From: Geobacter sp. AOG2
GTDB lineage: Bacteria > Desulfobacterota > Desulfuromonadia > Geobacterales > Pseudopelobacteraceae
Direction of reading: 5' to 3'
Assembly: GCF_019972295.1 (NCBI RefSeq)
Contig: NZ_BLJA01000001.1
Location: forward strand, 1,024,049-1,088,048
DNA: 64,000 nucleotides
Within the stretch, counting starts at the first letter, position 1. Every line of letters starts with the position of its first letter. The translations under genes were made by a program, and so were the position numbers. This document shows positions 1 to 64,000 of this stretch, piece after piece. The notes beneath the pieces were generated by a model. That model was not told the origin of the DNA, made no database searches, and worked only from the letters and a program-made list of their open reading frames with translations.

Positions 1-404
1 CCGGGACGGTGATCGCCTCGGTCGTCTACGTTGGTGCCGTCCAGCACATGGGGCAGCCCTTCCTGGTCGGCAATGGCGCGTAGCTTGCCGAACAGCTCGT
101 GTTTGCAGTAATAACAACGGTTGGGCGGGTTGTCCTGAAACTCGGGAATGTCCAGTTCCTCGGATACAATCACCCGGTGACGGCCGCCGATACGCTTGGC
201 CAGCGCCTCGGCTTCCCGCCGCTCCCGTTCGGGATAGGTCTCGGAGGTGGCGGTCACTGCCAGGGCGCGCGGGCCAAGCACTTCCGCCGCTACCGCGAAG
301 AGGAGGGTCGAATCCACGCCTCCGGAGAAGCCGATCACGCAGCCTCCTATCCCGGCGAGGAGTACTTTGAGTTCAGTGGTTTTGTTCAGTAGTACCTGAT
401 CCAT
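1..404 (-). CDS. larE: LarE-type ATP-dependent sulfur transferase (partial, C-terminus off window)
   Basis: The first 134 codons of a PP-loop ATPase run off the left edge of the window. The N-terminus carries the PP-loop signature SGGVDS at residues 27-32, and a CYYCK segment follows at residues 97-101, which is characteristic of the LarE/ExsB-like group. LarE proteins adenylylate a substrate and donate sulfur, classically to the nickel-pincer cofactor precursor. The gene is the last visible member of the minus-strand sulfate assimilation operon, 81 bp after cysN, so a role in sulfur transfer is sensible. The actual acceptor is not shown by the sequence. No other reading frame is open across this stretch. 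Confidence 0.8.
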   Translation of the reverse strand, partial: MDQVLLNKTTELKVLLAGIGGCVIGFSGGVDSTLLFAVAAEVLGPRALAVTATSETYPERERREAEALAKRIGGRHRVIVSEELDIPEFQDNPPNRCYYCKHELFGKLRAIADQEGLPHVLDGTNVDDRGDHRP

Positions 405-485
405 AGGTTGGTGCGAATCCTTTCAGACAAGCTCAATACATCTCTATAAACCTTACAGGAATCCGGCCGATATCGACAGTGTAAA

Positions 486-2165
486 TTAGATGTTTGTATC
501 GTCTCCATCTTCCAGCAGTACCGTGATTGCCTGGCCATTGAAGAGTACCAGGTCTATCCGGTCGCCTGCCCGGCTGAAGGTGCACTGCAGGTTATGCTCG
601 TAGGCTAAAAGGGCTACCGCCGGGAGTTGGTCGGGATTTCGCAGGCGGAAGAGCACCCGGTTTCCCTTCGCCAGGGCGTTGAGAAAGGCCGGGGTAATGT
701 TGAACTCGATCTGCCCCTGCTCTTCCGTGAGGTCCACCAGATTCCCCTCGTCGCCATTTATGAAGTAGGTCCCCAGGTTGATCCGTCTGAGAGCGGTGTT
801 ACCTTCGGCAGCCGGTTTCGGGGTAGCCCCCGACACCAACTCCTGGGGTTGCAGAATGTCCGGCGCCGCTGTGATAACCATGCCTGCCGCCACGGTGGCG
901 TTGGTGTAGCGGTCGATGACAATGAAGTTGCCGGTGGCCCGGTTCAGCCGGTAGGGATCGAAGGCCGCCGGACGGTCCAGTTCCAGGAGCCCGACGCCGA
1001 TCTCGTTGAGCTTCAGGGTGGATGCCTGCTTCTGTTCCAGGGTATTGACATCCACGACATGCCGCAGGCTGGTGATACGACCGGGGATCACAGCGGTGGC
1101 GGTTTTGACCAGGTAGCTCTGCCCCGGATGCAACGGCTCGTCATGGAGCCAGACCAAGTGCGCCTCCAAAAAACGGGTTTGGAGCGGCGGGGCATCGGGA
1201 ACCGATAACATATCGCCCCGGCTGATATCGATCTCATCAGCCAGGGTCAGGGTCACCGCCTGCCCGGCGGTTGCCTCCGGCAGATCGCCACCCATGGTGA
1301 CGATGCGGGCCACCCGGCTGGTGCGACCCGACGAGGCGACCCGCACCTCGTCACCCGGACGAACGATGCCAGCGGCAATGGTGCCGCAGAAACCGCGAAA
1401 ATCCAGGTGGGGCCGGTTCACCCACTGGACCGGCATCCGGAACGGCTTTTCCCTGTTCTCTCCTTCAATCCGGACGGTCTCCAGATAGTTCATCAGGGTC
1501 GGCCCCTGATACCAGGAGGTGTTGGCGCTCGGTTCGATGATATTGTCGCCGTTTAAGGCGGAGATGGGAATCGCCGTTATGGAGTCAAAGCCGAGCGGGG
1601 CGGCAAACTGCTGGTAGTCGCCTAGGATGGCGTCGAAACGCTGCTGGTCGAAATCGATCAGGTCCATCTTGTTGACCGCCAGCACAATGTGGCGGATGCC
1701 CACCAGGGATACCAGGTAGCTGTGGCGCCTGGTCTGGGTCAGGAGCCCCTTGCGGGCATCCACCAGGATTACCGCCACCTGGGCGGTGGAGGCGCCGGTG
1801 ACCATGTTGCGGGTATACTGCTCGTGGCCGGGGGTATCGGCGACGATGAACTTGCGCCGGTCGGTGGAGAAGTAACGGTAGGCCACGTCGATGGTGATCC
1901 CCTGTTCGCGCTCCGCCTGCAGGCCGTCCAGAAGGAGGGCATAATCGATGGCCCCTCCCTGGGTGCCGACCTTCTTGCTGTCCGCTTCCAGGGCCGTCAA
2001 CTGGTCCTCGAACACCATCTTTGAGTCCCACAGGAGACGCCCGATGAGAGTGCTCTTGCCGTCGTCCACGCTGCCGCAGGTGATGAAGCGGAGCAGCGAT
2101 TTTTCTTCCTGGCTCTTGAGATAGGCGAGGATATCCTTTTCGATCAGTTCCGATTGGTGTGCCAT
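486..2165 (-). CDS. cysN: Sulfate adenylyltransferase subunit 1 (GTPase CysN)
   Basis: This is the GTP-hydrolysing subunit of ATP sulfurylase, which drives formation of adenosine 5'-phosphosulfate (APS) by CysD. The GTPase motifs are clear: G1 GSVDDGKS at residues 31-38, G3 DTPGH at 110-114 and G4 NKMD at 165-168, followed by EF-Tu-like beta-barrel domains. At 559 aa it is about 80 residues longer than E. coli CysN. The extra C-terminal part has no second P-loop, so it is not a CysN-CysC (APS kinase) fusion. It follows cysD by 72 bp, and that gap contains an unusual repeat/hairpin. The start has a clear AAAGGA upstream. Confidence 0.95.
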
Positions 2166-2197
2166 ATTAGCAAGTCCTTTATGTTTTTAAAATAGGG

Positions 2198-2240
2198 CTT
2201 ATGGGACCTATAAGTCCCATAAGTCCCATAAGTCCCATCA
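2198..2240 (-). repeat. Tandem 9-bp repeats forming a hairpin between cysD and cysN
   Basis: On the plus strand the unit AAGTCCCAT occurs three times head to tail (2212-2220, 2221-2229, 2230-2238). A single complementary arm, CTTATGGGAC, lies at 2198-2207. The nearest pairing gives a perfect 10-bp stem (2198-2207 with 2214-2223) and a 6-nt loop. In the cysD-cysN transcript three 5' arms can compete for one 3' arm placed just before the cysN ribosome binding site. The structure is not followed by a T-run, so it is not a simple terminator. Confidence 0.75.
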
Positions 2241-3143
2241 GAAGTACCCCTCTTGTTTTTTCTTCTCCATGGAACCGGCCTGATCGTGATCGATCAGCCG
2301 CCCCTGGCGCTCCGAGGTGCGGGTAAGCAACATCTCCTGGATGATTGCCGGCAGGGTGTCGGCGGTCGATTCCACGGCCCCGGTCAGGGGGTAGCACCCC
2401 AGAGTACGGAAACGCACCGATTTGTGTTGCACGACTTCCCCCGGCTTGAGTTCCAGTCGTTCGTCGTCCACCATGATGAGCATGCCGTCCCGCTCCACCA
2501 CTGGCCTGACGGCGGAATAGTAGAGCGGCACGATAGGAATCTGCTCCAAGTGGATGTACTGCCAGACGTCCAGCTCGGTCCAGTTGGAGATGGGGAAAAC
2601 GCGGATACTCTCCCCATGCTTGATTCGGGTGTTGTACAGGTTCCACAGCTCCGGGCGCTGATTTTTGGGGTCCCAACGGTGGTTGGTGCTACGGAAGGAG
2701 AAGATCCGCTCCTTGGCCCGTGATTTTTCCTCGTCCCGTCGGGCACCGCCGAAGGCGGCGTCGAATTTGTAGTGGTCCAGCGCCTGCTTCAACCCCTCGG
2801 TCTTCATGATGTCGGTGTAGAGCGCCGACCCGTGGGTAAAGGGGGAAACGCCCCGGCTCACCCCTTCCTCGTTGATGTGCACGATCAACTCCAGGCCGCA
2901 TTCGGACGCCATGCGGTCCCGGAACAGGATCATCTCGCGGAACTTCCACGTGGTGTCCACGTGCAACAGGGGAAATGGCGGCGGAGCCGGAAAAAAAGCC
3001 TTGCGGGCCAGGTGCAGCATGACTGCCGAATCCTTACCGATGGAATAGAGCATCACCGGGTTGGCGAATTCGGCCACGACCTCGCGGATGATGTGGATGC
3101 TTTCGGCTTCCAGTTGCTGTAAATGGGTCAGATTTTTGTTCAT
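2238..3143 (-). CDS. cysD: Sulfate adenylyltransferase subunit 2 (CysD)
   Basis: Catalytic subunit of ATP sulfurylase, which makes APS from sulfate and ATP with CysN. It is a PP-loop family protein; the [18 protein letters not shown] segment near residue 40 is the ATP-binding loop. The frame is open further upstream, but the start chosen here (MNKNL...) has AGGAG 8 nt before it and gives 301 aa, the normal CysD length. A longer start at 3161 would add six residues. The reading order is cysH, cysD, cysN, with 19 bp between the cysH stop and this start. Confidence 0.95.
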
Positions 3144-3162
3144 ATAGGTACTCCTATCCATA

Positions 3163-3858
3163 TTATCTCCGGTGCAAACCACATTCCTTGTGCTCGGGAT
3201 TCTCCCACCACCACCGGCCGGCGCGGGCATCCTCGCCCGGCTGCACCGCCCTGGTGCAGGGGGCGCAGCCGATGGAACGGTACCCCTGGCTGTAAAGACG
3301 GTTTTTGGGCAGCCGGTGCTCGTCGGTGTAGTTCGTGAGCTGTTCCTCGCTCCAGTCGATCAGAGGGTTGATCTTCAGGATGTCGCCGTTCAGGGTGTCC
3401 CGTTCGATGGCCTGCAGGTCGTTGCGGGTGACGCTCTGCTCGCGGCGCATGCCGGTTGCCCAGCCGGCCAAACCTGTGAGGGCTCGTGTGAGCGGCTCCA
3501 CCTTGCGGATATGGCAGCAGGCATGGCGCTTGTCCAACGATTCGCGGAAGGAGAACAGACCCTCGGCCCGCTCCAGTTGCTCGACCGCTTCGTGTCGGGG
3601 GAAAAACCAGTCGATGTGCAGACGGTAGCGCTCCACCAGGGCGTCGGCCACCTCGCAGGTCTCTTCGTTCAAGCGGCCGGTGTCCAGGGCGAATACGCCC
3701 AGGGGAAGCCCCGCTTCATGGGCGATATGGATGATGGCCACATCCTCCAGGGAGAAGGAGCAGGCCAGGGATACCGGCCCTTCGGCAGCCTCGATGCCGG
3801 CGCGGAGGATCTGAACGGGATCGGCGTTTGGCGGTAGTCCGGGAATTGTCGTGGTCAT
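3163..3858 (-). CDS. cysH: Assimilatory APS reductase (CysH, [4Fe-4S] type)
   Basis: A 231-aa thioredoxin-dependent reductase that converts APS to sulfite. It has the four cluster cysteines of the bacterial APS-reductase branch, CC at 114-115 and CxxC at 198-201, plus the catalytic cysteine at 226 in an ECGLH tail. PAPS reductases of the E. coli type lack the CC...CxxC set. Together with the absence of an APS kinase gene in this operon, this indicates sulfate is reduced at the APS level. The gene is in line with the SLC13 permease upstream (16 bp) and cysD downstream. Confidence 0.93.
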
Positions 3859-3874
3859 ACGTTACCGTCCTTTC

Positions 3875-5323
3875 TTAAATCTTCAGCCCAATCAGCGGCC
3901 AGATAAACCAGGCGGAAAATAGGAACAACAGCCAGGACAACAGCATGATCAGGGCTCCGGGTATGATGATGTCACGACTTCTCAGAAATCCTGAGCCGTA
4001 GGCGATGGCCATGGCGGGGGTTCCCATGGGGAGGCAGTATGCCAGGCCGGCGGGCAGGGCAATAGAGAGTGTCATCACCTTAGGGTCCATCCCCATGCTC
4101 GCCGCAAGGGGCAGGCCGATGGGCATGAAGATCGCCACTACGGCGGCATGGCTGACGCATTCTGTCAAGATGATCGCCACGAAAGAGATGACGACTATCA
4201 CCATAAATGGTGACGGTGTTAATGAATGGAGGGTACGGTTGACGATCCAGGATGCGGCGCCGCTTTTTTCCAAGGCTCCGGCCAGGGCTATGGAACCGCC
4301 GTACATGAGTATTATGCCCCAGTTGACATATTCCTCGATCGATGCCCAGGACACCACCCGGAAGGTGAACAATACCACCGAAGCCAGAATGGCAATGGCT
4401 GCCAGACCGGTTTTCTCTCCAAACGTCATCCAGCTTACAATGGTGGCGGCCATGACCAGCGCCACAACATACTCGCCGAATCCCATTTTGCCGACCTCAA
4501 GCCGTTTGCGGTTGAGGTAGCGCATTCCGCCCCCAACATCTGATACATCCAGGGGGAAAAAACGGAGTAGCAACGGGAATCCGACCAGGACCAGCGGCAA
4601 TACGATCATGCTGGCAGCGATCATCCAATCCCCGAACGAGAAGTGATGGCCGGTTGATTCCCTGAGGATGCTGGCCGCCAGCGGTGCCCGTGCCCCACCC
4701 AAAAAGGTGCCGATCCCGCCGATGATGCAGCCCCAGGCGATAGCCATGAAGAGTAGACCGCCATAACGGCTTTTCCCCCGTTCCAGGCCGAGACTGGCAA
4801 CGATCTCGGATACCACGGGGAACATCATGGCGGCCACGGCATGCTCGCTCATGGCATAGGAAAGCACCGTGCTGAGAAGGAAAACCGTCAGCGCCAGCCG
4901 TCGGGGGGTGCGACCGAAACGGGCCAGCATCGCCCGGGCCAGTCGCGCCGACAGGCCGCTGCCGGTCATGGCCGCCGCGAGAATGAATGCGGCGAGAATG
5001 AAGAATACCGCTTCGTTACCGAATTGGGCATAGGTGCTTTTGGCATCCATGATGCCGAGTAGCGGCAGCATCACCATCGAGAGCAGTGCTGTAACGGCAA
5101 TTGGTAACAACTCCGAGACCCAGAGGAAGATGGTCGCCCCAAAGAGGACGATGGCGTGATAGCCGTTGATACGCAATCCTGCTGGTGGTGTAAGGTTAAA
5201 CAAAATAATGACGATTACCAGAAAGGCGGCAAATATCTGATAGCGGCCAGTCCGATCCAAAACGATCATCCAGAGTGGCCTCGTATCTATTTTAAGCGGT
5301 TTGTCAAGAGAGATGTCAGGCAT
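3875..5323 (-). CDS. SLC13/DASS-family permease, probable sulfate importer
   Basis: A hydrophobic protein of about 482 aa with around a dozen predicted membrane segments. It has the pattern of the divalent anion:sodium symporter (SLC13/CitT/ArsB-like) superfamily, including repeated re-entrant-loop regions (SEHAVAAMMFPV around residue 160 and TECVSHAAVVAIFMPIG in the second half). The substrate is inferred from position: it lies inside the sulfate assimilation operon between the sulfite reductase side and cysHDN, and no other sulfate transporter is seen in the window. The ATG at 5323 overlaps the upstream gene's stop as TGATG, and a GTG one codon earlier is also possible. Confidence 0.85.
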   Translation of the reverse strand: MPDISLDKPLKIDTRPLWMIVLDRTGRYQIFAAFLVIVIILFNLTPPAGLRINGYHAIVLFGATIFLWVSELLPIAVTALLSMVMLPLLGIMDAKSTYAQFGNEAVFFILAAFILAAAMTGSGLSARLARAMLARFGRTPRRLALTVFLLSTVLSYAMSEHAVAAMMFPVVSEIVASLGLERGKSRYGGLLFMAIAWGCIIGGIGTFLGGARAPLAASILRESTGHHFSFGDWMIAASMIVLPLVLVGFPLLLRFFPLDVSDVGGGMRYLNRKRLEVGKMGFGEYVVALVMAATIVSWMTFGEKTGLAAIAILASVVLFTFRVVSWASIEEYVNWGIILMYGGSIALAGALEKSGAASWIVNRTLHSLTPSPFMVIVVISFVAIILTECVSHAAVVAIFMPIGLPLAASMGMDPKVMTLSIALPAGLAYCLPMGTPAMAIAYGSGFLRSRDIIIPGALIMLLSWLLFLFSAWFIWPLIGLKI

Positions 5324-6162
5324 CACAACCCCGCTGATTCGAATGAGGCTTCAGCCCCGCTGGTGCGCAGGTGGCGGAGCAGGTTGCCGGTGACCAGTGT
5401 CCTCCGGTCATGGAACCTGCCAATGGCATTTCGGAGAAGCCCGCTGCTTTCGCTGGACTCCAGGGGGGTTGACACATGGATCAACGGCAACAGTGGCTTG
5501 AGCGCCACCTCATGACGATGCCAGGCATCGGACAGATATGCAAAGAGTGCCGTTATCTCGTCCCGCCCCCTCCCGTTCGTACCCGGTGCCATGGTGAGCA
5601 GCGGAACAATGCCGTTATTCAGCACCGCGTCAATCGTACTGCGCAGTTCAGGCGCCGTCATTTCGTTCGTAGTAAGCGACGAAATTAGTGACCAATGCGG
5701 AAAGACGGCTGCGGCCCGCGCAAAGTACGGGAGTTGATCATGGCTGGCTGACCGTTCTGCATCGCCAAAGGCACGTAATGGGATATCCAGTATATCGAGC
5801 CCCGCCAAGTACAGCTGCTCGAAATGCGCTTCAGGCAGGGCTGCATTGATGCGTCCCATCAGGCGCACCGAAAAGTTTTTTTTGATTTGACGCACTAGTT
5901 CCAGATTGGCTCGCAGTTCGCTACGGCCGGAAAACGTCACATGAAACAGCCCGGTTGCTTCCTGGCAATGGCTTTCGTACATGGTTTCAAGGGTTTCAAA
6001 GACCGGAAGATCCCCTCCGATAAAGAACACCGCCCCCCATCGCCGCAACTCACGGGGTGACGGGAGAATAAACGGCTCTTCTATCAGTGTTTGCAACCTC
6101 TGTGAGTTTATTGAAAGGAACATGGATGCACATCCGTAGTTGAAATACCGTGTTATCATCAC
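5323..6162 (-). CDS. Unrecognised TIM-barrel-like protein in the sulfate operon
   Basis: A 279-aa soluble protein that I cannot assign. The strand-helix alternation, a GGD segment after an early beta strand (residues 49-51) and the LDILDIPLRAFG strand are reminiscent of a radical SAM half-barrel. However, there is no CxxxCxxC cluster motif: the only cysteines are near residues 11 and 67. It could be a degenerate radical SAM protein or another barrel enzyme. It is tightly placed in the cys operon, 57 bp after the sulfite reductase stop and overlapping the permease start by a few bases, so a role in sulfur uptake or reduction is inferred. The start may be GTG 6162 or ATG 6159, and neither has a strong Shine-Dalgarno. 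Confidence 0.75.
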   Translation of the reverse strand: MMITRYFNYGCASMFLSINSQRLQTLIEEPFILPSPRELRRWGAVFFIGGDLPVFETLETMYESHCQEATGLFHVTFSGRSELRANLELVRQIKKNFSVRLMGRINAALPEAHFEQLYLAGLDILDIPLRAFGDAERSASHDQLPYFARAAAVFPHWSLISSLTTNEMTAPELRSTIDAVLNNGIVPLLTMAPGTNGRGRDEITALFAYLSDAWHRHEVALKPLLPLIHVSTPLESSESSGLLRNAIGRFHDRRTLVTGNLLRHLRTSGAEASFESAGL

Positions 6163-6219
6163 GCCAGATGGCGCCCGTTTTGAAGCCTGCGCAAAAGATT
6201 ATGCGTGGTGCGGCATCGG

Positions 6220-7524
6220 CTACCCGAGATCTCTCACCTGGGTGAACAATTCGTCCGCTGTCAGATCATGTGCCGAGCGTGTACCGAGCCCTGCATCCGT
6301 ACGCTGATAGAGGTCAAAGCGCGGAGTACGCCGGCCATCCTCCTCTTTGTGCAGTGCAGAACAAACAATACCGATATCGGCCAATTGCGGTTGGGTGCAG
6401 GAATTGGGGCAGCCGGAAATGGCCCAAATCCTGTTTCGCCCCTGCTCACCCATGAGTCCCGTCAGCTCGCGGCCCACATCCCGGCTTGGCGCCAGCCCCA
6501 TCAGGCACTCATGGCTACCGGGGCAGACCCGTATGGTCGGGACAGATGCGGCAAAATTGAGGCCCGTCGAGCGCTGCAAGGCATCCGTGACGGTGGCGCC
6601 ATCCACACCGTGCGACAACAGTAGGGCAATATCCTGGTTGGCGGTAACCATCAGCATGCCATCTGCGTACGTTTCGGCGGCATCGGCGATCTGTTCAAAC
6701 TGGCCGGCGGTCAGCGCCCCGGCGAATACCTGCAATTCCAGACGCTGACGTCCATCCGGCGATGACACCAACTCTTCGGGCAGTCCACTGGTCATGGGGA
6801 TTTCTTCGTGATACGCGGCCTCTTCCTCGATCAGGCTTGACAGTTTTGTTTCGCCAAACTCCCCGGCCAGGAACTTGAGACGTTTCGGGGAGGGGGCATG
6901 AGTTGCGTAAACCTTGAGAATCGCCTCTATAATAGGAATGATACGCTCTTCAGGCATCCGTTGTTTGAACAGGAAGGCGGGGCGCGGTTCACGCCCCAGG
7001 CCCCCGGCGATCCATATATCGTAGAAATGGCGACCGTCCTCGCTTCCTGCCAGCACGAGGCCGACGTCCTGGATCAGGTGCCTGCCGCCGGCCACACTTG
7101 CTTCTATGCCGACCTTGAACTTCTTGGGCAAGTGTTCGAAGCGGGGGTTACCGGTGAAGTGCCGATGAAGGCGGCGGGCGGTGGACTCCAGCACCGGAAA
7201 TCTCAGGGCATCCTGGCTGCCACAGGTAATGCCGCGGACAGCTCCGCCGCAGGCTCCGCGCGAACTCAGGCCTGCTTTGGCCAAGTCACGCTTGATGTCG
7301 GACAGGTTTTCTTCCTTTAGCCAGTGGATTTCAATATTGCCGCGGCTGGTCAGGTGGATGGAGCCATGGCCGTAGCGTGTAGAAACCGTGGCAACAGCCC
7401 GCGCCTGTCCGGCAGAGATGACGCCGGCCGGCAGTTTGACACGCTGCATGTAAAAGCCTTCCTGGCGCTGTTTGTAAATACCGTCGAGACGGTATTCGTT
7501 GTTGTTTGCGGTGGTTGTGGACAT
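6220..7524 (-). CDS. Siroheme [4Fe-4S] sulfite (nitrite) reductase, assimilatory
   Basis: A 434-aa member of the nitrite/sulfite reductase ferredoxin-like family, which reduces sulfite to sulfide with six electrons. It contains two pseudo-symmetric halves and the siroheme/iron-sulfur ligands CPGSHEC (Cx5C) followed by SGCPNSC (Cx3C) in the last third. At 434 aa it is shorter than plant-type SiR or NirA (about 550 aa) but keeps the core. Family members can act on sulfite or nitrite. The position directly after cysK and before the sulfate genes argues for sulfite. Confidence 0.88.
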   Translation of the reverse strand: MSTTTANNNEYRLDGIYKQRQEGFYMQRVKLPAGVISAGQARAVATVSTRYGHGSIHLTSRGNIEIHWLKEENLSDIKRDLAKAGLSSRGACGGAVRGITCGSQDALRFPVLESTARRLHRHFTGNPRFEHLPKKFKVGIEASVAGGRHLIQDVGLVLAGSEDGRHFYDIWIAGGLGREPRPAFLFKQRMPEERIIPIIEAILKVYATHAPSPKRLKFLAGEFGETKLSSLIEEEAAYHEEIPMTSGLPEELVSSPDGRQRLELQVFAGALTAGQFEQIADAAETYADGMLMVTANQDIALLLSHGVDGATVTDALQRSTGLNFAASVPTIRVCPGSHECLMGLAPSRDVGRELTGLMGEQGRNRIWAISGCPNSCTQPQLADIGIVCSALHKEEDGRRTPRFDLYQRTDAGLGTRSAHDLTADELFTQVRDLG

Positions 7525-7527
7525 GTG

Positions 7528-8481
7528 TCAAATCCCTTCGAACAATGCGGTTGATAGATAGCGTTCGGCGCCATCGGGCAGTACGGCAACAATCGTTTTA
7601 CCGGCAAATTCGTCCAGCCTGGCAAGTCTTACCGCTGCGGCTGCCGCAGCTCCACTGGAAATCCCCACCAGGAGCCCTTCCTCCCTGGCCAGGCGTTTGG
7701 CGAACTCGATAGCCTCATTGCTTTCCACCTGTTCGACCCGGTCAACCAGGGACAGATCAAGAGTGTCAGGGATGAAGCCGGCGCCGATGCCTTGGATTTT
7801 GTGAGGCGCAGGTTTCAGTTCCTGGCCGGCCAGTTTCTGGCTGATGACCGGACTCTCCTTGGGCTCAACCGCCACGGAGACGATCTTTTTGCCTCTGGTA
7901 TTCTTGATGTATCGGGAGATGCCGGTGATGGTGCCGCCAGTACCGACGCCAGAGACCAGGACATCGACGGCGCCATCCGTATCATTCCAGATCTCGGGTC
8001 CGGTGGTCTTTTCGTGAATCTCCGGGTTGGCCGGATTTTTGAACTGCTGGGGAATGAAGTATCTCTCGGGATCGGAAGCAGCGATCTCCTCGGCTCTGGC
8101 AATGGCGCCCTTCATTCCTTCCGCACCGGGGGTCAGGATCAGGTTGGCGCCCAGGGCGGCCAAGACCCGCCGGCGTTCGATACTCATGGTTTCGGGCATG
8201 GTCAGGGTCAATCTGTAGCCGCGGGCCGCCGCCACGTAGGCCAAAGCAATGCCGGTGTTGCCGCTGGTCGGTTCGATGATCTCCACACCCGGCTTGAGCA
8301 CCCCGCGCTTCTCGGCATCCCAGATCAGGTTGGCTCCAATGCGGCATTTGACCGAGTAGGCAGGGTTGCGCCCCTCGACCTTGACCAGGACCGTTGCCTT
8401 GGCCCCGTCAACGACATGGTTCAGTTTGATCAGAGGGGTGTTGCCGATGGATTGGGAGTTGTCTGCATAGATGGTGCTCAT
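7528..8481 (-). CDS. cysK: Cysteine synthase A (O-acetylserine sulfhydrylase)
   Basis: A PLP enzyme that joins sulfide with O-acetylserine to give cysteine, the last step of the pathway encoded here. The PLP-binding lysine is K45 in the SVKCRIGA segment, the substrate loop TSGNTG is at 72-77, and the phosphate-binding GVGTGGT loop follows in the middle of the protein. Length (317 aa) is standard. It is preceded by AAAGGGG and by a 25-bp palindrome that probably binds the Rrf2 regulator encoded just upstream. The sulfite reductase gene starts 3 bp after its stop. Confidence 0.95.
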
Positions 8482-8504
8482 GGTAATTCCCCTTTCTTTG
8501 GTAG

Positions 8505-8529
8505 TTTGTCTATAGAAATAATAGACAAA
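8505..8529. promoter_or_regulatory. Probable Rrf2 operator upstream of cysK
   Basis: A perfect inverted repeat, TTTGTCTAT-N7-ATAGACAAA, in the 61-bp gap between rrf2 and cysK. The same core (TCTAT-N7-ATAGA) recurs upstream of rrf2 itself. Rrf2-family regulators bind dyads of about this size. Assignment to this regulator is inferred. Confidence 0.65.
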
Positions 8530-8542
8530 AAGAATAAAAAAT

Positions 8543-9004
8543 TTAGATGCTGTAATCTACAATATTTGCGCGCCTGTTCTTCTCGTTTTCGCTACGTTCG
8601 ATCATATCAGCCAAGGTCAAGCTGTCAAGCGTCTGGGCCAGTGCCCGGTTGACATCGACCATCACCAGCCGGATACCGCAGGTGGCCTCGTCGTCGCATT
8701 CGTCGCAGTGGGCGTAATTGGTTTCGCTGAGGCATTGTACCGGCGCCAGATCACCCTCCAGTATCCGCACGATGCTGCCCAAGGTTATCTTGGAGGGCGG
8801 CGATGCCAGATAGTAGCCACCACCCTTGCCGATCCTGCTCTGAAGGATACCCCCCTTGCGAAGGGAGAGCAATATGAACTCCAGGAACTTCTTGGGGATG
8901 TTCCCGGCCTTGGCCAAGTCGGAAATCAACACCGGTTGCGAACTGGGCTGTTCGGCCAGATGGTAGAGCGCCTTGAGGGCGTATTTAGTCTTTTTTGAAA
9001 TCAT
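8543..9004 (-). CDS. Rrf2-family transcriptional regulator of the cys operon (CymR/IscR-like)
   Basis: A 153-aa winged-helix regulator. The N-terminal [13 protein letters not shown] and the GKGGGYYLA wing are typical of Rrf2 proteins such as CymR, IscR and NsrR. Four cysteines (C91, C100, C103, C109) sit in the region where IscR and NsrR bind an iron-sulfur cluster, although the spacing differs from IscR (three Cys), so cluster binding is possible but unproven. It lies upstream of and co-oriented with cysK. In Firmicutes CymR works with CysK to sense cysteine supply, so a similar role is a reasonable inference. The ATG has no Shine-Dalgarno, and the predicted promoter puts the 5' end only about 8 nt upstream. 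Confidence 0.9.
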
Positions 9005-9024
9005 ATCTATTAAGTCTATAGATA
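9004..9024. promoter_or_regulatory. Second Rrf2-type operator, overlapping the rrf2 start and -10
   Basis: A perfect 7-bp inverted repeat, TATCTAT-N7-ATAGATA, with the same arm core and the same 7-nt spacer as the site upstream of cysK. It covers the predicted -10 of rrf2 and touches the ATG, which suggests autorepression. Confidence 0.6.
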
Positions 9025-9047
9025 AAATAAAATTTAGTGACTGTCAA
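9019..9047 (-). promoter_or_regulatory. Predicted sigma70 promoter of rrf2 and the sulfate operon
   Basis: On the minus strand a consensus TTGACA (9047-9042) is followed after 17 bp by TATCTA (9024-9019). The start codon is 15 bp beyond the -10, so the transcript would be nearly leaderless. Confidence 0.6.
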
Positions 9048-9057
9048 GCAAATAAAA

Positions 9058-9272
9058 TGAACAGGTTAGTCAAAGGTTACCTCAATAAGGCGGTCTGGGC
9101 AAATATCCTGACTGACAGGGCTTGGTATCAGCGATTTGGTGGGCTTAGCCGGTGCGACGAACCATTTGGTCGAATCCTTGGCGCTGTGACAAATTGGATG
9201 ACAGGCAAGGCCACTGGTCAGGTATGGCGGTATTCGGATGATGGCAGGGGCGGGGAAAGAAAGCGGGTATAA
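9058..9272 (+). other. Weak open frame in the rrf2 upstream gap
   Basis: The 295 bp between rrf2 and the next gene hold a plus-strand frame of about 70 codons starting ATGAACAGG. It lacks a ribosome binding site and resembles no family I know. It may be a gene remnant or chance. Nothing else is seen here apart from the rrf2 promoter. Confidence 0.2.
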
Positions 9273-9299
9273 AGTTGTAGAACCGCATGGGTTCAGCGA

Positions 9300-9599
9300 T
9301 TATTTGATTTTAACCAGGGTGAGATTGCTGCCGTCGATTTGCAGCACGTCACCGTGAAACCTTAAAAAAATCTCTTTTTTAAGTGGGTCTGTGATCTTGA
9401 TCCTGCCATCATCCAGAGTCATCCAGGTGAAAGGTGCTTTCCCCAGATTACTTGTGGAGGTGCCGGTGTGGTCGCGTGAGAATTCGGCGGCATAATCGAA
9501 CCCCTCTGTCTTCCACATACCGTATATGCGGGATTCGGGTTCGCTGCATCCTGCAATGACCGCCAGATTCATCAGCAAAAACCAAATGATTTTTTTCAT
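9300..9599 (-). CDS. Small predicted lipoprotein, unknown function
   Basis: A 99-aa protein with a short basic N-terminus, a hydrophobic stretch and a lipobox ending at C18 (VIAGC), so export and lipid attachment are expected. The mature part of about 80 residues is predicted to be mostly beta strand, with GMWKTEG and LTLVKIK segments, similar in style to small lipocalin-like lipoproteins. No specific family is recognised. It stands alone between the cys operon regulator and a long noncoding stretch. Confidence 0.65.
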   Translation of the reverse strand: MKKIIWFLLMNLAVIAGCSEPESRIYGMWKTEGFDYAAEFSRDHTGTSTSNLGKAPFTWMTLDDGRIKITDPLKKEIFLRFHGDVLQIDGSNLTLVKIK

Positions 9600-10177
9600 T
9601 CCCTCGTCCCCGCCTTATGGTGTGCCGTTATTTTTATATGTTCTCGTTGTGTTACCACTGTGGTACCAACCAAATCCGCTGAAGGTATATGAAGGCAAGA
9701 ATCACTTAAGATCTCCAAAATTGAAAGAGCAACCGGAAACAGAAGCTCTTGGAATGAAAAAACTTTCAAGGCTTATACCACAGAGTTACCGGGGGAACCT
9801 TCGAGTTTGGCCAGCCTGCGTAGTGACCTAGTATGCCCGCTACCGCTGGCGTAGGAAACATGAGTTGCTTCAATTGCTTACTGCATTTTCGAATGGTATC
9901 AACCCATTTGAGGAAAAACAAGTCCAAAAATAAATGCACATTAAAAACGGTTATTGCCCAGGAGCATTCGAAAGAAATATAGGTAAATCAAAAGGATATA
10001 AAACAATGCCTGCCAGGCTGACGAGTTTTTATGCCGATAAATTCGGGAACGTGCAGCGAAAAAAGGAAATAGGGTTATAGTGGTATAGGAAATCGAATCA
10101 ACTAGGGGCACCCATACGTGTATATACTCTCAACGTGATGGCTGCAATTTTTCAACGTCTACGGAGTTTGTTCCATT
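9600..10177. other. Noncoding stretch upstream of the diguanylate cyclase
   Basis: About 580 bp with no convincing gene. A 24-codon frame at 10006-10080 on the plus strand has an AAAGGA 8 nt before its ATG but no recognisable product. The GEMM cyclic-di-GMP riboswitch core was looked for because a GGDEF gene follows, and it was not found. Confidence 0.4.
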
Positions 10178-11017
10178 ATGACAAAAAGCAGCTCCATTTT
10201 TCTGATATCCATACTGCTGACGATACTAATTGGTTACGGAGACTATCAGACCGGCGCGCATATCTCAATGCTGCTGGTCTACTCCGTTCCGGTCCTTGTC
10301 TCGGCCTGGTACTGCGGCAGGCTGGAAGGTATTGTCGTTGCCGCCTGCGCGGCTACAAGTTGGTTAGTCGTCAATATGGTTCATAAAGTACCAAGTGTAA
10401 GCGAAGCCATCCTTTCCTGGAATGCCTTCACACGCTTGGGTATCTTTGCCATGATAGCATATGCCGTTTCCCTGCAGGCCCAGTTACGAAGGGCACTCGT
10501 GCGCGAGAAGCTGAAGTCTGACACTGACAGGCTGACCGGGCTCTTGAACAAAGGAGCCTTCCGTGATCAGGTTGAGGAAGAGATGATTCGGGCGCAACGT
10601 TATAATCATCCAATTTCTTTGGCCTTCATTGATTTGGATAATTTTAAACAAGTAAACGATATCCACGGGCACGCACGCGGTGACCGGCTACTGCAGCACG
10701 TTGGGGAAACAATTATGCATACCATACGGAGGACCGATTTTGCTGGTCGCATAGGCGGCGACGAGTTCACGGTTTTTTTCCCGGAAACAGACGAGGAACA
10801 GGCGCGCAAGGCGATTGAAAATCTCGTTCAGGCACTCGATATCATGACCAGCCAATCAGGCTGGCAGGTGACGGCCAGCATCGGCGTAGTGACCTGCCCG
10901 GTAATATGCGACACCTACGACGCTCTGTTGGGCAAGGCAGACAAACTGATGTATCTTGCCAAGGAAAAAGGTAGAAACGCGGCGGTTTTTGAAACGATCC
11001 AGTCAATAGATGTATAA
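10178..11017 (+). CDS. Membrane-bound diguanylate cyclase (GGDEF)
   Basis: A 279-aa protein predicted to make cyclic di-GMP from GTP. About four hydrophobic segments occupy residues 1-100, followed by a short linker and a complete GGDEF domain (about 115-275). The active-site motif GGDEF is at 193-197. An inhibitory I-site RxxD is present at 184-187, exactly five residues before it, so product feedback is expected. No sensory domain other than the membrane region is visible. It is monocistronic, with noncoding DNA on both sides. The ATG is preceded by GGAG at about 10 nt. Confidence 0.92.
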   Translation: MTKSSSIFLISILLTILIGYGDYQTGAHISMLLVYSVPVLVSAWYCGRLEGIVVAACAATSWLVVNMVHKVPSVSEAILSWNAFTRLGIFAMIAYAVSLQAQLRRALVREKLKSDTDRLTGLLNKGAFRDQVEEEMIRAQRYNHPISLAFIDLDNFKQVNDIHGHARGDRLLQHVGETIMHTIRRTDFAGRIGGDEFTVFFPETDEEQARKAIENLVQALDIMTSQSGWQVTASIGVVTCPVICDTYDALLGKADKLMYLAKEKGRNAAVFETIQSIDV

Positions 11018-11135
11018 GGAAAGTGATCCATTCTGCGAACTGAAGCTGTCTGTACCCCACATTTGCAGATCACAACATACGTGCTTATTCATATAACGTA
11101 GACCAAACCTCCACCGCATTAACCATCTCTCATCT

Positions 11136-14100
11136 CTAATTGAAATCGATCTTGTAGTAGATGTCTGCACCACTCTCCGTCCCTGTCTGGGTTTCGATAT
11201 TCCAACGCCGGGAAATGTCGTAACGAAGGCGAATCAGATTGTCGCCGGTGAAGAGTGAACGTCCGTAACTCAGGTAGAGTTGCGGGGTCAGATATTTTCC
11301 TGCTGTAGCAACGGTCTGAGATAGGCCTGTCGTCGTTTGAGGAGTCGTCGTGCCGGGAGGGGCTGCCGCAATGACCTTGTACCCCATGATTGCGGAGGTT
11401 GAAGCTTTGTCACCGACCTCCAGGGTGCTGAGCCCCAGCCTGTTTTTTATCTGGTCCTTCAGGGAGTATGTCTGGCTGGAGGAGAGCAACTGGCTTGCAG
11501 CCTGAATGACCAAGGTCGCTTGGTCGCTTCCGCTGCCCAGCGGGTGACCAAGCACGATGTAGGCCAGAGTGTCCGTGTCCGTCATTGCTGGCTCGGAGTA
11601 GAGCTTGACCGTCGGTGTCTGTAGCGAGCCGGTCACCGTTACGCCGGCCCGCACGTCTCCCACGGTGCGCAGAGCCAGTATATCCAGGGTCGGTTGGCCG
11701 ATGGAGTCTCCGGTGTAGTACACTCGCCCCCGCACGATCTCCAAATCGATGCCGTATGCCTTGTAACGTCCTTTTACCAGCCTGATCTCTCCGTCGCTTG
11801 TTATCTGGTCGGGACCTCGCACTTTCAGGTTAATACTCCCTCCCAGTTGCGCATCAACCCCCTCCAGCTTTACCTTCACGTGGTCTCCGGGGATAACGCG
11901 TACCTGTATGTCCAATGCGAGTGGAAAGTGGTGAGTGGCCTGGGGAGGCGTTCCCTCAATGATCACATCCTTACTCCGCGTAACTACGGAACTGCGCGGC
12001 GGCCCCTGGACAAGGAGCTCGGGCACACGAATATCGCCACGCACAGCCAGCGTGTTCGAGGTTCCAGCGAAGCTGAGATGAGGCTCGACCAGCATACGGA
12101 TCTCGGGGAGATAGATCGCCTGGAAACGTTCGCCGTTCAGATTTCCTGTGTAGTCGGCCACGCGCCACCCTTTCAGGCGGATAACGGCCGTTCCCGAGAT
12201 GTGACCGGGTCCAGAGTCGGCCCGGAAGTTACCAATGCGGATGAGATCATTCTCCATGTGAGCGTCCAGGCGTACCTCATTAACATGGACTCCGGCAGCG
12301 GGGAAATAGGCTCCCGCCCGAGCCAGATGCAGGTCTCCACCTATTCGCGGTTCCCGCAAGGTGCCCGTAATCTCAAGCTGTCCTGACACCTCCCCGCGGC
12401 TCTCACGGATCAACCCCGGAAAGAGAGAGGTGAGAAGCCCTTGCTCCCGGAAACGCCCTTTAAATGTTGCACGGACAAGTCCCTGCTGCTGAATTGCCGT
12501 GGGAAACCGTGCCGGAAGCGGTAACTCAAAAACGCCCTGTATCTGTCCGTATTCAGCCATCTCCAGGCTTGTTGATCCGGTTAAGTTCTCCCCTTGCCAT
12601 GTCCATTTTATGGCAGCGTTACGCACCGTACTGTTATAATCCCCACCTTTTGTGCGAAGGTGGACCGCAGTTTGCGAGAGAGCTGCGCTACCCGCAAGCG
12701 TGAGATGACTCCCCATCAGGATCTTGCCAGCGGCATGCCCTGTTACCCGGCCCTCCAGATTGAACCCGGCGGGCATCCATGGTTGCACGAGAGTGAGATT
12801 TACCTCCGACCATTCAAGCGTCAAGTTACCCGTATCGGGTGCGGCCAAGCGGATGGGTGAACGTGATGAGAATGCGCCTTTCAGCAGGCCGTGGTCGGCC
12901 AGCCTAAGTTCCAGCCCGGCATGGAGGCCGTGCTCGTCGGCATCGATGGTAAATAGGCCGCGCTTTACATTAAAAGCGTGGTTATCCCGAGTGAACAGGC
13001 CCTGCGTATCCGCGCTCGCAGCCAGGGTGAGTTTGTTTTTCGGGGCAAAACCCAATTGGATCGACCCAGAGGTAGTCCCGTCGACCCGTACCCCCTGAAG
13101 CCACTGATTCGCCCTAGCCAAATTAACACCGCTCCACTGCACTCGCACATTGCCCTGCAGGGGCTGGATCAGATCTGCGGTGATGGTGATTCGTTCCGGT
13201 CCCGCGCCGCTGATAGCCAGGGGGGCGATGGAAAGCCGTTCGGCAGCAACAGCCAGGGCGGCGGGTGCGAGGAGGTGCCAGGCACCAACGGTATCCTTGC
13301 CGGAGAGGCGAGTGATCATTCCCTTCCAACTCACTTGATCATAGGACCCGGACAAACCCACTCTCACGTCGGCTCCAGAAGATTGCACCGTCGCATCCAG
13401 AGTATGGTCGTGAAGGGTCCCGTCGGCGGCAACGGTGAGTGAGTCGGCCTGAAAGCGTTTGTAGTGCACAGCACGCAGTGCTGCGGTTGCGTGTATAGGG
13501 TATCCCCCCCCATTCCTGAGCCGGGCGGTTATGTTCGCGTTTGCTACCTTAACCCCGTTGACCTGGAGAGCTCGGCCGTAACCGTTCAGGTAGCCAGCCG
13601 GACGTCCGTTGCGCCAGCGTATCCGGCCGTCAGCCCGAAATGCCCCGGCGGTTCCGGGGATCAACAGCGATAAATCACTCACTTGAGTTGTAAAAGCCAG
13701 CCCCGTGTAGAGCGTCCCCATAGCCTCGATGTCGAACCCTTTCCCATGGAGTGCCAGCGCTTCAACACTGAGGTCACCGCCGTTGGAGGCCGCTCGCAGA
13801 TTTCCGGTAAGCGGCTGCCCATGCAGGTCACTGTCCAGAAGTTTTGCATTCATATTCCAGCGTAGAGGGGCATGGGCCAGGTACGCCAAGGCGCCGCTGA
13901 TATCTACGTTGACCACACCCGTCCAACCTGGGGCGATCATGGCAGGGTTGAGCCCCCTTGCGCGAATCACGCCGCGAAGCGCCAGTCCCTCCTCCCAGGT
14001 AACCTCAAGATCACCTGCCGCATTCCCACCCAGCAGAGTGCCGTGCAGAGAGGTAAAACGGACCCCATGGCTATTACCGCTGTAACGGCCCGAGACATGG

Positions 14101-15122
14101 GACGTTCGCCTCACTGTGCCTTGGTTGGCGAGATCGAAACGTCCCTGGTAGTTTGCCGCCCCCCCCTCAAACCACAACTCGCCCGTCAGGTTGGTCGCTG
14201 TCTTCAACTCAGGAGCCAGATTGAGGCCGGAAAGGGCGATCCTTAGTTTCAGAAACGGCCCGCGTTCTGTTATGGTCAGGGTCCCGTCACCGGTTACCCG
14301 ACCACCGCTTTCCTGTCTGTCCAGGCGGAGCCGCCGCAGGTTGAATCCGTTGCGGGTTACTCCGGCCACTCCCGAAATTTGTAGTTGCTGGCGCTTCCCT
14401 CGTGCGCCCGACAGGACGAGACTTCCCGCCAGTTGTTCGGCGCCGCTTCCTGGAAGCAGGCGGGTATGGATGGAGAAAACATTCATATCGGCCAGCGGGT
14501 GCGGCAGACCCACCACGAGGTCGGTTTTTAGAGATGGGCGGCGAAAACCGGCCACGGTATTTCCTGTGACACGGCCGTCAGGGGAGGCGATTTCAAGATC
14601 GTCCAAGGAGAGAAGTCCGTCCTGCCACTCAATAGAAGCGGCGGCGGTGTCGATAATCACCGGCCGTTCACCCTGTCGCCGGTAACTGAACCTATCAACC
14701 CGCAAATGGGTTATGGTTACATCGAAGAACTGTGCCTTACCGGATAGTCGGGGCCAGGAGATTTGGGGAGGCTGCCGGCCGGCCGGGGTGTTATCCCTGA
14801 TACTTGTCCCCTCCAGGGTGAGTCTCTGGACGGCAATCCGTCCTCCCAGCAGAAGCAGTGGCTGCCAGCGCAGGTCCAGGCTGTCCAGTTCTGCCTCTTG
14901 CTGTAGCATGACGGCGTGTACTTCGGTTAGGCGCAGGTGATCCAGCAATCGCCCTTCGACCACTCTGGCGGTGATCTTCAGCGGGGTGTGGAGTGAAACC
15001 GACGCCAGGAGCCAGCGGGCGCCGGAGGTGGTCCCGCATAGCCAGACGACAGCAGTCGCGGTTATAAAAACTGCGGTTGCCCCAACTGCGAGGAGCAACA
15101 TGTGAATGGTGGACCGTTTCAC
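11136..15122 (-). CDS. tamB: TamB-like envelope biogenesis protein (DUF490/TamB C-terminal domain)
   Basis: A very large protein (about 1328 aa) with one N-terminal membrane anchor and a long repetitive beta-rich body of the AsmA/TamB type. It ends in the conserved TamB C-terminal domain (GRYKAYGIDLEI, YIVLGHPLG and RRWNIETQTG stretches). TamB proteins span the periplasm and work with a TamA/BamA-type barrel in outer membrane protein insertion or lipid transport. The chosen GTG start overlaps the tamA stop as GTGA. A TTG at 15155 would add 11 residues but lies inside tamA. Coupling with the upstream Omp85 gene supports the assignment. Confidence 0.88.
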   Translation of the reverse strand: MKRSTIHMLLLAVGATAVFITATAVVWLCGTTSGARWLLASVSLHTPLKITARVVEGRLLDHLRLTEVHAVMLQQEAELDSLDLRWQPLLLLGGRIAVQRLTLEGTSIRDNTPAGRQPPQISWPRLSGKAQFFDVTITHLRVDRFSYRRQGERPVIIDTAAASIEWQDGLLSLDDLEIASPDGRVTGNTVAGFRRPSLKTDLVVGLPHPLADMNVFSIHTRLLPGSGAEQLAGSLVLSGARGKRQQLQISGVAGVTRNGFNLRRLRLDRQESGGRVTGDGTLTITERGPFLKLRIALSGLNLAPELKTATNLTGELWFEGGAANYQGRFDLANQGTVRRTSHVSGRYSGNSHGVRFTSLHGTLLGGNAAGDLEVTWEEGLALRGVIRARGLNPAMIAPGWTGVVNVDISGALAYLAHAPLRWNMNAKLLDSDLHGQPLTGNLRAASNGGDLSVEALALHGKGFDIEAMGTLYTGLAFTTQVSDLSLLIPGTAGAFRADGRIRWRNGRPAGYLNGYGRALQVNGVKVANANITARLRNGGGYPIHATAALRAVHYKRFQADSLTVAADGTLHDHTLDATVQSSGADVRVGLSGSYDQVSWKGMITRLSGKDTVGAWHLLAPAALAVAAERLSIAPLAISGAGPERITITADLIQPLQGNVRVQWSGVNLARANQWLQGVRVDGTTSGSIQLGFAPKNKLTLAASADTQGLFTRDNHAFNVKRGLFTIDADEHGLHAGLELRLADHGLLKGAFSSRSPIRLAAPDTGNLTLEWSEVNLTLVQPWMPAGFNLEGRVTGHAAGKILMGSHLTLAGSAALSQTAVHLRTKGGDYNSTVRNAAIKWTWQGENLTGSTSLEMAEYGQIQGVFELPLPARFPTAIQQQGLVRATFKGRFREQGLLTSLFPGLIRESRGEVSGQLEITGTLREPRIGGDLHLARAGAYFPAAGVHVNEVRLDAHMENDLIRIGNFRADSGPGHISGTAVIRLKGWRVADYTGNLNGERFQAIYLPEIRMLVEPHLSFAGTSNTLAVRGDIRVPELLVQGPPRSSVVTRSKDVIIEGTPPQATHHFPLALDIQVRVIPGDHVKVKLEGVDAQLGGSINLKVRGPDQITSDGEIRLVKGRYKAYGIDLEIVRGRVYYTGDSIGQPTLDILALRTVGDVRAGVTVTGSLQTPTVKLYSEPAMTDTDTLAYIVLGHPLGSGSDQATLVIQAASQLLSSSQTYSLKDQIKNRLGLSTLEVGDKASTSAIMGYKVIAAAPPGTTTPQTTTGLSQTVATAGKYLTPQLYLSYGRSLFTGDNLIRLRYDISRRWNIETQTGTESGADIYYKIDFN

Positions 15123-16885
15123 AGCTCGAACCCCACGGTGAAATGAATGTGCCAAGCCGGACTGTCCACCCCTATTTGGCGGGCCAGGTAGAGATTAAGG
15201 GCGCCTATCGGGCTGTAGTAATGCACACCAGCCCCGGCTCCCTGAAACAGCCGGATGTTGTCGAATGAATTGAATGCGTTGCCAGCGTCGTAAAATAGCG
15301 ATATGCCCCACTTGTCAAACAGTGCCCGCTCAAGCTCCGCGCTTCCCACCAGGAGGTGCTTCCCTCCAGCTACCTTGCCGCTTGAATCCCGCGGGCCGAG
15401 TGATTGGAAGGAATAACCGCGCACACTTTGATCTCCGCCGGCAAAAAAACGAAGCGAAACCGGCAGATCGACCAACGAGTCGCTTAGCAGGGTGGTCGCC
15501 GACTTAGCCCGGGTATGCAGGGAGAGGCGCCATGGCAAGGGGATGAGCACGCTTCCATCCGTAATTAACTGGAGCAGGTCGACATCCGAGCCAAGCGCCT
15601 GGTGAACTCCGTGCAATTCGATTCCGTAGTGATATCCCTGTGTCGGCCTGATCTGGTTATCGTAATGGTTTTCATTGAAACGCAGGCCGGGCAATACCAA
15701 GCGCGCCCCCGAGTTCTGCGCGCCGACGGTAAAGTCTTCCTGTTGCAGCCTGACAAAGGCTGTTCCGACCCGTCCCGGACCAAAACCACGGTTTCTGTCC
15801 ACCTCCAGTGAGATCAGGCGGCTGACGTAGGTAACAACGTCCTGCCGTTGTAAATTGAGCTGTATCCCGGTAAAACTTCTGATATCCCTGGGACTTGGTA
15901 TGGTATAGACGGTTGCCAGCCCCTGGATGTTCTGTGCGATTAACAGGTTGGCATTGAGTTCGTGCCCGAGTCGCAACATGTTAAGGTCGCGGTAACGCAA
16001 ACTAACGCGGGCTCCCGTGTCCGTGCCGTAGCCTATGCCAGGGTGCAGGGTCTTGGGAGGATTCGGTTTCAGGCGGACGAGAACAGCCATCAGGGACTGC
16101 TGGTTTTTTTCTTTCTCCGGGGTGACGATTACCTCCTTGAAACGGTCGGAGTTGGTTAGGTTGAGCTGAGTTTCTGCCAACTTGGCGGGGGAAAAGATCT
16201 CTCCGGGCTTAAATGCCAGATAACGTCGCAGAAAGCTTTCGGGATAGCCGGGCGTGCCTTCTATCTTCACTTCACCGAAACGGTATCGTTCGCCCGTTTC
16301 CAGGAGCAGCCTGATGCGGGCATCGGTCTTTGTCGGTGCGATGAGGATCTCGTGCAGATCAAATGTGGCATCCGCGTACCCCAGTGCCTGGGCCTGTGAA
16401 AGCAGTCTTCCCTTGGCATCTTCGTACTTTTTTTGCAGGAGGAGGTCGCCTCGGTGCAACGGGAAAGTGGACACCAGTGCCTTTAGAGACTCTTCCTCCG
16501 CGCCGGGGCCGTGTAGCGAAATCTCGACCGTTTTCACCCTTACCGGTTCCCCCGTCGTCACCATGACCCTCAGGCGATATCTGTCCGGGCCGAGATCCTC
16601 GATAGTGGCGCCGATCCGGGCACTGTAATAGCCGAACGGTTCCAGTGCAGAACGAACTTTTTCCGTGGACTGTTGTTTAAAGTGTTCGAGCCACAGTCTG
16701 TCCACCTTTCCCTCACCGGTCATCCCGGCAGGAAGAGTCAGCGCTTCGCGCACATTGCGCAACGCATCTCCCTCGATCCCCTCAATTGCTATCTCGATGG
16801 GCTCTTCGGCCCTTAAAGGCGCTGCCAGGCAGTGGAGCGACACAACGCATGCTACGATGATATAAAGACATCCGGGCTTTACCAC
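15119..16885 (-). CDS. tamA: TamA/BamA-type outer membrane protein (Omp85 family)
   Basis: A 588-aa outer membrane protein with an N-terminal signal peptide (cleavage expected after LRAEE or nearby). About three POTRA-like repeats follow (residues 28-270), then a C-terminal 16-strand-type beta barrel. The Omp85 signature FFAGGDQSVRGY is present around residue 485, and the chain ends in an aromatic-containing strand (FTVGFEL). The length fits TamA (577 aa in E. coli). Its partner tamB follows with a 4-bp overlap. A single BamA would be larger and sit with skp/lpx genes, so TamA is favoured. Confidence 0.88.
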   Translation of the reverse strand: MVKPGCLYIIVACVVSLHCLAAPLRAEEPIEIAIEGIEGDALRNVREALTLPAGMTGEGKVDRLWLEHFKQQSTEKVRSALEPFGYYSARIGATIEDLGPDRYRLRVMVTTGEPVRVKTVEISLHGPGAEEESLKALVSTFPLHRGDLLLQKKYEDAKGRLLSQAQALGYADATFDLHEILIAPTKTDARIRLLLETGERYRFGEVKIEGTPGYPESFLRRYLAFKPGEIFSPAKLAETQLNLTNSDRFKEVIVTPEKEKNQQSLMAVLVRLKPNPPKTLHPGIGYGTDTGARVSLRYRDLNMLRLGHELNANLLIAQNIQGLATVYTIPSPRDIRSFTGIQLNLQRQDVVTYVSRLISLEVDRNRGFGPGRVGTAFVRLQQEDFTVGAQNSGARLVLPGLRFNENHYDNQIRPTQGYHYGIELHGVHQALGSDVDLLQLITDGSVLIPLPWRLSLHTRAKSATTLLSDSLVDLPVSLRFFAGGDQSVRGYSFQSLGPRDSSGKVAGGKHLLVGSAELERALFDKWGISLFYDAGNAFNSFDNIRLFQGAGAGVHYYSPIGALNLYLARQIGVDSPAWHIHFTVGFEL

Positions 16886-17256
16886 GTTTGATCACCACAA
16901 GACTTCACAGTAGGCTTTTATAATAAAGGATATCCCCTACTATTCTAGTACGCAACTATGTTGAGCGAATATCCGGGGAATGTGGGCGTGAACACGGCAC
17001 TTTTGCCACTGGCGGAACTTTGACCTGTTTAGAAAAATTTGTTGGTGCCACAGCTCAGTTTTTTTCGAGGGATGATAACCGCAGATATACCTCGGCTTGA
17101 TGACGAGCATTAGATCGGAGGCAGTCTGTTTGCAGGGATAGTTTCTGGTCGTCATATGAAGTTTTAAGAGGAAATGAAAAGAAAGAGCCACTTCTGAAAG
17201 TAGAAGGCGATAAGATGTTGGAGGCGATTCAGTATTTATGGCGTGCTTAGCAAAAT
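16886..17256. other. Noncoding gap between tamA and tRNA-Val
   Basis: About 370 bp without a supported gene. It holds the upstream region of tamA on the minus strand and the downstream region of the tRNA. A 111-codon frame on the minus strand has no ribosome binding site and unusual composition and is not taken as a gene. Confidence 0.45.
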
Positions 17257-17288
17257 AAAAGGAGCTATGACGCAAATCATAACTCCTT
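17257..17288 (-). terminator. Terminator downstream of tRNA-Val
   Basis: On the minus strand AAGGAGTTATGA pairs with TCATAGCTCCTT (one G-T pair) around a 6-nt loop and is followed by TTTTATTTT. It starts 9 bp after the tRNA 3' end. Confidence 0.85.
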
Positions 17289-17296
17289 GATATTTT

Positions 17297-17371
17297 TGGT
17301 GGGCGCTACTGGGATCGAACCAGTGACCCCTGCCGTGTGAAGGCAGTGCTCTCCCGCTGAGCTAAGCGCCC
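17297..17371 (-). tRNA. tRNA-Val (anticodon CAC)
   Basis: A 75-nt cloverleaf on the minus strand. The acceptor stem is GGGCGCT/AGCGCCC, the D-arm is GCTCAGCGGGAGAGC, and the anticodon arm is CTGCC-TTCACAC-GGCAG with anticodon CAC reading GUG valine codons. The T-arm contains GGTTCGATCC. The 3' CCA is encoded. It has its own promoter and terminator. Confidence 0.97.
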
Positions 17372-17383
17372 GAGTGTTCCAAT

Positions 17384-17412
17384 TCAATAGCAGAGCACAG
17401 TGCTCCTGTCAA
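17384..17412 (-). promoter_or_regulatory. Promoter of tRNA-Val
   Basis: On the minus strand TTGACA (17412-17407), 17 bp, then TATTGA (17389-17384), ending 12 bp before the tRNA 5' end. The spacer contains the palindrome GAGCACAGTGCTC. Confidence 0.7.
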
Positions 17413-17521
17413 GCCCCCAGAGTGAAATTTGCTTTCACGCAGCGGTTGCTTTGGGATAATCAAAATAGCGGTGGCATTTACAACCGGACATGATGGTGCC
17501 GTTCATGATGGCAATTTTACC

Positions 17522-17551
17522 TTGTCATTTCGTGGGTTGTTGTGTTATAAA
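17522..17551 (+). promoter_or_regulatory. Promoter and leader of the rpsB operon
   Basis: TTGTCA (17522-17527), an 18-bp spacer and TATAAA (17546-17551) precede rpsB by about 100 bp. The leader contains a small hairpin (GTCCCTT and CAGGGAT near 17593-17616). Such leaders are often used for feedback by protein S2, but that is inference here. Confidence 0.6.
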
Positions 17552-17652
17552 ATTCCGATTTCAATTCACACGCCTCGGATAATGACCGGCGGTGTCCCTT
17601 GTGGCTGCAGGGATTCAACGGGGCGGAGGAAAAACCAAAGGAGAGGATGAGT

Positions 17653-18426
17653 ATGTCAAGTATCAGCATGAAGGAACTGCTGGAGGCCGGCGTCCATTTC
17701 GGCCACCAGACCAAGCGTTGGAACCCCAAGATGAAACCCTACATCTTCGGGGCACGTAACGGAATTTACATCATCGACCTGCAGAAAACCGTCCGTTATT
17801 TCAAATCCGCTTACAATTTCGTAAAAGAATCGGTCGAAGGCGGCAACACTGTCCTGTTCGTCGGTACGAAGAAACAGGCCCAGGATTCGGTAGCCGAAGA
17901 GGCGAGCCGTTGCGGCATGTATTACGTCAACCAGCGCTGGCTGGGCGGCATGCTGACGAACTTCGCCACCGTCAAGCAGAGCATCGACCGTCTCAAACGC
18001 CTTGACGCCATGTTCGAGGACGGCACAGTCGAAGCCTACACCAAGAAAGAGTCCCTCCAGTTTGACAAGGAACGCGAAAAGCTCCAGAAAACCTTGGGTG
18101 GCATCAAGGGGATGCACAAGCTTCCCGGCATGATGTTCGTTATTGACCCCAAGAATGAAGAAATCGCCGTTCAGGAGGCCAATAAACTGGGGATCCCCGT
18201 TGTGGCCATCGTTGACACCAACTGCGATCCCGATCCTATCGATCACGTCATCCCGGGCAACGACGATGCCATTCGCGCCATTCGTCTGTTGAGTTCCAAA
18301 ATTGCCGATGCCGTCATCGAGGGTTCTCAGTCTCGTAATGCCGCTCTCCAGGCCGATAAAGAGGGAACTGAGGAATTTGTCGCTGCCGAAGCGGCTGAGG
18401 GCGTTGCAGAGGCGGCTGCCGAATAA
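17653..18426 (+). CDS. rpsB: 30S ribosomal protein S2
   Basis: A 257-aa S2 protein of the small ribosomal subunit. The conserved N-terminus [20 protein letters not shown] and the internal [10 protein letters not shown] and [13 protein letters not shown] segments are diagnostic. The frame is open upstream, but the ATG at 17653 has AAAGGAG about 9 nt before it and gives the family start (MSSISMKEL). It is the first gene of the rpsB-tsf-pyrH-frr operon. The C-terminal tail is alanine- and glutamate-rich, as is common in this family. Confidence 0.98.
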
Positions 18427-18468
18427 AGCACTGATTACATGATCCCTGTTACGGGGAAGGAGGATATG

Positions 18469-19119
18469 ATGGCTGTTACTGCTGCACAGATCAACGAATT
18501 GAGAAAGTCGACCGGGGCCGGCATGCTCGATTGCAAGAAGGCCCTTGAGGAAAGTACCGGTGATTTCGAGAAGGCCGTGGATTACCTGCGCAAAAAGGGG
18601 CTGGCCGCTGCCGCCAAGAAGGCCGGTAGAGCCGCCACTGAAGGTGCTGTCGGTTGTTATATCCACGCCGGCGGCAAGATCGGCGTCATGGTCGAGATTA
18701 ACTGTGAAACCGACTTCGTCGCCAAGAACGAAAACTTTCAGGTCTTTGTGAAGGACATCGCTATGCATATCGCTGCCGCATCGCCTACCTGCGTGCGCCG
18801 CGAGGAGGTGTCTGCCGATGTTTTGGAGCGTGAGAAGGAGATCTATCGCGCCAAGGCCCGGGAAACCGGCAAGCCGGAAAACATCATCGAGAAGATCATC
18901 GAAGGCCAGATCAACAAGTTTTACGCCGACGTCTGCCTTCTGGAGCAGTCCTACGTCAAGGACCCGGACAAGACCATCGAACAGTACCTCAATGAAACCA
19001 TCGCCAAGATCGGCGAGAATATGTCGATCCGCCGCTTTACCAAGTATGTCCTAGGTGAGGGGCTTGAAAAGAAAGAGACGGACTTTGCTGCCGAAGTGGC
19101 AGCAGCGGCCGGCCTGTAA
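18469..19119 (+). CDS. tsf: Elongation factor Ts
   Basis: A 216-aa guanine-nucleotide exchange factor for EF-Tu. The N-terminal UBA-like segment ([19 protein letters not shown]) and the conserved [15 protein letters not shown] motif are present. It is shorter than E. coli EF-Ts (283 aa), with a single compact core as in several deltaproteobacteria. The start at 18469 is preceded by GGAAGGAGG, whereas the longer frame begins within the spacer after rpsB. It is followed by a strong terminator before pyrH. Confidence 0.97.
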
Positions 19120-19950
<831 letters not shown>

Positions 19951-19953
19951 AAC

Positions 19954-20511
19954 ATGCCAAAGTCCGTGATTGACGACATGAAGTCACACATGGAGAAGAC
20001 CGTTAACGTTCTCAAGGGTGAATTCCAGAAAATAAGGACCGGTCGCGCCAGCACCGGCATTCTGGATGCGGTCAAGGTGGACTATTACGGCAACCCTTCC
20101 TCCATCAGTCAGGTGGCCACCCTGGCGGTGCCGGAGCCGCGCACCATCACTATCGCTCCGTGGGAGGCCAAAATGATCGGCCCCATAGAAAAGGCTATCC
20201 TCAATGCCAATATCGGCTTGACCCCTTCCAACGACGGAAAGATCATCCGTCTCAACCTGCCACCGCTGACCGAGGAACGCCGCAAGGAAATTGTCAAGGA
20301 TCTCAGGAAAAAAGCTGAAGAGGATAAAATCGCCCTGCGCAACATCCGCCGCGACGCCATGGACAAACTGAAGAAGCTGGAGAAAGACAAGGGGATCACC
20401 GAGGACGAACTGAAAAAATACGAAAAAGATGTACAGGATATAACCAAGAGTTTCGAGACCAAGATAGACGAAGCCGTGGCCCATAAAGAAAAAGAGGTCA
20501 TGGAAGTTTGA
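19954..20511 (+). CDS. frr: Ribosome recycling factor
   Basis: A 185-aa protein that splits post-termination ribosomes with EF-G. The GRAS motif in IRTGRAST and the PEPRTITIAPWEAKMI segment are conserved RRF features, and the C-terminal half is the long three-helix bundle rich in Lys and Glu. Start with AAGGAGAATAAA upstream. Its stop overlaps the uppS start as TGATG. Confidence 0.98.
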   Translation: MPKSVIDDMKSHMEKTVNVLKGEFQKIRTGRASTGILDAVKVDYYGNPSSISQVATLAVPEPRTITIAPWEAKMIGPIEKAILNANIGLTPSNDGKIIRLNLPPLTEERRKEIVKDLRKKAEEDKIALRNIRRDAMDKLKKLEKDKGITEDELKKYEKDVQDITKSFETKIDEAVAHKEKEVMEV

Positions 20512-21266
20512 TGGAATCGCTCGTTCCGGACAGGCTGCCTACGCACCTTGCCATCATCATGGACGGCAACGGGCGATGGGCGCAGCAACGCATGCTCAAG
20601 CGCATCGTGGGGCATCAGCGCGGGGCTGAGACCATCAAGATGGTGGTGGAGCAATCCTCCCTTCTGGGTATTAAATACTTGACCCTTTTTGCCTTTTCCT
20701 CCGAAAACTGGTCGCGGCCCGCAATGGAGGTCAAGGCGCTGATGGCGCTGCTCAAGAAGTATATCCGCCAGGAAACTGCACGCATGATGCGGAAAAACAT
20801 CCGCTACAATGTAATAGGTAACCGCAGCGAGCTGCCCGACGATGTCAATGAAACCCTGGAAGACGCCATTCGCCAGACTGCCGGCAATACCGGCATGGTT
20901 CTGACCTTGGCGCTTTCCTACGGTGGGCGGCAGGAACTCAGTATGGCCGCAAGCCGACTGGCACGTGACGTGGCTGCCGGCAAACTCAAGCCGGACGATA
21001 TAACCATGGATGTTTTTGGCGGTTATCTCGACACCGGCGGCCTGCCCGATCCCGACTTCCTGATCCGCACCAGCGGAGAGATGCGCATCAGCAACTTCCT
21101 CTTGTGGCAGTTGGCCTATACCGAACTATATTTCACCGAAACCTACTGGCCCGACTTTACCATTAACGAGTTTCAAAAGGCATTGGCCGATTTCCAATCC
21201 CGCGAGCGACGTTTCGGCAAGACCAGCGACCAAATCCTGAATAGGGGTTCCTTATTAAACGCCTGA
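20511..21266 (+). CDS. uppS: Undecaprenyl diphosphate synthase
   Basis: A cis-prenyltransferase (251 aa) that makes the C55 lipid carrier for cell-wall synthesis. The catalytic IIMDGNGRWA motif is near residue 18, followed by GHQRGAE, FAFSSENW and the C-terminal DFLIRTSGEMRISNFLLWQLAYTE block, all characteristic. ATG 20511 overlaps the frr stop. A TTG one codon earlier would add a residue. The stop at 21266 lies inside the likely true beginning of cdsA. Confidence 0.97.
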   Translation: MESLVPDRLPTHLAIIMDGNGRWAQQRMLKRIVGHQRGAETIKMVVEQSSLLGIKYLTLFAFSSENWSRPAMEVKALMALLKKYIRQETARMMRKNIRYNVIGNRSELPDDVNETLEDAIRQTAGNTGMVLTLALSYGGRQELSMAASRLARDVAAGKLKPDDITMDVFGGYLDTGGLPDPDFLIRTSGEMRISNFLLWQLAYTELYFTETYWPDFTINEFQKALADFQSRERRFGKTSDQILNRGSLLNA

Positions 21267-21298
21267 TCTCAGCGCTTATCCTTCTGCCAGTCCTGATT

Positions 21299-22048
21299 AT
21301 GACCATTCTCAAGGGCGGCCCGCTGTTGTTCGCCTGTCTGCTGGCAGTTTTTACCTTCATCGGCATCCACGAGTTCTACCGTATGGCCCTCCCAGATAGA
21401 ACCGTCGAGGTCTGGCCGGCAGCCGTATGCGGAACGTTCTTTATTTTCATTCCCTTTTTCGGTAATGACCGTCATGCCTTGGCAGGGGTTGCACTCCTGT
21501 TTCTGGCCTTTGCCCTCCTGTTCCTCTTCCGCATTCGTGAGGTGGCCGATGCCGCCCGTGAGGTCGCCTATGCCATGCTGGCGTTCCTGTACATCCCATT
21601 CCTGTTGATGCATCTGGTCATGTTGCGTCAGACTACCTACGGCATCCAATGGCTCCTGGTTATCATGCTGATCGTCATGACCAACGATTCGGCGGCCTAT
21701 TACAGTGGCAGCGCCTTTGGCAAACACCGTCTCTACCCGTTGGTCAGCCCCAAGAAAAGTGTCGAAGGTGCCTTGGGCGGATTGGCAGGCAGCGTTATTG
21801 GCACGCTGGTCGCCAAATTCAGCTTTTTTCCCCAACTGGGTTTTCGGGACGCCCTGGTGACCGCCCTGTTCATCGGTGCCCTCGGGCAGGCCGGCGACCT
21901 GTTCGAATCGCTGCTCAAGCGCAGTTTTGGGGTCAAGGACTCCGGGACCATCATCCCCGGCCACGGCGGCGTGCTGGACCGTCTCGATAGCATCATCTTC
22001 GCCGCGCCGGCTCTCTACTACTATGTCACCTACTTTTTCAAGGGATAG
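21299..22048 (+). CDS. cdsA: Phosphatidate cytidylyltransferase
   Basis: An integral membrane enzyme (249 aa from this ATG) that makes CDP-diacylglycerol, the phospholipid precursor. Multiple membrane helices are followed by the CDP-alcohol cytidylyltransferase signature SVKKS...[20 protein letters not shown]-type block at the C-terminus. The coordinates use the first canonical start. In-frame codons upstream (21254-21298) encode IKRLISALILLPVLI, which matches how CdsA proteins usually begin, but offer only ATT (21254) or CTG as starts. An ATT start with AGGGG before it is plausible. See findings. Confidence 0.93.
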
Positions 22049-22052
22049 CTCT

Positions 22053-23213
22053 ATGAAACATCTTACCATTCTCGGTTCAACCGGTTCCATCGGCGTCAGC
22101 ACGCTGGAGATCGTTGCCGCCTACCCCGACCGTTTCCGTGTGGTCGCCATGACCGCCGGCCGCAATCTTGAGTTGTTCTCTCGCCAAGTCAGGGAGTTCT
22201 CGCCGCGTATCGCGGTGGTTGCTTCCCCGGAGGATGTCCCCAGGTTTAAAGAGATGTGTTCCGGCCTGCCGGTGGAGATTCTGGGGGGCATCGAAGGTTT
22301 GATCGCCGCCGCCACCGCCGGGGAGACAGAGATGGTGGTGGCCGCCATCGTCGGAGCCGCCGGTCTGGTCCCCACCGCCGCCGCCATCCGGGCCGGTAAG
22401 GATATCGCCTTGGCCAATAAGGAAACCCTCGTCACCGCCGGGCATCTCTTCATGGAGATGATCGCCAAGTACGGCGTCAAGCTTTACCCGGTGGACAGTG
22501 AGCACAGTGCCGTATTCCAATCCATGGAGGGGCATCGTAGTGAAGATATTACCCGGATCATCCTGACCGCTTCTGGTGGTCCGTTCCTGAACACGCCGAC
22601 CGAACAACTGGTCGGTGTAACGGTTCGGGATGCCCTCAATCATCCCAACTGGAGCATGGGGCGCAAGATCACCATCGATTCGGCCACCATGATGAACAAG
22701 GGGTTGGAGGTATTAGAGGCGCGCTGGCTATTTGACGCTCCGGTGGACAAGATCGATGTCAACATCCACCCCCAGAGCATCATCCACTCCATGGTAGAAT
22801 ACATCGACGGCTGTGTTATCGCCCAACTGGGCACGCCCGACATGAAGGCTCCCATCGCCTATGCCCTGTCATACCCCGAGCGTGTGGCAACCGGCGTCAA
22901 ACCGCTCGACCTGACCGCCTTGTCCGGGCTGACCTTTTTCAAACCGGACCGGGAGAAATTCCGTTGCCTCGGCCTAGCCTATCGTGCCATCACGGACGGT
23001 GAGAGCATGCCGGCCGTGATGAATGCCGCCAACGAGATTGCTGTGGAGGCGTTTCTGGAGGGGCGGATCGGTTTCATGCAGATCGCCGAGGTTATCGAGC
23101 GGACCATGGATGCCCATCAGGCCCATGACCTGAAATCTATCGAAGAAGTGCTCTTGTCCGACCGTTGGGGGCGCGACCGGGCACGTGAGATCTGCCGGGG
23201 AATGGTGAACTGA
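22053..23213 (+). CDS. dxr: 1-deoxy-D-xylulose 5-phosphate reductoisomerase
   Basis: A 386-aa NADPH enzyme of the MEP isoprenoid pathway. The N-terminal [16 protein letters not shown] Rossmann motif, the [12 protein letters not shown] segment and the metal-binding [11 protein letters not shown] segment identify it. The frame is open far upstream in the shadow of cdsA, but the ATG at 22053, 5 bp after the cdsA stop, gives the family start MKHLTIL. The operon thus pairs isoprenoid supply (dxr) and use (uppS). Confidence 0.98.
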
Positions 23214-23214
23214 C

Positions 23215-24366
23215 ATGATGGTCATCTATGCCGTAATTGTCTTGGGGGTGTTGATCTTTGTCCACGAGTTCGGGCATTTTCTGGTAGCCAAATTGTTCAA
23301 CGTCAAGGTAGAGAAATTCTCCCTTGGTTTTGGTCCAAAGCTGGTGGGCAAGCAGATCGGCGAGACGGAATACCTGGTCTCCGCCTTCCCGCTGGGTGGT
23401 TATGTGAAGATGTTCGGCGAGGGGGGCTTCATCGAGGGGGGGGAGTCGCACCACCCCACTTCGGAAGAAGGCGAAGAAAGCGCCACTGAAGATGCCGGGA
23501 AGGTTGCTGTTGTACCGCGAGAACTGACGGAAGAGGAAAAGACCCGTTCCTTTGCCCATAAACCGCCTCTGGCACGGATTGCCATCGTCATGGCAGGTCC
23601 GGTTTTCAATCTGGTCTTTGCTTGGTTGGCCTTTATCGTGCTGTGCATGTTGGGGGTGCCCTCCATAACCGCTAAGATTGGCGAGGTTTTGAAGGACAAA
23701 CCTGCGGCAAAGGCCGGGGTTCTGAAGAACGACGTCATAACCGCCATCGACGGCAAGGCCATCGTGCATTGGGAAGACGTGGCCGAGGCTATTGCCGCGA
23801 CCAAGGGTAAGCCTGTGGTGCTGACGGTGAAACGCAATATGTCCTACGTTCAGTTCACTATCACACCCGAGCCGCGCGTGGCCAAAAACCTGTTCGGCGA
23901 GAAGGTCAACGGTTACGCCATCGGCGTGGCCTCGGCCGGAGAGATCGTCACCGAGCATTTCGGCCCCATTCAGGCTGTGGTCAAGGGAACGGTGCAGACC
24001 GGCAAAGTGATTGAGATCACGGTCATGTCGCTGGTAAAACTGGCCCAGCGTGTTGTGCCGCTGGATACGCTTGGCGGACCGATCATGATCGCCAAGATGG
24101 CCGGCGAAACGGCCCAAGCCGGTGGTTCCAGCTTTCTGGCCTTCATGGCGCTGCTCAGCGTCAACTTGGGGGTACTCAACCTCCTGCCGGTGCCGGTCCT
24201 TGACGGCGGACATCTTTTTTTCTTTTTCTGGGAACTTGTCTTCCGCCGTCCGGTCAGCCAGAAAGCGCGCGAGTATGCTCAGCAGGTTGGCCTGATGCTG
24301 CTTTTGGGGCTGATGTTGTTGGCGTTCTACAACGACATTATCAGGTATTTCGTCGGCCAGGGATGA
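23215..24366 (+). CDS. rseP: Site-2 protease RseP (M50 family)
   Basis: A 383-aa intramembrane zinc metalloprotease that cleaves membrane-bound regulators. The zinc motif HEFGH is at residues 17-21 in the first helix, and the third ligand lies in the C-terminal PVPVLDGGHLFFF segment. One PDZ domain is seen around residues 150-230 (GVLKNDVITAIDGKAI). An unusual acidic insertion (about residues 65-105, GGESHHPTSEEGEE...) sits before the second helix. It starts 1 bp after dxr and ends the operon. Confidence 0.96.
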   Translation: MMVIYAVIVLGVLIFVHEFGHFLVAKLFNVKVEKFSLGFGPKLVGKQIGETEYLVSAFPLGGYVKMFGEGGFIEGGESHHPTSEEGEESATEDAGKVAVVPRELTEEEKTRSFAHKPPLARIAIVMAGPVFNLVFAWLAFIVLCMLGVPSITAKIGEVLKDKPAAKAGVLKNDVITAIDGKAIVHWEDVAEAIAATKGKPVVLTVKRNMSYVQFTITPEPRVAKNLFGEKVNGYAIGVASAGEIVTEHFGPIQAVVKGTVQTGKVIEITVMSLVKLAQRVVPLDTLGGPIMIAKMAGETAQAGGSSFLAFMALLSVNLGVLNLLPVPVLDGGHLFFFFWELVFRRPVSQKAREYAQQVGLMLLLGLMLLAFYNDIIRYFVGQG

Positions 24367-24375
24367 TGGAGGCGG

Positions 24376-24882
24376 CTACTCGTGCTCCAACGCCACGGCA
24401 ACCATGAACCAGTCCTCATCCGAGGCAAAGCGGAGCGCCATTGCCTCCGGCTTGTTGGTGAGGGAGATGGCGTATCGTTTTCCGGTGACTACCGATGGCG
24501 TTGAGAGGCGGATATCCAACCCGCTGTTGGTCAGATGTTGTTTGAAAGAGCCGGCAATCATGTTGGCAACCTCTCCCAACGCATCCTGAATATCGTCATG
24601 GAATGTTGTGACTTCCTGGCCAAGCATGTTCGTCGTGATGCTTTTTGCCAACTCGTTGGGAACGTGCAGGCTGATGAGACCGTTGTAGGTACCCGCCAAG
24701 CCGACCAGGGCGCTGATGCAGTCGGAAAAATGGTTTACGGGATTGATCTCAAGGGGGAGATGCAGAAGGTCATCCATGCCGACCATGGTACAGAAGACAT
24801 CCTTTACGTCCCGAATGAGTAGTTTTGTCAGCATATCCTCGCTTGTATGAAGTTTCTCCAGCAAGATAGATGAAAATCCCAT
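24376..24882 (-). CDS. CheX/CheC-like chemotaxis phosphatase
   Basis: A 168-aa protein of the CheX/CheC/FliY phosphatase fold. The catalytic signature E-x-x-N is present as GEVANMIAG with E104 and N107. Such proteins dephosphorylate CheY-like receivers. Only one signature is present, as in CheX (CheC usually has two). No chemotaxis operon is adjacent, so the target receiver is unknown, though several receivers are encoded 3-11 kb away. It converges on rseP with a 9-bp gap. Confidence 0.82.
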   Translation of the reverse strand: MGFSSILLEKLHTSEDMLTKLLIRDVKDVFCTMVGMDDLLHLPLEINPVNHFSDCISALVGLAGTYNGLISLHVPNELAKSITTNMLGQEVTTFHDDIQDALGEVANMIAGSFKQHLTNSGLDIRLSTPSVVTGKRYAISLTNKPEAMALRFASDEDWFMVAVALEHE

Positions 24883-25409
24883 GTTTTCCCCCGTAACGAA
24901 ATAAAATATTCAATAAATAACCCCTGCTATTCGTTCCCTTGTCTGCGCCGGAAAGATACAGGCACGCGTATCATTGTCCATATCTAGCAGGTTGGATGCC
25001 AAATTTTTTACGTAATAATTACAAATTGTTAAAAATATGCTGTTTGAGGCTGGTGTACCCGCAGGGCACAGGATGTGTCTTCCGGGGACAGTTCAGGATT
25101 GTTGCTCATGATGCTGGAGGGCGGGCTTGCTTGTCTTTCATGAATCCGCTCATAACAGTGGACAACAAGATTTTTTTATCTCACCAGATCGCTATTCAAA
25201 CATTTAATCGTTCAACCTCATTTGCTGAATTCCAACATATTTCAATCACATTTCCGTTCTAGGTTTCCACGGTCGCTAAAACGGGGCCGCCATTCAGCCG
25301 GAATGATCTCCGGCGGTCAGTGACGGCACGCGGCACCTACATATCGGCGTGTTTTTCCTAAAAAGCACCTCAACCCCATATTGACAGGCAGAGTACTTAA
25401 AGAGGGCCC
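24883..25409. other. Noncoding gap before the propeller lipoprotein
   Basis: About 530 bp with no supported gene. A TTGACA lies at 25381-25386, only 23 bp before the next ATG, which is too close to act as a usual -35 for that gene. A GC-rich block at 25280-25330 can fold weakly. No known riboswitch core was recognised. Confidence 0.4.
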
Positions 25410-27209
25410 ATGGTTATGATTCGTAATGTAATAAGAACGGCATGCTTGATTTTTGTTGCCTTTGTTTCAGCGTCGTGCGGCAGTGGTGAAGGCGGCGGGA
25501 CAGGCTCCACAGCCATATACCCGCGCTTCGCCTATGTGGCTAATTATAATGATGGGACGATTTCCATCTATACCGTCAATGCATCAACCGGCCAGTTACG
25601 TCACAGCGGATATGTGGTTACCAAGACGCAACCTCGTTCCGTGGCCGTAGATCCTACCGGCAAATTCGTTTATGCGGCCAATAGCGGGACCGATAGCATT
25701 TCGGTCTACACCATCAATCAGGCCACCGGGGCCTTGACCGCCGCATCGAGCGCCATTACCGGTACAGCGCCCGTCTCCGTGGCCGTCGATCCTGCCGGCA
25801 AATTCGTTTATGCGGCCAATAGCGGCTCCAACAGCATTTCGGTCTATTCCATTAACCAAACCACCGGGGCTCTGACTGCGGGAACAGCCGTATCTGCCGG
25901 CACGACGCCCGTATCGGTAGTTGTCGGCCCTTCCGGTAAATTTGTTTATGTGGCCAATAGCGGCTCCAACAGCATTTCGGTCTATACCATTAACCAAACC
26001 ACCGGAGCCCTGACAGGGGGGACGTCGGTGTCGGCGGGGACCAATCCCCGCTCAATCACGGTCGATCCTTCCGGCAAGTATGTCTACGCAGCCAGCTTTA
26101 CTTCCTACGTCATACCGGTCTATGCAATCGATCAGGCCACCGGTGCCTTAACTGCCGCAGGAATGGTCTCGGCTGGCAATGGTCCGGTCCAGATAGCTGT
26201 GTCATCGGGAACCGTTGCCGTCACCTATAAGCCGAAGTTCGCCTTTGCAGCTAATTATGGCTCAGACAGTATTTCGGTATATGCCATCAATCAGAGTACC
26301 GGGACCTTGACCGCCGGAACGGCTGCGGCCGCCGCAACAGGTCCGTACAGTATCGCCGTCGATCCTTCCGGGAAATGCGCTTACGTGGCAAACCGAGCCT
26401 CTGCAACGGTCTCGGTTTATACTATTGACCAAGCCAGTGGGACATTGACCGCCGGGACGGCTGTGGCTACAGGTTTGGAGCCGCGCTCCGTCACTACTGA
26501 TCCCTCGGGGCGGTTTGCCTACGTAGCGAATTATGGCTCCGATACCATCTCGGTCTATACCATCGACCAGACCAGCGGGGCCTTGGCCGCCGAGACGGCC
26601 GTGGCTGCCGGAACAAATCCTGTGTCCGTCGCCGTCGATCCATCGGGAAGGTTCCTTTATGCTGCCAACTACGGTTCTTACACCGTTTCGGTCTATACCA
26701 TCGACCAGACCAGCGGAGCCTTGACCGCCGGGACTGCTGTTGCTGCCGGAACAAATCCCGTCTCCATCTCTGTTGATCCATCAGGAAGGTTCGTCTATGC
26801 GGCGAACTACAACTCCAATACCATTTCGGTCTATACCATTAATCAAGCCACCGGGGCACTGGTCGCAGGGACGCTGGTAGCAGCAGGCACAACTCCGTTT
26901 TCCGTCACGGTCGATCCTTCGGGAAAATATGCCTATGCAGCCAATTATGGCTCCGACACGGTTTCCGTCTATGCCATCGACCAGACTACCGGGGCATTGA
27001 CTGCTGGAATGGCCGTGGCATCCGGCAAACAACCCCGTTCCGTCGCGGTCGATCCCTCGGGGAGATTTGCCTATGCGGTAAACTATTTTTCCAACTCCGT
27101 GTCCTTATACGCCATCAACCAGACAACCGGCGCTTTGGCCTTGGGAGCAGCGACGGTTTCCACGGCGTCATCCCCAATTTCCCTGGCGATAAGTGGAGCC
27201 GTTCAGTAA
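25410..27209 (+). CDS. Repeat lipoprotein with twelve YVTN/lactonase-type beta-propeller blades
   Basis: A 599-aa secreted lipoprotein with a lipobox ending at C23 (VSASC). The rest is twelve tandem repeats of about 46 residues (138 bp), each with the pattern GKFVYAAN..S..ISVYTI, TGALTAGT and SVAVDPS. This is typical of 6-phosphogluconolactonase/YVTN-type seven-bladed propellers. After blade 5 there is a short insertion and a reset (PKFAFAANYGSD), leaving five blades before and seven after. No enzymatic residues can be assigned, so a binding or surface role is as likely as lactonase activity. The repeats are similar at DNA level, suggesting internal duplication. Confidence 0.85.
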   Translation: MVMIRNVIRTACLIFVAFVSASCGSGEGGGTGSTAIYPRFAYVANYNDGTISIYTVNASTGQLRHSGYVVTKTQPRSVAVDPTGKFVYAANSGTDSISVYTINQATGALTAASSAITGTAPVSVAVDPAGKFVYAANSGSNSISVYSINQTTGALTAGTAVSAGTTPVSVVVGPSGKFVYVANSGSNSISVYTINQTTGALTGGTSVSAGTNPRSITVDPSGKYVYAASFTSYVIPVYAIDQATGALTAAGMVSAGNGPVQIAVSSGTVAVTYKPKFAFAANYGSDSISVYAINQSTGTLTAGTAAAAATGPYSIAVDPSGKCAYVANRASATVSVYTIDQASGTLTAGTAVATGLEPRSVTTDPSGRFAYVANYGSDTISVYTIDQTSGALAAETAVAAGTNPVSVAVDPSGRFLYAANYGSYTVSVYTIDQTSGALTAGTAVAAGTNPVSISVDPSGRFVYAANYNSNTISVYTINQATGALVAGTLVAAGTTPFSVTVDPSGKYAYAANYGSDTVSVYAIDQTTGALTAGMAVASGKQPRSVAVDPSGRFAYAVNYFSNSVSLYAINQTTGALALGAATVSTASSPISLAISGAVQ

Positions 27210-27395
27210 CGCTTCGCACTTTTCAGCAACACGATATGGGATGAAATGAGTAGAAATGAGGGAAAAGCGGTTAAAATATGTCATAAATGCGAAAACATAT
27301 GCAGGTTTTGATAATAACAGATCTATTTGTGCTAATAAGATGGTGCAAGAATAAACGATATCATCTGAAAAGATAATATTTGCGAGGAAATTGAT

Positions 27396-28067
27396 ATGAC
27401 TAAAAAGGTCCTCATTGTGGAAGATGAGCTGAAGTTGGTGGATGTTTTGAAGGATTATCTCTACTTGGCAGGGTTTGAAACGTCAAGTTTGTGTAATGGT
27501 ACTGAGGTTATTCCTTGGGTAAGAGAGAACGGTCCGAATCTTATTCTTCTTGACCTGATGCTGCCGGGGCGTGATGGAATAGATATCTGCAAGGAGATCA
27601 GAACGTTTTCCAATGTTCCGATCATTATGATGACCGCCCGCATTGATGAGGTGGATCGTCTGCTCGGGCTAGAACTCGGTGCCGATGACTACATCTGCAA
27701 GCCGTTCAGCCCTCGGGAGGTTGTGGCCAGGGTCAAAGCGGTCCTGCGACGTATGGGCGACGATCAGGCTACACAAACCGCCGGACTGACCCTTGACGAA
27801 TCGCGCTATCGGGCCACGCTTGCCGAACATGAACTCGACCTTACCGCCGTAGAATTTAAACTCTTGCAGTTTCTGGCAGCCAAGCCTGGGCGCATTTACA
27901 GCCGACAACAGCTCATGGAAAAGATCTATCCTGACCGCCGCATTGTCAGTAGTCGCACCATAGACAGCCATATTAAGAAACTGCGGAAGAAAATTGCTGA
28001 TGCAAATCCTGAGTTGGAGTTTATTCATTCGGTTTATGGAGCCGGCTACAAATTCGAGGCAGCCTGA
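27396..28067 (+). CDS. OmpR/PhoB-family response regulator (orphan)
   Basis: A 223-aa two-domain regulator. The receiver has the acidic pair E9-D10, phospho-acceptor D53, T80 and K102. The C-terminal winged helix (about 125-223) ends with the usual VYGAGYKFE. No histidine kinase is adjacent, and the downstream genes encode a lipoprotein and small unknowns that may be its regulon, as they share its direction with short spacers. GAGGAAATTGAT precedes the ATG. Confidence 0.92.
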   Translation: MTKKVLIVEDELKLVDVLKDYLYLAGFETSSLCNGTEVIPWVRENGPNLILLDLMLPGRDGIDICKEIRTFSNVPIIMMTARIDEVDRLLGLELGADDYICKPFSPREVVARVKAVLRRMGDDQATQTAGLTLDESRYRATLAEHELDLTAVEFKLLQFLAAKPGRIYSRQQLMEKIYPDRRIVSSRTIDSHIKKLRKKIADANPELEFIHSVYGAGYKFEAA

Positions 28068-28099
28068 TTTTTCCCCGTTGTATTTACTAGAGAAAGATA

Positions 28100-28696
28100 G
28101 TGGAAATGGCTCTAATGAAGCTAATTGTTTGTTACATGTTCCTCTGTATTTCATTAACCGGTTGCTCTCTGTTCAGATCCATTCCTGAGACAAAGACGGT
28201 AGCGCTCATGCCGTTCTTTTCCTCAGCTACCAATACCGGAAAAAGCATCGGCCAAGAGGCTGCCGATCGTGTGGCACTGGAGTTGGTGGCGAAAGGATAT
28301 GTCGTCATTGACCGTAGCACTACCACCGCCCTGGTAAATGAAGCAAAGTTCTACGGCTCCGGTCTGAGCGACGATATGCGGAGCGCATTGCAGTCGCATA
28401 ATATCGCGGCGGTGGTCTTCGGCAGTGTCAATGACTTCAGTTGCGAGTCGATCCGGTCCCCCTCTTTGGTCGCCAGTTTGGCCAGCAACATGGATAAGAA
28501 AAATCGTTGTACAGTTTCCCTGACCGCCAAGATTGCCGACACCGCGACCGGCAGACTGCTATGGGGCGTGACAATTAATGATACTTCCGAAGGCGCGAAT
28601 CTCACTGCTATGGAACTGATGAAGTCTTTGATCCGCAAGGCCGATATCAAAGAAACACTCCCCGAGCCAAAGGACGGAGAAACGCAGCCCAGGTGA
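28100..28696 (+). CDS. Predicted lipoprotein, CsgG/LpoB-like fold
   Basis: A protein of up to 198 aa with an N-terminal signal and lipobox ending at C22 (SLTGC). The mature part has the alternating pattern of CsgG/LpoB/GNA1162-type lipoproteins: VALMPFFSS near the start, ADRVALELVAKGYVVIDR, then AAVVFGSVNDF and a strand ATGRLLWGVTIND. These proteins act at the outer membrane in secretion or as cell-wall synthase activators. Family membership is moderately supported and function is not. The start may be GTG 28100 or an ATG 6-15 bp further, and all give the same mature protein. Confidence 0.7.
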   Translation: MEMALMKLIVCYMFLCISLTGCSLFRSIPETKTVALMPFFSSATNTGKSIGQEAADRVALELVAKGYVVIDRSTTTALVNEAKFYGSGLSDDMRSALQSHNIAAVVFGSVNDFSCESIRSPSLVASLASNMDKKNRCTVSLTAKIADTATGRLLWGVTINDTSEGANLTAMELMKSLIRKADIKETLPEPKDGETQPR

Positions 28697-28761
28697 GAGG
28701 GTCTGCCGCTTTTTTTCTATAGCCGTTAGAGGTCCGGTGAGATTACGTACACGGTATTCCC

Positions 28762-29166
28762 ATGCAAAAAATATTATTAAGAGACTCTCTGCCTGATTTT
28801 GCGCACGAGTTGGAACACTTGCTTCTCATGGTGGACAGACCTGAGCTGGCTTGCCTGGTTGAGAATATGAAGGTCGATATGGATAGATGCGTCAGCGGCG
28901 AAGAGTCTTGCGCCATGCTTTGTACGGGGTTACAACCCTCCAAAGGATGGGGGGTAGGGCAGACCACCATTGTGCTGACCCCTGCAAGAGGCAATATTCT
29001 TGTTGACGTGATAGAAGGAGATATTATCGCTGTGGAGGTGTTTTTTCGCAAGGACGTTCAGGATAAACTGCTGCAACTGCGGCATTCACTTGAGAATTCT
29101 CCCAATGAACCGGAAAGTGTGCCGTGCGGAACTGCTTCGGTCGTGATGTGCCATGGCAACGGATAG
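28762..29166 (+). CDS. Hypothetical protein
   Basis: A 134-aa soluble protein that I do not recognise. The N-terminal half is helical and acidic (DFAHELEHLLLMV), and the middle is a beta-rich block (TTIVLTPARGNILVDVIEGDIIAVEVFF). It contains seven cysteines, unusual for its size. It overlaps nothing upstream, and its stop lies 14 bp before the next start, so it is likely co-transcribed with the PDZ protein. No strong ribosome binding site was seen. Confidence 0.6.
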   Translation: MQKILLRDSLPDFAHELEHLLLMVDRPELACLVENMKVDMDRCVSGEESCAMLCTGLQPSKGWGVGQTTIVLTPARGNILVDVIEGDIIAVEVFFRKDVQDKLLQLRHSLENSPNEPESVPCGTASVVMCHGNG

Positions 29167-29179
29167 ACAGGAGGCGTCA

Positions 29180-29584
29180 ATGAGTCGGGGCGGTCATGGG
29201 GTGCATGAAAGGCCGCCAGCAATGCTTGATTTCCTCGGGATGATTATTACTGAGGTAGATAGTGCTTCTGCCATACAAAGCGGGATGGAGGTGGTGGAGG
29301 GGCTTATCGTCATGGTTGTTGGCTGGGGTGGACCAGCCGGCACGGCGGGTATTGAGACCGGCGATATCATCTCCAAGGTAGACGGAAAACCGATCAAGAG
29401 GCTTGAGGAGATGGAAGATTGTCTGTCCTCACATCGACCGCAGACACGGATTGTTTTTCAACTCCAGCGTGCAGGAATGTGGTGTTTTGTGGAGATCCCT
29501 TTTGCGGAAAATTTCATCGGGGGGATTCACAGGATAAATTCCCGCTCATGCCGCATCAGCCGGATTAGAAGCTTGGGAACATGA
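29180..29584 (+). CDS. Small PDZ-domain protein
   Basis: A 134-aa protein consisting mainly of one PDZ domain: VVGWGGPAGTAGIETGDIISKVDGKPIKRL around residues 45-75, then VFQLQRAGMW. There is no signal peptide and no protease domain. The ATG at 29180 has AGGAGG 6 nt upstream; a longer frame from 29153 overlaps the previous gene. It may act as a peptide-binding adaptor. The partner is unknown. Confidence 0.75.
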   Translation: MSRGGHGVHERPPAMLDFLGMIITEVDSASAIQSGMEVVEGLIVMVVGWGGPAGTAGIETGDIISKVDGKPIKRLEEMEDCLSSHRPQTRIVFQLQRAGMWCFVEIPFAENFIGGIHRINSRSCRISRIRSLGT

Positions 29585-29621
29585 ACTGCAGGACGGTCAC
29601 ATCCACTCAATAGGAGGCTTA

Positions 29622-30017
29622 ATGAAAATGTACAAAATTCGGAAAGTAGTTTCTCTGATCATCCTTACCGTTATGCTCTCAGCGACAGTTCCAGCCTTTG
29701 CCGGTGGGGACCCCGCCCTTTTGGATACGTTTCAAGACTCTCTCTACGGTGTTCTGATCGGCAGTTTAATCGGTGGTGCGACCGTAGCCTTTACAAAAAA
29801 GCCGGCTAATCACCTCATTAATATAGGGATAGGTGCTGGCATCGGTGCCATCGGCGGCGCAGCGTTCGGATTGACAAAGGCTTTGAAGACCCTGGTTGAA
29901 ATCGAAGACGGTAAGGTCAAATTTGCCATGCCGACCATTGTACCGGAACTTGTTGACTCCCCATCTGCTTCCGGAAAATTTGCCATAACTGCTAGCCTTT
30001 TTCGTGTAACTTATTGA
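29622..30017 (+). CDS. Exported glycine-zipper protein, unknown function
   Basis: A 131-aa protein with a clear Sec signal peptide (cleavage expected after VPAFA, residue 27). Two glycine-zipper-like hydrophobic stretches follow (GVLIGSLIGGATVAF and IGIGAGIGAIGGAAFG), typical of small outer membrane or membrane-inserting proteins. AGGAGG precedes the ATG. It is the last gene of the short plus-strand set 28.1-30.0 kb and converges with the sigma54 activator gene. Confidence 0.7.
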   Translation: MKMYKIRKVVSLIILTVMLSATVPAFAGGDPALLDTFQDSLYGVLIGSLIGGATVAFTKKPANHLINIGIGAGIGAIGGAAFGLTKALKTLVEIEDGKVKFAMPTIVPELVDSPSASGKFAITASLFRVTY

Positions 30018-30084
30018 AAAATATTGTAAATCAATATAAGGTGTATGGGTTTTGGTAGAGGTGGGCAAACAGCAAAAGGCTGAT

Positions 30085-31464
30085 TCAGGAACGGTAAAAT
30101 GCCTTGCGGCCGATTTTGAGCAACTGGGCAGCCCTTGATTTGTTGCCGTTGCACCGTTCCAAGGTAACGGCCAGGATGCGGTTTGTCAGGGCATCGAGAG
30201 AGAGGAGGTCGTTCGAGACTGTCAGGGTGTAGGTAGTGCTGTCGCCACTTGTGTCATTATCGACAGAGGTCATAGGTGGCGTTGCCGGACCGATGCCCAG
30301 GTGTGAGGGGCGGATTAACTCCCCTTCCGTGAGAATGGCTGCCCGTTCCAGACAATTGCGCAGTTCGCGCACATTACCCGGCCAATGGTGGTTGAGCATA
30401 ATTTCCATGGCCTCTGGGGAGATGCCGGGTAGGGCCTTGCCCAAATGCTGGCGCAGATGGTCAAGGGCGTGCTCGCAGAGCAGGGGGATGTCGTCCTTGC
30501 GATTCCGCAGGGGGGGGATGGTGAGGGGAAAAACATTGATCCGGTGGTAGAGGTCCTCCCGAAATCGCCCGGCGGAAGCCTGTTCGGCCAGATTGTGGTT
30601 GGTGGCCACGATAATCCGGCACTCCGCAGGAAGCGGGGTATTGCTTCCGATCTTTTCGAAAACCCGTTCCTGGAGTACCCGCAGCAGTTTGGCCTGAAGC
30701 GGCAGGGGCATATCGCCGATCTCATCAAGCAGGATGGTGCCTCCGCGGGCCAGGCTGAACTTCCCCTCCCGGTCGCGCTCGGCACCGGTAAAGGCCCCCC
30801 GCACGTGGCCGAAAAGCTCGCTCTCCAGCAGATGCTCGGGGATAGCGGCGCAGTTGACCGCCACAAAACCGGTTGGAAGCCCGTTGCCGGCAAAATGGAT
30901 GGCCCGCGCCAGCACCTCTTTACCGGAACCGCTTTCGCCGTAGATAGCCACCGTCGTCTGACGTGCCGAAGCGACCTTGGCGGCCAACCTCAACATCTCC
31001 TTCATCGCCGGGTTCACGGTTACAATGCTTTGAAAGGTAAACCGTTCTCCCAAGAGCCCTTTGATCTGCTCATTTTCCCGGATGACATGGTGGTAGGTGA
31101 GGGCATGTTGGACGGTAATGCGCAAAATAACCGGATTGATGGGCTTTTCCAGATAATCGTAGGCCCCGCGCCGCATGGCGTCAACGGCGCTCTCCACGCT
31201 GCCGTTTGCCGTTACCACAACGACCGGTATTCCTTGATATCTTTTCCGTATCTGCTGGATGAGTTCGAGACCATCCATTTCATGCATGACCAGGTCGGAG
31301 ATGACCAGATCGATCGGCTGCCGTTCCATAATTCCCAGGGCTTCGACGCCGCTGAGCGCGGTAACGGAGGCGAAACCCGCCTCGCCAAGCTGGGCCTCCA
31401 GCATGCGAACGCTCAGTTCATCGTCGTCAACAATGAGAATTGTCGGGATCATCATGGGAAACAT
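30085..31464 (-). CDS. Sigma54-dependent response regulator (NtrC/AtoC family)
   Basis: About 459 aa with three domains: receiver (DDD acidic cluster, phospho-acceptor in VISDLVMHEMDG), an AAA+ sigma54-interaction domain and a Fis-type helix-turn-helix. The AAA+ domain has Walker A GESGSGKE, an intact GAFTGA loop and Walker B GTILLDEIGD, so it should activate sigma54 promoters. The HTH (NKSRAAQLLKIGRKAFYRS) reaches the very C-terminus. A TTG start at 31494 would add 10 residues; the ATG at 31464 is preferred. It may be controlled by the hybrid kinase encoded 1 kb upstream on the same strand. Confidence 0.93.
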   Translation of the reverse strand: MFPMMIPTILIVDDDELSVRMLEAQLGEAGFASVTALSGVEALGIMERQPIDLVISDLVMHEMDGLELIQQIRKRYQGIPVVVVTANGSVESAVDAMRRGAYDYLEKPINPVILRITVQHALTYHHVIRENEQIKGLLGERFTFQSIVTVNPAMKEMLRLAAKVASARQTTVAIYGESGSGKEVLARAIHFAGNGLPTGFVAVNCAAIPEHLLESELFGHVRGAFTGAERDREGKFSLARGGTILLDEIGDMPLPLQAKLLRVLQERVFEKIGSNTPLPAECRIIVATNHNLAEQASAGRFREDLYHRINVFPLTIPPLRNRKDDIPLLCEHALDHLRQHLGKALPGISPEAMEIMLNHHWPGNVRELRNCLERAAILTEGELIRPSHLGIGPATPPMTSVDNDTSGDSTTYTLTVSNDLLSLDALTNRILAVTLERCNGNKSRAAQLLKIGRKAFYRS

Positions 31465-31607
31465 GCCTGAAGGGTTAGAGTAATTATATTGCAATAGTCT
31501 AATTTTATGCCATGCACCGCTGTATTACAAAATGAATTTTTTGCGGGGCGGGTCTCCATCCACAAACTATTTATCCCGTTATGCGCCCGATCAGCCAATT
31601 GGACTCG

Positions 31608-32018
31608 TCAAGGAATCCTGAGCCCCAATTGGCTGATGGTTTTTCGGACCTTATCAGGTTCCACCGGTTTGACCAGATAAGCTGACGATTGAACCGACAG
31701 CATTGACTGCATTACGTCCTGCGGCGTGTTGAGAGCGGTTAACATGATGATCTTGACCTGCTTGTCTGTCGGCAGTGCCAATTCTTTCTCCCGTTTCCTG
31801 ATCTCTTTGCCGGCGGCGATCCCATCCATATCCGGCATGACGATGTCCAGTAGGATAAGTTCATAGGGGGCGTCCGACGTCAGGGCTTCCCGGAATTTTT
31901 CGACCGCATCCTGACCGTTGATGGCGGTATCAACGACGGGAACATTCTCCAGGTATTGGGCAATGATTTCACGCCCAAGTTCGTCATCATCCACAACAAG
32001 ACATTTTCTGAGTTCCAT
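31608..32018 (-). CDS. Single-domain CheY-like receiver
   Basis: A 136-aa stand-alone receiver. The acidic triad (VVDDDE), the phospho-acceptor aspartate in LILLDIVMPDMDG and the conserved Thr and Lys (MLTAL, LVKPV) are present, with no output domain. It follows the hybrid kinase by 53 bp on the same strand and has GGAGG 5-6 nt before its ATG. It probably takes phosphate from the kinase HPt domain and is a possible target of a CheX-type phosphatase. Confidence 0.9.
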   Translation of the reverse strand: MELRKCLVVDDDELGREIIAQYLENVPVVDTAINGQDAVEKFREALTSDAPYELILLDIVMPDMDGIAAGKEIRKREKELALPTDKQVKIIMLTALNTPQDVMQSMLSVQSSAYLVKPVEPDKVRKTISQLGLRIP

Positions 32019-32071
32019 CCGTATCCTCCTTTGGTAAATCGAGCCATGTGCGGATCGTACTGGGCCGACGA

Positions 32072-34630
32072 TTATTGCCCTTTCTCGATCAAGCGTACAA
32101 ATGCATCGTATTCGTCGTTCAGGTGGGGGAGCAGGGCCAGTGCTTCAGCCAGCCTCTCTTCCCGGGCGGCTTCCTCGATGCGTCGAGCGATATCCTGAAC
32201 CCGTGGCGCTCCAATGTTGCCTGCTGCCCCCTTGATAGTGTGGGCGCTTACCCGTATCCCATCGTTGTCGCGGCTTTCCGTGGAAGCAAGCAGTTTGGCC
32301 AAGTTTCCTGTCATGCCCTTTTGGAACAGCGCAACAAACTTGCCGATCAGCTCGGTCTTGCCTCCCAGGCGGCAGAGCAGCCCGCTATGATCGAATACCG
32401 GCATGTCCTCGCCTGTGGTGTCACATGCAGCCGGTGGTCCCGAAGCAGGCCCTCGGCTGCCCGGTAAGCCGCACTGCTGGTGCAGGGCAAACTCAAGCTC
32501 GGCAGCCTTGAACGGTTTGGAAAGGTGTCCATCCATACCCGCAGCCAGGCATTTATCCCGGTCTTCCCGGCCGGCATAGGCCGTCAGAGCAAGGATAGGG
32601 CATTTTTTGTCGGTACCCCTCTCCAACTCCCGAATGTACTGCGTTGCCTGGAGTCCGTCCATGACCGGCATCTGAACGTCCATGAGAATAAGGTCGAAGT
32701 GTCCCGCCGCGTAGGCTTCAACAGCCTCCCGGCCGTTGGTCGCCAAGGTGACACGATGTCCTTGTTTTTCAAGGATGGTCAACGCAAGCATCCGGTTAAC
32801 CTCCACATCGTCGGCCACCAGGATGTCGAGGCGAGCCTGCTCCTCCAGTAGAGTGTGGCGGGTCACCGGCACCTGCTGCCCCTCGCTCCCGCCAGTCAGG
32901 ACCGCCAGAATGACGTCCTTTAGTTCGTCATGCACCCACGGTTTGGTGAGATACCCGGCGATCCCCAACCGGCGGCAATGTTCCGCGTCACCGCGAATCC
33001 CGGCGCTGGTCATGACGATCATCTTAATGGGGGTATGGCTGGCTTCCTGAAGCAGCTTGACCTGACCCCAGCAGTCCGTGCCCAAGGTCTGCAAGTCCAC
33101 GAGTGCCAGTAGTGGGAGTTTTTTGTGGTTAGCCACGCGGATGAGTTCCTCTGCTTTTTCTGCGTCGGCCGCCACAAGGGGCTCCATCCCCCATGCGGCC
33201 AGGTATTCGGCCAAGGTGCGGCGGCTCTGTTCAATCTGTTCCACGACAACGATTGTCTGCCCGATCAACTCGGCCGGTTCGAGACGGGGCGCCGTCTGTT
33301 GTTGGACCGGGATGCGGGCAGTGAAATGGAACGTACTTCCCTGCCCCGGTGTGCTATCGACCCAAATGCGGCCCCCCATCAGTTCCACGATCCGCCGGGA
33401 GATGGTCAGCCCGAGGCCGGTGCCGCCGAAACGTTTGCTCGTGGACGAGTCGGCCTGTTCGAACATGTTGAAGATCCGGCCATAGGCTTCCGGGGATATC
33501 CCGATCCCCCGGTCGCTGACCGAGAACTGGAGCAGAACTTGGTCCCCATCGTCAGCCAGGACATGGGTATGCACGACGATCTCGCCCCGCTCGGAAAATT
33601 TTATGGCATTGCCGACGAGGTTGACCAGCACCTGCCGGAGTTTCCCGGCGTCGCCTATTAGCGCATCGGGCACATCCGTTTCCGGAGCACAAAGCAATTC
33701 CAGTTTTTTTTCAACCGCCTTAGGCGCCAGTGAGCGCAGCACCTGCCCCATAACCGTACGCAGCAGAAAGGGGGACTCATCCAGTTCTATCCTGCCTGCC
33801 TCAATTTTGGAAAAGTCGAGAATATCATTAATGATAACCATCAGGCTGTCGGCCGAGTCCATAATGGCACGGTGAAACTGGCGCTCCTGGGCGGGGGTAA
33901 GCCCGCCGGCGAGCAGAAGATCGGTCATCCCCATGATTCCGTTCATGGGGGTCCTGATCTCGTGGCTCATGTTGGCAAGAAAGGCACTCTTGGCACGGCT
34001 GGCCTCTTCGGCCAGTTCCCGGGCGATGGCCAGGTCGCGGGTCCGCTCCTGAACCCTCTCTTCAAGGGTTGCCATGTTTTCGTGCAGTTTGGCATTGAGA
34101 GTTGTGCTCTCCAGGGCGTGGGCACAGGTGTACAGTACGATGGAGATGGCATTGAGGGCTGCGGCATCCACTGCGGCAGAATCTCCGGGCAGGATGGCCG
34201 CAAACATCCCCAGAATTCGGGAACGGGTGGCAATGCTGTGCAGAAGCAGGGTACGGTTGTCGGCAAGCGGCACCAGGATGGCTTGGTTGCGGTTCAAGGC
34301 CCAGGCAAAGGTCCCGTCCATGATCTTTGCCTCGATCTCCGATTGAATCTCTTTCCTGGCATCCTTGGGCTCCCATGATGACAGCTCGAAGCTGCCGTCT
34401 TCCATCGCCTCAAGACATCCCGTTTTCCGGCATGCTAGTATCCGGCAAACCTGGACCTGGGTAGCGCGGAAGATGTCTGAAAAATCCTTGGCCCGGTTAA
34501 GGTCTCCGTGAAAATCCAGGCTCGACGCAAGCATGTCGAGGATTGACATGTAACGCCGGTTGGCCTCTTCCAGATACTGGACACGCTCTTTGAGAAATTC
34601 ATGGGAGAGAGGAGGGATCTTTTCTTTCAT
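32072..34630 (-). CDS. Hybrid sensor histidine kinase with two receivers and HPt (BarA-like)
   Basis: An 852-aa cytoplasmic hybrid kinase. Order: N-terminal coiled coil, a GAF-like sensor (about 45-180), HisKA with H223 in [10 protein letters not shown], an HATPase domain (DRGIGI and GGTGLGL), REC1 (about 458-578), REC2 (about 602-720) and C-terminal HPt with H797 in [13 protein letters not shown]2 is complete (ADD pair, D651). REC1 keeps D512 but has E464-Q465 in place of the metal-binding acidic pair, so it is probably inactive. There are no membrane segments. The ATG overlaps the HDOD stop as ATGA, so the long upstream frame is not used. Confidence 0.93.
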
Positions 34631-35496
34631 TGCCCCTCCATCAGGATATCGAAGGTCTCCTCGATCTGCGGTTCCGACTGTTTCAGGATCGTTGCCAGGG
34701 TGTTTACCGGCATGCCGAGGCGTTCCCATGCCGCCGGCTCAAATGAGGAGACGCACCATTCGCCGCTGACACCGAATTCGAAGGCTTGGCAGATGATTTC
34801 CGCCAGATGGACGATAGCGGCTTCCAATGGGAATTGCGCGGCGGCGCGGGGAGCATGGTGACAGGCCACCGGTTCGAAGATATTGGCCGGAAGCTTCCAG
34901 GCCTGCAAAAGCGCACCCCCTAGGTCGGCATGGTCAAATCCCAGCAGACTCCGTTCGGTGTGGTGATACTGCTCCTGGCGCGACCGGCTGAGTGCCAGCA
35001 ATTCGCCGACCGTGTCCGGTATGGCCGAGCACATGATCAATTGCCCCACATCGTGGAGGATTCCGGCCACGAAGAAACGCTCCACATTGCTTTCACGCAG
35101 ACAGGCCGCCAGGTTGCGGGCGATGATGCCGCAGGCGATGCTGTGCCGCCAGAAAAGAGCCATATTCATCAATTCTTCGGAGATGCCCTTGAAAACCCCC
35201 ATGGCAGAGGCGGCAAAAGCCAGGTCGCGTAGTTGTTGCGTACCGATAATAGTCACTGCTTTAGTGATGGAGTCAACCTTGGCGTAATACCCGAACATCG
35301 GGCTGTTGGCGAGCTTGAGGATACGCGCGGTCAGGCCCTGATCCTCGATGATTATCTTGGCGATATCGGCGATGGAACTGCGTGGATGATTGATGGCCTC
35401 ATTGAAACGTTCGTAGAAATAGGGGAGGGAGTAGACGGTCCGCGTCTGCTCAACGAGCTGCTCCAGGGTGATGGGGGCACGATCAGAAAAGGCCAT
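34627..35496 (-). CDS. HDOD-domain signalling protein
   Basis: A 289-aa protein, nearly all of it an HDOD domain (a metal-dependent phosphohydrolase relative usually lacking full catalytic residues). HDIGQL-type motif [10 protein letters not shown] is seen around residue 158 and HHAPRAAA near 227. HDOD proteins act as signalling scaffolds in motility and stress circuits. Translation is coupled to the hybrid kinase downstream (4-bp overlap) and to the small gene upstream (14-bp overlap), so the three products probably work together. Confidence 0.88.
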
Positions 35497-35818
35497 GGGA
35501 GGCCTTCCTCAACGCGGCGAGGCGAAGCAGTTCGCGCATGACCGGGTGGTGCAAGTCACTATTGCAAAAAAGCGGTGCGAGGGCCGCTATGGCGGAGTCC
35601 AACTGCTCCTGAGTGATCTCCGCAGGAAGATGGCTACCCTGGTTGTCATCCTCACCCCCGACGATGTCCACCTCCATGACGCCCCATGTGCGCAAGACGA
35701 CGAGATGCTTCTGGCTCAATTCCACTCCTGCGCCCAACAGCAATCTTCCGGCGCGGTCGTGAACATCGTTTGCCAGGGTCATGCCCACTTCAAGGTTGTC
35801 GATTTGGGTTAATCCCAC
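35483..35818 (-). CDS. Small protein preceding HDOD gene, unknown function
   Basis: A 111-aa protein. The N-terminal half (VGMTLANDVHDRAGRLLLGAGVELSQKHL) resembles the segment found in front of HD-GYP and related signalling domains, which suggests a detached N-terminal module. The C-terminal half is helical. It starts the operon with HDOD, hybrid kinase and receiver genes and overlaps the HDOD start. Function is not known. Confidence 0.75.
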   Translation of the reverse strand: MGLTQIDNLEVGMTLANDVHDRAGRLLLGAGVELSQKHLVVLRTWGVMEVDIVGGEDDNQGSHLPAEITQEQLDSAIAALAPLFCNSDLHHPVMRELLRLAALRKASHGLF

Positions 35819-35952
35819 AAGTTAGTATCCCTAGGTAAACCGGCAAAATCACTGGTCACGGCGTTCTTTCGCTTGGGGATGCATCCAGCATTTACCCCGC
35901 TCTTTTATAGCACTGTGTTCCATTGAACTCAAGTTATTGGCACTGTGTCATA

Positions 35953-35973
35953 CCGTAATTTTGTAGATTACGG
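35953..35973. repeat. Inverted repeat upstream of the signalling operon
   Basis: CCGTAAT-N7-ATTACGG, perfect 7-bp arms, about 135 bp upstream of the first gene of the operon. It is within the 278-bp gap 35819-36096, which otherwise shows nothing. Operator-like in shape, but no binding protein can be named. Confidence 0.45.
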
Positions 35974-36096
35974 CAACTGGGTACAAACGATTTACCCCAG
36001 TTCCTTACGTTGCTACGTACACACCCTGCCGGTGATCCCATGGCCACGCAATGTCTCGGCGACAGCGACAAATTATCAGTATTATTCACCAACGTG

Positions 36097-36468
36097 TCAC
36101 ACAATCTTGCACGGGATGCTCTCATCCTCTGCACATGAGTAGACGGCGCATAATCGGTGGTAGCCGTCCGCAATGATCACCCTGCCATTGTGCTCATCCC
36201 TAACCAGCAGGATGGGTGATAACGACTTCCCATCCTCAATTTTTCTGCGGTCCTTCTCTACATGGGAATTGCTGACTCCCAACAGTGATAACCCGGAGGC
36301 CCTGAATATGTCCTTGGCCTTGAACCGGGACACTGGAGTAACCTTCAGCTTGCTTATGATGCTCTTCACGGTCGCAGTATCATAGATCAGGCTGAGATAC
36401 GATTCAGCCGCGGGGTAATCCTTTTCCTCCGGTTCTTGCAGCCATTTGATCTCGCTCGGTCTTTCCAT
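36097..36468 (-). CDS. ParB/sulfiredoxin-like domain protein
   Basis: A 123-aa protein with a C-terminal ParB N-domain-like segment: SPILLVRDEHNGRVIIADGYHRLCAVY, in which the GYHR piece corresponds to the GxxR box of ParB/sulfiredoxin folds. The N-terminal half is a short helical region. It lacks a DNA-binding HTH, so it is not a partition protein. Function is unknown. Its ribosome binding region is unusual, with three tandem copies of an AAGGAG-containing unit. Confidence 0.7.
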   Translation of the reverse strand: MERPSEIKWLQEPEEKDYPAAESYLSLIYDTATVKSIISKLKVTPVSRFKAKDIFRASGLSLLGVSNSHVEKDRRKIEDGKSLSPILLVRDEHNGRVIIADGYHRLCAVYSCAEDESIPCKIV

Positions 36469-36506
36469 GACGTGGCTCCTTTACGTGCTCCTTTACGTGC
36501 TCCTTG
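36469..36506 (-). repeat. Triple tandem Shine-Dalgarno repeat
   Basis: Reading toward the ATG at 36468 on the minus strand, AAGGAGCACGTA occurs, then AAGGAGCACGTA again, then AAGGAGCCACGTC, giving three perfect Shine-Dalgarno cores spaced 12 bp apart. The last is 8 nt from the ATG. Confidence 0.85.
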
Positions 36507-36649
36507 AAATCGGCCAGCTTCTTTAACATTCAGGTTACGCAAAGGTTATTTTGTTGTAAAGATTGAAACGCGGGCCGCCTGCAGACACCAAGACGCTTGA
36601 TGGAGATTGCGGCTTTTGATACGCTGAACCTCAATTAATCCGGGAGGGA

Positions 36650-37393
36650 GTGAATATCTTGACGACTATCATGAGGGGACACGGGCTTCTTCTGGCCACT
36701 ATGCTCATCCTGTGCCTGATGCCACTCGCCACTTCCTTCGCCGGTATTCCGGTTACGACGGTGACGCGCTACAAGGTCTCCGCCAAGGGATTTTCCATTG
36801 GCGATGTTATTACAACCCAGCGCATGACTGATGACGGGGGCGCCTCCAAAGTACAGTTCGAAACCAAAACCGAGGTCCGAGCATCCTTCCTCTGGATGGG
36901 GTACCGGCTTTCCTCCACCGAGAAAGGAACTCTGCTTAAAGGCCGCTTGGTCAGCTATTTTCATGAGCGCAAGGAGAACGGCGCCACGGTTGATGTCGAG
37001 GGCCGGCTTGAGAATGGGGCCTTCCGTTTTGATGTCCGTGAACATGGTGTTGCCCGCACTATTGTCATTCCCCGAAGCAGCTATGATTACACCACCATGG
37101 AATGTCCCGAAGCCCAGCTTGATTTTTCGGAAAGGCCGCATATCACCCTGAGAGTTCTGGATGTGGAAAAAATGGTTGTGGTTAAGCGGGATTACCTGCT
37201 TGTGCGCAATGCCTCCTGTACTGTTGCCGGGAAAGAGTACCCCTGCCGGATCGTGGATTTTTCGGACCTGAACAAAAGCGCCAGGCGCTGGATCGCCTGG
37301 GACGGTGCGGCGGTTGTTATGTACCGCCAGGACGGCAAGGGAGGGAAACACTCTTACTCTGTCCAGGCGACATCTGTTACCAAGGAGATGTGA
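36650..37393 (+). CDS. Exported DUF3108/DUF6134-like protein
   Basis: A protein of up to 247 aa with a signal peptide (cleavage expected after TSFA, near residue 31). The mature part is all beta: VTRYKVSAKGFSIGD, TKTEVRASFLWMGYRLSSTEKGTL and a closing lipocalin-like barrel, as in DUF3108 and related periplasmic proteins. Function is unknown. GGGAGGGA lies almost on the GTG at 36650, so translation may really begin at a TTG (36659) or ATG (36671) a few codons later. The mature protein is unaffected. Confidence 0.7.
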   Translation: MNILTTIMRGHGLLLATMLILCLMPLATSFAGIPVTTVTRYKVSAKGFSIGDVITTQRMTDDGGASKVQFETKTEVRASFLWMGYRLSSTEKGTLLKGRLVSYFHERKENGATVDVEGRLENGAFRFDVREHGVARTIVIPRSSYDYTTMECPEAQLDFSERPHITLRVLDVEKMVVVKRDYLLVRNASCTVAGKEYPCRIVDFSDLNKSARRWIAWDGAAVVMYRQDGKGGKHSYSVQATSVTKEM

Positions 37394-37496
37394 GGCCGAT
37401 TTTAGCCTTGATGCGGAATCGGTATAATCCATTTTTGCAACCCGTCGGCCTGATGGTGGGAAAATGCGTATTCACCCCTGAACCTGAAATTTTGTG

Positions 37497-37526
37497 TTGA
37501 CAACATTGTTGCTGCTCTTCTATATT
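37497..37526 (+). promoter_or_regulatory. Promoter of fur with adjacent TTGAA repeats
   Basis: TTGACA (37497-37502), 18-bp spacer, TATATT (37521-37526). Directly overlapping the -10 is TTGAATTTCAAGTTCAA (37525-37541), made of alternating TTGAA and TTCAA blocks, a candidate autoregulatory site for the Fur-family product. Confidence 0.65.
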
Positions 37527-37553
37527 GAATTTCAAGTTCAACAAGGGGGCGGA

Positions 37554-37988
37554 ATGATCCTCGAAAAGAAAAAGGCATTTAACGAATTTGCTACGGCCAA
37601 AGGACTCCGCTCCACCCGCCAACGGGACATCATCCTTGACTTCTTTCTCTCCACTCACCAGCATGTAAGTGTTGAGGAGTTGTACCTGAAGATCAAAGCC
37701 AGCCACCCTGGTATCGGCCACGCCACAGTCTACCGCACCCTCAAGCTGTTCACCGAGGCGGGCTTGGCCCGCGAGATCCTGCTGCATGACGGCCAGACCC
37801 GCTATGAACATGCATTGGCCGGCGAGCATCACGACCATTTGGTCTGTACGGGGTGCAACGCGATCATCGAGTTCGAAGACGAGACTATCGAGAAGTTACA
37901 GATGGAGATAGCGACACGTCACGGATTCACGATTAGAAGCCATAAGCTGGAAATCTACGGATTGTGCGCGGCATGTAGGGCCAAATAG
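37554..37988 (+). CDS. fur: Fur-family metal-dependent regulator
   Basis: A 144-aa Fur-type repressor. It has the N-terminal winged helix (KGLRSTRQRDIILDFF, GIGHATVYRTLKLF), the HHDHLVC metal motif and two CxxC pairs (CTGC, CAAC) for structural zinc. The ATG at 37554 has AAGGGGGCGGA before it; the frame is open 20 codons further up but without a site. It sits 57 bp upstream of feoB, which has a Fur-box-like sequence, so iron control is likely. PerR-type peroxide sensing cannot be excluded from sequence alone. Confidence 0.92.
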   Translation: MILEKKKAFNEFATAKGLRSTRQRDIILDFFLSTHQHVSVEELYLKIKASHPGIGHATVYRTLKLFTEAGLAREILLHDGQTRYEHALAGEHHDHLVCTGCNAIIEFEDETIEKLQMEIATRHGFTIRSHKLEIYGLCAACRAK

Positions 37989-38008
37989 CAATTTTTTTTA
38001 CAATATAA

Positions 38009-38025
38009 TTGAAAATGAAAATCAA
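38009..38025 (+). promoter_or_regulatory. Candidate Fur box upstream of feoB
   Basis: TTGAAAATGAAAATCAA matches the hexamer-array style of Fur boxes (GAAAAT GAAAAT C). It lies 20 bp before the feoB ATG. Confidence 0.5.
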
Positions 38026-38045
38026 AGGCATAAAAAGGTGAAGTA

Positions 38046-40037
38046 ATGGCTACTTGCTGCGGTAAACAGACGGAAGCACCTGGGAAGAATTCAAACGCCA
38101 AGCGGGTGGCCCTGGTCGGCAATCCCAATGTGGGGAAGAGCGTGTTGTTCAACGCCCTTACCGGCTCGTACGTAACCGTATCCAACTACCCTGGCACCTC
38201 GGTCGAGGTGTCCCGCGGCCATGCGGTAATCAATGAACAGTCGTGGGAGGTGATCGACACACCCGGCATGTACTCGATCCACACCATCACCGAGGAAGAG
38301 CGGGTTGCCCGGGAGATTTTGTTGCACGAGACGCCGGACGTGGTGGTGCATGTGCTCGACGCTCGCAACCTGGAGCGGATGCTGGCCATGACGCTCCAAT
38401 TGATCGAGGCCGGCCTGCCGGTGATCCTGGTGGTCAATATCATGGACGAGGCCGAACGAATGGGGCTGAAGATCGATCTGGAACTGTTGCGGCAGCGACT
38501 TGGTATCCCGGTGATCGGCGCGGCCACGGGCCGCAAGCGGGGGCTCGGCGAGATTCGTTCCGCCATCGCCGCCTATCGTTATGACGCGGGAAATCCTCCG
38601 CATTTTGCCTACAGCCGCCTGCTGGAACACGACATCAACGAGGTGTCCGGACTCATGTCGGGCGAATACATCCTTTCCCGCCGTGCCTTGGCCCTCTTGC
38701 TTCTCCAGCAGGACGAGGAGATCGTGGAGCTGGTTCGCCACCGGGAGGGCGAAGGCTACGAGGTGATTGCCGAGAAGGTCCGGGAGATCGCATTCAATCG
38801 CCGTGGATCGTTTCATCTGGACCTTTCCCTGGAACGCAAGGATATCGTCAAGAAGCTGGTTCTGGACGCGTTCACCAGCCCGGAGAAGCGGGTTGTTACC
38901 TGGGCCGAGCGGCTGTCGCGTATGTCGGTGCGACCATTGACCGGAATCCCCCTGTTGCTGATCGTACTCTATTTCGGGCTGTATAAGTTTGTCGGTGACT
39001 TCGGCGCCGGCACACTGGTCGATATACTGGAGCAAAAGCTTTTTGTGGGGATATTCAACCCCTGGATTACCGGCGTCGTCAAGATGATCATCCCTTGGGA
39101 GATCATTCAGGAACTTTTTGTGGGAGAGTACGGCATCATCACCTTGGGTATCCGCTATGCGGTGGGGATTATCCTGCCGATCGTGGCGACCTTCTTCATC
39201 TTCTTCTCTTTCTTGGAGGATACCGGCTATTTTCCGCGCCTGGCGCTCCTGGTTGACCGCATCTTCAAGAAATTCGGGCTTACCGGGCGGGCGGTCATCC
39301 CCATGGTGCTGGGATTTGGTTGCGACACCATGGCGACCATGGTGACCCGCACCTTGGAAACGACCCGTGAACGGGTGATAGCCACCATACTGCTGGCCCT
39401 GACCATACCCTGTTCGGCCCAGTTGGGCGTCATCCTGGCGCTGTTGTCCAAGTTTCCCGGAGCCCTGGCGGTGTGGGGCGCCAGCCTCCTGCTGCTGTTC
39501 GTGGTGGTGGGGCTCTTGGCGGCGCGGGTTATGCCGGGTGAAGCCCCCATGTTCTACATGGAGTTGCCTCCCATGCGGCTACCGCAATTTTCCAACGTGC
39601 TAACCAAGACCTATACCCGCATGCAGTGGTATTTCATGGAGATTCTGCCGCTGTTCATCCTGGCCTCGGTGCTACTCTGGCTCGGCAAGATCACCGGGTT
39701 CTTTGAAAAGCTGATTACGGCCATGACGCCGGTGATGGCCTCCATCGGTCTGCCCAGGGAGACTGCCATAGCTTTCATCTTCGGCTTCTTCCGCCGTGAT
39801 TACGGGGCCGCCGGTCTGTACGAACTCCAGACAAAGGGCCTGATGGATGCCCGCCAGTTGACGGTAGCCGCGGTGACGCTGACCCTGTTCATCCCCTGCG
39901 TGGCCCAGTTTCTGATCATGAAGAAGGAACGCGGCTGGAAGGTTGCTGGCGGCATCGGCTTGTTCGTCAGCCTGCTGGCCTTCGGCAGCGGCTACGTGCT
40001 CAACCAGTTTCTGCTGATGACAAAACTGCTGGCCTAG
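38046..40037 (+). CDS. feoB: Ferrous iron transporter FeoB
   Basis: A 663-aa inner membrane Fe(II) permease with an N-terminal G-protein domain: G1 GNPNVGKS at 25-32, G3 DTPG at 71-74 and G4 NIMD at 131-134. A helical spacer and about eight membrane segments with two Gate-type repeats follow. It is somewhat shorter than E. coli FeoB (773 aa). Residues 4-5 are a Cys pair before the G domain, which is unusual. FeoA is not separate but is supplied as a domain of the regulator encoded 456 bp downstream. Confidence 0.96.
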   Translation: MATCCGKQTEAPGKNSNAKRVALVGNPNVGKSVLFNALTGSYVTVSNYPGTSVEVSRGHAVINEQSWEVIDTPGMYSIHTITEEERVAREILLHETPDVVVHVLDARNLERMLAMTLQLIEAGLPVILVVNIMDEAERMGLKIDLELLRQRLGIPVIGAATGRKRGLGEIRSAIAAYRYDAGNPPHFAYSRLLEHDINEVSGLMSGEYILSRRALALLLLQQDEEIVELVRHREGEGYEVIAEKVREIAFNRRGSFHLDLSLERKDIVKKLVLDAFTSPEKRVVTWAERLSRMSVRPLTGIPLLLIVLYFGLYKFVGDFGAGTLVDILEQKLFVGIFNPWITGVVKMIIPWEIIQELFVGEYGIITLGIRYAVGIILPIVATFFIFFSFLEDTGYFPRLALLVDRIFKKFGLTGRAVIPMVLGFGCDTMATMVTRTLETTRERVIATILLALTIPCSAQLGVILALLSKFPGALAVWGASLLLLFVVVGLLAARVMPGEAPMFYMELPPMRLPQFSNVLTKTYTRMQWYFMEILPLFILASVLLWLGKITGFFEKLITAMTPVMASIGLPRETAIAFIFGFFRRDYGAAGLYELQTKGLMDARQLTVAAVTLTLFIPCVAQFLIMKKERGWKVAGGIGLFVSLLAFGSGYVLNQFLLMTKLLA

Positions 40038-40047
40038 TGCCCTGGAA

Positions 40048-40084
40048 CAGTAAGTCCTCTCCTCCAGCGGGGGAGGACTTACTG
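40048..40084 (+). promoter_or_regulatory. Hairpin after feoB
   Basis: A perfect 12-bp stem, CAGTAAGTCCTC with GAGGACTTACTG, and a GC-rich loop. No T-run follows, so it is more likely an RNA-stability or processing element than a terminator. Confidence 0.55.
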
Positions 40085-40172
40085 GGACCTAAAGGGATGA
40101 GTTGCGTTACTACAAGTATTGCAGAGGTTCTATACCCCGGCTTAGCGGATTGGGTCACCTGGAGATAAGAAG

Positions 40173-40397
40173 ATGATTTGCGGATTTTGCGGACACGAAT
40201 TCGACGAGAATGAAAGCAAGCACGGCTGCGGCGGCTGTCCCGGCGGCTGCCACAGTGTGCACTGCCCCCGCTGCAACTACAAGAACCCTCTGGAACCAGC
40301 CTTTATCGGCAAGCTGAAAAACCTGTTGCAACGAAAAACATCGCCCGGTGCCAAGGACGCAGAGAATTCAGAGGACAAAAAATCAAAGACATCATAA
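40173..40397 (+). CDS. Cys-rich zinc-ribbon-like small protein of the feo locus
   Basis: A 74-aa protein with seven cysteines and several histidines in the first 34 residues (C3, C6, C19, C22, C26, C31, C34), arranged as two CxxC pairs around a CGGCPGGC core. The C-terminal half is lysine-rich and probably disordered. It presumably binds metal. Its place between feoB and the DtxR-FeoA gene suggests a role in ferrous iron handling, comparable to FeoC-type accessories but unrelated in sequence. Confidence 0.75.
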   Translation: MICGFCGHEFDENESKHGCGGCPGGCHSVHCPRCNYKNPLEPAFIGKLKNLLQRKTSPGAKDAENSEDKKSKTS

Positions 40398-40493
40398 AAT
40401 AGTCTCTCCCTCTGGGGTGACTGTTGCGCGATGTCCGATCCGATGGTTGTTTCTCTGCATCCATGAAACCCATGGCGTGAAGAAGGAGAATGT

Positions 40494-41138
40494 ATGAAAC
40501 TGTCCGAAAAGGCTGAAGAGATCCTGGAGGCCCTGTGGATCGCGGTTGAAGAGGAGGGCGCCCGGTATCTGGACCCGGAGAAGTTGGGGTTCCCGGCCGA
40601 CGACCCGGCCTACAAGGAGTTGACCAGCCGTGCGCTGGTGGAACTGCGCCAGGGTATGGTCTATTTCCGGCCCGAGGGGCGCGAAGAGGGAAAGATGACC
40701 ATCCGCCGCCATCGCCTGGCGGAACGGCTGATGATGGATGTGCTAAACCTGCGCGGCGACGAGGGAGACAATAAGGCGTGCCAGTTCGAACACCTGCTCA
40801 ATGAGGGGGTGGACATCAAAATCTGTACCATGCTCAATCACCCCACCACCTGTCCCCACGGCAAACCGATCCCGCCGGGCGACTGCTGCGCGGACGCCCG
40901 GGCACAGGGCGATCTTGGCGTGGTGGCGCTGACCGAATTCAAATCGGGTCAAGAGGGTGAGATCGCCTACATCCAGACCGAGGACAGCAAGAAGATGCAG
41001 AAACTGATGGCCATGGGGGTCTTGCCGGGCAATCGTATCGTGCTGGTTCAGTCCTTCCCGTCCTATATCTTCCGGGTCGGGTTTTCCGAGTTCGCCATCG
41101 ACAGCAACCTGGCAAAAGAGATTTTTGTGCGAAAATAG
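40494..41138 (+). CDS. DtxR-like metal-dependent regulator fused to a FeoA domain
   Basis: A 214-aa two-part protein. Residues 1-80 form a winged helix, followed by the DtxR/IdeR dimerisation segment (RRHRLAERLMMDVLNL) and a metal region rich in Cys and His (CQFEHLLNEGVDIKICTMLNHP, CPHGKPIPPGDCC). Residues 140-214 are a FeoA/SH3-like domain (MGVLPGNRIVLVQ). DtxR regulators often end in an SH3 domain, but here the last domain reads as FeoA and the locus lacks a separate feoA. GAAGGAGAAT precedes the ATG. Confidence 0.85.
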   Translation: MKLSEKAEEILEALWIAVEEEGARYLDPEKLGFPADDPAYKELTSRALVELRQGMVYFRPEGREEGKMTIRRHRLAERLMMDVLNLRGDEGDNKACQFEHLLNEGVDIKICTMLNHPTTCPHGKPIPPGDCCADARAQGDLGVVALTEFKSGQEGEIAYIQTEDSKKMQKLMAMGVLPGNRIVLVQSFPSYIFRVGFSEFAIDSNLAKEIFVRK

Positions 41139-41150
41139 CGGCCTGGAAGG

Positions 41151-41188
41151 TTGACAAGGGGATGATTCGGAAACTAATATAGTTTCCG
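41151..41188 (+). promoter_or_regulatory. apgM promoter with overlapping palindrome
   Basis: TTGACA (41151-41156), 18 bp, TAATAT (41175-41180). A perfect dyad CGGAAAC-N7-GTTTCCG (41168-41188) is centred on the -10, the position expected for a repressor operator. Confidence 0.65.
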
Positions 41189-41263
41189 TTTGGAAAGGGT
41201 TTTTTCGCCTATGCGGCGTAAATCTTTGGTTCTCATCCTCATTTTTAATCCCGAAAGGCGCAT

Positions 41264-42460
41264 ATGAAGGTTATCATCCTCCTCGGCGACGGCATGTCGG
41301 ACGTGGTCTACAGCGAACTCGGCAATAAATCACCACTCCAGGCGGCCACAACGCCAAACATGGATTTCATGGCCCGGCACGGGCAGGTCGGCCTGGCCAA
41401 TACCGTTCCGGAAGGGCTGCCTCCGGGCAGCGACGTGGCCAACCTGTCGATCTTCGGTTACGACCCGCGCACCTGCTATACGGGCCGTTCCCCGCTGGAA
41501 GCGGTCAGCATGGGGGTTACCCTAGGCCCGGACGATGTCGCCTTCCGCATGAATCTGGTGACCCTCAATCCTCACGGCAGTTCCCTGTACATGGAGGATT
41601 TCTCGGCCGGCCACATCTCCACCGAAGAAGGACGAGAATTGGTGGCAACGCTCCAGAAGGAGATCGGCAGCGCCGAGTTCGAATTCCATCCTGGCGTCGG
41701 CTACCGTCATCTCATGGTCTGGCGCGGCGGCAAGGACGGCATGACGGCCACCCCTCCTCACGACATCACCGGCAAGTCGATCCTGAACTACCTCCCCAGC
41801 GGTGATGGCGCCGCCACGCTGAACAACATCATGAACCACGCCCAGATGGTGCTGCACGACCACCCCCTCAACAAGAAACGCAAAGAGGAGGGGAAGCGGC
41901 CCGCCAACTCCATCTGGCTCTGGGGACACGGCAAAACGCCCCAAGTTGTCCCCTACGGTGAAAAATTCGGCCTCTCGGGAGCGGTTATCTCGGCCGTCGA
42001 CCTGATCAAGGGGATCGGCGTTTGCGCCGGTCTGGACGTGATCAACGTGGAGGGCGCCACCGGCTACATCGACACCAACTACCTGGGCAAGGCCCAGGCT
42101 GCCCTTGCGACCCTGGAAACCCACGATTTTGTCTACGTGCACGTGGAGGCCCCCGACGAGGCATCCCATTCCGGCAGGATGGATCACAAAATCCAGGCCA
42201 TCGAGGACTTCGACCAACAAGTGGTGGGGACCGTGCTGGAGGGGATCAAAAAATTCGGCGACTATGCTATCCTGTGCACCCCCGACCATCCCACGCCGGT
42301 ACGCCTGATGACCCACACGTCGGAACCGGTTCCGTTCATCATCTATCGCGGCGGGAAAGGGGAGGGCAACGGCGCGTTGTCCTACGATGAGGAACAGGCC
42401 GGGAAGACCGGGCTGGCGGTGGAGGGGCACAGGCTGATGGAGATGCTGGTTAAAAAGTAA
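41264..42460 (+). CDS. apgM: Cofactor-independent phosphoglycerate mutase, archaeal type (ApgM)
   Basis: A 398-aa alkaline-phosphatase superfamily enzyme interconverting 3- and 2-phosphoglycerate. It starts with the metal motif LLGDGMSD, has SDVANLSIFGYDP near residue 48 with the catalytic serine, and the C-terminal CTPDHPTPV and HTSEPVPF metal segments. Length and motifs match the archaeal/ApgM group and not GpmI (about 510 aa). It is monocistronic, with its own promoter and strong terminator. Confidence 0.95.
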   Translation: MKVIILLGDGMSDVVYSELGNKSPLQAATTPNMDFMARHGQVGLANTVPEGLPPGSDVANLSIFGYDPRTCYTGRSPLEAVSMGVTLGPDDVAFRMNLVTLNPHGSSLYMEDFSAGHISTEEGRELVATLQKEIGSAEFEFHPGVGYRHLMVWRGGKDGMTATPPHDITGKSILNYLPSGDGAATLNNIMNHAQMVLHDHPLNKKRKEEGKRPANSIWLWGHGKTPQVVPYGEKFGLSGAVISAVDLIKGIGVCAGLDVINVEGATGYIDTNYLGKAQAALATLETHDFVYVHVEAPDEASHSGRMDHKIQAIEDFDQQVVGTVLEGIKKFGDYAILCTPDHPTPVRLMTHTSEPVPFIIYRGGKGEGNGALSYDEEQAGKTGLAVEGHRLMEMLVKK

Positions 42461-42496
42461 CTCACCCTTGCTGCCTGGTTTCAATAGTTTTTAAAC

Positions 42497-42532
42497 ACAC
42501 AAAAGGCTCTCCGTCAGGAGAGCCTTTTGTGT
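42497..42532 (+). terminator. Terminator after apgM
   Basis: A 16-bp perfect stem, ACACAAAAGGCTCTCC with its complement, and the loop GTCA. The inner AAAAGGCTCTCC also occurs in the terminator at 43244-43281. Confidence 0.85.
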
Positions 42533-42646
42533 TGATGGCAGGACAAATAGTGAAAATAATTCCGTCCCGCATTTTCCTCTGAAACTTCAATCTGCACTTA
42601 CTGATTAATTGCCTTTAGCATCCGCCTTGGTCATGTCTCTATGCCC

Positions 42647-42991
42647 CTATATCTGAATAGTCTTTGAAGATGATGACGGTGTTGATGGCTCCATATATGT
42701 CTTTGGCTCTGGTGATTGCAGGTAATATGCTATTGTCATTACTATGGGAAACATCAGAATGCAAATGAGCACAAGCCTTCCAACAGGGTAGTACGTCCTC
42801 CTCTGATTACGCCCTATCAAATAATAAAGCAACGTCCCGACTGGTGGGAAAAAGCAGAGTGATAATATCCAGATGATTTTTATACTGAATGTTTTAAAGG
42901 TATTTATTGTTGCATCCGCCAGTGCATAGAGCCAAATTATTGAGGGAAGTGTTATGAGGGCGACTACAGCCAACAGCATTATTAACGTCAT
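42647..42991 (-). CDS. Small membrane protein (PLDc_N-like)
   Basis: A 114-aa protein with three hydrophobic segments (residues 3-25, 36-60, 70-92) and a Ser/Pro/Thr-rich tail. The middle segment WILSLCFFPPVGTLLYYLIGRN resembles the phospholipase D-nuclease N-terminal membrane module. No catalytic domain is attached. Base composition is AT-richer than in neighbouring genes, and it stands alone between two terminators, which may indicate late acquisition. Confidence 0.65.
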   Translation of the reverse strand: MTLIMLLAVVALITLPSIIWLYALADATINTFKTFSIKIIWILSLCFFPPVGTLLYYLIGRNQRRTYYPVGRLVLICILMFPIVMTIAYYLQSPEPKTYMEPSTPSSSSKTIQI

Positions 42992-43243
42992 AAATATAAC
43001 CCTTTACATGTTAGAAAACAGAGCGTCGTTTGCAAATTTTTTTTAAAATGCGAGACAGGGTTATTTTACAATTCCAATGACAACGAATGAAAATAAACTG
43101 TCCCGCTTTGTTGTCCCTTGTAACCGGCGTACTCATGCTCGTCAACTGTTTTCCGAACAAATTGATCCACCTTGGGAGAGCCCAAAGGAGGCGGCCCCTG
43201 ACACGAGACGACCGGAACCACGTTTCAGCACGGTTTTAACGGT

Positions 43244-43281
43244 ACCAGAAAAGGCCCTCCCAACGGAGAGCCTTTTCTGGT
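43244..43281 (-). terminator. Terminator downstream of the FecR/DUF6600 gene
   Basis: A 17-bp stem with one mismatch (ACCAGAAAAGGCCCTCC and GGAGAGCCTTTTCTGGT) and a 4-nt loop, 31 bp after the stop of the minus-strand gene. Confidence 0.7.
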
Positions 43282-43311
43282 TTGTGACAGGAGGAGGAAG
43301 CTCTCCTCATC

Positions 43312-45114
43312 TTATTGACGATCCTTCTTTGGTTCCTCTCGCCGGTCTTCGGTACGTCCCTTTGCGGGTGGCGCGGTTTTCTTCTCTTCTTTGCGCTGTT
43401 CAGGTCCGGTGACGTTCCAGACCTTTCTCGGCGGTGCCTGTGGCGTCGTCATTTGCCTGTTTTTCCCGGCGTTCGCGGGTGTGCTGTTCTGGGAAGGAGT
43501 TTGGACTGCCGGTGCGGCTTTTCCGGCAGGCGGCACTACCGGCGGGGCGGACCGTCGTTCCCGATCCTGTGGTGCATGAAGTGCCGGAGAGCCCTGAGGT
43601 GTCTGTGGTGCCCGAGGCGTCTGAGTAGCCCGAGGTGCCGGAGAGGCCGGTACGCGGGTTTCGGTCGGGGTGGCTCTGACGGCCGGTTGGACAGCAGGAA
43701 CATTCCTCCTGTCCCGGCCAGAATGCGTCGTTACGGGCGCGGGCGTTGCCGTCGGTGTTTTTACCGTGGCCGGGGTAGAGGTCGGTGCTGACGGATTTAT
43801 CCGCGGGAAACGCTGCCGCAGGTCCTGGGGCGCCGTCCGCTTCATCTCCGGCGGTGCGACCCGCGGAGGGGTAGTCTTGATGATCGGCATGCGCGACTCC
43901 CGGAGCGGTTTGATGCGCGGGCTTCCGAACGAAACCGCCGCCGGAGGGGGCACTGCGTTTCTTCCGCCCACCGGTGTACTCACGGTTCTACCTCGCAGGA
44001 AATCGTTCTGGGGAACGATGGTCATCCCGCCCCGAGCCCGGCTGTTCCTGTAGATTACGGTGGTGTTTCTGACATTGACGTTGGTGACATTGACGTTGAC
44101 ACTGTTGCGGCCATAGGAACGGTGTCCATAGTAGGTCTCGCCCGGCGCGAGCGGCGTCCATCCGACGCGGTCGCCGGTGCGATACCATCCCACGTAACCT
44201 GGACCCCAATAGACATCGCCCCGCCTGGGTGGGACCCAGCACCACCCGCGCCCGCTGACCGAGATCCAGCGGCCGTAGTGGTAGGGTATCCATCCCCAGC
44301 TTTCATAGGATATCCAGACGTAATCGTCGCCCTTCCATATCCAGCGGCCGCTCCGATACGGTGCCCAATCGTCGGCCAGGATCACCGTCGGCCGCCAGAC
44401 CATGCCGTAGTCGGGAACCCGTATCCACTCTCCACTTGCATCGAGTTCGCCGCCATACCCCCTGATCTCCTCGGGGAGATACGTCTCCGAGCGCGAGCTT
44501 CTGATCATGTCCCGGTCTCGCTCCTGGTTCCAGTGTTCCCAATCGTCGGGGGGATTGAGCGCCAGCAGTTCGTTATGTCCCTCCTCCAGCAGCGCGATCT
44601 GTTCGCCGGCCCGTACCTTGGTGCGGCTGCCGTTTCCTTCCACGTAGGCCGAACCCTTTAAGATGGAGACGTCCTCTTCGCTATTGGGCAACATGTCGAT
44701 CCGCAGGCGTGAACGGCTGGCGGGGAGCACCGTGGTGTCCTCGGCGTCTATCTGCAGGCTGCGCTCCTTGACATTAACGGCGGTGTGCACGTACATGTTC
44801 CCCGAAGAGATATGTATTTGCGTGAAGTCTTCCTCCACTGCAAGCAGCTCCATGGTGGAACCGCCATCCAGCCTGACCAGGGAGCCGTCGTTCAACTGGA
44901 TTTCAAGGCGGGAGCCGTCGGGGCACCAGACGGAATCCCCCTCATCCAGGGGCGTATTGACGACAACCGGCAGCCAGTCGTTATCGCCGGGGGTGCGGAA
45001 ATAGACGTCGCCGACCTGCAGACGCACCCGGGCCGGGCTGATAACCCCTGCCAGCGCCCAGGTTGGCGTAATGATGGTAAGCAGCATGAGGACCATCCAG
45101 AGCATGCGTCGCAT
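43312..45114 (-). CDS. Exported FecR-domain / DUF6600 protein with Pro-rich tail
   Basis: A 600-aa secreted protein. Signal peptide (cleavage near ALAG), FecR-like beta domain at about 25-160 (LQVGDVYFRTPGDNDW, DGSLVRLDGGSTMEL), then Trp/Tyr/Gly-rich DUF6600 segments (WAPYRSGRWIWKGDDYVWIS, GWGWIPYHYGRW) to about residue 330. A long low-complexity Pro/Ala/Thr/Arg region follows to the end and is likely cell-surface or disordered. AAGGAGGTCTTTT precedes the ATG at 45114, so a 42-codon upstream extension is rejected. Function is unknown. The FecR part suggests an envelope or peptidoglycan association. Confidence 0.82.
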   Translation of the reverse strand: MRRMLWMVLMLLTIITPTWALAGVISPARVRLQVGDVYFRTPGDNDWLPVVVNTPLDEGDSVWCPDGSRLEIQLNDGSLVRLDGGSTMELLAVEEDFTQIHISSGNMYVHTAVNVKERSLQIDAEDTTVLPASRSRLRIDMLPNSEEDVSILKGSAYVEGNGSRTKVRAGEQIALLEEGHNELLALNPPDDWEHWNQERDRDMIRSSRSETYLPEEIRGYGGELDASGEWIRVPDYGMVWRPTVILADDWAPYRSGRWIWKGDDYVWISYESWGWIPYHYGRWISVSGRGWCWVPPRRGDVYWGPGYVGWYRTGDRVGWTPLAPGETYYGHRSYGRNSVNVNVTNVNVRNTTVIYRNSRARGGMTIVPQNDFLRGRTVSTPVGGRNAVPPPAAVSFGSPRIKPLRESRMPIIKTTPPRVAPPEMKRTAPQDLRQRFPRINPSAPTSTPATVKTPTATPAPVTTHSGRDRRNVPAVQPAVRATPTETRVPASPAPRATQTPRAPQTPQGSPALHAPQDRERRSAPPVVPPAGKAAPAVQTPSQNSTPANAGKNRQMTTPQAPPRKVWNVTGPEQRKEEKKTAPPAKGRTEDRREEPKKDRQ

Positions 45115-45236
45115 AAAAGACCTCCTTGCCCCTGAGGGGCGATGATATATCTTGAGACAGTATAAAGCAAAGAACGTGCCGTGTGCAGAATACCCGTACA
45201 AGGGCGTTTCCCGGTGGATGGAGACGAAGGAGTGCC

Positions 45237-46109
45237 TCAAATGGGGCAGGAGTTCGGCATTTTGAAGTTATCGATGATCCAGCGCGCAATGCTGCGCTGC
45301 GGCGGGAGCGAGGGGAGGGCATCCAGCGGGAACCAGCGGGCATCCTCCAGTTCGGTTGTGTCAACCGTGATCTCGCCGTCGGCGTAGTCGGCAACGAAGC
45401 CGGCCATGAGCTGGGCGGGAAAGGGCCAGTTCTGGCTGCCCACGTAGCGGACATTCTTTATCCCGATCCCGGTTTCCTCCCTGACCTCGCGGATGGCGCA
45501 TTCCTCCAGGGATTCGCCGAAATCGAGGAAGCCGGCCACCAGACTGTATCTGCCAGGCAGCCATTCCGCCTTACGGGTGAGGAGCAACTGGTCGCCCCGT
45601 TTGACCAGCACGATGGCGCAGGGATGGATATGGGGGAAATGTTCCGCATTGCAGCCGGTGCACCGTTTTCCCCAATTGCCTATCATGGATTCGGTCGGCG
45701 CGCCACAGCGGGAACAGCAGCGGCTCTGCCGTTCCCAGTGCAGAATCTGTTTGGCAAGGCCGCTTACGGTAAGGGTCGGCATGTCCAGGTGTTGCTCAGC
45801 GGCATTGAAAGCCTCGGACTCGAAAGGAGGGCGGAGAGGCAGATCGCTGCCGACGGTAAAGGCACGGAGCGGTTTTCCGTGCCATTTACCAATGAAAAGT
45901 GGCGAAGCTTTCGGCTGGAGCCAAGCCGGCAGATCGCCTTGGGGCAGAACCAAGCTATTTGTATCCCGCACCAGAAGGACGCTGTTGCCCTGCATGATTG
46001 CCCAATGGCCGTTTTCCAATGGCTCCTGATGTGAAGGGTAGCACAGTTGGAAGCTCTCCTTGATGATGGAAAAATTGAAGGGAAGGTGAACCTGTTCGGG
46101 AAACGTCAT
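45237..46109 (-). CDS. nudC: NADH pyrophosphatase (NudC-type Nudix hydrolase)
   Basis: A 290-aa Nudix enzyme that cleaves NAD(H) and can remove NAD caps from RNA. Order: N-terminal domain, zinc ribbon with two CxxC pairs (CSRCG, CTGCN near 131-152), Nudix box GFLDFGES...REVREETG, and downstream SQNWPFP, the NudC signature that normally reads SQPWPFP. The length is slightly above E. coli NudC (257 aa). The terminator of the preceding ferritin-like gene lies just upstream, so it likely has its own promoter. Confidence 0.92.
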   Translation of the reverse strand: MTFPEQVHLPFNFSIIKESFQLCYPSHQEPLENGHWAIMQGNSVLLVRDTNSLVLPQGDLPAWLQPKASPLFIGKWHGKPLRAFTVGSDLPLRPPFESEAFNAAEQHLDMPTLTVSGLAKQILHWERQSRCCSRCGAPTESMIGNWGKRCTGCNAEHFPHIHPCAIVLVKRGDQLLLTRKAEWLPGRYSLVAGFLDFGESLEECAIREVREETGIGIKNVRYVGSQNWPFPAQLMAGFVADYADGEITVDTTELEDARWFPLDALPSLPPQRSIARWIIDNFKMPNSCPI

Positions 46110-46120
46110 AGGAGCCTCAC

Positions 46121-46147
46121 AAAAAAAATGCCGCCTTGGGGCGGCAT
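46121..46147 (-). terminator. Terminator of the ferritin-like gene
   Basis: On the minus strand ATGCCGCC pairs with GGCGGCAT around a 4-nt loop and is followed by seven to eight T, 9 bp after the stop. Confidence 0.9.
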
Positions 46148-46155
46148 GCAGGACG

Positions 46156-46611
46156 CTAATTTTCGGTCAGTATCTTGTCGTCGTACATCGACTCCAGGTT
46201 GAATTTGTGTTTCTTTTCCTCATTGGCCAGCATCAGCAGCATGCGCTGGAGTTCGGGAACGTCGGTGAGATGGCTGGCCTCGCTGTAGAGTTGCGCAGCC
46301 TTTTCCTCGGCCTTCATGGCAAAGACCATGATCTCCTGGAACGTCATGTCGTCCCGGTACTCCACATCCACCAGGTAATCGCCGATTTTCAGATCAGGAA
46401 CTTTGACGAAGCGGTATTCATGGACCTTCTCCCGATCCATACCCTGCAGCAGGCGTTTATGGCCCAACTCCTGCTCGGCCATCTCCTCCAGCATCTTGCG
46501 GCTGGCTGTCGACCTCACCATAGCGGCGGCCTTGGTGTACAACTGATAGGCCGCCTCTTCCTTTTCGATGGCAAAGTCAAACACTTCACGAATATCTTTG
46601 AATAGTTGCAT
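46156..46611 (-). CDS. Ferritin-like / rubrerythrin-type diiron protein
   Basis: A 151-aa four-helix protein. Carboxylate and histidine ligands are spaced as in ferritin-like domains: AIEKEEAAY in helix 1, EMAEQELGHKRLL in helix 2, AMKAEEKAAQLY in helix 3 and LANEEKKHKFNLE in helix 4. There is no rubredoxin-like C-terminal domain. Proteins of this group handle iron or reactive oxygen species. It diverges from mltG, with 144 bp between starts. Confidence 0.85.
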   Translation of the reverse strand: MQLFKDIREVFDFAIEKEEAAYQLYTKAAAMVRSTASRKMLEEMAEQELGHKRLLQGMDREKVHEYRFVKVPDLKIGDYLVDVEYRDDMTFQEIMVFAMKAEEKAAQLYSEASHLTDVPELQRMLLMLANEEKKHKFNLESMYDDKILTEN

Positions 46612-46755
46612 GGTTTCCCCTCTCTCCGCCGTATCGCCGGTTCAGTACGGCATCGCCCGTGATCGCCCCCCAAACCTGTCAATTTTTGTAACAATATTCA
46701 CACCCGATGTCAAGGCGCACCCACAAGCTTGACTGATAACCGGAAAGATCCCATA

Positions 46756-47769
46756 ATGGCCTCAATGTTTCCGTTCAAGCTCACACCGAAGGTCCTTGCT
46801 GTTTTATCTGTCCGTGTCGGTCTCCTGCTCCTGTTGGGCTGGTTCCTGGTCTGCACCTTCATTGCTCCGGGAAAGGGTGGCATCGTCCGCGATGTCTCGT
46901 TTCCGCCCGGTAGCGGCATAAAAAAGCTGGCGGCAGAGCTCAAGCAAGACGGCGTTATCCGTAGCGCTTGGCACTTTATACTCCTGGCCCGTTTGCGGGG
47001 GCAGGCGCACCGTCTCAAGGCAGGTGATTATCGCTTCACGGATGCCATGACGCCGGGAGATATCCTGCGCAAACTGGCGACCGGCGATGTGGATTACCAC
47101 CGTTTTGCCCTGCCTGAAGGGTATTCCGTCTACCAGGTTGCGGAGATGTTGGAGCAAAAGGGCTATTTCAAGCGTGATACCTTTCTGGCCGCGTGCCACG
47201 ATACCACCCTGCTGGAACGATTGGGTATCCGCGGAGCCAGCGTCGAGGGGTATCTTTTTCCTGCCACCTATAACCTGGCGCGCAACGGTACGGAGGAACA
47301 GCTGATTACCCAGATGGTGGGTCGGTTCCGGAAGGCTTATGACGATGTGACCACAGAGGGGCGGGGGCAGGGTGGGCTGTCGTCCGACGAGATTGTGACC
47401 CTTGCCTCAATCATTGAAAAAGAGGCGGTCTCTGCCGAAGAAAAACCTTTGATCTCCTCGGTTTTTTACAATCGTTTGCGGCTGGGGATGCCGTTGCAGA
47501 GCGATCCGACTGCGGTTTACGGTGTGCGTGCCTTTTCGGGCAAGGTCACCAAGGCCGACATATGCCGCCGTTCACCGTACAACACCTACCTTGTCAGAGG
47601 GCTTCCGCCCGGTCCCATCGGCAATCCGGGAGCTGACTCCCTCCGTGCCGCACTCCATCCGGCCCGTAGCGATTACCTCTATTTCGTGGCCCGCCAGGAC
47701 GGCACCCACTACTTTTCGCGTACGCTGGAGGAGCATAACCGGGCTGTAGCGCGCTATCTCAAAAACTGA
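46756..47769 (+). CDS. mltG: Endolytic murein transglycosylase MltG
   Basis: A 337-aa inner membrane protein (one N-terminal helix at about 13-35) that cuts nascent glycan strands. A LysM-like segment (YSVYQVAEMLEQKGYF) precedes the YceG catalytic domain with ASIIEKEA, which contains the catalytic glutamate, then SSVFYNRLRLGMPLQSDPTAVYG and the closing GLPPGPIGNPG. ATG 46756 has GGAAAGA upstream and is preferred over a TTG nine codons earlier. Confidence 0.94.
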   Translation: MASMFPFKLTPKVLAVLSVRVGLLLLLGWFLVCTFIAPGKGGIVRDVSFPPGSGIKKLAAELKQDGVIRSAWHFILLARLRGQAHRLKAGDYRFTDAMTPGDILRKLATGDVDYHRFALPEGYSVYQVAEMLEQKGYFKRDTFLAACHDTTLLERLGIRGASVEGYLFPATYNLARNGTEEQLITQMVGRFRKAYDDVTTEGRGQGGLSSDEIVTLASIIEKEAVSAEEKPLISSVFYNRLRLGMPLQSDPTAVYGVRAFSGKVTKADICRRSPYNTYLVRGLPPGPIGNPGADSLRAALHPARSDYLYFVARQDGTHYFSRTLEEHNRAVARYLKN

Positions 47770-47801
47770 CGCTGTTTGTCTCTGTGAAATCCCCATGAAT
47801 A

Positions 47802-47833
47802 AAGCCGGGTGGCCTGTGTCAGGCCCCCGGCTT
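47802..47833 (+). terminator. Terminator after mltG, also facing the small minus-strand gene
   Basis: AAGCCGGG-T-GGCCTG pairs with CAGGCC-CCCGGCTT around TGT, giving a 14-bp stem with one unpaired base. It can serve both strands. Confidence 0.75.
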
Positions 47834-47862
47834 CCTATTTAAGGTTTGTTTGGTTCCAGGCT

Positions 47863-48042
47863 TCAAATGTGAGGCGTGACCTTTTGTACAGAGATCAGAA
47901 ATTGAATGACGCCAACCAGGTTGACAAGCCTCCGGACCAATATAACCCTTTCGTGTTCATCCTTGGTTTGCAGGCATTTCTCGAAAAGATTTTGAAACTG
48001 CTCCACAACAATTTCGATGGAATTCCGTATCTTTTTACCCAT
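47863..48042 (-). CDS. Small helical protein (59 aa), unknown
   Basis: A 59-codon gene (MGKKIRNSIEIVVEQFQNLF...) with a very strong AAAAGGAGG 6 nt before its ATG. The protein is predicted to be almost entirely helical, with an amphipathic first half (E- and K-rich) and a hydrophobic second helix (LVRRLVNLVGVIQFLISV), which could associate with membranes or pair with a partner. It occupies an otherwise empty gap between mltG and an HDOD gene. No family is recognised. Confidence 0.7.
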   Translation of the reverse strand: MGKKIRNSIEIVVEQFQNLFEKCLQTKDEHERVILVRRLVNLVGVIQFLISVQKVTPHI

Positions 48043-48216
48043 ACAAACCTCCTTTTCTGCTTTTGCCGGTTATCCTCTCTCTCTCGAGCCTGATACAACA
48101 AGTTTAACATGGCAATGTGAAGAAAATGTGACGGGAAAGGCAAAAATCTTGAAAACCGTGCCCCCACCAAATGCTTTACGGGTAAAATTCGATGGAGCCG
48201 TGCCACCGGCCCCGTT

Positions 48217-49059
48217 TTAAGCCGCCTGGGTTCCCGCGTCTTCAACAATGATTTCCAGCTCGGCCAGGGTTATTTCCTTGACTCCGAGAAATTGCGCCTC
48301 GGCCGCGCCGACAAGGGCAACCGTGGGATCAGGGCTGAGCGCCTTGCCCGCCTTACGGCAGGCCAGGTTGGCGAGCCTGACGATGACGAGCAAGGTGTCG
48401 TTACCGTCGTACTCGGGTCTGTGATGGTTGATGGCGATGGAGCAATAGGCTTCGGGCAGGCTCCATGAGGACATCAGGCGATGTCCCACGTCTTCATGCA
48501 TGGTGTCCAGTATCTCATTGATGAGAATCTCCGAGACATTGGCCTTTGCCCCACTGGTTTGCAGGATTTCGTCCAGGGCTTTGATGATCGCCAATTTGCC
48601 GATGTCGTGCAGGAGCCCGCCCATGAATGCCTCGGTCGCAAGCGAGGCATAGCCGGTCTTGGAGGCAAGCCACTTGGCTCCTGTGGCGCAGGAGAGAGCA
48701 TGGTCCCATAGTCGCTGCATGGCATTGTCCAGAATCGGATTGCAGGATCGGTATTGTTCGACCTGGGATGCCATCATCACAAGGTTGGCTATCTCCTGTG
48801 CCCCCAGCCGAACGACGGCATCCTTGATGGTGCCCACCTTGGAGAGTCCGGTATAAAAGGATGAGTTGCCTACCTTCAGGACCTGGCTGGCAAGAGACTG
48901 ATCCTCGCTGATCAGCAGGATAACCTCTTCTATGCGAAAGTTCCGGTCGAGGATCATCTGCTGGAGTTTTACCGCCACCGAATGAAAGACCGGCAGGCCT
49001 CGCAGATCTCCGGCAAGTCGGTCTCTGATAAGTTCTACGAGAGGTTTTTCCGTAGTCAT
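48217..49059 (-). CDS. HDOD-domain signalling protein, coupled to a pilus/secretion ATPase
   Basis: A 280-aa HDOD protein. The domain covers most of the chain: LPVFHSVAVKLQQMI near the start, ISEDQSLASQVLKVGNSSFY, HDIGKLAIIKAL around residue 150 and INHHRPEYDG around 210. The HD pair is retained, and HDOD proteins are mostly scaffolds. Its ATG overlaps the stop of the upstream PilB-like gene (ATGA), so both are translated together, pointing to a role in pilus or secretion control. Confidence 0.87.
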   Translation of the reverse strand: MTTEKPLVELIRDRLAGDLRGLPVFHSVAVKLQQMILDRNFRIEEVILLISEDQSLASQVLKVGNSSFYTGLSKVGTIKDAVVRLGAQEIANLVMMASQVEQYRSCNPILDNAMQRLWDHALSCATGAKWLASKTGYASLATEAFMGGLLHDIGKLAIIKALDEILQTSGAKANVSEILINEILDTMHEDVGHRLMSSWSLPEAYCSIAINHHRPEYDGNDTLLVIVRLANLACRKAGKALSPDPTVALVGAAEAQFLGVKEITLAELEIIVEDAGTQAA

Positions 49060-50960
49060 TGCGTAACTCCCAGTATTCTTCGAAGCTCACCAAGCGGGCG
49101 CGGTTTTCCCAAGCGCGGAAGATCGGTGATGATCTCCTTCATGGAGATCAGGCCTTGCGCCGCTTTCACAATACCATCCTCGACGAGCGTCACCATGCCC
49201 GAAGTTTCGATGCTGATCTTGCGGATATCGTAGGAGCTCTTGTTGTTCAGGATGGCGTTTTTAACCATTTCGTTCATCACCAGCAGCTCGAATACGCCGA
49301 CCCTGCCACGATAGCCGCTGAAACGGCAGGATTTACATCCCCGGCCGATTTTGAACTCAGCTCCGACCAGATCGTTGGGCGACACGCCCAGGCGGGACAG
49401 ATCGAGAGGGGTGGGGATATAGGTCTCGGCACAGTCGGGGCAGACTCGGCGGAGCAGGCGTTGCGCCACCACGCAGACTACGGTGGAGGAGATCAGGAAT
49501 GCCTCTATCTCCATGTTCATCAGGCGGATCAGACCGCCGATGCTGTCTTCAGTGTGAAAGGTCGTCAGCACTTTGTGGCCGGTCAGAGCCGCCTGGATGG
49601 CGGTCTCGGCAGAAAAATGGTCACGGATCTCGCCCAAGACGATGATGTCTGGGTCCTGGCGCACGATGTGGCGCAGAGTTTCCTCAAAGGTTACGCCAAT
49701 CTTGGGGTTTATGGAACACTGGGTGATGCCGTCAATGATGTATTCCACCGGGTCTTCGGCGGTAATGATGCTGGTGTTGATATTGTTCAGATAGTTGACG
49801 CAACTGTACATGGTACTGGTTTTGCCCGACCCGGTGGGTCCGGTGATGATCATGACGCCGGTGGGGACCTCCAGGGCCTCGTAGATGAAATGTTCCAGCA
49901 TGCGCGGGGCCATCCCGATCTCCCTGATGTCCAGCAAGGTACCCTTGTTGTTCAGGAGTCTCAGAACGATCTTCTCACCGTAGATGGTGATGAAGAAGGA
50001 AACGCGCATGTCAAGGTTAATGCCGTGCTTGGCGCTGGCGAACAGGATGCGGCCGTCCTGGTGACGGCGCCGTTCGGCGATGTCGGCCTGGGCCATGACC
50101 TTGATCCTGCTGGTGAGTTGGGGGGCGATTTCCTTGGGGAAGTCCTTGTGCTGCTGCATGACGCCGTCGCAACGGAGCCGGATGCGCAGGCGATCCTTCA
50201 GCGGTTCGATATGGATGTCGCTGGCGCATTCTTCAATGGCTTCCTCAAAGAGGGCATTGATCATGCCGATGATGGTGGATTCGTCGGAGATGGCCGGTTG
50301 GCTTGATGTCCGCTCCAGGGCGGCGAGATTCTCCAGGATCGACTCGCGGGGGGCAATGGCGATTTTCAGGCTCTGCCCCAGTATGCTCCTGGCCACATCC
50401 TGAGCCTTTTGGTCCAGGGGGTCGGAGAGCGCCAGAACGATGGAGTCGCCGTCACGTCTGACCGGCACGAACTTATGTTCGCGGCAGATATTGAGTGGTA
50501 TGGCGGCAAGGAGGGACCGGTCTAATGTGACAAAGCTCAGTTCAACGAGAGGATAGCCGAGTTGGTAGGCGAGGGTCTCCAGCAACCGACGTTCCTCGAT
50601 GAAACCCCGTTCCACCAGGATTTCGCCGAGCCGTTTTTTGCCTAACAGCTCTTTCTGAATCCCCAGGGCCTGCTGGAGGTCTGTTTCCCTCAGGTAGCCC
50701 AGTTCCAGAAGAAGGTCGCCGAGGCGGATGTTCATCTGGTTGCTGCGCAGGGTATTCTGGAGTTGTTCCTGGGTCACGTAGCCCAGGTCCAGAAGGGTGT
50801 CCATCATGGTCCGGGGGGTGGTGAGTTTCGAACGGACCCTGGTAGCGTAGGAGAGTTGCCGTTCATCGATGACGCCGTCTTTCAACAGGAGCGCCGAGAT
50901 GAGGCCCGTACTTTCAATGGGTGGGGATGTTGTCGGACTGCTGATGCTTGTTTGGGTCAT
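49056..50960 (-). CDS. GspE/PilB-family assembly ATPase
   Basis: A 634-aa hexameric ATPase of the type II secretion/type IV pilus superfamily. Two N-terminal helical MshEN-like regions (about 30-220; such domains can bind cyclic di-GMP) are followed by Walker A GPTGSGKT and Walker B region IVLGEIRD. The zinc tetracysteine module (VCPDC...GCKSC) follows near residue 510. No other pilus gene is adjacent except the HDOD gene. Whether it serves pili or secretion cannot be decided from this window. Confidence 0.9.
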   Translation of the reverse strand: MTQTSISSPTTSPPIESTGLISALLLKDGVIDERQLSYATRVRSKLTTPRTMMDTLLDLGYVTQEQLQNTLRSNQMNIRLGDLLLELGYLRETDLQQALGIQKELLGKKRLGEILVERGFIEERRLLETLAYQLGYPLVELSFVTLDRSLLAAIPLNICREHKFVPVRRDGDSIVLALSDPLDQKAQDVARSILGQSLKIAIAPRESILENLAALERTSSQPAISDESTIIGMINALFEEAIEECASDIHIEPLKDRLRIRLRCDGVMQQHKDFPKEIAPQLTSRIKVMAQADIAERRRHQDGRILFASAKHGINLDMRVSFFITIYGEKIVLRLLNNKGTLLDIREIGMAPRMLEHFIYEALEVPTGVMIITGPTGSGKTSTMYSCVNYLNNINTSIITAEDPVEYIIDGITQCSINPKIGVTFEETLRHIVRQDPDIIVLGEIRDHFSAETAIQAALTGHKVLTTFHTEDSIGGLIRLMNMEIEAFLISSTVVCVVAQRLLRRVCPDCAETYIPTPLDLSRLGVSPNDLVGAEFKIGRGCKSCRFSGYRGRVGVFELLVMNEMVKNAILNNKSSYDIRKISIETSGMVTLVEDGIVKAAQGLISMKEIITDLPRLGKPRPLGELRRILGVTQ

Positions 50961-51123
50961 GGAGCCCTCACGGTCTCAACGAGTGCATTTTGAGACAGAG
51001 ATTACACTCATTAAGATGGGGAAATCAATGTATTTTCCTCCTCCCGGCTTATTTTGCCCCCGCATTTGAAGTCTCCGGTTAACAGGGGCGCCGTCCCTCC
51101 CCCATAGACGCAGTTGAAGGCTT

Positions 51124-52296
51124 TCAGAGGTTCTGCAAACCCTTGGGGATGATGTCTATGACCGTAACCTCGGGAGGCGCCAGCAGACGTAATGGCGGCC
51201 CCCATGTGCCGCTGCCGCGGGATACGTGAATAAGCGAGTTCCCCGGGGTGGCGGTCGTTCCGCACGGGATCGGGTACTGAAGACGCACCAGCAGGTTAAA
51301 GGGGAATATCTGTCCTTTGTGGACGTGGCCGGACAGTTGCAGATCGAAAAGACCGTCGCTGGTTGCCGGCACATCCGGCCGGTGTTTGAGCAGGAGGCAA
51401 AAACGATCCTGGGGGACGGACTTCAGAAGTGCCTGTTCCGAAAGGGGAGGAGCGGGAACGCCCATGCGCAGTCCGGCCGGATCGTCAACACCGCTGATGG
51501 CGATGCCATTGGCGAGGGTGGCGGTCTGGTTGCGAAGCACGGTAAAGCCGGCCGTGCGTGTGAAGGCTAGAGCCTGGTTCAGTCCGGCATAGAACTCGTG
51601 GTTGCCGGTTACGGCGAATTTCCCACCGGGTGCTTCAATCGACGCCAACATATCCGCCAGCCTGTTCTGGTGGGAAATGATGTCTTCGCGGCTGAGCCTG
51701 CCGTCCACCAGATCGCCGGTGGATACCAGGATGTCGGGCCGGGCCGCACGGATGGCCGCCAGGATACCGTTCAGCCGCGATTCACGAAACAGGAGACCGA
51801 TGTGGACATCGGAAATCTGCGCAATCCTGATCCGGCCTGCCGATGGCGAGAGCTTGGCGGTAGTAACCATGACATGGTCGGTCCTGATGCGCCGCGCGTC
51901 GTAGAAGGCGTAGACGCCGGCAATGAGTGCGATGACCAACGCGACCGAACAGGTGACGGCAGCGTTCATGAACCAGGGGGTGGCAGTTCCGCGAAGGCGA
52001 TTCATTAGCCAGGCGACGAGCCGGAGCGCATCGCATGCCAGCAAGGTCGAGGCGAAGATGAAGAGAACTCCCATCCAGGTGTAGCCGGGCCAAGCCAGGA
52101 AGAGTGCGCTCCGTTCCAGTCCGGCGCTCTCAGCCAGACGCACCAATATAGGTGCGGCAACCATCAGGATCATCCATGCAGCCAGTACAATGGTGGCGGC
52201 GGTATGGTTCGACAGGAATGCGCCGCGCAGCCTGACAAAGGCATAGGCATGCATGCCGCCGTAGAGGCTTAGGAAGGTGATCAGGAAGAGGGACAT
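51124..52296 (-). CDS. Membrane-anchored metallophosphoesterase
   Basis: A 390-aa protein with four hydrophobic segments in residues 1-130 and a calcineurin-like phosphoesterase domain after. Metal-binding motifs are in order: [23 protein letters not shown] and [13 protein letters not shown]. This arrangement matches YkuE/YaeI-type phosphoesterases. The substrate is unknown; family members act on phospholipids such as UDP-diacylglucosamine or lipid headgroups. The start overlaps the end of rnhB by 16 bp. Confidence 0.87.
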
Positions 52297-52931
52297 GGGA
52301 TGTGTTCCTTGACGCCGCCGAAGCTCAGGCGGTGGACCGGCGAAGGGCCGAGCCGCCGGATGGCTTCAAGATGGGCGGCAGAGCCGTACCCCTTGTGACC
52401 GGCAAAGCCGTAGCCGGGGTGGATGGCATCCAGTTCCCGCATCAGGCGGTCACGGGTGACCTTGGCGATGATCGAGGCGGCTGCGATGGAGAGACTGAGG
52501 GAATCCCCCTTTTTGACGGTCTTCTGGGGAATGGGGGACTCGATGGGCGTGATGCCGTCGATAAGGATGAAGTGAGGCTGGACCGACAGGGTGGAGACCG
52601 CTTCCAGCATGGCGTGACGGGTGGCTTGCAGGATATTGATGCGGTCGATCAACTCCGGGCTGCCCATGCCGACGCCGATGGCCAGGGCCTGAGCCTGGAT
52701 GGTGTCGAAAAGGCGCTCTCGGGTTTCCGGCGAAAGTTTTTTTGAATCATCGACTCCGGGGATGCGCATCCCCTCGGGTAGGATGACAGCTGCTGCAACC
52801 ACGGGGCCGGCCAGGGGGCCGCGCCCGGCCTCGTCCACGCCGGCGACCAGGGCAAAGCCCCGGTTGCGGGCGTGCTGCTCCAATGCCAGGGTATCCAGAG
52901 GAGGGGCGACGAAGAGTTCCGTTTGGTGCAT
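52281..52931 (-). CDS. rnhB: Ribonuclease HII
   Basis: A 216-aa endonuclease that removes RNA from RNA-DNA hybrids. The active-site motif [12 protein letters not shown] is near residue 32, followed by DDSKKL and the [13 protein letters not shown] block with the last catalytic aspartate. The ATG at 52931 is chosen. A GTG at 52988 would use codons that come from the inserted segment between rplS and rnhB, and the two halves of a split terminator lie between. It normally follows rplS directly. Confidence 0.94.
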
Positions 52932-53139
52932 GGTCGGTCCCGGAATCAAAAAAGCCCCGCTGAACAAGTCTTTGTCCTTTTGGGGCACATAGTAATATGT
53001 TGATATGTAAAATAATTGCTTTGCGACAGTCGAAAGCCCTGTGCCGACATTAGCAAAAAAAATAGCAATTCGTCTATAGGTATTTTCACAGGACTAATTT
53101 GATGTGACGTCGAAACCCATGCACTATTGGAGTGGATAT

Positions 53140-53388
53140 TTACTTGAAACTATGGGGCCGGAGTGAGCCAATATTTATTGCGGCCTCAAGCTTGTCAACC
53201 GCTTGGCATAATTTATCGAGATGTTTCTCCCAATCGGCGGGACATGCCAACTCTTTTTTCCCATCAGAGACACCTCTGATTCCAATCATTGGAACAGAGA
53301 ACTTTTGACAGGCTCTCCAGGCTGAAAATGTTTCCATGTCAACCATATCAGCTTTAATATTATAGTACGGCTCTCCAGAAATAATGCT
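53140..53388 (-). pseudogene. 3' remnant of an MTA/SAH nucleosidase-type phosphorylase
   Basis: The frame encodes the last 80 or so residues of a purine nucleosidase/phosphorylase of the MTAN superfamily. KADMVDMETFSAWRAC is the conserved substrate-binding METxxx region, and GIRGVSDG follows. Everything N-terminal (about 170 residues) is missing: the frame begins right after the stop of the neighbouring selenoprotein-like gene, in the same frame. An ATG at 53346 could express a 68-aa piece, but it would lack the catalytic domain. Confidence 0.75.
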
Positions 53389-53691
53389 TTATTTGCATCC
53401 TGCAAATCCCAGAAATATAAACTTAGTGCCGATTCCGCCAGTCACTACATCGATGCGTGCACCGGCAGTTCCTTTGATTGCGCGATGAATGTATACTGAT
53501 ATTCCATTAAGGTTTATCGTTTCGTATTCTTCGTTTTCAAATGTTTCCGGTGTTCCCAATCGCACGGATGGGATGTCTCTCTCTTGAGCTCCGCCTCAAC
53601 TGTAACAAATCTGTTTATTCAGACTGACAGTTACTTTGTTACCTTTTTCAGCAATGATTTTCTGCGCTTTCAAGGTTACCTTCATATTCAT
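53389..53691 (-). CDS. Candidate small selenoprotein with CxxU-GG motif (HesB/CC-Se-like)
   Basis: A 100-codon frame interrupted only by UGA at 53596-53598 (codon 32). Upstream: ATG with AAGGGAG at a good distance, then MNMKVTLKAQ...VTVSLNKQICYS. Downstream: GGAQERDIPSVRLGTP...GISVYIHRAIKG...FLGFAGCK and TAA. Both sides read as one beta-rich protein. With UGA as selenocysteine the motif is C-Y-S-U-G-G, a redox-type CxxU followed by GG as in small HesB-like or CC/Se-motif selenoproteins. A hairpin with a bulged U and G in its apical loop lies about 22 nt downstream, as a bacterial SECIS should. The alternative is a pseudogene with a nonsense codon, since both neighbours are remnants. The intact frame on both sides argues against that. 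Confidence 0.68.
53554..53573 (-). promoter_or_regulatory. SECIS-like hairpin of the candidate selenoprotein
   Basis: In the mRNA UCCCAUC pairs with GAUUGGGA, a 7-bp stem with a single bulged U on the 3' side and the loop CGUGC. The loop begins 30 nt after the UGA and has G at its second position, consistent with the bacterial SECIS pattern. Confidence 0.55.
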
Positions 53692-53751
53692 CTCATCTCC
53701 CTTCTGACTGAAACCGTGATGTGAACTCGACTATATTGGGGGCCGCCAAAA

Positions 53752-53970
53752 TCAGGCTACTGTTTTTTCAAATTGTTCAAGGGCTTCCAGAACAATGCTT
53801 CCATAGGCCTGGGAGGGTCCACCACTCATCAAGATAGCGACACTGATGGTTTCTAAAATCTTCTGGCGCGATGCACCAGCTTTTAAAGCATCATGAATAT
53901 GAAAGGTTATACAGCCTTCACAACGGGAGCTGATGGCAATTCCCAAAATGATGAGTTTTTTATCGCAGAA
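53752..53970 (-). pseudogene. 5'-truncated carboxymuconolactone decarboxylase (AhpD-like) remnant
   Basis: The frame encodes DKKLIILGIAISSRCEGC...HIHDALKAGASRQKILETIS, the conserved core and C-terminus of the CMD/AhpD family with its CxxC-like CEGC and the following histidine. About 40 N-terminal residues are missing. A TAG at 53971-53973 closes the frame upstream and only a TTG (53946) is available as a start. Intact family members are about 105-115 aa. Probably non-functional. Confidence 0.7.
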
Positions 53971-53997
53971 CTATATGCTATGTAGCTCCGTAAACGC

Positions 53998-54048
53998 AAC
54001 ATTGCTGCCTCCACCGAGCGTTAGCAGTCGATGATAAGCAGCAATGTT
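53998..54048. repeat. 11-bp inverted repeat inside the insert
   Basis: AACATTGCTGC and GCAGCAATGTT, separated by 29 nt, near the rplS-side edge of the insert. No T-run follows on either strand. It was compared with integron attC boxes and does not fit them. Confidence 0.5.
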
Positions 54049-54110
54049 TGTTAAAAATAAAAAAGTTACTAGTTTTTGAACTCCGCTGAGCGGGGCTTTT
54101 TCGGTTCTTC

Positions 54111-54467
54111 TCAGGCTCCGGCGATATATTTCTTCTCGCGGATACGGGCCGCCTTGCCGCGCAGTTTGCGCAGGTAGTAGAGCTTGGCACGGCGGACATG
54201 GCCGCGGATAACGACCTCAATGGCCTCGATGCTGGGGGAGTGCAGCGGGAATACCCTCTCGACGCCGATGCCGTTGGATATCTTGCGCACCGTGAAAGAC
54301 TCCCGGATGCCGCCGTTCTGGCGGGCGATCACCACGCCCTGGTAGGCCTGGAGGCGGCGTTTGTCGCCTTCAACGATCGCGACCTGCACCTTGACGGTGT
54401 CCCCGACCTTGAAAGGGGGGATGTTTTTCTTCATTTGTTCAAATTCCAGAATATCGATGGTGTTCAT
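54111..54467 (-). CDS. rplS: 50S ribosomal protein L19
   Basis: A 118-aa L19 protein located at the 30S-50S interface. The conserved segments [53 protein letters not shown] and [22 protein letters not shown] are all present. AGGAGGAAAGCACCC precedes its ATG. It is the last translation gene of the rpsP-trmD block before the inserted segment. Confidence 0.98.
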
Positions 54468-54500
54468 GGGTGCTTTCCTCCTCTATGTATCTGCTTCCTG

Positions 54501-55073
54501 TTAAAGTGCCTCTTGTTGTATTCCCCTCAGGCGGTCGAGCATTATGGCCGCCGCCGAACGGACCGAGAGGTGATTGTAAAATCCTGTGCCCGCGATAGGC
54601 TCAAGAATATGATCCGCCGCGGCAAAACATTCATCCGTCAGGCCCCATCCGGTACCCAAAAGGAGCAGGTGCGGTTGGTCAGTCTCGGCCAACATCCGTC
54701 TGAAGGACGTAAAGGTAATGCTATCCGGCCGTTGCGTCGCGCCGGTGATGATCGTCTTAACTGGTTTGGCGAATCCGGCCTGGAGATCGTTGACGGCCGC
54801 TTCCAGGTCCGTGCAGACCCGGACGATGCCGAGCGCCTCGCGGCGATCCGGGTTGTAGTCCGCACCCCATCCCGTCTGCCAGTGGCCGGTGATGCGCTCC
54901 GCAAGGTTGCGCTGCTCGATGGATGGGGTCACGATATAAAATCGCTCCAGTCCAAAGGTGCGCGACGAACGAGCGATATCATGCAAGTCCAGATTGGTCA
55001 GGGCGGTGGTGACCACCTCGCGCCGTTTGTTGTAGACCGGGTGATGCAGCAGTGCTATCGCCAGGTTTAGCAT
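54501..55073 (-). CDS. SPOUT-type RNA methyltransferase (PF09936-like)
   Basis: A 190-aa protein resembling the SAM-dependent RNA methyltransferase family often encoded between trmD and rplS. Segments: ALLHHPVYNKRREVVTTALTNLDLHDIARS (N-terminus) and LLLLGTGWGLTDE and the FYNHLSVRSAAAIMLDRL C-terminal knot region, where SAM is bound in SPOUT proteins. The target nucleotide is not known. The ATG at 55073 follows the trmD stop by one base; a longer frame overlapping trmD is rejected. Confidence 0.85.
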   Translation of the reverse strand: MLNLAIALLHHPVYNKRREVVTTALTNLDLHDIARSSRTFGLERFYIVTPSIEQRNLAERITGHWQTGWGADYNPDRREALGIVRVCTDLEAAVNDLQAGFAKPVKTIITGATQRPDSITFTSFRRMLAETDQPHLLLLGTGWGLTDECFAAADHILEPIAGTGFYNHLSVRSAAAIMLDRLRGIQQEAL

Positions 55074-55074
55074 G

Positions 55075-55821
55075 TCAGCAGCCACAGGCGCCATCTTCCC
55101 GTTCAATCTCGGACAGCAACGTGCGGTCTTCCTTATTAAGCGCGATTTCCCCCAGCAGGTCCGGCCGGAGCCAGCGGGTCTTGCGCAGTGATTCGCGTCT
55201 TCGCCATTTCCTGATCAGTTCATGGTTGCCGGACAGTAGCACCTCCGGCACCTTGATACCCCTGAACTCAGGAGGACGCGTGTACTGGGGGTACTCCAGA
55301 AGACCGTCGCAGAATGAGTCTGTTTCAGCCGATTCGTCGCTGCCAAGTACACCGGGTAAAAGTCGTGTCACGGCATCCACTATGGCCATGGCGGCAATTT
55401 CGCCGCCGGAGAGGACGTAGTCCCCCAGCGAGATGTCGTCTTCAACGTACAACTGCCGAACACGCTCGTCGATGCCCTCATAGCGGCCGCAGATGATGAT
55501 CAGTCCGTCGCGCCGCGCCAGTTCCGCTGCCACCTGGTGGGTGAAGCGCCTGCCTTGGGGGGAGGTCATGACCACGGTCGAGTTGGGCCGGTCGGCCTTG
55601 ACCGATTCGATGCAGGCGGCCAGAGGTTCCACCTTCATGACCATGCCGGCACCACCTCCGTAGGGGGCGTCATCGGCAGTCTGGTGCCGGTCGGTTGCCC
55701 AGTCGCGGATGTTGTGCAACGCAATGTCAATGAGCTGCTTGTCTTTACCTCTCCTGATGATGCTCTCGTCGAAAGGACCGGCGAACATTCCGGGAAAGAG
55801 GGTCAAAATATCGAAAATCAT
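55075..55821 (-). CDS. trmD: tRNA (guanine-N1-)-methyltransferase
   Basis: A 248-aa SPOUT methyltransferase that makes m1G37 in tRNA to prevent frameshifting. The N-terminus [13 protein letters not shown], the [12 protein letters not shown] segment, and the trefoil-knot region [13 protein letters not shown]...[16 protein letters not shown] are diagnostic. It overlaps rimM by 4 bp (ATGA) in the conserved rpsP-rimM-trmD-rplS order. Confidence 0.98.
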
Positions 55822-56342
55822 AAATCCAGAAGACCGTCCAGAGGGGTGATGACCATGGTGCCCCCTGCCAAGTCAACGGAACTGATTACGGAGGCTACCG
55901 CCGGGATCAGGTATTCCTGCTTGTCCTTGCGCACCACGTAGACGTCGTTACTTCCGGTCTCGAAGATGTCGGCCAGCGTACCAAGCTCGACTCCATCGAC
56001 CGTCACGACCCGCAGGCCGAGTAAGTCGCACCAGTAATACTCGTCATCTTCCGGTTCCGGCAATTGGCTGCGCCGGAGGCATAACTCGCTACCCACCAGG
56101 GGAAGCGCCTGGTCGATACTGTCGAAATCCTTCAGGCCGAGGATGAAACCGGCACTGTGCGGCTTTATGCTCTTGACGCCGAATTCCCGTAGCGTCGCGC
56201 CGTCAGGGCTTTTCAGGGTTATGACCCGCGCAGCGCCAAGGCTCTCAAGGTTGCCCGAATAGGAATAGACCTTGAGCTGCCCCTTGATCCCATGGGTCCC
56301 AGTGATCTTGCCCACGGTAATCAGTTCGTCCGTTTTGCCCAT
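55818..56342 (-). CDS. rimM: Ribosome maturation factor RimM
   Basis: A 174-aa 16S rRNA processing factor. N-terminal beta barrel ([20 protein letters not shown]) and C-terminal PRC-barrel domain ([36 protein letters not shown]) are clear. Its ATG shares one base with the khpA stop (TAATG), and its own end overlaps trmD, so the block is translationally coupled. Confidence 0.97.
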
Positions 56343-56572
56343 TATTCTACGATTTTGAGGATAGCCTTCTTGTTGTCCTTGGTGGACACGGCATTGAGGA
56401 TTGTGCGGATCGCCTTGGCGGTACGGCCTTCCTTGCCAATGATGCGGCCCATGTCCTCTTTGGCGACGGTCAGTTTTATGACCAGCGTGTCCTCTTCAGT
56501 CTCTTCGGCGGTCTTGACCTGAGTCGGATCGTCAACCAATGCCTTTGCGATGGTTTCAACAAGTGCTTTCAT
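56342..56572 (-). CDS. khpA: KH-domain RNA-binding protein KhpA
   Basis: A 76-aa single KH-domain protein. The GxxG loop appears as IIGKEGRTAKAIRTIL at residues 46-61. KhpA binds RNA and, in other bacteria, partners with KhpB in cell-division and envelope regulation. It is in its usual place between rpsP and rimM. Confidence 0.95.
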   Translation of the reverse strand: MKALVETIAKALVDDPTQVKTAEETEEDTLVIKLTVAKEDMGRIIGKEGRTAKAIRTILNAVSTKDNKKAILKIVE

Positions 56573-56626
56573 GTCGGTATCCTCTGCTCATGTAGAATCA
56601 CCGGCGGACCGGGGTGGATACACTCG

Positions 56627-56893
56627 CTATGCCGCCGGTGCCGCCACCTTGTCCAGAATGCCCGCATTCTTGAGAAGCTGGCGGACGGTGTCAGTCGGCT
56701 GAGCGCCTTTTTCGAGCCAAGCCTGGGCCTTTTCGGCGTTCAGCTTGATCGCGGCCGGATTTTTGGTGGGGTCGTAGGTCCCCACGTTTTCAATGAAACG
56801 TCCATCCCTGCGGCAGCGCTCGTCGGCAACAACCACCTGGTAGAAAGGTCTTTTTTTTGCGCCTGCCCGTGCAAGCCTGATCTTGATTGCCAT
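56627..56893 (-). CDS. rpsP: 30S ribosomal protein S16
   Basis: An 88-aa S16 with the typical beginning [36 protein letters not shown] split over residues 1-37 and the [21 protein letters not shown] block. It follows ffh by 62 bp. AGGAGG precedes its ATG. Confidence 0.98.
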
Positions 56894-56955
56894 CGTGAAT
56901 CCTCCTGATTCTTTCCTTCTGCGAAGTTTACGTAAAACGTAATGAGATATTTCGT

Positions 56956-58317
56956 CTATCCGAATGGAAGCATGCCCTTGCCAAGCCCCCCCATGCCTTT
57001 GAGGAGCCCCTTTGGGCCGAGCTTCTGGAGCTGTTTGACCACTTTTTGCGCCTCGGTGAAGCGCTTGAGCAACTGGTTGACCTCCTGCACGGTGGTGCCG
57101 CTCCCCTTGGCGATGCGCAGGCGCCTGCTGCCGTTGATGATGCCGTGGTTAGCCCGCTCACCCGGCGTCATGGAGCGGATAATGGCCTCGATCCGCTTCA
57201 TTTCCTTTTCGCTGGGCTGGGCTCCCTGCATCTGCTTCATCATCTTGCCCATGCCGGGGATCATCCCCATGATCGACTCCAGCGACCCCATCTTCTTGAT
57301 CTGCTGGAGTTGGGCCAGAAAGTCCTCAAGGTCGAATTGGCTCTTCTTCAGTTTTTGCTGGAGCCTGGCGGCCTCTTTTTCGTCAAAGACCGACTGGGCC
57401 TTTTCCACCAGCGTCAGCACATCGCCCATGCCCAGGATGCGCGAAACTAGGCGATCGGCGTGGAATATCTCCAGGGCGTCGAGTTTCTCGCCCAGGCCGA
57501 CGAACTTGACCGGCTTGCCGGTGACCGCCTTGACCGAAAGGGCGGCGCCGCCTTTCGCGTCGCCGTCCAGCTTGGTCAGAACCACGCCGGTTATATCCAG
57601 CCGCTCGTTGAACCCGCCGGCGACATTGACTGCCTCCTGGCCGGTCATGGCGTCGGCGACGAAGAGGATCTCCATAGGTTGAACAGCGGCCTTGATCTCG
57701 GCCAGTTCGTTCATCAGGAAATCATCGATCTGGTGTCGCCCGGCGGTGTCCAGAATAACCGTGTCGTAGCCGTTCAGTTCGGCGAAACGCATGGCGGCCG
57801 AGCAAATATCCACTGGTTTCTGGTCAGCCGAGGAGTTGAACACCTCAAGGCTGAGTTGTTTACCGACGGTCTTGAGCTGCTCGATGGCTGCCGGACGGTA
57901 AACGTCGGCCGGAACCAGCAGCGGGCGCCGTTTCTGGCTTTTCAGATGCCTGCCGAGCTTGCCACAGGTCGTGGTCTTGCCGGCGCCCTGCAACCCGACC
58001 ATCATTATCGCCACCGGCGGCTTGGCCGCCAAATTGAGGCTATTATCCTCGTTGCCGCCCATGATAGCCACCAACTCTTCATGGACGATCTTTATTACTT
58101 GTTGGCCGGGTGTCAGGCTCTGCGCAACTTCGGTGCCGACCGCCTTGACGCGGACGCTCTCGACGAAATCCTTGACGACTTTGAAATTGACATCAGCCTC
58201 AAGAAGCGCCAAGCGGACCTCCCGCAGCGCCTCCTTGATGTTTTCCTCGGTCATTACCCCTTGGCCGCGGAGCTTTTTAAAGACCGACTCGAGTTTTTCA
58301 GAAAGGCTGTCAAACAT
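56956..58317 (-). CDS. ffh: Signal recognition particle protein Ffh
   Basis: A 453-aa SRP GTPase that targets membrane proteins co-translationally. Order: N domain, G domain with P-loop [10 protein letters not shown] (about 107-116), [10 protein letters not shown] and [10 protein letters not shown] motifs, then a methionine-rich M domain ([34 protein letters not shown]). The DTAGR motif is followed by H where L is usual, a small deviation. It heads the rpsP-rplS ribosomal block. Confidence 0.97.
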
Positions 58318-58405
58318 CGTCGTTGCATCGTCTCATGGTACGGAATATTCCAAAAGGGGTTTACTATAAAGTAGCCTTGCGAGAGCTGTCAAGAACTATT
58401 TGTTT

Positions 58406-58981
58406 TTAAAGCCGTATTACCTGTGGTGCCGAAAGCAGGCTTTCGACGGTGGTAAGCATGTTTGTGGTGGTACCGGCCTTCAGTTTGTCCTTGAGTTTGA
58501 AGAAGTCCAGGCAGAGACCGCAAGAGAGGATTTCCACCCCCATGCCGCCCAGCTTTTCCAATGCCTCGAGCACATCCGACCCTTCTACGGTAAGAAACAC
58601 CCCGGTGTTGAGGAACAGCATGCGCGTCGGCAGATCGCTCGTCTCCAGCAGGGTATGGATAAAATTTTTCATCAGCAGGCTTCCCAGCTCTTCAGGGCCA
58701 TCTCCCAGCCGGTTGGATGTGATCAGTACAACCCGCTCGCCGGTGGCCGTGCCTGCTGCGGGTTGCGGAGTTCGTTCCGCGGTGGAAATGGTCAAGGCCC
58801 ATCCGTTGCCGTCACGCTCTTCGCAGACCTGGCAGCCGCGGTTGCGGGCAAAGCGGGTAACGTTTTCCCGTGGCGCGCCGTCATCCAGCAAAACCCGAAA
58901 TTCGGCCTGTTCTTCCAGCGCCTTTTTTACCGTAATTACCGGGGCCGGACAGGCCAGGTTCCTGCAGTCGATGGTAGTCAT
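58406..58981 (-). CDS. yedF: Selenium metabolism protein YedF (TusA-like plus DsrE-like)
   Basis: A 191-aa two-domain protein. The N-terminal TusA-like domain (residues 1-70) begins TTIDCRNLACPAPVITVKKAL with the CPxP active site at C11. The C-terminal DsrE-like domain (about 82-190) contains FLNTGVFLTVEGSDVLEALEKLG and a second cysteine pair SCGLC. The YedF family is known to co-occur with selenium utilisation. It is followed upstream by the DUF3343 gene, its common partner, 21 bp away, and a candidate selenoprotein gene lies about 5 kb off. Confidence 0.88.
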   Translation of the reverse strand: MTTIDCRNLACPAPVITVKKALEEQAEFRVLLDDGAPRENVTRFARNRGCQVCEERDGNGWALTISTAERTPQPAAGTATGERVVLITSNRLGDGPEELGSLLMKNFIHTLLETSDLPTRMLFLNTGVFLTVEGSDVLEALEKLGGMGVEILSCGLCLDFFKLKDKLKAGTTTNMLTTVESLLSAPQVIRL

Positions 58982-59002
58982 GCTTGTGTGCCTCTTTTCT
59001 TT

Positions 59003-59308
59003 CTATATGCTGTGTGAGCCATCAGGCCCGATGCCCCAGATCGTAACGAACAGCCCGTCCCGATATACACTGACAAAGGCCGGCAGCAATCCATCCCGTT
59101 CCAATGCCCCCATGACCTGCTCGCGAACATCCTCATTGAAGCGCAGGGCCAGCCCGCAGTCGGTCTGGAGTTGCCGGGGGGCGGGGATAAGCAGCACCGG
59201 CAGCCCGAGGGCCTTGAGGAGGCTTTCGGCCTTCATCACGCGGTGGCCGGAATTGAATACCGCCAGCAAATGTCCTTCCTGTACCATAAGGCGTTTCTCC
59301 ATCGTCAT
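59003..59308 (-). CDS. DUF3343 protein, putative Se/S carrier
   Basis: A 101-aa protein of the DUF3343 family (putative Se/S carrier-like). The pattern GHLLAVFNSGHRVMKAESLLKALGL, LLIPAPRQLQTDCGLALRF is typical, and the conserved cysteine (C51) lies in the DCGLAL segment. These proteins usually neighbour YedF and selenium genes, as here. Their biochemical role is unproven. The start could also be the ATG two codons further in. Confidence 0.82.
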   Translation of the reverse strand: MTMEKRLMVQEGHLLAVFNSGHRVMKAESLLKALGLPVLLIPAPRQLQTDCGLALRFNEDVREQVMGALERDGLLPAFVSVYRDGLFVTIWGIGPDGSHSI

Positions 59309-59330
59309 ATCCCATTAAACCATAAGCGGA

Positions 59331-59359
59331 TTGACAAACCGCAAACGAATTTCTACTAT
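59331..59359 (+). promoter_or_regulatory. Promoter of the 85-aa membrane protein and DUF721 genes
   Basis: TTGACA (59331-59336), 17 bp, TACTAT (59354-59359), followed 13 bp later by AAAGGAG and the ATG. Confidence 0.75.
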
Positions 59360-59377
59360 GCGCGAAAGGAGTAGCGC

Positions 59378-59635
59378 ATGCAAGAGTCTTTGAGTGTCGT
59401 CGGCTTGGTTTATCTGGCCTTTATCATCAATATCCCATGCGGTTATCTGCGTGAAAACTATAAAAAATTCTCTCCCATGTGGTGGATCCTGATCCATATC
59501 TCCATACCCGTAATCGTCGCATTACGCATCTTTGCCGGTATAAGCTGGCATGCGATCCCTCTTACCCTGGGTGGATCGGTGGCCGGCCAGATCGTGGGTG
59601 GTATCATTAACCGACGGAGAAAACAAAATGGCTAA
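59378..59635 (+). CDS. Small membrane protein, unknown
   Basis: An 85-aa protein with about two to three hydrophobic segments (residues 7-22, 35-53, 57-76) and a basic C-terminus (NRRRKQNG). It has a promoter, a strong AAAGGAG, and overlaps the start of the following DUF721 gene by 8 bp, so it is expressed. No family beyond small membrane protein is recognised. Confidence 0.7.
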   Translation: MQESLSVVGLVYLAFIINIPCGYLRENYKKFSPMWWILIHISIPVIVALRIFAGISWHAIPLTLGGSVAGQIVGGIINRRRKQNG

Positions 59636-60104
59636 GCGGGCGAGAATGGGTTTTCCTCAACTCCTTCCCGACCTGCTCCGGAAGCAACTGGCAGGGCTCG
59701 GATTAGCGGAGCGTCTGCGGGAGGCCGAGATCTGGCGCCTATGGCCCGAAGTGGTCGGCCCGGCGGTGGCCTCGCGGGCACAACCGTTGAGGATCATCAA
59801 CGGCACCCTGACGGTGGCTGTGTCCAGCCCGGCCTGGATGCAGGAACTGCGCTTTCTTACCACCATGATGAAGGAAAAACTCAATGATCGCCTTGGAGTA
59901 GTACTGATCAAGGAGATCGTTCTCCGGCCGGGTACGATTGAAAAGGCGTCTCCGTCCGCTGTTGAGGACGATCCCACTCCCCCAAAGGTCCTGAACGAGC
60001 AGCAGAAAGCGTTCATTGCCGAACAGGTTGCCGGCATTACCGACCCTGAGATACGCGCGGCCTTTGCCGAACTCATGAAGACCACGTTCGAAAGAGGCCA
60101 CTAG
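59628..60104 (+). CDS. DUF721 (DciA-like) protein
   Basis: A 158-aa protein with a DUF721 domain in the first 95 residues: EIWRLWPEVVGPAVASRAQPLRIINGTLTVAVSSPAWMQEL is the typical KH-like fold. In many bacteria DciA of this family loads the replicative helicase. The C-terminal 60 residues are acidic and helical. The ATG at 59628 has GGAG about 8 nt before it and overlaps the upstream gene. Confidence 0.82.
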   Translation: MAKRARMGFPQLLPDLLRKQLAGLGLAERLREAEIWRLWPEVVGPAVASRAQPLRIINGTLTVAVSSPAWMQELRFLTTMMKEKLNDRLGVVLIKEIVLRPGTIEKASPSAVEDDPTPPKVLNEQQKAFIAEQVAGITDPEIRAAFAELMKTTFERGH

Positions 60105-60201
60105 TATCCCTGTAAGTGAGTAGCGGGATGAAGGCGTGTTGCCGGCGACGTGGGCGGGCCCCTGAAGCCCGGTGCCTGACAATAATCCCATGTGAATACG
60201 G

Positions 60202-60261
60202 AAAACCAGGCAGCCCCGGACCTTTGTGAAGGACTCGCGAAGGCCGGGGTTGTCTGGTTTT
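60202..60261. terminator. Bidirectional terminator between DUF721 gene and ettA
   Basis: AAAACCAGGCAGCCCCGG pairs with CCGGGGTTGTCTGGTTTT, an 18-bp stem with two G-T pairs, around a partly structured loop. A- and T-runs on both sides suit the convergent genes. Confidence 0.8.
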
Positions 60262-60285
60262 GGATCGAGGCCGCGTTGTTAAACG

Positions 60286-61965
60286 TCAAGCCCTGGTCAA
60301 CTGGCGGTATTTGATGCGGTGCGGTTGTTCGGCCGCCGCGCCCAGCCTCTTTTTTCTGTCTTCCTCGTACTCCGAATAGTTCCCGTCGAAGAATACCACG
60401 CTGGAATCCCCCTCAAAGGCCAGTATGTGGGTGGCAATGCGGTCGAGGAACCAGCGGTCGTGGCTGATGACCACCGCGCATCCGGCGAAATTTTCCAGCG
60501 CCTCCTCCAGCGCGCGCATGGTGTTCACGTCCAGGTCATTGGTCGGTTCGTCCAGCAGGATTACGTTGGCTCCGCTTTTGAGCATCTTGGCCAGATGCAC
60601 CCGGTTGCGTTCGCCCCCCGATAGCATCCCCACTTTCTTCTGCTGGTCCGCGCCGGAGAAGTTGAAGCGTGACACATAGGCCCTTGAATTGACTGCAACC
60701 TTACCGAGTTGGACAACTTCCTGCCCCTCTGAGATCTCCTCCCAGATGTTTTTGTCCGGGTTCAGGGCGTCGCGGCTCTGGTCCACGTAGGCCAACTGCA
60801 CGGTATCGCCGATGCGGAACGAGCCGGAGTTTGGCGTTTCTTGGCCGGTGATCATGCGGAACAGGGTCGTCTTGCCGGCGCCGTTGGGGCCGATGATCCC
60901 CACGATGCCACCGCGGGGCAAACGGAAGTTCATCCCCTCGAACAGCAGCCGGTCGCCGAAGCCTTTTGCCACGTTGTCCGCCTCGATGACGATATCCCCC
61001 AGCCGTTGTCCGGGCGGGATGTAGATTTCCAGGTCCTTGGCGTTCTTCTCGCTCTCCTGGGCCACCAGTTGTTCATAGGCGCTGATGCGGGCCTGGGACT
61101 TGGCGTGGCGACCTTTGGGGGACATCCTGATCCATTCCAACTCGCGGTTCAGGGTTTTTTGGCGCTCGCTCTCCTGCTTTTCCTCCTGGGCGAGGCGATT
61201 CTGCTTCTGTTCCAGCCAGGAGGAATAGTTGCCTTTCCAGGGGATGCCTTCGCCCCGGTCCAACTCCAGGATCCATCCGGCCACGTTATCAAGGAAATAG
61301 CGATCATGGGTCACGGCGATGACCGTACCGGGGTAGCTATGCAGGTGGTGCTCCAACCAGGCCACCGTTTCGGCGTCCAGATGGTTGGTCGGCTCGTCCA
61401 GGAGCAGAATGTCCGGCTTTTTCAGCAACAACCGGCAGAGTGCCACACGGCGCTTTTCACCGCCGGAGAGCACGGTGACTTGGGTGTCTCCTGGTGGGCA
61501 GCGCAGAGCGTCCATGGCCATTTCCAGGCGGCTGTCCAGGTCCCAGGCATCCAGGTGGTCCAGTTTTTCCTGTAGTGTGGCCTGGCGCTCGCACAGCTTT
61601 TCAAAGTCCGCATCCGGCTCTGAGAACTTGTCGGTTATGGCGTTGAATTCGGCCAGCAGGTCAACGGTTTCTTGTACCCCCTCCTCCACCACCTGCCGCA
61701 CGGTTTTGGTCTCGTCCAGGTGTGGTTCCTGCTCCAGGTAGCCCACGGTGTAACCGGGGGAGAGTACTGCCTGACCGTTGAAATCCTTGTCCACGCCTGC
61801 CATAATCCTGAGCAGCGAGCTTTTGCCAGAACCGTTCAGGCCCAGTACGCCGATTTTTGCGCCATAAAAGTAGGAGAGGGATATGTCCTTGATGACCGGC
61901 TTTTTGTCGTAAAACTTGCTTACCCGCATCATGGAATAGATGACCTTGTTGACGTCCTGTGCCAC
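60286..61965 (-). CDS. ettA: Energy-dependent translational throttle protein EttA (ABC-F)
   Basis: A 559-aa ABC-F protein with two nucleotide-binding domains and no membrane part. Walker A motifs are GLNGSGKSS and GPNGAGKTT, signatures are LSGGEKRRV and LSGGERNRV, with a charged linker ([19 protein letters not shown]) between. ABC-F proteins act at the ribosomal E site; the length and linker fit EttA (555 aa). The GTG at 61965 has AAAGGAGG 6 nt before it and is chosen over a longer upstream frame. Confidence 0.93.
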
Positions 61966-62151
61966 GCGTAGCCTCCTTTGTAAACCAAATGTCACACCCT
62001 TGTACACGCCGCCCATCGTGGCTGTCAACCGCTTTGGATTTTTTTGGGGTATGGGCTTGACAAACAAGACTTAAAAGGTAGTGTATATAATCTGCCGATG
62101 GCAATTGTTATCGATGAGAATACGAATTTTACGGAAAGGAGAGCAGTCACC

Positions 62152-62643
62152 ATGAGTATTAACGTTCAGGAGGCTGTCAAACGCTCGATCCAGACGGAAA
62201 AAAACGCCATGAATTTTTACCAGGTGGGTGCCGGACAGATGAAAGACCCGGATGCCCGCCGGACATTTGAATTGCTGGCAAAGGAAGAGCGGGAACACGC
62301 CGGGCAGTTTTACCGGATATACCCTGGAAACGATATCCCGTCCCTGGATCAGTTCCTTGATGCCGCTCCCGACAACGAATCAAGTTGGATGGCGTCGATT
62401 TCCCGGATTATCGGTCCGGATTTTACCGAGCAAAAGGCCCTGGAACTGGCCATGGAACGTGAACAAAACCTGGAACAGGCCCTGCTGGAAACAGCGGCAA
62501 AGTTCGACGATGCCGGGGTACGGGCGGTGTATGAGCTGAACGCGAAGGAAACCCACAATCACTATCTGATGATCGAGTCCGAGTATGCTCGCGTCATGGG
62601 CATGGTGCATGAAACGGATATGGACACGTACGTAAGGGAATAA
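62152..62643 (+). CDS. Ferritin-like (rubrerythrin-type) protein
   Basis: A 163-aa helical protein with diiron-type ligand spacing: IQTEKNAMNFY, LLAKEEREHAGQFY, AMEREQNLEQALLE and NAKETHNHYLMIESEY. No rubredoxin domain. It is probably involved in iron or peroxide handling. AAAGGAGAG lies 9 nt before the ATG at 62152; upstream codons are rejected. It diverges from ettA with overlapping upstream regions. Confidence 0.85.
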   Translation: MSINVQEAVKRSIQTEKNAMNFYQVGAGQMKDPDARRTFELLAKEEREHAGQFYRIYPGNDIPSLDQFLDAAPDNESSWMASISRIIGPDFTEQKALELAMEREQNLEQALLETAAKFDDAGVRAVYELNAKETHNHYLMIESEYARVMGMVHETDMDTYVRE

Positions 62644-62856
62644 CAGACATTTTTTTCGCAAACTGCGGTTTGTTGTAACAGGGCTCCTTCATGCCTCCTA
62701 TGAAGGGGCCCTGTCTGCTTATGGCGCTGTACATCGCCTCAGTGGTGTATTATCATACAGGTCGCGTGCAGACGGGGGGCTTGCTGCGTATCTGGCTTAA
62801 GTCGGAGGCCCCGGTTGCCGATGAGGAAATGTGAAGGTAACGGCAGGAGGTTCTCC

Positions 62857-63273
62857 ATGGCAAGCGAGGCGGTCGAGAAAAAACAGTCCCAAGATATTGA
62901 ATTAAGCGTTATCGGCAATGCCTTTTGCCTGTTGATCGCATCTGCAGGCTTGCTGGCCGGTTCCATGACGACCAACCTCAGCCTTGCGTACTGGCGTGAG
63001 GATATTATGGCGTTGGCGATCACCGTATTTATGGGGATTCGACTGCTGCGCAGCCTGATGGACGCCATGACGCAGTATCAGGATGCATCGCTACCGGTGC
63101 GTCATCACCGGTCGGGGGCGTCGGAACGCGTGCAGGTTCAGCCCGAGGGGGTGGTGGCGGGTCAGATTCCGGCCGTATCGAGTTTCTCGCCGGACCAGGT
63201 GGTGGAAGAGGTTGTCAAGAGGATAGAGAGCCAGAAGGCTGACGCGGTCAAGAAAAATAAATTTACGAACTGA
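62857..63273 (+). CDS. Small membrane protein preceding a secretion ATPase gene
   Basis: A 138-aa protein with two membrane helices (about residues 20-40 and 49-68) and a cytoplasmic C-terminal tail that is charged and helical (SPDQVVEEVVKRIESQKAD). The ATG at 62857 has AGGAGG 6 nt upstream. It lies 7 bp before a GspE-type ATPase gene, so the two are likely an operon. No family was recognised. Confidence 0.7.
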   Translation: MASEAVEKKQSQDIELSVIGNAFCLLIASAGLLAGSMTTNLSLAYWREDIMALAITVFMGIRLLRSLMDAMTQYQDASLPVRHHRSGASERVQVQPEGVVAGQIPAVSSFSPDQVVEEVVKRIESQKADAVKKNKFTN

Positions 63274-63280
63274 AGGGACC

Positions 63281-64000
63281 ATGCCCGGACCGAACAGACT
63301 GACCCTTGAAAACTGTCTCCTGTTGCTACAACGACGCGGACTGCTCTCCCAAGAGCAACTGAAGGAGATCCTTTCGCGGGGAAAAGCCCAGGAAAGCAAG
63401 CTGTTCGCCCACCATCAAGCCGGTGCATCGCGCAGGGTCCAGCACGGCGCTGAGATTATCTCACCGGTGGAGGTGATCGCCTCCTTCAATCTTGAACTGT
63501 CAGGATCCCCCGGAAAATTCCTTACCGAAGATGTCATTACCGAGGTTGTGGCCACTGCCGTCGGCATGCCCTATCTCAAGATAGACCCCCTCAAGCTTGA
63601 CCTGGATGTGGTAACTGCCCACATCCCGCGTCCCTTTGCCCTTAAAAATCTGATCGTTGCCGTTGCCGAGGATAAGGGAGCCATAACGGTGGCGGTGGCG
63701 GATCCGTTCAACGATGCCATGATAAAAGAGTTAGCCGGCGCGCACCGTCTCGAAATCAGGCGCGTCCTCAGTTCCAAAAGCGATATTCTCAAAATCCTGC
63801 GCGAATTCTACGGGTTCCGCGCCTCGGTCGTGGCGGCCGAGGCCGAGGCGTCATCCGGCGTTGACCTGGGAAACCTGGAGCAACTCTTCAAGCTCAAGGG
63901 GCAACAGGATATTGAAGGGAACGACAAACATGTGGTGACGGCGGTCGATTTTCTGCTGCAATATGCCTTTGACCAGAACGCGAGTGATATCCATATCGAG
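63281..64000 (+). CDS. GspE/PulE-family ATPase, N-terminal part (cut by window end)
   Basis: The first 240 codons of a second type II secretion/pilus ATPase. An MshEN-like N-terminal domain is seen (FLTEDVITEVVATAVGMPYLKIDPLKLD, IVAVAEDKGAITVAVADPFND), and the last visible residues QNASDIHIE are the conserved beginning of the N2/ATPase core. The Walker motifs lie outside the window. AAGGGA precedes the ATG. Confidence 0.87.
   Translation, partial: MPGPNRLTLENCLLLLQRRGLLSQEQLKEILSRGKAQESKLFAHHQAGASRRVQHGAEIISPVEVIASFNLELSGSPGKFLTEDVITEVVATAVGMPYLKIDPLKLDLDVVTAHIPRPFALKNLIVAVAEDKGAITVAVADPFNDAMIKELAGAHRLEIRRVLSSKSDILKILREFYGFRASVVAAEAEASSGVDLGNLEQLFKLKGQQDIEGNDKHVVTAVDFLLQYAFDQNASDIHIE

Follow-up and report, generated by a model that had tools for sequence, protein, structure and literature searches.

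The CC/Se motif family has already been published among the predicted selenoprotein families: Table 1 of PMC13188914 lists it under NF041239 (Moor_selen_rel), with a CxxU motif, as a hypothetical protein that was predicted for Moorella thermoacetica. A 2022 review (PMC9312934) also includes a hypothetical Moorella thermoacetica protein, again a prediction and there without a family name, and we take the two to be the same. The relevant passages of both papers give no function for the family. The selenocysteine (Sec) insertion signal of bacteria is likewise modelled in PMC13188914, where the Fig. 2 legend describes a SECIS hairpin with a loop of 3–9 nt, a stem of 4–16 bp and a G in the first two loop positions; the model further gives 16–37 nt from UGA to loop and an energy at or below -7.5 kcal/mol.

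The locus described here is, with a probability of roughly 93%, a Sec-encoding gene of this family. It occupies positions 53389–53691, minus strand, of the window, by which we mean the whole 64,000-nt stretch of Geobacter sp. AOG2 DNA that was analysed. Read from 53691 to 53389, the frame comprises 31 codons, one UGA (53598–53596), 68 codons and a UAA stop (M...CYS-UGA-GG...K-UAA), and would give a protein of 100 residues in which the UGA, at codon 32, is read as Sec within the motif CYSUGG (C29-Y-S-U32). From the sequence, a Shine-Dalgarno-like AAGGGAG (minus strand, 53697–53703) lies 5 nt before the ATG. The preliminary description had already noted the 31 and 68 codons around a single UGA, the ribosome binding site, the UAA stop and the Cys-X-X-UGA-Gly-Gly (CxxU) context; we recovered all of these and supply the strand, which was absent from that account. 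The plus-strand reading of the same interval (frame 1) is unrelated and was discarded. The read-through protein matched one NCBIfam model, NF041239 "CC/Se motif family (seleno)protein", over residues 1–83, scoring 45.9 bits where the cut-off is 40 and showing that the earlier assignment to the CC/Se-motif proteins was right; in the six-frame genome search the gene scored 40.5 bits. A Pfam scan of the read-through protein gave no family over its cut-off, and a sequence search of solved structures with the protein gave no match. Rfam at gathering thresholds found nothing at the locus and one tRNA elsewhere, and promoter and terminator scans did no better than shuffles.

Seven close homologues, 58–69% identical to the window protein, were collected, and all of them have UGA at codon 32, so that this codon is TGA in 8/8 aligned genes (the window gene and its seven relatives). 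A sequencing error is thus implausible. A class-level search, with a profile built from the window gene together with its first relative as query, matched 6 of 277 genomes, own genome included, and each match contained exactly one TGA. Two more relatives came from named bacterial genomes, namely MAGs titled Selenomonadales bacterium and Bacillota bacterium; that scan used two N-terminal peptides as patterns, so that others may be missed, and reduced 247 pattern matches to these two. The 94 pattern matches in viral contigs included no relative. Downstream of the UGA, nonsynonymous divergence was lower than synonymous divergence in 28/28 pairs, as would be expected if this part is translated in the same frame, and dN/dS between the window gene and the seven relatives was 0.10–0.30, with synonymous sites near saturation. 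It is this conservation, and not the energy of the hairpin, that lifts the observation above chance. When ORFs around the seven relatives were judged by eye, gene order was similar in three class relatives, and no neighbour gene common to all seven was found.

Members of the wider family were sought using a profile built on the eight closest genes, and the sample therefore leans towards these. From the 54 sequences collected (53 rows plus the Cys form L005), 39 entered the family alignment and 15 were left out as partial or similar; where two loci represented the same gene, one was dropped (L011 = L006, L012 = L010), and three Cys-type matches that fell below the cut-off and were judged by eye (L007, L008, L009) are excluded from the counts. 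All 39 aligned members matched NF041239 at E up to 0.01. It had been proposed beforehand to see whether homologues have Cys or Sec at codon 32, and the outcome is positive: the position is UGA in 34 members and a Cys codon in the other 5. Among evenly drawn genomes from the phylum to which the Selenomonadales MAG belongs, 37/398 were matched, with 44 matches in total (41 with one TGA, 3 with none), while 2/395 were matched in the window's own phylum, these being the own genome and a second one, G417. The family copy of G417 (L028:1480-1809) has two adjacent UGA codons (NGUUV) and would read Sec-Sec.

The composition of the motif bears on what such a protein might do. Cys forms carry a vicinal CC, and Sec forms mostly CxxU or UC and the like. 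Another Cys or Sec lies within 4 residues of the Sec in 45 of 48 Sec-bearing sequences, the partner being found at -3 in 23, at +1 in 11, at +3 in 8, at +2 in 2 and at -2 in 1. We tentatively suggest, at somewhat less than even odds, that the window protein would act as a small redox protein with a selenol, C29 and Sec32 joining reversibly in a selenenylsulfide. As a general mechanism for the family such a pair is a poor fit to the 3/48 UGA-containing sequences without any Cys or Sec in that 4-residue range. As a separate observation, the MAG G655 holds four family members (L017, L079, L080, L081), three with UGA and one of the CC form; among them, L079 has no Cys within 4 residues of its Sec, yet has a C-terminal CC. 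The genome G125 encodes two family types (L007, L010), one with UGA and one with Cys in the sequence SCCVPY.

A distant relationship to the A-type carriers emerged from profile comparison. In these carriers, the conserved cysteine of the GCSG motif is a cluster ligand. The E. coli K-12 proteins IscA, SufA and ErpA were used as yardstick, because a PF01521 search of 15 relatives found no local carriers. Aligned by hhalign with these three, the 39-row family profile gave a probability of 83.9 (E 7.7e-6, 82 columns) and placed the Sec on the conserved GCSG cysteine, compared with 0.1 and 0.3 for single unrelated proteins and 0.2 for a three-row RnhB alignment as controls. The probability was 25.9 (E 7e-4) against IscA alone, and 6.8 when an eight-row profile of the closest sequences was compared with the three carriers, which means that the carrier link rests on profile depth. 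PF01521 (HesB/IscA family) was matched by 4/39 members at E up to 0.01. A search of solved structures with the family profile returned six ribosomal-protein sequences at E about 1, which we take as chance, and an AlphaFold model was discarded at a pLDDT of 42, so that the fold assignment depends on the profile comparison. The suggestion in the preliminary description that the protein is HesB-like thus survives in a distant sense, in that the family profile aligns with IscA/SufA/ErpA, but not as direct membership, since none of the HesB/IscA models (NCBIfam, Pfam PF01521) matched the window protein.

The same alignment raises the alternative that the selenoprotein is an A-type carrier of metal, Fe-S clusters or soft metals, using Sec as a ligand, rather than a thiol-redox protein. 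The position of the Sec on the GCSG cysteine and the few family members recognised by PF01521 point in this direction, while the lack of the C-terminal CGCG in the family alignment and the failure of every HesB/IscA model to match the window protein point away from it, and on balance we regard a carrier function as possible but rather unlikely. We read the protein as a HesB-like fold that would have lost its cluster site and kept one selenol, for which a redox use together with Cys29 seems most likely.

The selenoprotein gene lies in the gap between rnhB and rplS (52989–54110), a probable insertion with 42% GC against 56% for the window; in five congeners this gap is shorter by about 1.1 kb. 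The distance from the end of rplS to the rnhB active-site motif is 1284 nt in the window as opposed to 155–164 nt in the five congeners. Directly downstream of the selenoprotein gene there is a C-terminal fragment of an MTA/SAH nucleosidase gene (minus strand, 53140–53388; TIGR01705 positions 132–209 of 212), and upstream there is a fragment of an AhpD/CMD-family gene with its N-terminal part missing (minus strand, 53752–53946; PF02627 positions 31–82 of 84). The selenoprotein gene is the sole family member found in its own genome and was not found in the five congeners searched. Horizontal acquisition of a fragment in which the selenoprotein gene stayed intact is the simplest account.

A SECIS-like hairpin is predicted on the minus strand at 53555–53573, on the basis of fold and synonymous constraint, with the apical loop CGUGC at 53562–53566, 29 nt after the UGA. 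The hairpin (CCCAUC-CGUGC-GAU-U-GGG) has a bulged U and a G in the loop, both as described previously, with the G at loop position 2, and starts 23–24 nt after the UGA instead of the 22 nt first reported. RNAalifold places it at alignment columns 36–54 with the same apical loop. The structural points of the bacterial SECIS model, against which a check had been proposed, are all within range: the loop has 5 nt, the stem six pairs plus the bulged U, the G is in the loop and the spacing is 29 nt. Codons 42–44 (TCC GTG CGA) are identical in 8/8 genes. Among same-residue pairs, synonymous differences amounted to 50/207 in codons 38–46 compared with 699/1507 elsewhere, and when 92 segments of nine codons were ranked, those starting at codons 36–41 made up six of the eight lowest in synonymous change; the signal is not unique, as segments that begin at codons 55 and 49 are nearly as low (0.24 and 0.25). 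Compensatory change was absent from the pairs of the hairpin and the covariation term is nil (0.16), meaning that the support for the hairpin is conservation and not covariation; the single compensatory pair belongs to another stem, predicted around the UGA. Some relatives show an alternative fold that begins closer to the UGA, which was rejected because its 5' arm is changed in the window.

With respect to energy, the window hairpin is weaker than those of its relatives. In isolation it reaches -4.0 kcal/mol versus -9.1 to -11 for the relatives, because a W45L change (TGG to TTG, codon 45), found in the window gene alone among the eight aligned genes, breaks a stem pair. A 6-pair stem with the bulged U can still form, the minimum-energy fold of the window 19-mer differing slightly near the loop (-4.0 vs -3.9 kcal/mol). 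The hairpins of the relatives are within the limit of -7.5 kcal/mol set in PMC13188914, and the window falls on either side of it, at -4.0 kcal/mol for the isolated hairpin and -10.1 kcal/mol for a longer stretch, the passage leaving unstated the stretch to which the limit applies. The folding energy of the window hairpin does not exceed chance (z 0.23), and the six folded relatives do so mildly (z -1.1 to -1.8). The weakened hairpin may make Sec decoding in this genome inefficient.

These features could also be read as decay: the family would be a true selenoprotein family, but this copy an incipient pseudogene on a foreign fragment, its SECIS stem decaying and little full-length protein being made. 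Such a reading draws on the truncated AhpD and nucleosidase pieces at its flanks, on the absence of the insertion from five congeners and on W45L, which destabilises the hairpin (-4 kcal/mol as against about -9). Set against it are a frame, ribosome binding site, UGA, loop and stop that are all intact, the 6-pair stem that can still form, and the low dN/dS after the UGA, though much of that ratio reflects shared history and the synonymous sites are close to saturation. We consider decay unlikely but a real chance, and favour an intact gene that probably arrived by transfer.

We looked for the machinery that Sec decoding would use, as had been proposed for selA, selB, selC and selD, and all four are present in the genome. 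It contains selA, two selB genes, two tRNA-Sec genes (79.5 and 77 bits) and a selD with one TGA, all over curated cut-offs. A tRNA-Sec over cut-off (67.5–75.6 bits) was also found in 7/7 genomes with a close homologue. Five congeners have tRNA-Sec yet lack the gene, two of these genomes being 83% and 88% complete. In G018, the genome of the Cys form L005, the best tRNA-Sec match had 46.9 bits against a cut-off of 47 and none was over it, and second-rank matches in other genomes fall in the same range (46.7–47.9 bits); this pattern agrees with a replacement of Sec by Cys where the genome does not use Sec, although G018 is in 230 contigs. That the UGA is an ordinary stop, with the match beyond it due to a frame open by chance, to a sequencing error or to a pseudogene, is very improbable, for although in-frame stops are common and the hairpin energy alone is insignificant, the same UGA stands at the same codon in 8/8 genes, nonsynonymous change is the lower in 28/28 pairs and the Sec machinery is present in the genome.

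In this genome selB and tRNA-Sec are each present twice. The two selB genes have 483 identical of 639 aligned positions, and together with the two non-identical tRNA-Sec genes they form loci L001–L004 (G000:C1 467277-469166, 514103, 514567 and 2649465), one pair being adjacent. The second tRNA-Sec gene adjoins an ORF (L003:1686-2558) that, we presume, resembles an IS3-type transposase. Three tRNA-Sec genes over cut-off were counted in each of the congeners G115 and G118, and two in G117. Multiple bacterial tRNA-Sec genes have been reported, for example in Desulfitobacterium (PMC5330540). Within the window itself, at 58406–59308, a selenium-metabolism protein YedF (TIGR03527, 212.9 bits) is encoded beside a Se/S-carrier-like protein (PF11823).

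In summary, we propose that SelB and Sec-tRNA-Sec would read the UGA at codon 32, a decoding that we infer from its conservation, and that the hairpin with its apical loop starting 29 nt downstream would direct this event. The predicted product is a 100-residue CC/Se motif protein, distantly related to HesB/IscA and with Sec at the GCSG Cys position, from a gene that was probably acquired horizontally. The locus offers one more conservation-backed case for a selenoprotein family whose genes standard gene calling splits at the UGA, and it suggests that a single Sec gene, together with its SECIS, has moved between bacteria that are distantly related. The locus also provides a natural SECIS variant, with a lost stem pair and a bulged U, and a testable idea on the fold, namely Sec on the GCSG position of IscA.

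Compared with known systems, the window protein shares with the NF041239 family its small size, Sec or Cys at the motif and a profile match over residues 1–83, and the CxxU motif is the one given for the family in PMC13188914. Within the family it belongs to a CYSUGGAQ-type subgroup, which has extra residues around the motif relative to most other members and straddles the 40-bit cut-off (33.1 to 45.4 bits for the six other scanned members). The HesB-like selenoproteins TIGR01911 and IscA_HesB_Se (NF038090) are also small Sec proteins and probably of the same fold class; the window protein, however, matches neither at E up to 1, NF038090 is matched by 2/39 family members at E up to 0.01, and the motif is CxxUGG as opposed to the UxGP listed for TIGR01911 in PMC13188914. 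The A-type carriers have three conserved cysteines, that of GCSG and two in the C-terminal CGCG, whereas the window protein retains only the first, as Sec, and has no C-terminal CxC, in line with the absence of CGCG from the family alignment. It is conceivable, though we would not put it at even odds, that the CC/Se family as a whole forms a hitherto unrecognised selenium branch within the A-type carrier fold. Its one remaining cluster-ligand Cys would then have become Sec and its C-terminal CxC would have disappeared, turning an Fe-S carrier into a protein that works in selenol redox chemistry or with soft metals. In this view the family, widespread across one large phylum, moves between distant bacteria as a single gene with its SECIS. 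The window gene is a further member of a catalogued selenoprotein family, to which the link to IscA and the history of the insertion are added here.
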